From contig JAGHCA010000023.1 in assembly GCA_021160725.1 (NCBI GenBank), positions 1-34,956 of the forward strand: a DNA stretch of 34,956 nucleotides, in the 5' to 3' direction. The notes beneath the pieces are model-generated. The model had not been told where the DNA came from and did no database searches. It saw nothing but the letters and a program-made list of their open reading frames with translations. Each line of letters opens with the position of its first letter. The first letter of the stretch is position 1. Position numbers and translations under genes: made by a program. Shown here in pieces: positions 1 through 34,956 of this stretch. Origin of the DNA: Dehalococcoidia bacterium. GTDB lineage: Bacteria > Chloroflexota > Dehalococcoidia > GIF9 > AB-539-J10.

Positions 1-2
1 GC

Positions 3-1730
3 CATCGGCTCGGTCTGCCATCCGTATGCATGATAGAGGGAATCAATGATTTTCTCAGGGTCGATTTCCAGGATTATCGCCATCTGCCTTATCGCCGTTG
101 CGATTATGTCTTTTTGGCAGGCAGCGACGACAAGAAGTATTTCGCGGACAGGCAGACCTATGTTGTGGGGCTTCCTATAATCGAATCGCTTGCCACCAAA
201 GCACCCACATTCCCCCAGAAGCCTTTCGCTGTCCTGAACGTAAATTTCACCTACGGCGTGCTCGAAGAGGCGCGCAAACAATTCATCGCCACGGCGCAGA
301 GTGCATTTACTGCCGCCGGCTACGATTGGGTAATAACGAAACACCCCATGGACAAGGGCAACCTTAAAGGTTATCCAGTGTCGAATCTGACACAACATGA
401 ACTTATAGACAAGTGCTCAGTCTTCGTCAGCCGTTTTGCTACGGGTATTCTGGAAGCACTGGCTAGTGGGAAGCCCGTGATTTACTTTAATCCGCACAAC
501 GAGAAGGCCGAGAAGTTTAAATCTCCCCTCGGCGCCTATGAAATTGCCACGACCGAGGAGGAGCTGATACGCGCACTTAAAAACGTGTCCAATGATATCG
601 AGGCCGGCGTTGATTTCCGAGCACGCGCCCTTCCATTTCTAGAATGGCATACCGGCTATCGGCCCGACGGCTCGTCCGTTACGCACCGTTTTGCTGAGGC
701 AGTGGCGGAAATATTGGAGCGTGATTGCGAGCAACAATCCGCAGTGGCAGACCTGTTCTTCCAGCGATTGCAGGAGCAGGAGCCCTTCCACTGTGAGAGC
801 CCGGGCACAATTATCGGAGATTTCGACCGTCGGCATAAAGCTCAACTCCCCGAGGAAGAACTGATCGGCCGGTATTTTGGCGATAGCGGAGGCATCATGA
901 TCGATGTCGGTGCAGCCAATGGTAATAGTTTGGACGTCTATTTCGGAAAGGGGTGGACAATTCACGCGTTTGAGCCCGATTCAAAAAACCGGCAAAGACT
1001 CTTGGACACGTGGCCATCCTGTTCACGATTGATCGTTAACGAGGAGGCGGTATGTGACAAGGCGGGATTGAAGGTGCCATTCTACAGGAGCAACGAAAGC
1101 GCGGGCATCAGCGGTCTATCTGCTTTTACTGCTGGGCATAGACAAGTCGGTGAAGTCAGGACAATAACGCTTCATGATTACTATCGGAAGGCAGGGCTTC
1201 GCCATGTGGATTTTCTCAAGGTAGATGTTGAAGGATTTGACAAGTTCGTTCTTGATGGGTTTCCCTGGGAAAGCGATAGGCCAGAAGTCATCCTTGTAGA
1301 GTTTGAAGATGCAAAGACGACTCCGCTTGGATATTCAGCACATGAGCTTGCAGATACACTCATCCGTCGTGACTATGTCGTCTATGTGAGTGAATGGCTG
1401 CCGGTCGTTTGTTATGGCATTACTCATGACTGGAGACGGCTGGTTCGCTATTCTACTGCACTGGAACTGGGCAAGAGCTGGGGGAACATGATAGGGTTTT
1501 TTGACGACCCGGGTGCTGATAAGTTAAGGTCACTGGCACGACAAACAATAAAATTCTCCGCCCAGCCGGGCAGAGACATAGTGTATTTCACGAGGTATAA
1601 ACGCCGAGCTTTACCTGTGCAGTTGTATCACCGCGTGCTTTACAGGCTCGCTCCATACGTCCTGCGGAAGCATCCGCGGCTGGCCATGATGTACCGGAAA
1701 ATGCGCGATAGAGGACTTTTGCCGAGATGA
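3..1730 (+). CDS. Partial: glycosyl/glycerophosphotransferase-like domain fused to FkbM-family methyltransferase
   Basis: The frame is open to the left edge, so the 5' end is cut; the first ATG at 30 lies inside conserved-looking sequence (RLGLPSVCMIEG) and is probably not the start. From the ATG, residues 1-235 resemble the C-terminal half of CDP-glycerol glycerophosphotransferase/capsule glycosyltransferases: KHPMD near 104 and SRFATGILEALASGKPVIYF at 134-153, the typical nucleotide-binding end. Residues about 285-430 are an FkbM SAM-dependent methyltransferase: IDVGAANGNS (291-300) is the SAM loop, AFEPD follows, and FLKVDVEGFD (395-404) is the FkbM hallmark. FkbM enzymes usually O-methylate sugars or polyketides. 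Inferred role: builds and methylates a surface polysaccharide. The acceptor is unknown. The gene stops 4 bases before the next one, so the two are probably co-transcribed. Confidence 0.75.
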   Translation, partial: HRLGLPSVCMIEGINDFLRVDFQDYRHLPYRRCDYVFLAGSDDKKYFADRQTYVVGLPIIESLATKAPTFPQKPFAVLNVNFTYGVLEEARKQFIATAQSAFTAAGYDWVITKHPMDKGNLKGYPVSNLTQHELIDKCSVFVSRFATGILEALASGKPVIYFNPHNEKAEKFKSPLGAYEIATTEEELIRALKNVSNDIEAGVDFRARALPFLEWHTGYRPDGSSVTHRFAEAVAEILERDCEQQSAVADLFFQRLQEQEPFHCESPGTIIGDFDRRHKAQLPEEELIGRYFGDSGGIMIDVGAANGNSLDVYFGKGWTIHAFEPDSKNRQRLLDTWPSCSRLIVNEEAVCDKAGLKVPFYRSNESAGISGLSAFTAGHRQVGEVRTITLHDYYRKAGLRHVDFLKVDVEGFDKFVLDGFPWESDRPEVILVEFEDAKTTPLGYSAHELADTLIRRDYVVYVSEWLPVVCYGITHDWRRLVRYSTALELGKSWGNMIGFFDDPGADKLRSLARQTIKFSAQPGRDIVYFTRYKRRALPVQLYHRVLYRLAPYVLRKHPRLAMMYRKMRDRGLLPR

Positions 1731-1734
1731 ACAG

Positions 1735-2817
1735 ATGAAGACACGTTACCCTATGATAAGCACCATCAGCCGCTTCGGCAAATGGGGCCTTACAATGCTG
1801 AAAAAAACTTTCTTTGGCATTGGCGGTATAGCTCTCTTTGTTATCGTTGGGCTTTACGTTGCGGGGGCATTAGTTGAGCCTTTACGCTGGTATTTGATAG
1901 GAACCGCTACCGCACTACTACTATTGGGCGGCGGAGTGTTGGTGCTATCCTATATCCGGTTCACAATAAATCGTCTAGCCAGCGACCTAAAGAAACAGGT
2001 ATCGGATACCATGAGGGCTCTGGGTAAAACAGAGGCAAAACTGGCGAAGATGAATGTCGGCAATTTCCCACTTTTCCAGAAGTTCAACAGGCAGCTGACA
2101 GATGAAGATTTGAAACGCTTTGCCGGAGAATGGGCACCTAAACTCGGGCTCAGTCTGAATTCGAGAGCGTTGGCATATATTGCCCACCGCATTTGCCTCG
2201 CTGAGGACACATGCATTGGTCGCCTGGCCGGCAATATCGAGACTATGCTGCTGCGCGTTCTGGTGGCGCGCAATGTGAAGGAACCCAATCTCGAGGTACT
2301 TGAGATAGGGACTCTGTTCGGTGTTGGTGTGGCAATGATTCACGAGAATTGCCGGGGATTCTTTAATGATGTACATATCACTGTTATCGACCCACTAAGC
2401 GGATACTATGGTGGTGATAACTTGGACACAATGACGAAGATACCGGTTACTCGCGAGATATTTGTTCACAACATGCAGCGAATGAATATTCCGGAATCAG
2501 ACTACACCATCATTGAAAAGCTCAGCACCGAGGACGATGCAATAGAGCAAGCATCGAAAAGATGCTATAACATACTTATCATTGACGGAGACCACTCCTA
2601 TTCCGGCGTCAAGCATGACTTCTACAACTACCGACACCTGGTGAAGCGTGGCGGCTACATCATCTTCGACGACTATAATAACCCCTCCTGGCCGGATATC
2701 AAAGATTTTGTGGACAAGGAGGTTGTTGGGATGCCCGAGCTAGAATTTGCGGGAACAGATGTATATAGCGCCGTTTTCAGGGTTATCACACCGCAAGATT
2801 TGATAAAGCAGGGGTGA
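1735..2817 (+). CDS. Membrane-anchored class I SAM methyltransferase
   Basis: The 360-residue product has two hydrophobic helices at about 25-47 and 53-74, then a basic and polar linker (about 75-105) and a soluble domain. Residues about 185-340 look like a class I methyltransferase of the Methyltransf_24/cephalosporin-hydroxylase-like type: VLEIGTLFGVGVAMI (188-202) is motif I, VIDP follows, and IIDGDHSY with a downstream GGYIIFDDY completes the Rossmann core. The ATG at 1735 follows the previous stop by four bases; internal ATGs at residues 7 and 21 are alternatives because no strong Shine-Dalgarno is visible. Position beside an FkbM protein suggests modification of surface glycan at the membrane; the substrate is not readable from sequence. 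Confidence 0.7.
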   Translation: MKTRYPMISTISRFGKWGLTMLKKTFFGIGGIALFVIVGLYVAGALVEPLRWYLIGTATALLLLGGGVLVLSYIRFTINRLASDLKKQVSDTMRALGKTEAKLAKMNVGNFPLFQKFNRQLTDEDLKRFAGEWAPKLGLSLNSRALAYIAHRICLAEDTCIGRLAGNIETMLLRVLVARNVKEPNLEVLEIGTLFGVGVAMIHENCRGFFNDVHITVIDPLSGYYGGDNLDTMTKIPVTREIFVHNMQRMNIPESDYTIIEKLSTEDDAIEQASKRCYNILIIDGDHSYSGVKHDFYNYRHLVKRGGYIIFDDYNNPSWPDIKDFVDKEVVGMPELEFAGTDVYSAVFRVITPQDLIKQG

Positions 2818-2934
2818 AAACTGCGTAAATAATATATTGTTCGCTCATTGGCTCTGCTGCGATTCGTTGCCGGAACAAAAAGCATCATACCCATCCAGAA
2901 CAGCCTGTTCCTCGAACCATGCCAAGCGGGAAAG

Positions 2935-2963
2935 TTGAACGGGAGCGTTGCATCGAATATACT
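2935..2963 (+). promoter_or_regulatory. Candidate sigma-70 promoter for the cyclase-led operon
   Basis: TTGAAC at 2935-2940 and TATACT at 2958-2963 are separated by exactly 17 bases. The -10 matches the consensus at 5 of 6 positions and the -35 at 4 of 6. Transcription would start near 2970, just before the GGAGGA ribosome-binding site at 2975-2980, giving a very short leader. This supports the internal TTG start of the next gene. Inferred from sequence only. Confidence 0.5.
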
Positions 2964-2985
2964 AGTGGTGCTGCGGAGGAAGAGT

Positions 2986-3633
2986 TTGTCAGAGATTATT
3001 GACATATCAGTGCCCCTTTCACCCGGAATGCCTGTCTGGCCAGGTGACGGTGATTTTCGCATCGTGCCGGTAAAGCGTGTGGCAAAAGGGGATAAGAATA
3101 ATTTGTCCCGGCTGGACTGCGGCATACACTCCGGCACCCATGTGGATGCTCCGTGGCATTTCCTGGAGGAAGGAAGCACTGCAGAGCAGTTACCTCTAGA
3201 TGTGATGGTGGGCGATGCTTTGGTGGCTTATCTGCCAGAAGTTGATGTAATCACGGCTGAGACTCTTGCTCGGTTGACGCTCCCCACAGGCACAACACGC
3301 CTGCTGTTGCGGACACGCAACTCGGAGCTATGGGAAACAGGAGTCACCGAGTTCAGGAAAGACTTTGCAGCACTAACAAGTGATGCCGCTCAATGGCTGG
3401 TGGACCAGGGTATTCGCCTGATAGGCGTGGACTACCTATCGGTACATCGCTACGGCGATAAGGCCCCTACGCATCAAATCTTATTGAGGGCGGGCATCGT
3501 TATCGTTGAAGGGCTGAACCTGGCTGGTGTGGAACCTGGAAAATACGAACTTATCTGTTTGCCGTTGCGTCTGAGTGGTGCCGATGGGGCACCCGCCAGG
3601 GCTGTGCTGAGAAAACTCCCATCACAAGACTAG
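2986..3633 (+). CDS. Cyclase/kynurenine formamidase-like metal-dependent hydrolase
   Basis: The TTG at 2986 is chosen as start because GGAGGA (2975-2980) lies five bases upstream and a good promoter lies just before it. A longer reading from 2848 would add 46 residues that do not look conserved and would begin upstream of that promoter. The resulting 215 aa fits the cyclase family (PF04199). The metal-binding signature HSGTHVDAPWHF is intact, after the typical N-terminal DISVPLSPGMPVWPGD. A second family hallmark, GVDYLSV, follows about 95 residues later. Known members hydrolyse N-formylkynurenine or cyclise/hydrolyse polyketide and amide substrates. No kynurenine genes are nearby, so a role in the adjoining glycan or sugar pathway, such as hydrolysing an amide or lactone, is more likely but unproven. 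It sits 19 bases before the cytidylyltransferase. Confidence 0.8.
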   Translation: MSEIIDISVPLSPGMPVWPGDGDFRIVPVKRVAKGDKNNLSRLDCGIHSGTHVDAPWHFLEEGSTAEQLPLDVMVGDALVAYLPEVDVITAETLARLTLPTGTTRLLLRTRNSELWETGVTEFRKDFAALTSDAAQWLVDQGIRLIGVDYLSVHRYGDKAPTHQILLRAGIVIVEGLNLAGVEPGKYELICLPLRLSGADGAPARAVLRKLPSQD

Positions 3634-3652
3634 AAAACGAGGCTATTTTAAT

Positions 3653-4354
3653 ATGTCATCTCTATCCTCAAACTCAAAGCCTGTAATCGTCGCCCTGGTT
3701 CCCATGAAGGGACACAGTGAGAGGGTGCCCAATAAGAACCTTCGCCCTTTTTGCGGCAAACCCCTCTGCCACTGGATCATACATAGTCTGCAAAAGAGTC
3801 ATTATGTAAAAGATATTGTGGTGAATACCGACAGCCAGAAAATAGCGGAGAACATTCACCAGAATTTTAACGGTGTGAAGATTATTGACCGCCCAGATAA
3901 AATCAGGGGTGATTTTGTCTCAATGAACACCATCATCGCTCACGACCTGTCACAATTGCCTGGGGAACACTTCCTGCAGACACACAGCACCAACCCCTTG
4001 CTAAACACTGAGACCATAGACAAAGCTATAGCCTTGTACTTCCGCAATCTGGGAACGCATGATTCGCTGTTCACGGTAACACGCCATAATGCCCGCTTCT
4101 ACTGGGGTGATGGGAATCCAATAAACCACGACCCGCAGGAATTGATTAGAACTCAGGACTTGCCCCCCATCTTTGAGGAAAACTCTAGCCTCTATATATT
4201 CTCCAGAGAATCGTTTAAGCAGAGCGGCGGCAAGCGTATTGGACTGAAACCATATATGTTTGAAATAAGCAAGTTTGAAGCCGTGGATATTGACGAGGAA
4301 GATGATTTCCAGCTGGCGGAATTGTTATGCCAGGCAAAGCTAAACAAATTGTGA
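3653..4354 (+). CDS. Acylneuraminate/nonulosonate cytidylyltransferase-like (CMP-sugar synthetase)
   Basis: Activates a 2-keto sugar acid with CTP to give CMP-sugar. The 233-aa length fits NeuA/PseF/KdsB relatives. The nucleotide-binding signature is at residues 17-38 (PMKGHSERVPNKNL, then GKPL). An LQTHSTNPLL segment (108-117) corresponds to the substrate loop, RTQDLPPIFEEN near 166-177 is typical of acylneuraminate types, and DIDEEDDFQLAE near 212-223 is the conserved C-terminal metal-site motif. A GAGG about a dozen bases upstream is the only visible Shine-Dalgarno. It is followed by an aldolase, a dehydrogenase, a HAD phosphatase and an epimerase. No NeuB-type condensing enzyme is present in the window, so the activated sugar may not be a classical sialic acid. 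Confidence 0.85.
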   Translation: MSSLSSNSKPVIVALVPMKGHSERVPNKNLRPFCGKPLCHWIIHSLQKSHYVKDIVVNTDSQKIAENIHQNFNGVKIIDRPDKIRGDFVSMNTIIAHDLSQLPGEHFLQTHSTNPLLNTETIDKAIALYFRNLGTHDSLFTVTRHNARFYWGDGNPINHDPQELIRTQDLPPIFEENSSLYIFSRESFKQSGGKRIGLKPYMFEISKFEAVDIDEEDDFQLAELLCQAKLNKL

Positions 4355-4415
4355 AGAAAAGTGCTATGATTGGGCGGAGGAGGAGGTTATCAGGAAAACT
4401 GAACTAATAAGAAGA

Positions 4416-5198
4416 ATGAATAAGACTAACAGCCTGAAATCAAAACTAAGAAATAGACAGCTAACTATAGGGTCGTGGCTAACCCTTAGCCATTCTTCTA
4501 TTGCTGAAATAATGGCTAATGCTGGGTTTGACTGGTTAACAGTGGATATGGAACACAGCGCTATCGCCATCCACGAGGCACAGCGGTTAATTCAGGTGAT
4601 TGAACTCAGCGGCTGTGTTCCGCTGGTACGGGTAGGGACTAACGACGCCAATCTGATTAAGAGAGTTATGGATGCCGGCGCCCATGGAGTAATTGTGCCT
4701 ATGATTAATACCAAGGAGGACGCCGAACAGGCGGTGGGCGCAGTCAAGTATCCACCTGAAGGATTCCGTGGAGTCGGGCTGGCTCGCGCTCAGTCTTATG
4801 GCGCTAACTTTGAGGGGTATCGAAAGTGGAATGAAACTGAGAGCATCGTTATCGTCCAGATAGAGCATATTAAGGCAGTGGAGAACCTGGAGGCGATTTT
4901 GTCTGTTAAAGGAGTGGATGCCTTTATCGTTGGGCCCTATGATATTTCGGCATCCCTCGGCATAGCAGGGCAATTTGACCATCCCGAGATGACATCAGCC
5001 TTGAATAAGATACTGGACACCGCCAGGCGGCTAGAGGCGGTTGCTGGCTATCATGTTGTCCCTCCTGATGCTAGACAGGTGCTGGAAAAAATAAAACAAG
5101 GTTACCGCTTTCTGGCATATAGCATTGACTTTCTATTCCTGGGCGACTCCTGTCGCAACGGTCTTACCACTATTCGCGAGAATATGGGAAAAGCATGA
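4416..5198 (+). CDS. HpcH/HpaI-family class II aldolase (2-keto acid aldolase)
   Basis: The 260-aa TIM-barrel protein has the family signatures in order: GSWLTLSHSSIAEIM, FDWLTVDMEHS with the catalytic-site His, PLVRVGTND, GVIVPMINTKEDAE, YPPEGFRGVG, the metal-ligand region VQIEH, and FIVGPYDISASLG. Known members cleave or form 2-keto-3-deoxy acids such as 4-hydroxy-2-oxoheptanedioate or 2-keto-3-deoxy-L-rhamnonate, using pyruvate and an aldehyde with Mg/Mn. Beside a CMP-sugar synthetase it could make the keto-acid skeleton by pyruvate condensation, in place of NeuB or KdsA. That role is inference. No in-frame alternative start exists between the previous gene and the ATG at 4416. The end overlaps the next gene by ATGA. 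Confidence 0.88.
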   Translation: MNKTNSLKSKLRNRQLTIGSWLTLSHSSIAEIMANAGFDWLTVDMEHSAIAIHEAQRLIQVIELSGCVPLVRVGTNDANLIKRVMDAGAHGVIVPMINTKEDAEQAVGAVKYPPEGFRGVGLARAQSYGANFEGYRKWNETESIVIVQIEHIKAVENLEAILSVKGVDAFIVGPYDISASLGIAGQFDHPEMTSALNKILDTARRLEAVAGYHVVPPDARQVLEKIKQGYRFLAYSIDFLFLGDSCRNGLTTIRENMGKA

Positions 5199-6130
5199 AC
5201 AGGGTACTAATTACCACTTCCTCTTTTGGAAAAAACAACTCCTCACCACTCAATCTACTCAAAGAAGCAGGCTACGAGACAATAATTAACCCTTATGGAA
5301 GAAAATTAACCGAAGATGAGGTGCTTAACTTGCTTCTCGAAGTTAAACCGGTGGGAATGATTGCTGGAGTGGAGCCCTTAACTGCTAGCGTTCTTCAACA
5401 AGCGAAAGGCTTAAAGGTTGTTTCTCGCTGTGGGGTCGGACTGGACAACGTGGATTTAAATGCTGCCCGAGCTCTGGGTATCACTATTAGAAATACACCG
5501 GATGCCCCCACTGAGTCTGTAGCCGAGCTGACTATCGGGTTTATCTTTAACCTGCTAAGAAAAATTGCTTTTCTAGATAGAGAAGTCAGGAAGGGCAACT
5601 GGGCTAAGGAGAGCGGAAGCCTGGTGCGAGGTAAGAACGTCGGCATCGTTGGCTTAGGGCGCATCGGCAAAAGGGTTGCCGAAATGTTGCTGGCACTGGG
5701 GGCGAAGGTGGCCGGAACAGATATACAACCGGATTACGAGTGGCTGCAAACAAAACAGGTCCCTTTAATCAGTTTAGAGGAGTTGCTGAAACAAAGCGAA
5801 ATTTTGTGCCTGCATGTTTCATCCACAGGGAATATTAAGCAACTCATCGGCAGGAAAGAAATGGAATCTATGCCAAAAGGGGCTTATCTAATAAATACTT
5901 CTCGGGGCGAGGTTGTTGATCACGATGCCCTGTACTCTATGCTATCCGGCGGACATTTGTCCGGTGCAGCGCTGGACGTTTTCCACCACGAGCCATATAC
6001 CGGACCGCTGACCCATCTCGACAATGTTATCCTCACGCCTCACATCGGCTCATATGCTAGAGAAGCACGCATGGAGATGGAGATTCAGGCAGCAGAGAAC
6101 TTAATTGAAGAGTTGAGGAAGCAAGTATGA
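5195..6130 (+). CDS. D-2-hydroxyacid dehydrogenase (phosphoglycerate dehydrogenase-like)
   Basis: NAD-dependent oxidoreductase of the D-isomer 2-hydroxyacid family, 311 aa and without the C-terminal ACT domain of biosynthetic SerA. Visible motifs are SRCGVGLDNVD, the dinucleotide fold VGIVGLGRIGKRVAE near residue 150, the Arg-bearing NTSRGEVVD, the catalytic Glu in HHEPY, and the His in TPHIGSY. The start overlaps the aldolase stop by four bases (ATGA), implying translational coupling. Serine synthesis is possible, but the setting within a sugar cassette suggests oxidation or reduction of a 2-hydroxyacid intermediate, for instance the aldolase product. Confidence 0.87.
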   Translation: MNRVLITTSSFGKNNSSPLNLLKEAGYETIINPYGRKLTEDEVLNLLLEVKPVGMIAGVEPLTASVLQQAKGLKVVSRCGVGLDNVDLNAARALGITIRNTPDAPTESVAELTIGFIFNLLRKIAFLDREVRKGNWAKESGSLVRGKNVGIVGLGRIGKRVAEMLLALGAKVAGTDIQPDYEWLQTKQVPLISLEELLKQSEILCLHVSSTGNIKQLIGRKEMESMPKGAYLINTSRGEVVDHDALYSMLSGGHLSGAALDVFHHEPYTGPLTHLDNVILTPHIGSYAREARMEMEIQAAENLIEELRKQV

Positions 6131-6786
6131 TCAGGGCAGTTATTTTTGACGTTGACGGCGTTATAATCGAGTCCGCTGAAATTAAGACCAAGGCTTTTGA
6201 GATACTCTTTTCTGATTACCCTGACAAGCTGCCAGAAATTGTCAGCTACCACCAAAAACATGCTGGCATTTCTCGTTACGTTAAATTCAGATACTTTTAT
6301 GAAAAAATACTGAGGAAAAAGCTTTCACAGCAAGAGGAAGCTGAGTTAGGGGAAAGATTCTCTAAAATTGTCTTGACACAAGTACTTGAAGCCCCGTTAG
6401 TACCGGGAGCTATTGAATTTCTCACCCAAAACAAGAACCGCTACAGTTTGTTTGTGGCTTCCGGCACACCTGAAGATGAACTCCAGAATATTCTAACCCG
6501 CCGCCAGTTAAGTCAGTTTTTTCTGGAGGCACACGGGAGCCCAAAAAGCAAAGCCGCTATCATAGATGATATCTTAGATAGATACAAGTTTCAGGGGAAA
6601 GAGGTTGTCTTCATCGGTGATGCGGAGAGTGATAGGGCTGCGGCTGAAAAAGCGGGAACACTATTCATTGCCCGTATCACTCGGGAGAATCCCCAATTGA
6701 AGGACTGCCGATGGCAGGTCAGTGACTTGATTGGTCTGGATGTCCTTTTACAAAATATGTGCGACAAGGAGAGTGATAACCAATGA
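6127..6786 (+). CDS. HAD-superfamily phosphatase/phosphomutase
   Basis: The 219-aa protein has HAD motif I at FDVDGVIIES (Asp8 nucleophile, Asp10 general acid), motif II at VASGTP (Ser112), a Lys in SPKSKAAI near 140, and motif IV FIGDAESD near 162-169. A helical cap lies between motifs I and II, as in beta-phosphoglucomutase and phosphoglycolate phosphatase. It probably removes phosphate from a sugar-acid phosphate before CMP activation, the job done by KdsC or NeuC-pathway phosphatases; this is inferred from position. Overlaps both neighbours by ATGA. Confidence 0.85.
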   Translation: MIRAVIFDVDGVIIESAEIKTKAFEILFSDYPDKLPEIVSYHQKHAGISRYVKFRYFYEKILRKKLSQQEEAELGERFSKIVLTQVLEAPLVPGAIEFLTQNKNRYSLFVASGTPEDELQNILTRRQLSQFFLEAHGSPKSKAAIIDDILDRYKFQGKEVVFIGDAESDRAAAEKAGTLFIARITRENPQLKDCRWQVSDLIGLDVLLQNMCDKESDNQ

Positions 6787-7667
6787 AAGCTATAGTCTTT
6801 GGTGGCTCAGGTTTTATAGGAAGCCACGTAGCAGACCGCTTGACTGAAGGAGGCTATGATGTAACTATATTTGACTTAAAGCCTTCCCCGTATCTTTTAC
6901 CCGCTCAAAAGATTATTAGAGGCAACATCCTGGATAAGGAGGCTGTCTTCGACGCCGTCAAAGGACACGACTATATATATAATTTTGCTGGCCTGGCTGA
7001 TTTGGATACCTCCGCTACAGAACCATTAAAGACAATAGAGCAGAATATAATGGGGACAGCTATACTCCTCGAAGGAGCGTTAAGGAACGAGGCTAAGCGA
7101 TTTATTCAAGCCAGTACAATCTATGTTTATAGTGAGACGGGTGGTTTCTATCGCTGCAGTAAACAGGCAGCTGAACTCTACGTTGAAGAGTACAACCGGA
7201 GATTCGGGCTGGAGTTTACAATTCTCCGTTATGGTACAGTTTACGGACCTCGCGCCGATAGCAGAAATAGTATCTACCGATACCTAAAACAGGCTCTTAC
7301 AGAGGGGAAGATTGATTGCGGCGGTAGTGGTGATGAGACAAGGGAATATATTCATGTCAGAGATGCAGCTCAGTTGAGCGTAGATATCCTTGCCGACAAA
7401 TACCGTAACAAGCAAGTTATTATTACCGGCCATCATCCTATGCGTTTGAAGGACATGCTGTATACAATCAGAGAGATTTTAAGCAATCAGATAGAGATAA
7501 ACTTTGAGGCAAGCAAGAGTGATACTCCTCACTACAATATCACTCCCTACTCCTTCGTTCCCAGGATTGGTCGTAAGCTGGTGACGCACGAATACGTAGA
7601 TATGGGGCAAGGGCTGCTGGAGTGTATCAGCGAGATTTATGGCCAAGACATGAATCGTGAACAGTAA
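6783..7667 (+). CDS. NAD-dependent epimerase/dehydratase (extended SDR)
   Basis: The extended short-chain dehydrogenase of 294 aa has an N-terminal Rossmann motif GGSGFIGSHVADRL (residues 8-21). The active-site Tyr-x3-Lys is in YRCSKQAAE, and LRYGTVYGPR is the downstream conserved block. REYIHVRDAAQ, the usual SDR sugar-epimerase segment, is present. Members act on nucleotide sugars by epimerisation, dehydration or reduction. This is the last gene of the overlapping five-gene cassette; a 189-base gap follows before licD. The exact reaction cannot be read from sequence. Confidence 0.85.
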   Translation: MKAIVFGGSGFIGSHVADRLTEGGYDVTIFDLKPSPYLLPAQKIIRGNILDKEAVFDAVKGHDYIYNFAGLADLDTSATEPLKTIEQNIMGTAILLEGALRNEAKRFIQASTIYVYSETGGFYRCSKQAAELYVEEYNRRFGLEFTILRYGTVYGPRADSRNSIYRYLKQALTEGKIDCGGSGDETREYIHVRDAAQLSVDILADKYRNKQVIITGHHPMRLKDMLYTIREILSNQIEINFEASKSDTPHYNITPYSFVPRIGRKLVTHEYVDMGQGLLECISEIYGQDMNREQ

Positions 7668-7856
7668 AGGAGAGAATTCCTACGGAGAAACACGTCTCTG
7701 GCAAACTTGCCAAAGCAGTCCGAAGAAGTCTAGAGGCAACATACGCAAGCAGTTGGAGCAATACTCAGGCACATATTTCTGGCCGGTACGCAATGACTCC
7801 GATATTCAGCCACGGCACATCATAACAACCGCTGCGGCTCCGATGGGAGACAATAC
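7668..7856. other. Intergenic spacer between epimerase and licD; no supported gene
   Basis: This 189-base stretch has short open frames on the + strand but none with a convincing start, Shine-Dalgarno or recognisable domain. One frame (about 7682 to 7825) reads a basic peptide ending in a stop and might be a gene remnant. GGGAG near 7843 is the likely ribosome-binding site for licD. No clear terminator or promoter was seen. Confidence 0.5.
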
Positions 7857-8660
7857 ATGTCACAGGGCAGAACACAGATAGATAACTCACTGGAACCAAT
7901 TCAAGCCGCTGGACCTTTCAGCGAGCGGGATATTTATCTACTGAGAGAGGTCGTGAGGATCCTTGACGAGCTGGGCATCACCTTTTGGCTGGACCAGGGT
8001 GCGCTGCTCGGTATTTTTCGGGACGGCAGGTTTATACCCTGGGATGCCGATATTGACCTGAGTGTCTGGGATGAAGATGTTCGCAAGGTAGAGCCGCTTC
8101 TGCGTAAGCGACTCTCGTCCCTGGAAAAAGCCAGGGTTGATTCATTCTTCTACGTGTTCAGAGTATACTCAGCCCCTCCCCACCAACACCTCCCCGTGTC
8201 TATTCACCGACACTTTCGTCGTGGACGAGAGGCAGTCAAGCAGATGAAGAGAGCCCCTGATGCCAGGTCCTTCCGCGGGCTTGCTTATCGTGTGGTCCTG
8301 CTGCTGGGAAGATTGATGGTTATTAGGCCAGGGGAAAGGGCTCTGGGCTACGGCGTGCAGATAGATGCATCACGCCCAGGGGGATTGGTTTCTCGTATAA
8401 CCGGGATTGTGGGGAGAGTCCTCCTCTGGTTCAGGGACAGCATCGGAATTCGTCTTGGCGAGTACCTGCAGGTCACCTGTGAAATGAGCGTGGACGCCGG
8501 ATATTTTGAGCGCCTGCGCCCTGTGATTCTGGGAGACCTGCGTCTGGCAGCCCCGGCGGATACTGAGGCTTATCTCGAATTGAAGTATGGCAAAGATTGG
8601 CGGACGCCCAGGCAGGAGTGGAAATACTGGGAGGAAGACGGCGCCGTGACGCAGGGCTAA
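7857..8660 (+). CDS. LicD-family phosphotransferase (nucleotidyltransferase-like)
   Basis: LicD proteins move phosphocholine or similar groups from a CDP/CMP donor onto glycans such as teichoic acid or LPS. In this 267-aa protein the family core is at residues about 30-75: LDELGITFWLDQGALLG, then the metal-binding PWDADIDLSVWD. The C-terminal hallmark DTEAYLELKYGKDWRTP is also present. The middle is enriched in Arg and hydrophobics (RGLAYRVVLLLGRLMV) and may contact the membrane. The start ATG follows GGGAG. It lies directly before a Fom1-like phosphonate operon on the same strand, so the inferred donor is a CMP-phosphonate; no choline-activation genes are visible. Confidence 0.82.
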   Translation: MSQGRTQIDNSLEPIQAAGPFSERDIYLLREVVRILDELGITFWLDQGALLGIFRDGRFIPWDADIDLSVWDEDVRKVEPLLRKRLSSLEKARVDSFFYVFRVYSAPPHQHLPVSIHRHFRRGREAVKQMKRAPDARSFRGLAYRVVLLLGRLMVIRPGERALGYGVQIDASRPGGLVSRITGIVGRVLLWFRDSIGIRLGEYLQVTCEMSVDAGYFERLRPVILGDLRLAAPADTEAYLELKYGKDWRTPRQEWKYWEEDGAVTQG

Positions 8661-8689
8661 GCTCGAATGGCTTTGACTGCGCGGTATAG

Positions 8690-8718
8690 TTGCCAGGTGA
8701 ACACTTTTTATGTATCCT
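8690..8718 (+). promoter_or_regulatory. Candidate promoter of the phosphonate operon
   Basis: TTGCCA (8690-8695, 5 of 6 consensus) and TATCCT (8713-8718, 4 of 6) are spaced by 17 bases in the 98-base gap after licD. AGGAG at 8745-8749 sits nine bases before the ATG at 8759. The phosphonate genes may therefore be transcribed separately from licD, or licD reads through. Sequence match only. Confidence 0.35.
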
Positions 8719-8758
8719 TATATAAATTGCTCACGACAAGCTATAGGAGATTCCTCAG

Positions 8759-10060
8759 ATGAAAACCGTTTATGTCGGCCTGAGCGCCGATCTGATTCAT
8801 CCTGGCCATCTGAATATCATTAATGAGGCTCGAAAACACGGCAGGGTCATAGTCGGGCTACTTACCGACCGGGCTATTGCCAGCTACAAGCGGCTGCCTT
8901 TTCTTTCTTACGAACAGCGAAAGGTCGTCGTGGAGAATATCAAAGGGGTGGCAGAAGTTATTCCCCAGGAGACACTTGATTACGTACCCAATCTAAGAAA
9001 GATAAAACCGGATGTCGTTGTTCACGGTGACGACTGGAGAACCGGGGTTCAGAAAGAAACCAGGGAACGGGTTATTCAAACCCTTCGTGAATGGGGGGGA
9101 CAACTGATAGAGCCGAAATATACCGAGGGAATATCATCCACCCTCCTGCATGCCGAGCTAAAGAAAATCGGCACCACGCCTGAAGCCAGGCTTGCCAGGC
9201 TGAGAAGACTGCTGGAGGTAAAAGACCTGGTCCGCATAATCGAAGCCCACAATGGACTAACCGCGTTGATTATTGAGAACACTACGGTAACAACCGATAC
9301 TGCAACCAAGGAATTTGATGGTATCTGGCTGAGCAGCCTGACAGACTCAGCAGCCAAAGGAAGGCCTGACACCGGCTTCGTTGACTTGACCTCGCGACTG
9401 AATACACTTAGCGACATACTGGAGGTGACTACAAAACCTGTAATTTACGACGGCGATTCGGGCGGATTTACGGAACACTTCAAGCTGATGGTGAGAACAC
9501 TGGAGAGGGAAGGCATTTCCGCAGTAATAATCGAAGACAAAATAGGGCTGAAAGAGAGTTCGCTCATTGAGGATGAGGAGGTCGCACAAATGCAAGATAG
9601 CGTCGAGAATTTCTGTGCCAAGATACATGCGGGTAAAAGCGCTCAACTAACTGATGACTTCATGATTATCGCCAGAATTGAAAGCCTGATACTGAAACGA
9701 GGAATAGAAGACGCCATAAATAGAGCAAAGGCTTACATTGATGCTGGCGCCGATGCCATCATGATTCATAGCAAGAAAAAGACCCCCGACGAGGTTTTTG
9801 CATTCTGTAAGGAATACAGGCGATTTGACCGCAAGGTACCACTGGTTGCTGTACCTACTACCTACTGCCAGGTAACCGAGTCAGAGCTGATACAAGCCGG
9901 CGTAAGAATCGTGATATATGCCAACCAGTTGCTTAGAGCCGCCTATCCCGCTATGGTAAGAGCAGCGCGATCCATCCTGGAGAATGAGCGGGCATTTGAA
10001 TGTGACGAAATGTGCCTGCCCATCCCCGAGATACTATCATTAATAAAAGGCAAACGATAA
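8759..10060 (+). CDS. aepX: Bifunctional cytidylyltransferase - phosphoenolpyruvate mutase (Fom1-like)
   Basis: PEP mutase isomerises PEP to phosphonopyruvate, the entry step to C-P compounds. Residues 1-130 are a cytidylyltransferase: HPGH at 14-17 and the EGISSTLL block at 123-130. Residues about 160-425 are the PEP mutase barrel: [15 protein letters not shown] (187-201), DGDSGG (231-236, metal-site Asp), the gating-loop motif [10 protein letters not shown] (259-268) and IARIES (304-309). The usual hallmark is EDK-x5-NS; here the Asn is Ser267. The same domain order occurs in Fom1 of fosfomycin synthesis, whose N-terminal domain cytidylylates 2-hydroxyethylphosphonate, and in PntC-AepX fusions that make CMP-aminoethylphosphonate. 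The downstream dehydrogenase favours the hydroxyethyl version here. Next gene starts two bases after the stop. Confidence 0.9.
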
Positions 10061-10062
10061 AC

Positions 10063-11160
10063 ATGAAACCAGGGATATTTGTTACTACCCTGGAAGATGC
10101 CGGTTTTTCGCCGTTCATGGGGATTCCTTGCTCCGTACTCAAACCCCTTTTAGACTATATTGCGGACAGCAATAGCCCCACACGTAACTACCTTTGTTCC
10201 TCTGAGGGCGACGCGATGGGATTAGCAGCGGGATTTTCGCTTTCCGGGCGCCTGCCCGTCGTTTACATGCAAAACGACGGCTATGGCAATGCCGTTAATC
10301 CACTCTCTTCATTGTACCTGTTGTATAAATTACCCGTCTTGCTCCTGATCTCATGGAGGGGCGAGCCCGGAGTGAAAGACGCCCCGCAGCACGCTGTAAT
10401 GGGGAAGACAATATTACCCCTGCTGGATACCTTTGAAATACCCCATATTGTTCTTGATAATGACGAGGGGAATCTGAAAGACAGCGTTGCCAAGGCGAAA
10501 AATCACTGCACGACTGAGTCAAAACCCTTCGCATTCGTCATAAGAAAGGGATATTTTGACCGCCACAGTACCAGCATATCTCAATCGAATACTTCACTCA
10601 ACAGGCGACTGGATTACATACGACTGCTTTCAGCAAAGCTGCAGCCCAATGATGTCCTCCTGGGCACAACAGGTTTCTCAGGCAGGGAGATGTACCAGAC
10701 CGTCACTCACAAGGGAAAGTTTTATATGATGGGCTCGATGGGATGTCTGGCATCTCTTGGTTTGGCAATTGCGCTGGAGCAACCGGAAAAGAGGGTTATT
10801 TTGCTGGATGGAGATGGCGCCATCCTGATGAAGATGGGAGCTCTAGCAACGGTGGGATACCACCGCCCTGGAAACCTGATTCACATATGTTTCGACAATC
10901 GCTCATACGAGTCAACGGGGGAGCAACCCACTTTATCCACCGCCGTTAATCTCCTCGACGTAGCTGAAGCCTGCGGCTACCCAACTGTGAATAACGTCAA
11001 GACGATCGGCGAGTTTGAAGCGATTATGAATAACGAGGCAAAATATCCAAAGCCGCTTTTCATTCATATTGAGATAAGTCCCGGCACAGAAGAGGAACTG
11101 ACGAGACCACCAACCTCTCCTGAGGAAATGAGAGACTGCCTCAGAGCGTTCCTGCAATGA
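10063..11160 (+). CDS. aepY: Phosphonopyruvate decarboxylase
   Basis: ThDP-dependent enzyme converting phosphonopyruvate to phosphonoacetaldehyde and CO2, the irreversible step that pulls PEP mutase forward. The ATG at 10063 is chosen: it follows the previous stop by two bases and gives the family N-terminus (EDAGFSPFMGIPCSVLKPL), whereas a frame from 10012 would overlap the upstream gene. Glu48 in CSSEGDAMGLA is the ThDP-activating Glu, QNDGYGNAVNPL (70-81) is typical, and the ThDP-binding GDGAILMKMGAL with a downstream CFDNRSYESTG lies near 249-285. Length of 365 aa fits the family. It ends in ATGA shared with the dehydrogenase. Confidence 0.92.
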   Translation: MKPGIFVTTLEDAGFSPFMGIPCSVLKPLLDYIADSNSPTRNYLCSSEGDAMGLAAGFSLSGRLPVVYMQNDGYGNAVNPLSSLYLLYKLPVLLLISWRGEPGVKDAPQHAVMGKTILPLLDTFEIPHIVLDNDEGNLKDSVAKAKNHCTTESKPFAFVIRKGYFDRHSTSISQSNTSLNRRLDYIRLLSAKLQPNDVLLGTTGFSGREMYQTVTHKGKFYMMGSMGCLASLGLAIALEQPEKRVILLDGDGAILMKMGALATVGYHRPGNLIHICFDNRSYESTGEQPTLSTAVNLLDVAEACGYPTVNNVKTIGEFEAIMNNEAKYPKPLFIHIEISPGTEEELTRPPTSPEEMRDCLRAFLQ

Positions 11161-12260
11161 AATGGCAATACCGTAACCCTGTGCATATTGTTTTTACCCA
11201 AGCCTTCCACAAGGCTTTGGCGGAGCTTATCGGCAATAAGAAAAACGTCCTGGTCATGTGCTCAGAACGTTTTCGCCTTAGCCGCGACTTCGCCCGACTA
11301 AAGGACAGTCTGGCTGATTTCCAGTGTTTCACCAATATCGAGAGAAACCCATCTTTTGAGAGCCACCAGAAGGCAATAGACTTTGCTACAAGCGCTGCGC
11401 CGGAGGTGATTGTTGCTATTGGGGGAGGCTCAGTCATTGATACAGCCAAAGTTACTCGGATGGCATTATTCAGTTCCTGCCGCAACGTTCAAGACTTGTT
11501 TGATTCTCAAAAAAAACCAACAAAAAAGACTCCACTCATCGCCATTCCCACGACTCACGGCTCCGGCAGTGAACTTACCATGTGGGCAACTATATGGGAC
11601 AAGGTCAAAAAGACAAAACACTCCGTACAAAATCCACTGAATTACCCCGACCATGCCATATATGATGTCAATTTAGTCACCTCTCTGCCGATTACAACCT
11701 CCATATCATCTACCTTTGATGCGTTGTCTCACGCCTGGGAAGCATTATGGAACAAGAACGCCAATCCTGTATCAAGCCATTTTGCCACTGAAGCCATCCG
11801 GCGAATAGCCGCGGCTCTAGATAAACTCGTGGTACCGATATCATCGGAAACGAGAGAGAATCTTCTCATGGCATCTATGTATGCAGGACTTGCTTTCTCT
11901 AATACCAAAACCGCCGCAGCGCATTCCATAAGCTATCCCTTAACAGCCTATTTCAATATACCGCACGGAATTGCCTGTTCAATGCCACTGCACTCGCTGG
12001 CAAAGATAAACTTCCGCCAGATGCAAAACGAATTGCCAGGTATATTTTCGCGAATTCAACTTGGCAGTTTCGAGGAACTCTGGGAACGAATGCTGAAGAC
12101 GACGAGAGGGAAAGTCCCATTTTCTCTCCGTGAGTATGGCATTAGTAATGAAGATCTGGAGATGTTGGCGGATCTAGGGTTTTCCAAGGGTAGAATGGAA
12201 AATAATATCGCTGTCCTCAGCCGCCAGGACGTGCTCAACATACTGAAGGACGTTTTTTGA
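11157..12260 (+). CDS. Iron-containing alcohol dehydrogenase; likely phosphonoacetaldehyde reductase
   Basis: The 367-aa type III alcohol dehydrogenase has the NAD(P)-binding AIGGGSVIDTAK near residues 86-97 and PTTHGSGSELT near 134-144. The metal site is formed by the Asp in TFDALSHAWEA plus three His in AAAHSISYPL and IPHGIACSMPLH. PhpC and FomC, relatives in phosphonate clusters, reduce phosphonoacetaldehyde to 2-hydroxyethylphosphonate. The ATGA overlap with the decarboxylase strongly suggests it uses that product. No aminotransferase for aminoethylphosphonate and no phosphonoacetaldehyde hydrolase are visible, which supports a hydroxyethylphosphonate end point. Its stop faces the STT3 gene; 55 bases separate them with no clear terminator. 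Confidence 0.85.
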   Translation: MKWQYRNPVHIVFTQAFHKALAELIGNKKNVLVMCSERFRLSRDFARLKDSLADFQCFTNIERNPSFESHQKAIDFATSAAPEVIVAIGGGSVIDTAKVTRMALFSSCRNVQDLFDSQKKPTKKTPLIAIPTTHGSGSELTMWATIWDKVKKTKHSVQNPLNYPDHAIYDVNLVTSLPITTSISSTFDALSHAWEALWNKNANPVSSHFATEAIRRIAAALDKLVVPISSETRENLLMASMYAGLAFSNTKTAAAHSISYPLTAYFNIPHGIACSMPLHSLAKINFRQMQNELPGIFSRIQLGSFEELWERMLKTTRGKVPFSLREYGISNEDLEMLADLGFSKGRMENNIAVLSRQDVLNILKDVF

Positions 12261-12315
12261 GTTTGCTGGGCTGGGGAGCTGCCTGAACCGTGGCACTTGC
12301 CCGCTATGTTTTTAC

Positions 12316-14694
12316 TCAGGACTCACCGAAGTCAAGATACTTAAAAATCTTTACAGCAGGCATAGTCATGTTTCCCATCCCTACTGTGGCGTCAGATTCA
12401 TGAACCAGTTCATAGCTGTTCAGCTCCTCAAGAGGCACGGGGCTATCAAAGGGGTTGGGACTTACTATTCGGTAGTTATCAGTCGCCTGTTCTGCTATAT
12501 ACGACTCGGCTTCCTCGTAAGTAGAAAAAAACTGGACATCGATGATTTTATTATATCTCTGTCCGTCTCTGGTTAGCTTCTCTTCGTATGCTATGACAAT
12601 CGTTTGCTGGGGAACCACCGCCTCGCCGTCAAAGTTATAGAGCCTGACCACAATGGATTGGTAATAAGTGGGATAGTATAGAATTATCGGCATCAGGCTA
12701 CCATCCTGCATCTGCTGGTAGTAAACTCCACGAAAGTCATCTACGCTGCTGCCAGCCCATTCCGCCATAGCATAGAATTTTGTAGTCGGCATCGTGTGGT
12801 CAATCACCACATATTTCGAACCAAACTTGTCCGCAAGTTCGTTGGCTGAGCTTTCGTTCTGGGCAGTGAAGAACTGGCCAGCTCTGGCAGCTCCGGCCTG
12901 CATTGGATTGGAATTGGGTATGCGGTGGGCAATTTGCATTATAAAGTAGCCATAGTCCCACCAAGACATCACCCCATAGGCAGTCTCGGGATATACAAGA
13001 TCAGACTTCGGCGGATATATCTCATAATAGAAATCAGGGTCATCGAAAGGTTCGGGGCTGTTATCCCTGAGCCACAGAAGCGAGCTATACCACCCTTGTT
13101 CCAACGATTGGCCCATAAGAAACGGGCTGCTGGCAAATGATGTCGCACTACCAATATTTGGGAAAAAGACTAGGAAAAAGATGGCTATTCCAACGACAAT
13201 AACCCTCACCCAGACACCCCGGGGCTGCATGAATGTTCCTGGCTTTGCTTTCTCCCTGGCTTTTTTCCGCTTCTTGAATTCTTTAACTGTTTCTACTACT
13301 TTCTTAGGCTTAGCCAGCAGTTTTCGTAAGCCAGCAACGTCCAACATCTTCCAGGAGAAATACCCTGTGAGCAAGGCAGCATTTACGGCATAGTAGTAAC
13401 CGAAACGGCGCTGCCCCAGGATTGCTATCAACATTATTATGCTCCATACCAGGAATAAGGTTTTGTCGGCACTTTCTTCTTTCACAACAACATAGATAAG
13501 CATAGCCAGGGAAATAAATGAGATGAAAAAGGAGGTGGTGAAGTTATTCCAGGCCATCTGCAGGGTGAATTCACCCGTGGGGGCAAGAAGAGGCTGCACC
13601 TCCATAATAGTCAGCCTGGCACCGCCCGGGACGAAGATATTGAATTGGCGGAGCATATACTCAAGTAGAGAGGGATTGATGGCATGCAAAACGGCTAACC
13701 CTATCCCAGCCAATCCCAGCAAGGCTACGGGATAGTAAACAGGCTTCCAAGCCCTGCTCGCCATGAGCCGTGAGATAACGCTCAGGACTATGGGTACCGC
13801 TATGGCAACTAGCAGAGATACACGATACGTGATTTCTCGGCTGCTTCCACCCAATATGGGTAGAAGCATGAGGAAGGCAACAAGAAAAAGAGGAGCGCCG
13901 ATAATACATAGATAGTCAGTTGATTTGTGCCTCAAGTGGTCCACGATGAATTGAATCACCAGGTAAACAAATACAATGAAAATGAACAGCAGCCCACCTA
14001 CCCAGGTAAGCAGATACATACCCAGGAAGACGCCAGCCAGCAGGGCATAAACGAGAGGCCTGGTGATAGTTGGCCAGTCTCTGCGTGAAATATGGCCGAA
14101 GGAAATCTCTCTTTCTCGAGCCCGTTTAATAGCCATTATTAGAAATAGTATGCACACGGTAGTGAACAAAGTCTCAACTACATGATGGTCAGTAAAGCCG
14201 AGCAGGGAACGATGTAGAAACTCGCCAGGCAAGATTACAACCAGGGCAGCTGCTATTACACCCGCCCAGCGGTTGAACAGTTCCTTGCCGATAAAATATA
14301 CTGGGATGAGCGTCAGAGTACCCAGAATAGCAGGCATATAAGCGCCCACCGCTTCTATGGTATGCAGAGTTGGTGGCCCCAGGCTAACAAGCCGAACAAT
14401 ACCAGCGACGAGCCAGGCGAAGAATGGGCGGGTAAGTCCAGTCCCACCATCGGGATAGAGCACATAGGGGTCGAAGGAATTAAAGTGAGGAAAGTTATGA
14501 ACTATATTCTCTATATGACGCACGTAGTAATAAGCATCAGTCTCCCGAAACCAGATCAAACCATCAGCGAAAACATGGTCGTAAGGCAGGTATATGCGTA
14601 TATATAGCGAGATACCACAGAGGACTGCCAGGATTATGCCCACTATAGCTGCTGGGGGAAGCCTTCGTTTCTGCCCTGACTTTTGCTCGCTCAC
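12316..14694 (-). CDS. STT3/AglB/PglB-type oligosaccharyltransferase
   Basis: Transfers a lipid-linked oligosaccharide to Asn in N-X-S/T sequons on the outer face of the membrane. The protein is 792 aa, with a GTG start, a first membrane helix at about 15-33 and roughly a dozen more up to about 515, then a C-terminal globular domain. Catalytic features are the acidic RETDAYYYVRHIE near 50-62, TDHHVVE near 166-172, TIMEVQP near 360 (a TIxE motif), WWDYGY near 577-582 that reads the sequon, and DHTMPTTKF, a DK/MI-type motif, near 640. The DHHxxE and DxxM forms look closer to archaeal AglB than to Campylobacter PglB. No other glycosylation gene is adjacent, although the surface-glycan island lies just upstream on the other strand. 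Confidence 0.9.
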   Translation of the reverse strand: MSEQKSGQKRRLPPAAIVGIILAVLCGISLYIRIYLPYDHVFADGLIWFRETDAYYYVRHIENIVHNFPHFNSFDPYVLYPDGGTGLTRPFFAWLVAGIVRLVSLGPPTLHTIEAVGAYMPAILGTLTLIPVYFIGKELFNRWAGVIAAALVVILPGEFLHRSLLGFTDHHVVETLFTTVCILFLIMAIKRAREREISFGHISRRDWPTITRPLVYALLAGVFLGMYLLTWVGGLLFIFIVFVYLVIQFIVDHLRHKSTDYLCIIGAPLFLVAFLMLLPILGGSSREITYRVSLLVAIAVPIVLSVISRLMASRAWKPVYYPVALLGLAGIGLAVLHAINPSLLEYMLRQFNIFVPGGARLTIMEVQPLLAPTGEFTLQMAWNNFTTSFFISFISLAMLIYVVVKEESADKTLFLVWSIIMLIAILGQRRFGYYYAVNAALLTGYFSWKMLDVAGLRKLLAKPKKVVETVKEFKKRKKAREKAKPGTFMQPRGVWVRVIVVGIAIFFLVFFPNIGSATSFASSPFLMGQSLEQGWYSSLLWLRDNSPEPFDDPDFYYEIYPPKSDLVYPETAYGVMSWWDYGYFIMQIAHRIPNSNPMQAGAARAGQFFTAQNESSANELADKFGSKYVVIDHTMPTTKFYAMAEWAGSSVDDFRGVYYQQMQDGSLMPIILYYPTYYQSIVVRLYNFDGEAVVPQQTIVIAYEEKLTRDGQRYNKIIDVQFFSTYEEAESYIAEQATDNYRIVSPNPFDSPVPLEELNSYELVHESDATVGMGNMTMPAVKIFKYLDFGES

Positions 14695-14740
14695 TTAAAA
14701 TTCTGGCAAGACAATTATTTTGCTAGTGGATATTTTCCCC

Positions 14741-14770
14741 ATTATAAACTTGTTGCGATATATATTACAA
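14741..14770 (-). promoter_or_regulatory. Candidate STT3 promoter
   Basis: Read on the - strand, TTGTAA (14765-14770) and a perfect TATAAT (14741-14746) are 18 bases apart. Transcription would start near 14734, about 40 bases before the GTG start. No Shine-Dalgarno is evident before the GTG. The -35 and spacer are covered by a palindrome listed separately. Confidence 0.5.
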
Positions 14771-14772
14771 CA
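14751..14772. promoter_or_regulatory. 22-bp imperfect palindrome, likely operator between STT3 and rhomboid genes
   Basis: The half-sites TGTTGCGATAT and (reverse complement of the other half) TGTTGTAATAT match at 9 of 11 positions. The palindrome lies over the -35 and spacer of the - strand promoter, so a dimeric regulator bound here would block it. It may also control the divergent rhomboid gene. The regulator is unknown and none is encoded in the window. Confidence 0.45.
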
Positions 14773-14843
14773 CATCATAACCTGCCATTTCTCCGAAGCA
14801 AAGATTGTTCGACAACACCCTTGCGTCATTTTGAGGAGCCCCA

Positions 14844-15449
14844 TTGAACCAGAAGCCAGATTTAATCTATAATTGCGTGATGCGAACTTATCGTGCCGCC
14901 AACTTAAATGTCCTGTGGTTTCTAATTGTCCTAAATGTTGTACTCTTCATAATCACTCTGCTAAGACCAGCAGAAACAATCGCGTTTCTGGGCCTGACAC
15001 CCGCGCTGCTCTCTCAGAAACCTTGGACCATACTAAGCAGCATGTTTATCCACGGCAGTTTATTCCACTTACTATTCAATATGATAGGCCTTTATTTCCT
15101 GGGAAGCTTCCTCATCCGGGCAGTGGGAGAGAGAAGTTTCCTGGCGGTATTTTTTCTCGGAGGATTGGCGGGCAATATCCTCTTTATCCTTCTCGCTCCA
15201 TTTTCAACAGGGATAGGAGCCTCGGGTGCCATTTGCGCCCTAGGTGGAGCCCTGGCAGCTATGGTTCCCAGAGCACCAGTTCTTGTATTTCCTCTGCCTA
15301 TCCCTATACCACTCTGGGCAGCAATAATAATTTTCCTCTTCCTTTCTTTCCTTCCTGGCATAGCCTGGCAAGCTCACATCGGAGGATTAGTCCTGGGACT
15401 CATAGCGGGGCTTATTTTCAAGAAACGAAGGCGAATCTATTATTTTTGA
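14844..15449 (+). CDS. Rhomboid-family intramembrane serine protease
   Basis: Cleaves transmembrane helices inside the lipid bilayer. The 201-aa, six-helix protein has HGSLFHLLFNM (70-80), the conserved loop-helix with His75 and Asn79, the nucleophile Ser127 in GASGAICALGG, and the partner His178 in AHIGGLVLGLIAG. It ends in a basic tail (KKRRR). A TTG at 14844 is preferred because GAGGAG sits five bases upstream; an ATG at 14880 is the alternative. Another frame over the same span is longer than expected by chance but lacks any domain. Divergent from STT3; eleven bases before the hydrolase. Confidence 0.88.
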   Translation: MNQKPDLIYNCVMRTYRAANLNVLWFLIVLNVVLFIITLLRPAETIAFLGLTPALLSQKPWTILSSMFIHGSLFHLLFNMIGLYFLGSFLIRAVGERSFLAVFFLGGLAGNILFILLAPFSTGIGASGAICALGGALAAMVPRAPVLVFPLPIPIPLWAAIIIFLFLSFLPGIAWQAHIGGLVLGLIAGLIFKKRRRIYYF

Positions 15450-15460
15450 TCCTCTAAAAG

Positions 15461-16216
15461 ATGGAAATAAAAGAGATTCGATTAAAAGCCGATGGGCTTG
15501 AACTTGCCGGCGAGCTTCATATTCCATCGAAGGACAAAATTCATCCTGCCCTGTGTATCTGCCATGGCATTCCTGCTGCTCCCCCTGATCCCACCGACAA
15601 GGGCTATACACTACTGGCGCAGCACTTCTGCCATGCCGGCTTCACCACCCTAATCTTCAACTTCCGCGGAACAGGAAGGAGCGAAGGTAACCTGGATATC
15701 CTGGGCTGGAGTCGAGATTTACAGGCTGTCCTTGATTTCCTTTACCACCAGCAGGAAGTGGATAAAGCCCGTTTCTGCCTCATGGGATTCAGCGGAGGTG
15801 CAGCGGTCTCCGTTTATACCGCCGCCCATTACCCCAAGGTATCTTTGGTGGTGGCATGTGCCTGCCCTGCGGATTTCCGCTCTCTCACTCAAAGAGAAAC
15901 GACTCAGGACGCCATCCAACAGTTTCGCCAAATCGGGGCAATCAGAGATAAAGATTTTCCACCCTCAATGGAGGAATGGGAAAGAGGATTTGAAACCATA
16001 ACTCCAATCAACTGGGTTGACAAAATTTCTCCCCGTCCCTTGCTCTTGGTTCACGGTGATGCCGACGAATTAATACCCCTGGAGCACGCATACAGGCTGT
16101 ATCAGAAAGCCAAAGAGCCCAAAGAGTTGAAAATAATACCCGGAGCAAAGCACAGAATGCGCCTGGAAAAGGCAGCTATGGATTTTGTCCTAGACTGGCT
16201 CAAGGCACGGTGCTAA
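15461..16216 (+). CDS. Alpha/beta hydrolase (esterase/acyl peptidase-like)
   Basis: The serine hydrolase of 251 aa has an oxyanion-region HG at CHGIPAAPP (35-43), nucleophile elbow GFSGG with Ser111, Asp202 in HGDADELIP, and His231 in PGAKHRM, so the triad is complete. NFRGTGRSEG (67-76) is typical of the family. There is no signal peptide, so it is probably cytoplasmic. The substrate is unknown. It follows the rhomboid gene by eleven bases and may be co-transcribed. The last bases overlap the convergent cimA stop (shared CTAA at 16213-16216). Confidence 0.82.
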   Translation: MEIKEIRLKADGLELAGELHIPSKDKIHPALCICHGIPAAPPDPTDKGYTLLAQHFCHAGFTTLIFNFRGTGRSEGNLDILGWSRDLQAVLDFLYHQQEVDKARFCLMGFSGGAAVSVYTAAHYPKVSLVVACACPADFRSLTQRETTQDAIQQFRQIGAIRDKDFPPSMEEWERGFETITPINWVDKISPRPLLLVHGDADELIPLEHAYRLYQKAKEPKELKIIPGAKHRMRLEKAAMDFVLDWLKARC

Positions 16217-17826
16217 GGGAAGGAAGGGAGAAAGTCATTTTCCTTGTCAGCCTGCTTTATCAACCAGTACTCGATGCTGTCGGCTAGGGCCAGCCAGCTA
16301 GCTTCAATGATGTTGGTGGAGCTGCCTACTGTCCGCCAGTTTTCTCTGCCATCGCTGGACTCAATCAGCACCCTGACCTGAGCCGCTGTGCCTGCGGTTT
16401 CTTCCAGGATGCGTACCTTATAATCAATAAGCTTAATAGCAGACAAGTCAGGATAGAATTGGAGGAGAGCCTTACGCAGAGCCTGGTCGAGGGCATTGAC
16501 CGGACCATCGCCCTCAGCAGCCGTATGCACTATCCTGTTATCCACCTTGACCTTGATAGTAGCCTCAGATAACGGTTCTTCTTTATTTCCTCTGGTAGGC
16601 GGGCGGCGGCGTTTCTCCACCACAACCATAAAGTCAACCAGTTCAAAAGGTGGCTTATAGTCCGGCTGAGCCCTATGGAGCAAGAGGTCGAAGGACGCCT
16701 CGGCAACATCGTATTGAAAACCTCGGTTTTCTAATAGCTTAATTTGCTTCAGTATCTCCTCGATTTTCTTGCCTTCAGGTACAGGTAGTCCACGTTCCTT
16801 AGCTTTAAAGATAATACTTCCCTTCCCTGCTAGCTCAGAAATGACAACGTGAGGTTTGTTGCCCACTAAATTCGGGTTTATGTGCTGGTAGCTATCTTCC
16901 CATTTCATTAAGCCTGATACGTGAATCCCACCCTTATGGGTGAAGGCATCATCGCCCACATAGGGAAACCTGTCATAATGAGGCATGTTAGCCAGTTCGG
17001 ATACATAGCGAGAGACCTCGCTGAGTTTACTTAGCTGTTGGTCAGTAACACAGTCAATGCCCATCTTAAGTTTCAACGCTGGTATGATAGAACAGAGATT
17101 GGCATTGCCACAGCGCTCACCATAGCCGTTCATGGTTCCTTGAACCTGAATAACCCCCACTTCCACGGCAGCCAGGGAGTTAGCCACAGCCAGCTCGGCA
17201 TCATTATGGGTGTGAATGCCCAAAGGCACAGGACTTACCTTTTGAACAGCTTTAATAGCCTCCACTATCTCTTGCGGCAGGGTGCCGCCATTGGTATCGC
17301 AAAGAATTACACATTCCGCACCCGCCTTAGCCGCTGCAATTACCACCTGTAAGGCATATTCAGGATTATCTTTATATCCATCAAAGAAGTGCTCGGCATC
17401 AAAGAAAACCTTCAATCCTTTTGCCCTGAGGTAACTTATAGAATCTGTAATCATGCTCAGGTTTTCTTCCAGTGTTGTCTCCAGAACCTGGGTTACCTGT
17501 TTGTCCCAGGCTTTTCCTACAAGAGTGCTCACACTGGTTTTAGCCTCCAGCAGGGCCTGGAGATTACGGTCTTCTTCCACCCGACACCCCACATGCCGGG
17601 TGCTGCCAAAGGCAACCAGAGTAGAATGTGACAAATTCAAATTCCGTGCTTTAGCGAAGAATTCAGTATCCTTGAGGTTAGAGCCAGGCCAGCCACCCTC
17701 GACGAAGTCAATGCCCATCTCATCCAGCTTCTGAACAATCTTGAGCTTATCCTCAACGGAAAAGGAAATGCCTTCCTGCTGGACTCCGTCTCTTAGAGTG
17801 GTATCATAAAGTTGCACTGTAGACAT
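16213..17826 (-). CDS. cimA: Citramalate synthase
   Basis: Condenses acetyl-CoA with pyruvate to (R)-citramalate, opening the threonine-independent isoleucine route. The 537-aa protein starts with YDTTLRDGVQQEGISFSVEDK, the metal- and ketoacid-binding segment. CDTNGGTLP and IHTHNDAELAVANSLAAVE carry the catalytic-site His residues, followed by GTMNGYGERCGNANL. The C-terminal third is the LeuA-type allosteric dimer domain. The GGWPGSNLKDTEFF segment and overall length match the CimA/long citramalate synthase group rather than LeuA. Lies eleven bases after leuB, same strand. CimA products are further processed by LeuCD and LeuB. Confidence 0.92.
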   Translation of the reverse strand: MSTVQLYDTTLRDGVQQEGISFSVEDKLKIVQKLDEMGIDFVEGGWPGSNLKDTEFFAKARNLNLSHSTLVAFGSTRHVGCRVEEDRNLQALLEAKTSVSTLVGKAWDKQVTQVLETTLEENLSMITDSISYLRAKGLKVFFDAEHFFDGYKDNPEYALQVVIAAAKAGAECVILCDTNGGTLPQEIVEAIKAVQKVSPVPLGIHTHNDAELAVANSLAAVEVGVIQVQGTMNGYGERCGNANLCSIIPALKLKMGIDCVTDQQLSKLSEVSRYVSELANMPHYDRFPYVGDDAFTHKGGIHVSGLMKWEDSYQHINPNLVGNKPHVVISELAGKGSIIFKAKERGLPVPEGKKIEEILKQIKLLENRGFQYDVAEASFDLLLHRAQPDYKPPFELVDFMVVVEKRRRPPTRGNKEEPLSEATIKVKVDNRIVHTAAEGDGPVNALDQALRKALLQFYPDLSAIKLIDYKVRILEETAGTAAQVRVLIESSDGRENWRTVGSSTNIIEASWLALADSIEYWLIKQADKENDFLPSFP

Positions 17827-17837
17827 GGAGAATTTCC

Positions 17838-18926
17838 TTAACCTTTCACTTTTTGAGCAATCAAATCTCCCATCTCCTTTGTTCCCACACGAACCTTGCC
17901 CTCTGACATTATATCGTAAGTTCTATAACCTTGCTCTAAGACAGCAAGGACAGCGTTTTCTACGGCTGTGGCTTCGGCCTCCAAGGCAAAAGAATAACGA
18001 AGCATCATAGCCGCGCTCAAGATAGTAGCAATAGGATTAGCCATGTTTTGCCCCGCACGACTGGGAGCGCTGCCATGAATTGGCTCATACATGCCGAAAG
18101 TTTTTCCCCTGGGAATTCCTGCCAGGCTGGCTGAGGGAAGCATGCCCATTGAACCAGCCAGCATCGAAGCCTCGTCAGTGAGAATATCACCAAACATGTT
18201 TTCCGTGACCACAACATCAAGGTCAGCAGGACGCTGAATAAGCCTCATAGCACAGGAATCAACCAGCATGTGTTGAAGCTCAACATCAAGGTAATCGGCA
18301 GAAACTTCCTGGGCAATCTGACGCCATAGCCGGGATGACTGGAGGACATTAGCTTTATCCACCGAAGCCAGCTTTTTACGGCGGTTTCGGGCTAACTCAA
18401 AGCCCACCTTTAATATGCGCTCAATTTCCACCTCGGAATAAGCCAGGGTATCAACTGCCTGCCTTCCCTCCGGAGTTTGCCACTGTTTCTTGGGTTGACC
18501 AAAGTAAAGTCCACCCGTGAGTTCTCTAACCACCACCAAGTCCACACCCCTAACCACCTCTGGCTTGAGATTGGTCGAATCCACCAGCATAGGGAAAACT
18601 TTCACGGGACGCAAATTAGCAAACAACCCCAGCTCTTTGCGCAAAGCCAGTAATCCATCTTCAGGATGGATTTTGGCTTGAGGGTCATCCCATTTAGAAC
18701 CACCAACTGCACCGAGCAACACTGCATCACATTCCTTACACATCCCCAAGGTCTCATCGCTAAGGGCTGTGCCCAGGGTGTCTATGGCAACGCCACCTAT
18801 GAGCCCATCATGGAGGCGAAAGCCATGTCCAAATTTCTCACCCACGGTCTGCAAAACCTTTAGCGCCTCGGTTATTACCTCAGGGCCAACACCGTCACCC
18901 GGTAAAACTGCTATATTAAATTCCAT
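17838..18926 (-). CDS. leuB: 3-isopropylmalate dehydrogenase
   Basis: NAD-dependent oxidative decarboxylation of 3-isopropylmalate; the same enzyme commonly serves the citramalate route. The ATG at 18926 is preferred over a GTG nine bases upstream because GAGAGG sits eight bases before it; this gives 362 aa, the usual length. Motifs: [12 protein letters not shown] with the substrate Arg/Tyr region, [13 protein letters not shown] with the catalytic Lys, and the metal-binding [20 protein letters not shown] followed by GMLPSASL. Upstream on the strand is the sbcC-like gene and downstream is cimA, so it is part of a broken-up leucine operon. Confidence 0.95.
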
Positions 18927-18994
18927 ACTATGCACCTCTCATTCTTTGCTATTTATCATAGGAGACGAGCTCATTATGACAAGTGTTAAGCTCA

Positions 18995-21148
18995 TCACAA
19001 AAGCCTCTCGTTTTCACCTAACAAAATAATATTATCGGCTACCGTATCATATAAATCGCCCAGTGTGAATATGATGATTTGATAATCTGAAGCCAGCGTT
19101 TTGAAAAAGTTAAGCGTATTAGCCAGGCGGACAGAGTCAAAATTAACAAAAGGGTCATCCAATAACAAAGGAGGCTTCTTATCCCGAAATATCAATTTTA
19201 CCAGGGCCAGCCGAAAGGCTAGATAGAGTTCATCAACCGCCCCGCCACTTAATTCCTCGGGCTTAGCCCAGTCTCCTTTCTCATCGGAATATACCCACAA
19301 TTCCAAGCCTTCTTTGTTGATTCTCACTTGTTTGTATTTACCAGCGGTAAAAATGGAGAGGCAATTCCGAATTTCTTTTTCCAAAATTTCATTAGCTGCC
19401 AAGAATGTCTCAGCCCTGGCCCTGGATATAAAATCCCTGGCTAATTCGTAAATCTTTACCCTTTTTTCCTCTTGCTTCAAAGCCTTCTGCAGACTTTCCA
19501 CTTCCTCTTCTAGCTTGATTTGCCTTTCAGCATCAACTTCCTTTTCTTCAGCTAGCTTAACGATCGCTTCGCTATATCTTTTTCGTTTTTCCAGCTCAGC
19601 TTGCTTTTCCTCTAAACCACGAACTTTACTTTCCAATTCGATATATTCTTCCGGGCTTAGGCGCGTCTCCATCAAGTCCTCAGTAAGTTTCGCTTTCTCT
19701 ACCGCTAAATCCCTCGCTGTTTCTCGCTTCTGCTTCTCGAAATCTTCGACCGCCCTGCCCCTCAACATCCCCTTTAGTTGAGCTTCTAAGCTGGTTTTCT
19801 CTTTAAGCCTAAATTTAAAATCTTTTTCTTTCTTATCGAACTCGCCAACCGTATTGCACCTAGCCCCAGCCAGCAACTCTTTCTCCTCCTTGCCAAGATT
19901 ATCAAGAGCCAGCTTCATGTCTTGAATGCGCTTCTCAATACCTGAGATACTTGTTTTATCTTGAATAAGGGCAGTTCTCGCCCTTATAGTTATAGTAAGA
20001 AAAGCTGCGCCCAAGATTACTAAACCCAAGAAGTATACAGAAACAACCAAAGCTCCAATTACCCCACCTATCAGTACTGCTAGTGCTGTAGCTATGCCGC
20101 TCCCTGAACCAAAAAATCTTGCAGCTTTTTTTCTGTCCAATTTCCCCTTCGCTTCAGCTAACTCACTTTCCCGCATAGTCAGATGTTTCACAATATCCCC
20201 TCGGCTATTCTGGATCGCATCCAGCTTTCTTCTTAATTCCGAGACCTGTTGCTCATCTTCAAACTCTTCGATGGACCTTAGGGCTTCGTTTACCTTTCCA
20301 AGCTTGGTCATTAGTTCACTTATCCCACCAAGTAGCTCTTCCACCGCATCATACTTTTGTTCTAAATCTTTTATGGATGCCTCGATCTCTTTACGCTGTT
20401 TATTCTTCTCCAGCAAAGCCCTGGACTTTTCATACTCTTCCTTAATCCGAGCCAGTTGCTTCTCCACCTGCATCAGCTCGACCTTTTGAGCTTCCGCTCT
20501 AGAGACCTCGTTCCTGACCTCATCATACCGCTGCAAAGCATCTTGGAGCCTGGTCTTGAGACTGGCCAGTATGCCGGGGTTTTTTGAAAGTTTATCCAGC
20601 CCTCTCTTCATATCAGCAATCTTGCCATCCAGTTTCCCTATCACCTGTGAGGCAAGAGTACTTTCCTTACCTCCGCTCACAACTTCTTCCAGACTGGCAG
20701 TAATTTCCTTCTCACCCGATGAGATCTCAGTTACCTGTGATTGCCGAATACAAGACGAGGACAAGAAAAGCCTGTCAGATTTGGTTCCCAGTAGCTCAGC
20801 CACTTTCTCTGAAACCTCTTTGAATGTATCAATTTCTCCTCGATCTTCATCTTCAATAAACCTGACAGTCCCTTTGTCAAAATCCTTCTCCAGCAAACAT
20901 CTATTCCCTTTCTCCTCAAACTCAAGGCTGGTTTGATATCGCCTGGTTGAGCCCCAAGAAACATAATCCCTGATCTCCCTTGAAGTGCTCTTAGGATTAT
21001 AGAAAAGGGCAGCAATAATACCCTCAAGCAAAGTGGACTTCCCCATTTCATTCAAGGGGCCCTTGACCACATTTATTCCAGGGTGGAACTGAGCCTGGAA
21101 ATCAACGAGTCTCTTGAAGTTTTTGAGCTCGATCCTCTTCAACCACAT
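18995..21148 (-). CDS. SbcC/Rad50/YhaN-like ABC-type ATPase with internal membrane segment
   Basis: Partner of the SbcD nuclease in DNA end processing. The 717-aa protein is short for SbcC (about 1000 aa). It has an N-terminal P-loop at residues 30-39, long coiled coils at about 195-345 and 395-600, and a C-terminal head with the LSGGA signature and Walker B PPLLLDDPF. No CxxC zinc hook is present. Instead, residues about 351-388 are strongly hydrophobic (two short helices around VSVYF), as known for the YhaN group. The P-loop reads GPLNEMGKST, one residue longer than GPNEMGKST. Start ATG overlaps the sbcD stop (TAATG). It probably tethers repair to the membrane; that is an inference. Confidence 0.85.
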   Translation of the reverse strand: MWLKRIELKNFKRLVDFQAQFHPGINVVKGPLNEMGKSTLLEGIIAALFYNPKSTSREIRDYVSWGSTRRYQTSLEFEEKGNRCLLEKDFDKGTVRFIEDEDRGEIDTFKEVSEKVAELLGTKSDRLFLSSSCIRQSQVTEISSGEKEITASLEEVVSGGKESTLASQVIGKLDGKIADMKRGLDKLSKNPGILASLKTRLQDALQRYDEVRNEVSRAEAQKVELMQVEKQLARIKEEYEKSRALLEKNKQRKEIEASIKDLEQKYDAVEELLGGISELMTKLGKVNEALRSIEEFEDEQQVSELRRKLDAIQNSRGDIVKHLTMRESELAEAKGKLDRKKAARFFGSGSGIATALAVLIGGVIGALVVSVYFLGLVILGAAFLTITIRARTALIQDKTSISGIEKRIQDMKLALDNLGKEEKELLAGARCNTVGEFDKKEKDFKFRLKEKTSLEAQLKGMLRGRAVEDFEKQKRETARDLAVEKAKLTEDLMETRLSPEEYIELESKVRGLEEKQAELEKRKRYSEAIVKLAEEKEVDAERQIKLEEEVESLQKALKQEEKRVKIYELARDFISRARAETFLAANEILEKEIRNCLSIFTAGKYKQVRINKEGLELWVYSDEKGDWAKPEELSGGAVDELYLAFRLALVKLIFRDKKPPLLLDDPFVNFDSVRLANTLNFFKTLASDYQIIIFTLGDLYDTVADNIILLGENERLL

Positions 21149-22263
21149 TATAAAACTTCCTTCCCATCCAGAAGGGCTATGCCATACTGAAGAGCATTCT
21201 CAGCAATCTCTCTTGCCTCCCCTTCCGAATCCTCGATTTGGCTCTTCATTAATTCAACAAATCTATTCCGAATTAATCGCCCTTCATCCACGGAGATTTC
21301 CTCCGACCGGGCATGAGATTCATCCATAACATCTAGATGGAAAAATTTCTCTCCCAATTCAGCTTCTAATTCCTCAGGGTTTTCCATAAGTTCGGCATTG
21401 CGAAGTCCCCTTAGAGTGACTTTTCTTATCAAATTTTCATTTGCCCCCTCGGAGATTCTCACTTTCAGCACCGGCAATTCCTGTATTTCGTTCATGTCTA
21501 TATCTACTTCGTCGTAGTCACGGAGTCCAATCTCTTTGGGTTCAACTTTAACCTCACCGGTGTCCAAAAGACTGACCAAAAGCACAGCACCTTTCTCCCT
21601 CTGGTCAGGTATCCACTCCGGCGGGCCAGAGTACCAGGCTGCAGGTTCTTTTGAACATCTATAGGGGCGGTGCCAGTGCCCCAGCGCCAGGTAATTCATG
21701 CCACTGGATTGAATTTCCTCCAGACTGAAGACATGGTCATCCTCTGCCGTCCTCCCCGGGATATAAAACGACCCATGTGCCAGAGCAATATGAAATTTGC
21801 TTGAGGTCGAAGGCTCGAGCCCTTTCAATGGGCTCACGTGGGACCTATTACTTAGATTCGGCTTCCCATATACCGTTAAATCAAGCTCAGGATATTCCTT
21901 GCAGGACATACACTCGCCGGTGAAAATTTTGAGATTGGAGCACTTTCCTTCAAAGTCAACCTTCCTGTATATTGACGAGGAATCAAAAGAATCATGTGTG
22001 CCAGGGACAAGGCAAACTGGAATATTCTTCTCCTTAAGTAGATGAAATTGCTCTATTACTAAATCTATATTTCGTTGAGGCTGCTGGTTAGCATCGAACA
22101 AGTCTCCCGCAATTAAAACGATGTTTACCCCTTCATTTATAGCAGTAGCTATCACGTTCTTGAATGTGGTTCTCAGTTGTTCTCGCTGAAGGTTGCTCTT
22201 ATTCCCTAGGCCTGAGAACTTCGTCCCGAGGTGAATATCAGCAGTGTGCAAAATTTTGAGCAT
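21148..22263 (-). CDS. sbcD: DNA repair exonuclease SbcD/Mre11 family
   Basis: The Mn-dependent calcineurin-like nuclease of 371 aa starts at the ATG at 22263, with AAAGGA about seven bases upstream; a longer frame to 22356 adds 31 residues encoded by a hairpin repeat and is rejected. Metal motifs are in order: HTADIHLG (6-13), AGDLFD followed by Asn-Gln-Gln, GTHDSFD (GNHD-like with Thr for Asn), AHGSFYI, and GHWHRP. A C-terminal capping region follows. Length matches YhaO/SbcD relatives. It is translationally coupled to the ATPase. GTHD in place of GNHD is common in archaeal-like members and does not remove the metal His. Confidence 0.9.
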   Translation of the reverse strand: MLKILHTADIHLGTKFSGLGNKSNLQREQLRTTFKNVIATAINEGVNIVLIAGDLFDANQQPQRNIDLVIEQFHLLKEKNIPVCLVPGTHDSFDSSSIYRKVDFEGKCSNLKIFTGECMSCKEYPELDLTVYGKPNLSNRSHVSPLKGLEPSTSSKFHIALAHGSFYIPGRTAEDDHVFSLEEIQSSGMNYLALGHWHRPYRCSKEPAAWYSGPPEWIPDQREKGAVLLVSLLDTGEVKVEPKEIGLRDYDEVDIDMNEIQELPVLKVRISEGANENLIRKVTLRGLRNAELMENPEELEAELGEKFFHLDVMDESHARSEEISVDEGRLIRNRFVELMKSQIEDSEGEAREIAENALQYGIALLDGKEVL

Positions 22264-22332
22264 GTCAAATATCCTTTTATGAGAAAGTCTCCTAAGATTT
22301 CTTGAGCCGTGGTTCTCATTGACATCGCTGAG

Positions 22333-22348
22333 CCCCGATAAATCGGGG
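22333..22348. repeat. Short hairpin repeat, copy A (7-bp arms, AA loop)
   Basis: CCCCGAT and ATCGGGG flank AA. It lies in the 174-base gap between leuA and sbcD. Two relatives with the same plan but different outer bases occur at 24307-24322 and 24392-24407. No T-run follows on either strand, so it is not a classic terminator. It is probably a dispersed repeat of the REP or MITE kind. Confidence 0.55.
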
Positions 22349-22437
22349 AGCCTCACAGTGACTTTATTAGCCCCGAACCCTGGGGAGCAGCAAAATATCT
22401 ACGATAACTGTAGTTGTTATAATGGAGAGCAAATACA

Positions 22438-23958
22438 TTATTGCCCCCTCTTTTTTGCCGCCAACAGACGATTTAGAGCATTCATGTATGCCTTGGCACT
22501 GGCAACAATGATATCAGTATCAGCACCACGGCCGGTATAAGTTACACCATCGCTCTCTATCCGTATTAAAACTTCCCCGATGGCATCAATCCCCTCAGTA
22601 ATCGATTTAACCGTGAACTCCGTGAGTTTATTAGGTATGCCAACCAGACGATTGATAGCTTTACACACGGCATCCACCGGACCTGTCCCCAAAGCAGCAT
22701 CTGCCAAACTCTGCCCATCTGGCCCGATAAGTCTGACTGTGGCTGTAGGGAGACTATGGTCACCGCAGGATACTTCAATATGGTCAAGATGGTACACCTC
22801 CGTAACGGTGCGCAGTTCCTCGGCTATCAGGGATTCAATATCTCGGTCTGTGATTTCCTTTTTCTTATCCGCCAATTCCTTGAAGTCTCGAAAAGCACGG
22901 TTTAATGCTTCTTCGCTTAAAGTATAGCCAAGCTCAGATAGCCTCTCCTTAAAGGCATGTCGTCCACTCACTTTACTTAACACTAATGAACTTGAGGGGA
23001 TGCCCACCGATTTCGGGTCCATAATTTCGTAGGTGATAGCTTTCTTAAGCACCCCATCCTGATGGATACCTGACTGGTGACGGAAGGCGTTCGCGCCAAT
23101 GATAGCCTTGTTAGGCTGGATGGAAAACCCGGTAAGCTCACTCACCAGACGACTTGTGCGGTAAATTTGAGTGGTATCAATATCAGTGGTGAGATTAAAA
23201 AAGTCCTGGCGAGTTTTTAAAGCCATGACAATCTCCTCCAGAGAAGCGTTGCCAGCTCTTTCGCCGATGCCGTTAATAGTACATTCAACCTGTCGTGCAC
23301 CCGCCCTTATTGCCTCCAGGCTATTAGCCACAGCCAGCCCCAGGTCATTATGGCAATGTACGCTGATCACAGCCTTGTCAATGTTGGGCAAATTGTCCCG
23401 TATGCCCCGGATTAAGCCACCAAATTCCTGGGGGGTAGCATAGCCCACAGTATCGGGGATATTAACCGTGGTTGCTCCAGCATCAATCACTGCCTCCAGA
23501 ATCTGGTAGATGTAAGCAGGGTCAGCACGACTGGCATCCATCGGTGAAAATTCAACATCGTCTAAATAGCTCTTAGCCCGAGCCACCATTTCTCGAGACA
23601 TGCTTAGAACCTCATCACGGCTCTTCTTAAGTTGATGGGCAAGGTGAATATCCGAGGCTGAAAGAAAGACATGGATGCGAGGATGTTCGGCTTCCTTAAC
23701 CGCCTCCCATGCCCTATCTATGGCCTTAATATTGGCGAGGGTCAGAGCACAAATTATAGGACGTCTAATCTTCTGGGCAATAAGACGGACAGCCTCAAAA
23801 TCTCCAACTGAGCTGGCGGGAAAGCCTGCTTCAATAACATCAACGCCGAGTTTATCCAACTGCTTGGCTATTTCCAGCTTTTCCTGAAGGTTCAAGCTAG
23901 CTCCCGCGGCCTGCTCACCATCTCGCAAGGTAGTATCAAAAATGATGACCTTTTCCAT
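22438..23958 (-). CDS. leuA: 2-isopropylmalate synthase
   Basis: First committed leucine step: acetyl-CoA plus 2-ketoisovalerate. The ATG at 23958 is preferred (AAGGG six bases upstream) over a TTG fifteen bases earlier, giving 506 aa, normal for the long bacterial type. [16 protein letters not shown] (residues 6-21), [19 protein letters not shown] and [17 protein letters not shown] are the substrate- and metal-binding blocks; the C-terminal third is the leucine-sensing regulatory domain. Downstream on the same strand are sbcD, the sbcC-like gene, leuB and cimA. No ilv or leuCD genes are in the window. A candidate promoter and long leader lie upstream. Confidence 0.95.
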
Positions 23959-24111
23959 AATTTTCCCTTTCAATAAAATGTGTAATCTCTTTTACTTATG
24001 CAGTGGATTTTATCCTGGCTTCTGATTCTACTTCTATTTTCCCCAATCTAGATAACAGATAAAGAATCACATGATCTTCGAAGCCCTAGCCAGGAGGTCC
24101 TTTTTTCAGTT

Positions 24112-24141
24112 ATGATACAGCAAATAATATTTGCACCACAA
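24112..24141 (-). promoter_or_regulatory. Candidate leuA promoter with internal palindrome
   Basis: On the - strand TTGTGG (24136-24141) and TATCAT (24112-24117, 5 of 6) are 18 bases apart. The spacer contains GCAAATA-A-TATTTGC (24120-24134), a perfect palindrome with 7-base arms, which could be a regulator site. The leader to the leuA ATG would be about 145 bases. The -35 match is weak (3 of 6). Confidence 0.3.
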
Positions 24142-24306
24142 AGCCTGCCTGCACCTACATAGCAGACTGGTGTTTGTAAGGCAACAACGATGATAGGATA
24201 AACGCCAAAGACAAATTTGTCAACAACGGCCAGATAGAGAGATAATTTGGGACTGAGAACGTAACCAAAGGTTGTTTAAAAATACAGGCTCCTCCATCAT
24301 TATGAG

Positions 24307-24322
24307 TTCCGATGAATCGGGA
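24307..24322. repeat. Short hairpin repeat, copy B
   Basis: TTCCGAT and ATCGGGA flank GA, pairing over seven positions with one T-G wobble. It shares the inner GAT/ATC and 16-base plan with the copies at 22333 and 24392. Confidence 0.45.
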
Positions 24323-24391
24323 TGAAACAATCTCCTGAGAGGTATGGAAGTACCACACACCTTTCAGGTAATCGCAATGACAAGGGGCGAA

Positions 24392-24407
24392 GCCTGATAA
24401 ATCAGGC
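24392..24407. repeat. Short hairpin repeat, copy C
   Basis: GCCTGAT and ATCAGGC flank AA, seven perfect pairs. Compared with copy A the outer pairs differ on both sides in a compensating way. It lies 28 bases before the pabA start. Confidence 0.5.
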
Positions 24408-24434
24408 AACTACAAAAATCTGGAGCTTAAGAAA

Positions 24435-25037
24435 ATGGTGTTAATAATAGATAACTATGATTCCTTTGTTTACAACCTGGTCCAATACGTAGGGGAGCTA
24501 GGCTGGGAACCTGCAGTCTACCGCAACGACCAGATTACCTTGGCTCAAATCGGAGAGCTAGCTCCAAGCCATATCATTATCTCCCCAGGACCTTGCACAC
24601 CTCTAGAAGCTGGCATCTCCAATGAGGTTGTGCAGCATTTTGGAGGGAAAATCCCCCTACTGGGAGTATGCTTAGGTCATCAATGCATTGGCTACGTCTA
24701 CGGGGGCAAAATTGGTCGGACATTGCCAGTCCACGGCAAGACCTCTCTGATCCATCATGACGGCAAAACTATTTATCAGGGCTTGCCCAATCCCTTTCCG
24801 GCAACACGCTACCATTCTCTAATCATCAAAGCTGAAAATATTCCTGCCTGCCTCGAGGTCACTGCCAGAATTCCCGAGGGCATAATAATGGGGGTGAGAC
24901 ACCGGGATTATGTGGTGGAAGGAGTCCAATTTCATCCCGAATCCATCCTTACTGAGGTAGGACACGATATTTTAACCAACTTCCTCCATTTTACCCATCC
25001 ACTCTGGAGCGAAAATAAAATGCCAAATCTGAAATGA
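24435..25037 (+). CDS. pabA: Aminodeoxychorismate/anthranilate synthase glutamine amidotransferase subunit
   Basis: Supplies ammonia from glutamine to chorismate-using synthases. Length 200 aa, typical of PabA/TrpG. It opens with LIIDNYDSFVYNLVQYVGELG; the oxyanion segment ISPGPCTP is at 49-56, the nucleophile Cys79 is in GVCLGHQ, and the His177/Glu179 pair is in FHPES. It is followed by a class IV aminotransferase that resembles PabC, which favours the folate (p-aminobenzoate) role; many bacteria use one subunit for both folate and tryptophan. The chorismate-binding component (PabB or TrpE) is not in the window. Confidence 0.88.
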   Translation: MVLIIDNYDSFVYNLVQYVGELGWEPAVYRNDQITLAQIGELAPSHIIISPGPCTPLEAGISNEVVQHFGGKIPLLGVCLGHQCIGYVYGGKIGRTLPVHGKTSLIHHDGKTIYQGLPNPFPATRYHSLIIKAENIPACLEVTARIPEGIIMGVRHRDYVVEGVQFHPESILTEVGHDILTNFLHFTHPLWSENKMPNLK

Positions 25038-25049
25038 TAAAACAGCAGA

Positions 25050-25215
25050 AGGTAAAATTTGATAAATACAAAACACGAAATCCAAATGACCAAAACGATT
25101 TTGAATTTAGAGCATTGGAAATTTGGGATTGTTTAGGATTTAGAGCTTAGATATTAGAATTTTGTAAAGGGCTTTGTTTAGGCTTGTCCTGAGCAAGGTC
25201 GCAGAGATTTGGTGC
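25050..25215. repeat. AT-rich dispersed-repeat-like intergenic sequence between pabA and pabC
   Basis: The first part (about 25050-25170) is built from recurring words such as TTTAGA, TTTAGGA and GAATTT, a pattern seen in intergenic repeats of many environmental genomes. The end (about 25183-25215), with CTTGTCCTGAGCAAGGTCG, resembles a degraded form of a widespread CCTGAGCGAAGTCGAAGG repeat. No gene is present. Assignment as repeats rests on word pattern; other copies are outside the window. Confidence 0.35.
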
Positions 25216-25217
25216 TT

Positions 25218-26165
25218 ATGATTGAGGATTTTTTAAACGTGGCAGAAATTATTTATCTCAACGGCCAACTTATTCCTCGCTCTATAGCTAAGCTGTCTCC
25301 TTTCGACTATGGCTTCCTCTATGGATACGGCTTATTCGAGACTATGCGGGCTTACAACGGACATATCTTTCGCCTCGACTCTCATCTCACCCGCCTTTGC
25401 TGTTCTGCTGAGAGCATCGGCTTAACACATAGTATCCTGAGCACAAATGAGGGAAAGCAATCTTTGAAAGCCGCTTGCATCGAGACCCTGGAAGCCAATA
25501 AGCTCAAGGATGCCCGGCTGAGGCTCACTGTTTCAGCCGGAGAAGGCGACATGACACCTGACCTAGACACATGCTCCAATCCTACTATCTTAATCACCGC
25601 CCGAAATCTTGTTCCCTCACCGTCAGAAAAATATGGAACAGGCTTTAAAGCAGCCCTATCCTTCCTGCGCCGTAACAGCCAGTCTCCCCTATCCCGACTA
25701 AAATCCACCTGCTATATGGAAAATATCCTCGCCCGCATGATAGCCAAAGCCTCTGGATATGATGAATCCATCTTGCTCAATGAACAAGGCTACTTAGCCG
25801 AAGGCAGCACCAGCAATATCTTCCTGGTCAAGAAGTCCCCCTCCCCCAAAGGGGAAGGGCAGATGAGAGTACTCACCACACCTTCCCTGGAAAGTGGCAT
25901 CCTGCCCGGAATTACCAGAGAGGCGGTTCTGGAAATAGCTCGGGCTTCAAACATCGAAACCCAGGAAAGACAGGTGGAGCTAAAAGAGCTAATTGAGGCT
26001 GAAGAAGCCTTCATCACCAATTCCATACTGGAGCTTATGCCCCTGACCTGGTTTGAGGGCAAGCCAATCGGCACTGGCAAACCTGGCAAGTTAACTGGAG
26101 ATTTGTTGTTTGCTTATAGAAAACTCGTAGAGGAAGCAGTAGAATTAAGCAAAAGGAAGCGATGA
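25218..26165 (+). CDS. pabC: Class IV PLP aminotransferase, probably aminodeoxychorismate lyase
   Basis: Splits aminodeoxychorismate into p-aminobenzoate and pyruvate if it is PabC; branched-chain or D-amino acid aminotransferase is the alternative. The product has about 315 residues. Hallmarks: IYLNGQLIPRS, FDYGFLYGYGLFETMR, the PLP Lys in LKSTCYMENILA (about residue 162) and EGSTSNIFLV with the PLP-binding Glu. TTG and GTG starts lie just upstream of the ATG at 25218; that DNA is repeat-like, so the ATG is preferred, though no strong Shine-Dalgarno is seen. Residues about 206-217 (KSPSPKGEGQMR) are an extra loop encoded by a GC-rich hairpin. The gene overlaps the next by ATGA. Confidence 0.8.
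   Translation: MIEDFLNVAEIIYLNGQLIPRSIAKLSPFDYGFLYGYGLFETMRAYNGHIFRLDSHLTRLCCSAESIGLTHSILSTNEGKQSLKAACIETLEANKLKDARLRLTVSAGEGDMTPDLDTCSNPTILITARNLVPSPSEKYGTGFKAALSFLRRNSQSPLSRLKSTCYMENILARMIAKASGYDESILLNEQGYLAEGSTSNIFLVKKSPSPKGEGQMRVLTTPSLESGILPGITREAVLEIARASNIETQERQVELKELIEAEEAFITNSILELMPLTWFEGKPIGTGKPGKLTGDLLFAYRKLVEEAVELSKRKR
25839..25859. repeat. GC-rich hairpin repeat inserted in frame within pabC
   Basis: C-rich and G-rich arms (four pairs, one mismatch, four pairs) flank an AAA loop. The translation SPSPKGEG is the familiar reading of a C/G-rich dispersed repeat. It falls in a surface loop just before the conserved LESGILPGITRE and keeps the frame. Confidence 0.5.
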
Positions 26166-27010
26166 ATTCAGACGAAACAGGCGGGCTCCTTTTCGGAACA
26201 GGCGGTGTTCCCGTCAGTGCTCAATCCCGTTCCACAGAGGCTGGCATTGAGCGCATTGCTGAGCTTGGCCTCGGCTGCATGGAAGTGGAATTTGTCCAGG
26301 GAGTAAGGATGAGCCCTCAGGTTGCCGTCTCGGTGGGAGAATTAGCCGCTAGGAAGAATGTGGTGCTCACTGCTCACGGACCCTATTTTATAAACCTGAA
26401 TGCCGTCGAGCCACAAAAAGTACATATGAGTAAAGAAAGGATACTACAAACTGCTCGTACTGCTGCCCTTTTCGGCGCCAGGAGTATTACCTTCCATGCT
26501 GCCTTTTACCTCAAAAGCACTCCTGAGGAAACCTACGCCACGGTCAAGAAGCACCTGCAACAGGTAGTGAACATTTTGCAGAAAGAGGGAAACAAAGTGA
26601 CGATTTCCCCTGAAGTTACCGGAAAACCCTCTCAATTCGGCACCATAGAAGAAATACTCCAGCTCAGCAGCGAGATAGAAGGAGTTTTACCCTGCATTGA
26701 TTTTTCTCACTGGCATGCCCGTACGGGCAAGGCTAACTCCTATCAAGAATTTCTTGATATCTTAGACCAGGTTGAACGAAAACTGGGCAGACAGGCCTTA
26801 GATAACATGCACATCCATATCTCCGGGATTGCCTACGGAAACAAGGGCGAAATCAAGCATCTGATGCTCCCGGACTCAGACTTCCAATACGCCGAGCTAC
26901 TTAAGGCCCTGAAGGAACGGAAGGCAAAAGGAGTAATTATCTGCGAGAGCGTACCTTATCTGGAGCAAGATGCTCTCCTCCTCCAGCAGACCTATCGCGA
27001 ACTATCCTAG
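26162..27010 (+). CDS. nfo: Endonuclease IV family AP endonuclease (archaeal-type)
   Basis: The 282-aa TIM-barrel enzyme should cut DNA 5' of abasic sites. The trinuclear metal ligands line up: His in LTAHGPYFINLN, His in FHAAFY, Glu in SPEVTGKPSQFGT, Asp and His in CIDFSHWHAR, His in HIHISGI, His in KGEIKHLML, and Glu in ICESVPYLE. The GNKGEIKH form (Glu where E. coli Nfo has Asp) is typical of archaeal-type proteins. Starts within the pabC stop (ATGA) and is followed 82 bases later by a Mig-type DNA glycosylase. A sugar isomerase of the same fold is the main alternative, but the ligand set favours Nfo. Confidence 0.82.
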   Translation: MNSDETGGLLFGTGGVPVSAQSRSTEAGIERIAELGLGCMEVEFVQGVRMSPQVAVSVGELAARKNVVLTAHGPYFINLNAVEPQKVHMSKERILQTARTAALFGARSITFHAAFYLKSTPEETYATVKKHLQQVVNILQKEGNKVTISPEVTGKPSQFGTIEEILQLSSEIEGVLPCIDFSHWHARTGKANSYQEFLDILDQVERKLGRQALDNMHIHISGIAYGNKGEIKHLMLPDSDFQYAELLKALKERKAKGVIICESVPYLEQDALLLQQTYRELS

Positions 27011-27092
27011 CGGACTAATAGCTGATTCGTAGCAGGTCTAGTTGAGACGGTATCCTTAGAAGTAGGTGAGTGGTTATTCACCCAAATAGTTC

Positions 27093-27728
27093 TTGGGCGA
27101 GTTTTTAACGCTCTATTTCAAAAATAAATGGAATTATCCTTGGGGAGAAACGCGGGATCCCTTTAGAGTTCTAATTGCGGAGATGATGCTCAGGCGAACG
27201 AAGGCTGACCAAGTGCAGGCGGTTTATGAGCAACTTTTCGCTGAATATCCCTATGTTAAAACTATGGCGAAAGCCGGTAATATAGAATTAGAACAGATTC
27301 TATACCCTCTGGGATTGAAATGGCGTACTCCAGCGTTCGGTCTTGTAGCGCGAGAAGTAAAAGAGAAATACCAATGCAAAATCCCTGAAGCGCGGGAGGA
27401 GCTAGCTACTTTACCTGGTGTCGGTGAGTACGTGGCAAGAGCGGTGTTGTCCATAGCTTACGGCAAAAAAGAGTGGATTGTTGATAATAATATCGTAAGA
27501 TTATTCAGAAGATATTTTGGAATCAAGACATCGAAAGAAGGACGGAGGGGCAAACATGTTGTGGCAATTGCAAAGGTTTACGTATCAGGAAAAGACCCTC
27601 GAAAAGCCAATCTGACTCTCCTCGATTTTGCAGCTTTGATTTGCCTTCCCAGAGACCCAAGATGCACACAATGCACTATGTCTGCTACCTGTTACTATCG
27701 TGCTTTTGGCAAGGAAGAAAAGGAATAA
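27093..27728 (+). CDS. HhH-GPD DNA glycosylase, Mig-type G/T(U)-mismatch or MutY-like
   Basis: Removes a mispaired or damaged base. The 211-aa protein begins NYPWGETRDPFRVLIAEMML, close to the FPWR-TRDPY start of thymine-mismatch glycosylase. The HhH motif is LPGVGEYVARA (107-117); Tyr113 stands where EndoIII has its catalytic Lys, as in the monofunctional Mig glycosylase. Asp131 in VDNNIVRLF is the catalytic Asp. The [4Fe-4S] loop is complete: Cys184, 191, 194 and 200 spaced x6, x2, x5. The TTG at 27093 is the best available start (an in-frame stop lies at 27087), but no clear Shine-Dalgarno is seen, so the start is uncertain. Paired with an AP endonuclease upstream. Confidence 0.8.
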   Translation: MGEFLTLYFKNKWNYPWGETRDPFRVLIAEMMLRRTKADQVQAVYEQLFAEYPYVKTMAKAGNIELEQILYPLGLKWRTPAFGLVAREVKEKYQCKIPEAREELATLPGVGEYVARAVLSIAYGKKEWIVDNNIVRLFRRYFGIKTSKEGRRGKHVVAIAKVYVSGKDPRKANLTLLDFAALICLPRDPRCTQCTMSATCYYRAFGKEEKE

Positions 27729-27929
27729 GAAGGCAGCAATTAGCGCTGGATGAGATTGACCAATATATGAAGGCAGCTAAGGCAATCTGGTTAAGACGAA
27801 GTCAACATTTCATCAAGAATTTCAGGCAGGCATGTAGGGCTCGTGCTTAAGTCGAATGCTCCCCAGTGACCCCAGTGATAAGTTAACAACATGTGCAATG
27901 GCATGGGTGTCACAAGATTTTCACCTAAT
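27729..27929. other. Convergent spacer between glycosylase and fumarase beta genes
   Basis: This 201-base region lies between two converging stops. An open frame overlapping the glycosylase end runs to 27850 but has no recognisable domain and a poor start. No convincing terminator hairpin with a T-run was identified. Confidence 0.4.
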
Positions 27930-28493
27930 TCAGGAAGCCTTGATCTGGTATTTGGCTTTGCCTTGTTCGTATAGGTCGCCGCCGTAGATGTCGTTTACTA
28001 CCGTAACAGGGAAGTCTTCCACTTCCAGTCGGCGAAGGGCTTCAGCACCAAGTTCTTCGTAGGCTATCACCTCTGCCTTTTTAATGCTCCTGGAAATTAT
28101 GGCGCCGGCACCCCCTATTGCCCCCAGATAGACCGCCTTGTGCTTCACCATGGCGTCCTTCACCGCTTGCGACCTTAAACCCTTGCCAATCATCCCTTTC
28201 AGTCCTTCAGCAATCAAGCGAGGGGCGTAAGCATCCATCCTGCCACTGGTGGTAGGACCAGCCGAGCCGATTGCTCTTCCCGGCCTGGCTGGAGTAGGTC
28301 CCATGTAGTATACTGTTGCTCCCTTGATATCGAAAGGCAGCGGTTTCCCCTGGTCGAGAGCTTCGATCATCCTCTTGTGAGCGGCATCGCGGGCAACATA
28401 GATGATGCCGGTGAGCAAGAGGTTGTCCCCCGTTCTGAGGTCTTTCAGGATTTCGTCGGTTAACGGAAGCGTGATTTTCTTTGCTTCAGGCAT
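27930..28493 (-). CDS. Class I fumarate hydratase beta subunit (C-terminal domain)
   Basis: C-terminal half of the [4Fe-4S] fumarase that interconverts fumarate and malate. Length 187 aa, standard for the split form. Hallmarks are LRTGDNLLLTGIIYVARDAAHKR, YMGPTPARPGRAIGSAGPTT followed by SGRMD, and KAVYLGAIGGAGAI. GGAGG lies six bases before the ATG. The alpha subunit is about 4 kb upstream on the same strand, separated by hdr and fumarate-reductase genes, and a repeat-rich gap of 240 bases precedes this gene. L(+)-tartrate dehydratase beta is the alternative, but mdh and fumarate reductase in the same cluster favour fumarase. Confidence 0.9.
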   Translation of the reverse strand: MPEAKKITLPLTDEILKDLRTGDNLLLTGIIYVARDAAHKRMIEALDQGKPLPFDIKGATVYYMGPTPARPGRAIGSAGPTTSGRMDAYAPRLIAEGLKGMIGKGLRSQAVKDAMVKHKAVYLGAIGGAGAIISRSIKKAEVIAYEELGAEALRRLEVEDFPVTVVNDIYGGDLYEQGKAKYQIKAS

Positions 28494-28545
28494 AATTTAC
28501 CTCCGGCTTGTCTGTAGCGCGGCCTTTTCGGGTCGCGCCGTTTGT

Positions 28546-28585
28546 TCATAACTCCCCTAACCCCTCTTATCTTAAGAGGGGAATT
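28546..28585. repeat. Hairpin-bearing direct repeat, copy 1
   Basis: ATAACTCCCCTAA is followed by a stem of nine pairs (28561-28569 with 28573-28581, loop TCT) and GAAT. A close copy starts 28672. It sits in the gap between the flavoprotein and fumarase beta genes. Confidence 0.6.
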
Positions 28586-28671
28586 ATTCGCTACCCAGCT
28601 GCACGAGGCTAAAGTGCCGATTTCTTCGAGCATCCTCGGCAGAGTCGGAACCTCGCACTACGTTCTCTTTT

Positions 28672-28708
28672 ATAACTCCTCTGACCCCCCTTATCCTAAG
28701 AGGGGAAT
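28672..28708. repeat. Hairpin-bearing direct repeat, copy 2
   Basis: ATAACTCCTCTGA is followed by arms at 28685-28693 and 28697-28705 (eight of nine pairs, loop TCC) and GAAT. Same orientation as copy 1; about 86 bases of unrelated sequence lie between them. It begins 62 bases before the flavoprotein stop-side coding end, read from the + strand. Confidence 0.55.
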
Positions 28709-28733
28709 CTTTTATGCGCTTTGAACTCGAAGT

Positions 28734-30407
28734 CTACCTCAAGGTGCCCAAGTGGCTCACAGTGAGCTGTTTTTCCTTCACCTCGGGACTGGTATAATCG
28801 GGCAGGAGCATGGGAGCTACTCTATTGGTCTTAATCCCTGCCTCTTTAAGCTCTTTGTGATACCTTTTCACATGGTCCAGGGTTAGCTTCCCCTCTTTTG
28901 CCCTCTCCCTGGCGAATATAGCAGCATTTCTACCGGCAATCCGACCGAAGACCACGATGTCCATAAGAGAATTACCCATCAGCCTGTTCTCCCCATGCAG
29001 TCCACCAGTCACTTCCCCAGCAACATAAAGCCCGGGCACAGCGGTTTCGCATTCGGCGTTGTCCTTGAGCCCTCCATTTTGATAATGAAGCGTGGGATAG
29101 ACCAGCATGGGTGCCTTGGATATATCAATCCCTAAGCGGTCGTATACCTTCCATTTCCCGACAAAAGCAGTTCGCACCCTCCCCTCACCATGTAGAATGT
29201 CAAGCATGGGGGAATCGAGCCAAACTCCCACCTTACCAGTAGGAGTGGGGACGCCCTTGCCGTCCAGACATTCCTTGATAAAACGGGCTGATTCCACATC
29301 CCTGGGCTCACGCTCATTGACAAATTTTTCTCCATGGACATTTACAATATCCGCTCCCTCTGCCCTGAACCTCTCGGTAATGAGCCATCCCTCTATTTGC
29401 TCGGGGAAAACGACGCCTGTGGGGTGATATTGAACAGTATGAAGGAAAGACAACCGCGCACCAGCCCTGTAGCCTATGACTATACCATCAGCAGTAGCAC
29501 CATAATGATTGGTGGTCATAAAACCCTGAACGTGGAGTCTGCCGCTACCACCTGTAGCTAAAATCACCGCCTTAGCTTTGACAACAAGATACTCTTCGGT
29601 TTCCATATTGTAAAGCAAGGCACCAGAGCATTGCCCATGTTCGTTGAGGATAAGCTCCACCGCCGGAGAAAATTCCAGAACTTTAATATTCCGCCTGTTA
29701 CGAGCTTCATCACGCACCACACGCATGATTTCCATGCCGCTGAGGTCGGCGCAATAGTGCATCCTTTTTCGGCAGGTTCCCCCACCATGCATGGACTCCA
29801 GCCTGCCATCTGGAAACTTTGAGAACAGGACTCCCAGGTTTTCCAACCACTGGAGAGCATCGGGGGCTTGCTTAACAAAGGCAGCTACTATATCAGGGTC
29901 ATTTTTGAAGTGTCCCCCTCCCATTACATCGAGGTAGTGATAATAAGGAGAATCCTTTTCCCTTTTCGTAGCAGCTTGAATTCCCCCTTCAGCCATCATC
30001 GTATTAGCATCACCATGCCGAAGCTTCGTAGCCATAAGAACCTGAGCACCATTTTCCTCGGCGATAATGGCAGCGATAGTAGCAGCTCCACCGCCACCAA
30101 TAACCAGAACATCAGCTTCATAGTCATCACTCGTAAGGTCAACTTTGTCTGGGTCAACCCTGCTCTTAGATTCCAGCAGGTCAACAAACTCGTGGGCTAT
30201 TCTATAACCCTTATTGGGGCCAACTTTTATCTCCCGCCTTCCTTCTTCCTTGTAATCGGGGTGATATTTCAACATTTCCTGCCTTTCTTTTAGAGACATA
30301 AAGGGAAACTCTTCGCCCCGTCTCCTTTTCTCCAGCCGGACAGGTCTGGTCTGTTCTACCTTCTTAATATAGGGCTCAAAGAAATCGGGATATCCTAAAT
30401 AACTCAT
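28734..30407 (-). CDS. Fumarate reductase/succinate dehydrogenase-type flavoprotein subunit
   Basis: FAD subunit carrying the fumarate/succinate site. The ATG at 30407 is chosen because AGGAGG stands four bases upstream, giving 557 aa; a start 39 bases earlier would overlap the neighbour. The FAD fold starts late, at VIGGGGAATIAA (102-113), after an unusual N-terminal stretch of about 95 polar residues. The segment ANTMMAEGGIQ has Asn where Sdh/FrdA has the His that binds FAD covalently, so FAD is probably non-covalent, as in thiol:fumarate reductase TfrA. Active-site blocks are kept: HTVQYHPTG, TERFRAEGADIV, NEREPRDVESARF and GEVTGGLHGENRLMGNSLMD. Eight bases separate it from the Fe-S subunit. 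Confidence 0.9.
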   Translation of the reverse strand: MSYLGYPDFFEPYIKKVEQTRPVRLEKRRRGEEFPFMSLKERQEMLKYHPDYKEEGRREIKVGPNKGYRIAHEFVDLLESKSRVDPDKVDLTSDDYEADVLVIGGGGAATIAAIIAEENGAQVLMATKLRHGDANTMMAEGGIQAATKREKDSPYYHYLDVMGGGHFKNDPDIVAAFVKQAPDALQWLENLGVLFSKFPDGRLESMHGGGTCRKRMHYCADLSGMEIMRVVRDEARNRRNIKVLEFSPAVELILNEHGQCSGALLYNMETEEYLVVKAKAVILATGGSGRLHVQGFMTTNHYGATADGIVIGYRAGARLSFLHTVQYHPTGVVFPEQIEGWLITERFRAEGADIVNVHGEKFVNEREPRDVESARFIKECLDGKGVPTPTGKVGVWLDSPMLDILHGEGRVRTAFVGKWKVYDRLGIDISKAPMLVYPTLHYQNGGLKDNAECETAVPGLYVAGEVTGGLHGENRLMGNSLMDIVVFGRIAGRNAAIFARERAKEGKLTLDHVKRYHKELKEAGIKTNRVAPMLLPDYTSPEVKEKQLTVSHLGTLR

Positions 30408-30415
30408 CTCGCCTC

Positions 30416-31204
30416 CTACAGATATGTCGTATCCCTCGGTTTCCAATCCTCCCCGGCCGTTACCGGTTCCTCTTCCCTCTCTCGATACAACTTTTCCAGT
30501 TCGTCTTTCTTCACACGTTTCAACTCGTTTAAAATATCATCATACTTGCCCTCGTTAATCGCCTTGACCATCTCAGCCAAATGTTCCGCCCTGGGAAGAA
30601 TGCGGGCTCCGTAAATCCTGCGGGCGAGTTGAAACATATGATACTGAGCTAATTCTCCAAAGCACCGGCTGGTGCATAACCCACACTGGATACACTCAAA
30701 GCTAATTCGCGAGGCTTCGGCGATATTTCCCTGCTTCAAAGCTGAGATAGCATCCATAACCTGTATGCCCTGGGGACAGGCTTTAGTACAGGCATTGCAG
30801 GCTACACAGCGGAATAGCTCAGGATACAGCTTGAAAACTTCTTCAGGAGCAGAGGTTAACTCTGCGAATTCATATTGGGCACGGTTGGCAGGGAAAAAGG
30901 GTATTTGGGTTACATACATGTCAGGCTCGACCGTCTTCTGACAGGCAAGCGCTACCTGTAACTTGTAATCGCCAGGCTTGCGATAAACTGTACCGCAGGC
31001 ACCGCAGGTGCCCCCTCGACATCCACAACCCCGAATGAACCTATAGCCAGCATACTCCATCGCCTTCATAAGAGTGAGCCCTTCGGGAACTTCGTAGCGC
31101 TTTCCCATAATATATACAGGAATCAATTTAACTTCTGGCACTTTTCTTTCTTCCTTAACCTTTGTTGTCGTCGGGCCCTTTCTCTTCTTCGCTTTGACAC
31201 TCAT
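30416..31204 (-). CDS. Fumarate reductase/succinate dehydrogenase-type iron-sulfur subunit
   Basis: Electron-transfer subunit between the flavoprotein and the Hdr-like proteins. Start ATG at 31204 has GGGG seven bases upstream; 262 aa. The N-terminal ferredoxin domain binds [2Fe-2S] through Cys60, 62, 67, 70 and 88. The C-terminal domain has two full CxxCxxCxxxC sets (Cys133-143 and Cys171-181), implying two [4Fe-4S] clusters rather than the Sdh/Frd pattern with one [3Fe-4S]. This matches tfrB-like and type-E enzymes. No membrane anchor genes (SdhC/D) are nearby. The protein has a highly charged C-terminal tail. Confidence 0.88.
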   Translation of the reverse strand: MSVKAKKRKGPTTTKVKEERKVPEVKLIPVYIMGKRYEVPEGLTLMKAMEYAGYRFIRGCGCRGGTCGACGTVYRKPGDYKLQVALACQKTVEPDMYVTQIPFFPANRAQYEFAELTSAPEEVFKLYPELFRCVACNACTKACPQGIQVMDAISALKQGNIAEASRISFECIQCGLCTSRCFGELAQYHMFQLARRIYGARILPRAEHLAEMVKAINEGKYDDILNELKRVKKDELEKLYREREEEPVTAGEDWKPRDTTYL

Positions 31205-31244
31205 TTTTAACCCCTGCTTCAATCAGGGGTTAAAAATTGCCTTC

Positions 31245-32123
31245 TCACGGTAGAAGATTCTTTTCCCGCAGAAGCGATTCCGGGTTACCATAATTCAGCT
31301 CAAAGTGACATACTTGATGATCGAGCCCCAAGGCAAGAGCCAGCAGTTGTGTAAAGTAGAATATAGGCATCCCTTTAAATTCGGCACGCTTTTTCACCAA
31401 TTCCTCCTGCCCCTGACCCAAATCGTAAGCACACAAAGGACAGGTAAGAACCAGTGCTTCTGCACCATAGCTCAATGCCGAGCTTAAGATATTCCAGGCA
31501 TATGCAGAAATTACACCTGGGTCACTTATGATTTGATAAGACCCACAACACCTTGTGGATTCGGGGAAATCTACAGAAGTAGCACCCACAGTCTCGACAA
31601 GCTTGCGCAAGATGCCGGGGTTCTCCACGCTGTCCATAGCTACTTCCCGGGGACGAAGCAGCATACATCCATAATAAGGGGCTACCTTTAAGTCTCGAAG
31701 AGGGAGTTTCACTTTTTGTGCAAGGGCTTCCCATCCTATCTCATCCCTCAATACCTCCAAAAGATGGATAACCTTTACCTCCCCACTGTAATCTATCTCA
31801 TCATCCATAAAGCTATTAATAGTATTTCTTTTTTCCGTATCTGCCTTCATTAGAAGGTTAGCCCTCTTCAGGGTATTAAAGCAGAAAGAACACAAAGTAA
31901 CTAGCTTGTTTTTCCCTTGCTCCGTCGTTCGAATGAGGTTGCGAACAGGTGCTACCTGATGGATTAAATCATCATCGGCTAAAGAATGCACTGCGCCACA
32001 GCAGTTCCATCTGGTAATCTCTTCCAGCTTAAATCCCAAAACTTCCATGGAGGCAATAGCAGGCTCCTCCAGATTCTTCGCCTTAGTTTTCAAGGTACAT
32101 CCGGGATAATAAGCTAAGCTCAT
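31245..32123 (-). CDS. HdrB-like CCG-domain protein
   Basis: Related to heterodisulfide reductase subunit B, TfrB C-terminus and SdhE of type-E succinate dehydrogenases, which bind unusual [4Fe-4S] clusters and reduce disulfides or quinones. The 292-aa protein has two CCG domains: Cys9, Cys41-Cys42, Cys78 and Cys81 (NCCGAVH, LCSFCFN), then Cys153, Cys192-Cys193, Cys228 and Cys231 (RCCGSYQ, TCPLCAYDL). All ten cysteines are present. AAGGA and AAGG lie before the ATG. It sits between hdrC-like and fumarate reductase genes with short spacers (13 and 40 bases), so it is probably the electron donor or acceptor module of that enzyme. Confidence 0.9.
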   Translation of the reverse strand: MSLAYYPGCTLKTKAKNLEEPAIASMEVLGFKLEEITRWNCCGAVHSLADDDLIHQVAPVRNLIRTTEQGKNKLVTLCSFCFNTLKRANLLMKADTEKRNTINSFMDDEIDYSGEVKVIHLLEVLRDEIGWEALAQKVKLPLRDLKVAPYYGCMLLRPREVAMDSVENPGILRKLVETVGATSVDFPESTRCCGSYQIISDPGVISAYAWNILSSALSYGAEALVLTCPLCAYDLGQGQEELVKKRAEFKGMPIFYFTQLLALALGLDHQVCHFELNYGNPESLLREKNLLP

Positions 32124-32136
32124 CCTTATTCCTTCT

Positions 32137-32544
32137 TTAACCGGTAAATTTCCTCAAGCCACTGACCATGGCTATCTGAGGAATATCATCTCGTTCCTCG
32201 GGGGGAATTTGCTCAGGCTTCACGTGGTCAACATTCCTTCTTAAAGTGAGAAGCCTTATTGCCTCCATTAACCTGGACAGGTCAAATCCCCTGGGGCAGT
32301 TTACAGTGCAGGCAAGACAGGAAGCACAAATCCAGACGGTCTTTGATTTGACAATTTCATTTTGCATCCCTAACCGTGCCAGTTCAATAACCTGGCGAGG
32401 GGAAAGGTCCATATTGGAAGCCGCAGGACAAACTCCAGAACACATACCACACTGGTAACACAAGTGAAGGTTCTCTCCGCTGAGCTCCTTGACTTTCTTT
32501 ACAAACTCAGTTCCTCGCCTTTTGGACGAAATGGTTACAGACAC
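32137..32544 (-). CDS. HdrC-like 4Fe-4S protein
   Basis: Small ferredoxin-like partner of HdrB, 135 aa. Two CxxCxxCxxxC motifs: Cys29/32/35/39 (CYQCGMCSGVCP) and Cys73/76/79/83 (CASCLACTVNCP). SPRQVIELARLGM between them is typical of HdrC. The start is GTG at 32544 with only a weak purine-rich site upstream. It passes electrons between HdrB-like and an outside partner such as an Hdr-A-like flavoprotein, hydrogenase or quinone; none is in the window. Confidence 0.88.
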   Translation of the reverse strand: MSVTISSKRRGTEFVKKVKELSGENLHLCYQCGMCSGVCPAASNMDLSPRQVIELARLGMQNEIVKSKTVWICASCLACTVNCPRGFDLSRLMEAIRLLTLRRNVDHVKPEQIPPEERDDIPQIAMVSGLRKFTG

Positions 32545-32580
32545 TCTCTTCTCACTCTTTTATTTATTTTTTAACTTCCC

Positions 32581-33426
32581 CTACAGGACTGCTTCTTCAC
32601 GGCGAGCGCACCAACACTGCAGGTTGACTGCTACAGGCATGCTGGCAATATGGCAAGGGAAAGCTTCCACATGAACTGCTAAGGCAGTAATTGTGCCACC
32701 GTAGCCCATAGCACCTATGCCCAAATTGTTAACCCGTTCCAGAATTTCCCTCTCCAAATCGGCAACCTCGGGGTCAGGATTCGATTCGCTAACTTTGCGC
32801 AGCAGCGCCTTCTTGGCTATAAGCATAGTTTTATCCGTCGTCCCGCCAATGCCGACTCCGATAATAACAGGTGGACAGGGATTGCCACCAACTTCGTCAA
32901 CAAGGTTGACGACAAAATCTATCACCCCCTGTCGTCCTTTAGCTGGAGGTAGAACAGCCAGGCGTGAACAGTTTTCCGAACCGCCTCCTTTGGGTAAAAC
33001 ACTGATTTTCAGCCTATCCCCGGAAACTATATCAGTATGAATCATAGCTGGTGTATTATCTCTGGTATTCATCCTGGCAAAGCAAGGCTGATTCACAATG
33101 GATTTACGTAAATAACCCTGAGAATATCCCTGGCGTACCCCTTCGTTGACTGCTGCATAAAGGTCTCCACCGACAACGTGAACCTCCTGACCCAGTTCCA
33201 GCATAACCACGGCGGCACCGGTATCTTGACAAAGAGGAATCTGCTCCTTGCCGGCAATCTCCACATTTTCTAGGATTCTATCCAATACACTACGACAAAC
33301 AGGGGATTTCTCTCTTTGTCTTGCTTGCTTCAATGCAATTATCACGTCCGTGGGTAGATAATGGCAGGAACGCTCAAATAAACGGGCTACGGTGTTCGTT
33401 ACATCACCAGCTTCGATTTCTCTCAT
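32581..33426 (-). CDS. Class I fumarate hydratase alpha subunit (N-terminal domain)
   Basis: N-terminal half of [4Fe-4S] fumarase, 281 aa, the normal size of the split form. Cluster Cys residues appear in IPLCQDTGAAVV, GGGSENCSRLAVL and GGNPCPPVIIGVGIGGT. AAGGA lies four bases before the ATG. It sits 46 bases after the LarA-like gene, while its beta partner is the last gene of the cluster. Tartrate dehydratase alpha is the alternative. The C-terminal end HIASMPVAVNLQCWCARR is typical of the alpha subunit. Confidence 0.92.
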   Translation of the reverse strand: MREIEAGDVTNTVARLFERSCHYLPTDVIIALKQARQREKSPVCRSVLDRILENVEIAGKEQIPLCQDTGAAVVMLELGQEVHVVGGDLYAAVNEGVRQGYSQGYLRKSIVNQPCFARMNTRDNTPAMIHTDIVSGDRLKISVLPKGGGSENCSRLAVLPPAKGRQGVIDFVVNLVDEVGGNPCPPVIIGVGIGGTTDKTMLIAKKALLRKVSESNPDPEVADLEREILERVNNLGIGAMGYGGTITALAVHVEAFPCHIASMPVAVNLQCWCARREEAVL

Positions 33427-33472
33427 CTTTCCTTGCCGGCTTATCCTAGCCTCTTGATTCTAGGTGCGTCGG

Positions 33473-34732
33473 CTACAGACGTCTCCCTCCCACCACTTTT
33501 GGCACGGTGAGGCTAGCATCCATTATAAACAGTATTCGCGCCGTTTCTCCCTTCTTTTCAATTGCTTCATCTATCGCCTGTTGAAGGTCATGCAATGGCC
33601 TGATAAATATCCGCTCCAAATCTTTATCCTCAAGCCCGGTTACTCCCCAGATTTCTGCCCAGGTAGCAACCTCAGCAATTTTGGCAGCCTTATGGTAACC
33701 CAGTTTGTAATCTTGTTTGATTCTCTGTAGAGCCTCCTGAGGAGTTCTACTGCCGGCCAAGAGATTATGGTATGCCTCATCTCCTATGCCAGACCTGCAC
33801 TCAGAGACGAGGATGAGAATTCCTCCCTTTTTTAGAGCCAGCTTCCCGCTTTCAAGTCCCTTATGCGATTGATACAAATCTATATCTGAGGGATATCCAA
33901 TAACAGCCACGACGATGTCCGCTTTTTCTTTAATATCTACACAATAAACTTCGTGAGCTTTCTCTATAGCCATCAGGAATGAATCATGAATATGCCCTGA
34001 TGTACAATGATAAACCCTTTTTTCGCCGTCGAGTACAGTCTGGATGGAAAATATTTCCTTTTCTTCTATCGTCTTGAGGGCATCAACCATATCTTCATGA
34101 ACCGGATTGCCCTCCAAAACCAGCGTCTGTGCGCGGGGACTAAGGGCATGCTTATGGTTTTGCTCTATTGTCTTATAGGACGCAATGCCGGGGAGGAATG
34201 ATTTCCTGCCGCCAGTATAGCCAGCGAAATAATGAGGTTCTACTGAACCAATAGTTACCAACTTATGTGCCTCTACACCTATTTTGTTTACATACATCTC
34301 GGTACCAGTGGAGGAAACTCCCAAATACACCATATCTTCATCTTTGCGAGCATCGTGGACATGGATTCTGTCCTTCAGCAGGTCGCGGTAATTTCCAAAG
34401 ATATAGTTTAATTCATCTTCAGTCGGTGCACGATGAAACCCGGTGGCAATGATAAACCTTGTATTTTTATCCTTGGTTTTAGGGTAAATTACTTCTAGTA
34501 TTTTTGCCGTAGGAGTGGGTCTGGTGTAATCATTAATAATGAAAAGCAAATCTGTCGCATCGGCGATAAACTCGTCAAATCTCTTGAAATTAATGGGTTG
34601 TTCAATTCCCCTGCGGATAGTCTCTGTTTCATCGCCAACGGAAACGACGTCTGGTTGAATTACTCCGGCAACCCTGCTTCCCTCAACTTTGACCTCTACC
34701 TTTTCCCCTCCGCAAGGGATTCTTATTTTCAT
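33473..34732 (-). CDS. larA: LarA-family nickel-dependent 2-hydroxyacid racemase
   Basis: LarA racemises lactate with a nickel-pincer nucleotide; homologues act on other 2-hydroxyacids. The 419-aa length is typical. Expected residues are visible: DYTRPTP (68-74), His100 in FHRAPTEDEL, His167 in EPHYFAGYTGG, the pincer-attachment Lys177 in GGRKSFLPGIAS, and His193/His195 in QNHKHAL. No larB, larC or larE cofactor genes are in the window. It lies between mdh and fumarase, which suggests malate as the substrate (inference). The spacer to mdh is 132 bases. Confidence 0.85.
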   Translation of the reverse strand: MKIRIPCGGEKVEVKVEGSRVAGVIQPDVVSVGDETETIRRGIEQPINFKRFDEFIADATDLLFIINDYTRPTPTAKILEVIYPKTKDKNTRFIIATGFHRAPTEDELNYIFGNYRDLLKDRIHVHDARKDEDMVYLGVSSTGTEMYVNKIGVEAHKLVTIGSVEPHYFAGYTGGRKSFLPGIASYKTIEQNHKHALSPRAQTLVLEGNPVHEDMVDALKTIEEKEIFSIQTVLDGEKRVYHCTSGHIHDSFLMAIEKAHEVYCVDIKEKADIVVAVIGYPSDIDLYQSHKGLESGKLALKKGGILILVSECRSGIGDEAYHNLLAGSRTPQEALQRIKQDYKLGYHKAAKIAEVATWAEIWGVTGLEDKDLERIFIRPLHDLQQAIDEAIEKKGETARILFIMDASLTVPKVVGGRRL

Positions 34733-34864
34733 AGCCTCTCTGGTTTCTCTTTCCCAGTCTCTATCAGCAGAGGTAGAGGCTATAAACCTTCTCGATTATT
34801 TGCACATCCTCCATTCTGCTCATAGCAAATCCACAGCTTTCAAGTGGCTGTTGTATAACATCCA

Positions 34865-34956
34865 TCACAACTTCATGATATCTATTAGCTCTCGTACGGC
34901 ATCGGCTGACTTCTTTAGTGCCGCATCTTCCTCAGAGGTCAACTTAAGTTCTATTA
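34865..34956 (-). CDS. mdh: Partial: malate (lactate/malate) dehydrogenase, C-terminus
   Basis: Only the last 30 residues are in the window; the gene runs off the right edge. The peptide includes LKLTSEEDAALKKSADAVRE followed by LIDIMKL and a TGA stop, the characteristic amphipathic C-terminal helix of bacterial malate dehydrogenases. The neighbouring fumarase and fumarate reductase genes agree with this. Lactate dehydrogenase of the same family cannot be excluded from this short piece. Confidence 0.7.
   Translation of the reverse strand, partial: IELKLTSEEDAALKKSADAVRELIDIMKL

Follow-up and report, generated by a model that had tools for sequence, protein, structure and literature searches.

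The window analysed here, a stretch of 34,956 nucleotides, carries five adjoining genes, which raise the question of what activated compound they may serve to make. An earlier note had placed these genes, in this order, between positions 3653 and 7667, with the last four joined by ATGA; open reading frames for all of them were found there, Pfam agrees with each assignment, and the three junctions indeed read ATGA as four-base overlaps (at 5195, 6127, and 6783):

2848..3633, + strand: PF04199 "cyclase"/arylformamidase-like metal hydrolase, probable sixth member (ORF; Pfam)
3653..4354, + strand: cytidylyltransferase, NeuA/PseF-like, proposed CMP-ulosonate synthetase (ORF; PF02348)
4416..5198, + strand: HpcH/HpaI-fold class II (metal) aldolase of the cassette clade (ORF; PF03328)
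5195..5198, + strand: ATGA overlap, aldolase/dehydrogenase
5195..6130, + strand: D-2-hydroxyacid dehydrogenase (ORF; PF02826 and PF00389)
6127..6130, + strand: ATGA overlap, dehydrogenase/HAD
6127..6786, + strand: HAD-superfamily phosphatase (ORF; PF00702)
6783..6786, + strand: ATGA overlap, HAD/SDR
6783..7667, + strand: SDR of the NAD-epimerase/dehydratase fold (ORF; PF01370)

The five genes are therefore real, yet the unit is larger than the span given for it, since the PF04199 gene also recurs, lying near a cassette-clade aldolase in 10 of 26 other loci. This gene, which the earlier note leaves out along with the neighbouring phosphonate operon, ends 19 bases upstream of the cytidylyltransferase gene; its true start is uncertain, the TTG at 2848 being merely the first possible one. 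The aldolase gene starts 61 bases after the cytidylyltransferase gene. Promoter and terminator scans of the window gave chance-level results only, and no Rfam family or tRNA was found in it.

All five cassette proteins score above the Pfam gathering cut-offs (PF02348, 89.5 against 22.6 bits; PF03328, 139.2 against 25; PF02826, 179, with PF00389, 86.5; PF00702, 70.6; PF01370, 148.9), and each retains its metal or catalytic residues. In the cytidylyltransferase, R24, K28, D212, and D214 of the nucleotide and metal motifs are invariant across 10 sequences, as are H47, R72, D86, E150, and D176 of the aldolase in 9 sequences, and R237, E266, and H283 of the dehydrogenase. The HAD phosphatase carries D8, D10, S112, K142, D165, and D169, while the SDR has the catalytic residues S111/Y123/K127, with a Ser–Tyr spacing of 12; in the nearest UDP-sugar epimerase this spacing is longer by about 14. 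Predicted models of the dehydrogenase (mean pLDDT 85; nearest fold, the PGDH 1wwk) and of the SDR (mean pLDDT 66; nearest folds, UDP-sugar epimerases) added little.

The neighbourhood comparison suggested by the earlier note was carried out, and the core gene set recurs across distant taxa. The aldolase clade, through which the loci were found, occurs in 26 further loci of Chloroflexota, Desulfobacterota, and Pseudomonadota, accompanied by the cytidylyltransferase in 24 and by the dehydrogenase in 24; neither was seen in L122 (a 3.1 kb contig), nor the former in L132, nor the latter in L124 (a short contig). Among 67 control loci with aldolase homologues of 31–40% identity, cytidylyltransferases, HAD enzymes, and SDRs of the cassette kinds were found in none, and the dehydrogenase in three. 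Recurrence in distant taxa excludes chance association and, judged from gene content across genomes, the cassette is a real, mobile unit. The aldolase and dehydrogenase genes overlap or adjoin in the window, L004, L005, and the viral contig L161; a phage role was set aside, IMG/VR having yielded a single aldolase match. Of 754 plasmid records with an aldolase match, one neighbourhood, L003, was read. A literature search, including the available portions of PMC7610986 and PMC8560999, found no description of the gene set.

Two mutually exclusive accessory modules accompany the core, namely HAD plus SDR (module A, 13 loci) and a Gfo/Idh type (module B, 10 loci), the latter partnered by an SIS isomerase (matched in 9 of the 10), an AroB-like phospholyase, or an inositol-monophosphatase; the probability of such a lack of overlap is 5e-5, a figure that ignores the kinship of the 26 related loci and rests on module reference sequences supplied by these same loci and the window. 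An enzyme that removes phosphate is usual (HAD in 14/26, IMPase in 3/26, AroB-like phospholyase in 6/26). In L091, the AroB-like gene falls within TIGR04425 (439.6 against 400 bits), a family whose function NCBI labels as putative; no paper naming it was found in the literature search.

One pointer to the nature of the product is the cytidylyltransferase slot, which is filled by a NeuA-like enzyme in 9 of the 26 further loci and by a KdsB-like enzyme in 15, that of L007 passing the KdsB cut-offs (163.1 bits). The two types switch about four times along the aldolase tree, at least two switches being forced by supported branches; in labelling this tree, L009, where the HAD gene was not seen and the SDR continues into a run of N, and L124, where the SDR was not seen, were put in module A. 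Fourteen cassette-adjacent KdsB proteins form a branch separate from other KdsB (98/98), although the cassette label takes two changes, since the second KdsB of L129, labelled cassette, falls outside the clade. A KdsB lies away from the cassette in 7 of the 10 genomes examined among 15 of the KdsB type. NeuA-like and KdsB-like enzymes are both known to act on 2-keto-3-deoxy acids; thus, the occupancy of this slot by one or the other points to a 2-ulosonic acid, and the product is quite likely a CMP-2-ulosonate. The window enzyme itself passes no NCBIfam cut-off, including those for NeuA and PseF (93.2 against 205.7 bits for PseF) and KdsB (21.3 against 155.2). The NeuA arginine that we take to bind the keto-acid carboxylate aligns with T167; as Arg is not clearly kept, this residue was dropped as proof of a keto-acid substrate.

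No cassette enzyme reaches the curated equivalog cut-off of an NCBIfam profile for a known substrate, which would suit a very unlikely alternative, in which a small acid of the 2-keto or 2-hydroxy type, not a sugar, is activated by the cytidylyltransferase and the aldolase runs in the cleavage direction. According to the available text of PMC7610986, those HpcH/HpaI enzymes to which a role has been assigned are catabolic, which fits such a direction; however, the same slot is filled elsewhere by KdsB-like enzymes exceeding KdsB cut-offs, and the genes have glycosyltransferases and flippase-like proteins as neighbours. PF01973/DUF115-like transferases are matched in 6 of the 26 loci, one of them adjoining the cytidylyltransferase in L005, and a Maf enzyme is described in the accessible part of PMC11339370 as transferring both Neu5Ac and Kdo.

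The earlier note had regarded an aldolase specific for catabolic substrates as evidence against its reading, but the aldolase scores far below the catabolic equivalog cut-offs (HpaI, 195 against 369 bits; GarL, 180 against 407; RhmA, 161 against 441), and its clade lies in glycan loci. Its best solved relative is YfaU (153.6 bits). The cassette aldolases bear the signature RGVGLARAQ and form their own branch (95/89) against 17 other homologues, drawn from 17 of the 67 control loci. His213, which replaces a Leu in the aldehyde pocket, was discarded as an indicator of hydroxypyruvate aldolases because some non-cassette control homologues have the same His. According to the portion available of PMC7610986, HpcH/HpaI aldolases join hydroxyaldehydes to pyruvate or hydroxypyruvate in vitro, and it is probable that the cassette aldolase makes the ulosonate skeleton.

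For the dehydrogenase, a role as the serine-making phosphoglycerate dehydrogenase was rejected: the source genome has a true SerA on contig C13 (640 bits), whereas the cassette enzyme scores 223.8 against the SerA cut-off of 454 bits and reads GMIAGVEPLT in the segment that holds the SerA arginines, which presumably bind the substrate. The same facts weaken a route from 3-phosphoglycerate through phosphohydroxypyruvate to hydroxypyruvate by the dehydrogenase and the HAD enzyme. Alternatively, the dehydrogenase could make the ulosonic acid by C2 oxidation of an aldonic acid for the cytidylyltransferase to activate, the aldolase supplying or trimming the precursor, which we consider quite unlikely. 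In four alphaproteobacterial plasmid loci, three of Rhodobacterales (L078–L080) and one of Pararhizobium (L081), a related cytidylyltransferase (41–49%) occurs together with a dehydrogenase in the absence of the cassette aldolase, so that the aldolase is not always needed; SMP-30/gluconolactonase and SDR genes lie within 8 kb in L078 and L080, and the dehydrogenase family also includes 2-ketogluconate reductases (9m0t). Nevertheless, these four dehydrogenases are distant (29–34% identical), the aldolase search (three plasmids without a match at E<=1e-20, the fourth with distant matches only) covers the plasmids, and in the aldolase-bearing loci, found via the aldolase, this enzyme is as constant as the dehydrogenase.

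The source genome itself offers further points of comparison. The earlier note had named a NeuB or KdsA gene clustered elsewhere with another copy of these genes as contrary evidence; a PseI/NeuB fragment does lie beside its own cytidylyltransferase on contig C71 (4.8 kb), in an ordinary PseG/PseH-type locus, but a second aldolase, dehydrogenase, and HAD are all absent from that contig. DAHP_synth_1 has a single match in the genome, a DAHP synthase (499 against 335 bits) that scores 125 against the KDO8P_synth cut-off of 314 bits. Given the separate PseI/PseG locus, the DAHP synthase, and the true SerA, the cassette is none of these. That a standard Kdo or nonulosonate locus, or else a cluster around a catabolic aldolase, has been misread here is highly improbable: the cytidylyltransferase is PseF/NeuA-like and the genome seems to have a pathway of the pseudaminate type, but the cassette in the window includes no NeuB, PseI, or KdsA and no UDP-GlcNAc dehydratase/aminotransferase set, and its aldolase lies far under the catabolic cut-offs.

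Downstream of the cassette lies a LicD/Fom1-like phosphonate operon, the members of which we regard as neighbours and not as core genes:

7857..8660, + strand: LicD-family transferase (Pfam), kept only in L004 of the 26 loci
8759..10060, + strand: PEP mutase with an N-terminal cytidylyltransferase-like domain, the Fom1 architecture (Pfam/NCBIfam)
10057..11160, + strand: phosphonopyruvate decarboxylase (Pfam/NCBIfam)
11157..12260, + strand: iron alcohol dehydrogenase, probable phosphonoacetaldehyde reductase (PsrA-like, 264 against a cut-off of 424)

That the cassette forms part of this operon, its cytidylyltransferase activating a phosphonate that the other genes tailor, is barely tenable and already largely refuted. 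Adjacency in the window and L004, and the established cytidylyl activation of phosphonates (PMC6697681, in the text available), speak for it; against it, the operon is kept, and a PEP mutase lies near the aldolase, in just 1 of the 26 other loci, a PF01467 domain is already fused to the PEP mutase, as in Fom1, where it serves hydroxyethylphosphonate (same source and extent), and the cassette enzyme belongs to PF02348, its match to the PF12804 domain of PntC/Fom1-type cytidylyltransferases staying below the cut-off (24.5 against 27).

On the strength of these comparisons, we propose that the cassette probably encodes a PEP-independent, aldolase-based route to a CMP-activated 2-ulosonic acid (Kdo-, Ko-, or sialic-acid-like) for a surface glycan. 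In the reactions that we infer, accessory enzymes (HAD and SDR in the window, SIS isomerase and Gfo/Idh dehydrogenase in other genomes) would provide an aldehyde, probably an aldose phosphate, to which the metal aldolase would join pyruvate or hydroxypyruvate as the 2-keto acid donor, replacing KdsA/NeuB and PEP. The D-2-hydroxyacid dehydrogenase would form this donor by oxidising a 2-hydroxy acid, in the likeliest case glycerate to hydroxypyruvate; the HAD enzyme would take off the phosphate, as KdsC does; the cytidylyltransferase would make the CMP-sugar, and a transferase, PF01973/DUF115-like in several loci, would attach its sugar. That the dehydrogenase feeds the aldolase is a tentative suggestion. 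Against the scheme, a dedicated dehydrogenase is unnecessary for pyruvate, and hydroxypyruvate reductases normally work in the direction of reduction; the AroB-like phospholyase of six loci, expected to make a carbocycle, also fits it poorly. A more specific version, in which the metal aldolase condenses hydroxypyruvate from the cassette dehydrogenase with a sugar aldehyde to a non-deoxy 3-hydroxy 2-ulosonate prior to CMP activation, appears unlikely. The logic put forward in the earlier note (a keto acid from an aldolase, dephosphorylation, CMP activation) is well supported by comparative genomics, through the recurring genes and the NeuA-like/KdsB-like slot; the nonulosonate-like acid that it names among the plausible products is not supported over other ulosonates.

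If the proposed route is correct, a metal aldolase replacing the PEP-dependent step would be a second, widespread solution to CMP-ulosonate synthesis; it would also provide a dedicated aldolase/cytidylyltransferase pair with which sugar acids could be made, and the acidic surface sugars formed by the route may be on no structure list. In many genomes, a testable role would open up for orphan proteins of the HpcH/HpaI, "PGDH-like", TIGR04425, and PF04199 kinds. Should the hydroxypyruvate version hold, hydroxypyruvate aldolase chemistry would acquire a physiological role, and Ko-like sugars could arise without Kdo hydroxylation.

To our knowledge, KdsA- or NeuB-type synthases, which use PEP, make the known CMP-ulosonates of glycans. 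The cassette resembles the Kdo pathway (KdsD-KdsA-KdsC-KdsB) in its aldol-type chain extension, phosphatase, and CMP activation, in the KdsB-like enzyme of 15/26 loci, and in the SIS isomerase of the Gfo/Idh-type loci; however, it has an HpcH/HpaI metal aldolase in place of the PEP-dependent KdsA, and additionally a 2-hydroxyacid dehydrogenase, an SDR or Gfo/Idh enzyme, and often a PF04199 hydrolase. With nonulosonate pathways (NeuB/PseI/LegI plus NeuA/PseF) it shares the NeuA/PseF-like enzyme of the window and 9/26 loci and the PF01973/DUF115-like transferases, but it lacks a NeuB-type synthase, and the PseI/PseG locus of the genome is separate. The AroB-related putative sugar phosphate phospholyase TIGR04425 belongs to module B (L091) and not to the window. 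Finally, the cassette aldolase has the fold and the metal and catalytic residues of the HpcH/HpaI aldolases (HpaI, GarL, RhmA/YfaU), but it has two residues fewer after RGVG than YfaU and HpaI, and it resides in glycan loci, whereas the context of HpaI, GarL, and RhmA is catabolic.

The genome (G000) comprises 1.45 Mb in 104 contigs at 95.9% completeness, and the window is all of contig C41. The earlier note had read five successive genes (3653-7667) as a cassette for a possibly new CMP-activated keto-sugar; ORF calls and Pfam returned the same identities (cytidylyltransferase, HpcH/HpaI aldolase, D-2-hydroxyacid dehydrogenase, HAD phosphatase and epimerase-fold SDR) at the same positions, and the ATGA overlaps that it described are present in the window sequence at 5195, 6127 and 6783. 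The neighboring features, along with a second locus of the genome, are as follows:

19 bases upstream of the cassette: PF04199 metal hydrolase gene
189 bases downstream of the cassette: LicD gene, then a three-gene phosphonate set
Window 7857-12260: LicD, Fom1-like PEP mutase, phosphonopyruvate decarboxylase and iron alcohol dehydrogenase
G000 contig C71 (locus L087), 1-4771: pseudaminate-type locus, in which the PseI fragment is truncated at the contig edge

A scan of species genomes yielded 74 aldolase loci, seven at 55-89% identity and 67 at 31-40%; the wider searches, at strict E-values, used a query alignment of the seven closer aldolases, the window and a plasmid copy. Aldolase matches occurred in two of 301 genomes of the phylum Chloroflexota, the window's own included, in 13 of 291 from the class to which a Desulfobacteraceae relative belongs, and in seven of 398 in the phylum of an Acidiferrobacteraceae relative. 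Two same-genus and two same-family genomes searched lack a cassette-type aldolase, and the distribution is therefore patchy. Among the 26 loci examined (L003, L004-L010, L091 and L116-L132), a cytidylyltransferase lies within 8 kb of the aldolase in 24, as does a dehydrogenase in 24. With a threshold of 60 bits for the neighboring genes, none of the 67 weaker homologues is accompanied by a cassette-type cytidylyltransferase, HAD, SDR, hydrolase, Gfo/Idh, SIS or AroB-like gene; a dehydrogenase lies near three and a classical SDR near four. The cassette aldolases form a single branch against 17 controls (support 95/89). Judged by these sequence comparisons, the gene set is a real unit, conserved, mobile and repeatedly exchanged.

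Invariant positions comprise H47, R72, D86, E150 and D176 of the aldolase (nine cassette sequences), R237, E266 and H283 of the dehydrogenase (eleven), D8, D10, S112, K142, D165 and D169 of the HAD protein (five), S111, Y123 and K127 of the SDR (five), and R24, K28 and the DID motif of the cytidylyltransferase (ten). From the respective families, we take all of these to be catalytic or metal-binding, with E150 and D176 as the aldolase metal ligands; on the kept residues, the cassette proteins look active. Since none of the five exceeds any curated equivalog cut-off, the HAD protein passing a broad superfamily model only, homology assigns a known substrate to none of them.

Two accessory modules accompany the core. 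Module A, HAD plus epimerase-fold SDR, occurs in the window and in 13 of the 26 loci, and module B, a Gfo/Idh/MocA dehydrogenase with a SIS-type GmhA-like isomerase, an AroB-like or an inositol-monophosphatase family enzyme, in ten; no locus carries both, and L009, L122 and L124 show neither in full. Module B is found in L091, from a genome of the same order as the window's, where the AroB-like protein exceeds the cut-off of TIGR04425 (putative sugar phosphate phospholyase). The module labels require about six changes on the aldolase tree, and few supported branches force them.

The cytidylyltransferase is NeuA-like in nine loci and KdsB-like in 15 (in L007 above the KdsB cut-offs); the aldolase tree forces at least two changes from one type to the other. 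The 14 cassette-adjacent KdsB enzymes look dedicated because they form their own branch (98/98), separate from the 13 other KdsB of those genomes included in the tree. As NeuA-type and KdsB-type enzymes both activate 2-keto-3-deoxy acids, a 2-ulosonic acid would be the simplest common substrate. In L004, the closest related locus, from a Chloroflexota bacterium, the cytidylyltransferase (7188-7883) shares only 52% identity with its window counterpart, against 82-95% for the remaining genes of the cassette and the phosphonate set; gene replacement within the operon is probable.

Other pathways of G000 stand apart. Contig C71 carries a PseI/PseG locus with a PIG-L-like deacetylase, a formyltransferase-like protein, a PseG-PseH fusion, an SDR and its own cytidylyltransferase, 27% identical to the window's. 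KdsA was not found in G000, DAHP synthase is present, and a true SerA is separate from the cassette dehydrogenase. Window 7857-12260 is likely a hydroxyethylphosphonate surface-decoration operon, kept in L004 at 83-95%; its PEP mutase has a Fom1-type fused cytidylyltransferase domain, for which an excerpt of PMC6697681 offers precedent. That the cassette belongs to this operon was rejected, as the two occur together in only one of the 26 loci.

Maf enzymes, which belong to PF01973, transfer nonulosonic acids. In L005, L006 and L116, the gene for a PF01973/DUF115 protein (Pfam test on L005) sits immediately between those of the cytidylyltransferase and the aldolase; L091 has a DUF115-like protein, lacking any Pfam match, in the same place. 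Use of Neu5Ac and Kdo is reported for one Maf enzyme (abstract of PMC11339370). A 1726-residue protein upstream in L004 has a weak PF01973/DUF115-type domain (22.9 bits, under the cut-off), and the window contig begins within the corresponding region. In L123, L124 and L125, the aldolase is followed by a P-loop HprK-like protein of about 360 residues (no Pfam family for the L125 copy), with a putative transferase of about 590 residues nearby. Facing the phosphonate operon, a bacterial AglB/STT3-type oligosaccharyltransferase gene (window 12316-14694, minus strand; PF02516 109 bits, PF22627 88 bits) is a possible glycan end point.

Of the cassette's parts, the dehydrogenase is the least understood. 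The window, L004, L005 and a small viral contig, L161, all have its gene overlapping or next to that of the aldolase, an arrangement that suggests a role in feeding the aldolase. On L161 (4.4 kb, IMG/VR; 1000-2687), the 2-hydroxyacid dehydrogenase overlaps a cassette-like aldolase, and endonuclease-like ORFs adjoin. Four alphaproteobacterial plasmid loci (L078-L081) that pair a related cytidylyltransferase with a dehydrogenase, without the cassette aldolase, suggest instead that the dehydrogenase could produce an activatable keto acid alone; however, their dehydrogenases are more distant, at 29-34% identity. These plasmids also carry a glycosyltransferase, and L078 and L080 have SMP-30/gluconolactonase and SDR genes near. 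For a dehydrogenase that supplies the aldolase, a special donor, e.g., hydroxypyruvate, would account for the need of it. According to an excerpt of PMC7610986, HpcH/HpaI aldolases add pyruvate to hydroxyaldehydes and, in a screen of 571 class II aldolases, 19 tolerated hydroxypyruvate as the donor with hydroxyaldehydes.

No description of the gene set was found in open-licence papers. From its gene content, it most likely encodes a PEP-independent CMP-ulosonate pathway, in which the aldolase would replace KdsA/NeuB, the phosphatase would replace KdsC, and the KdsB/NeuA enzyme would be the last piece of the route.
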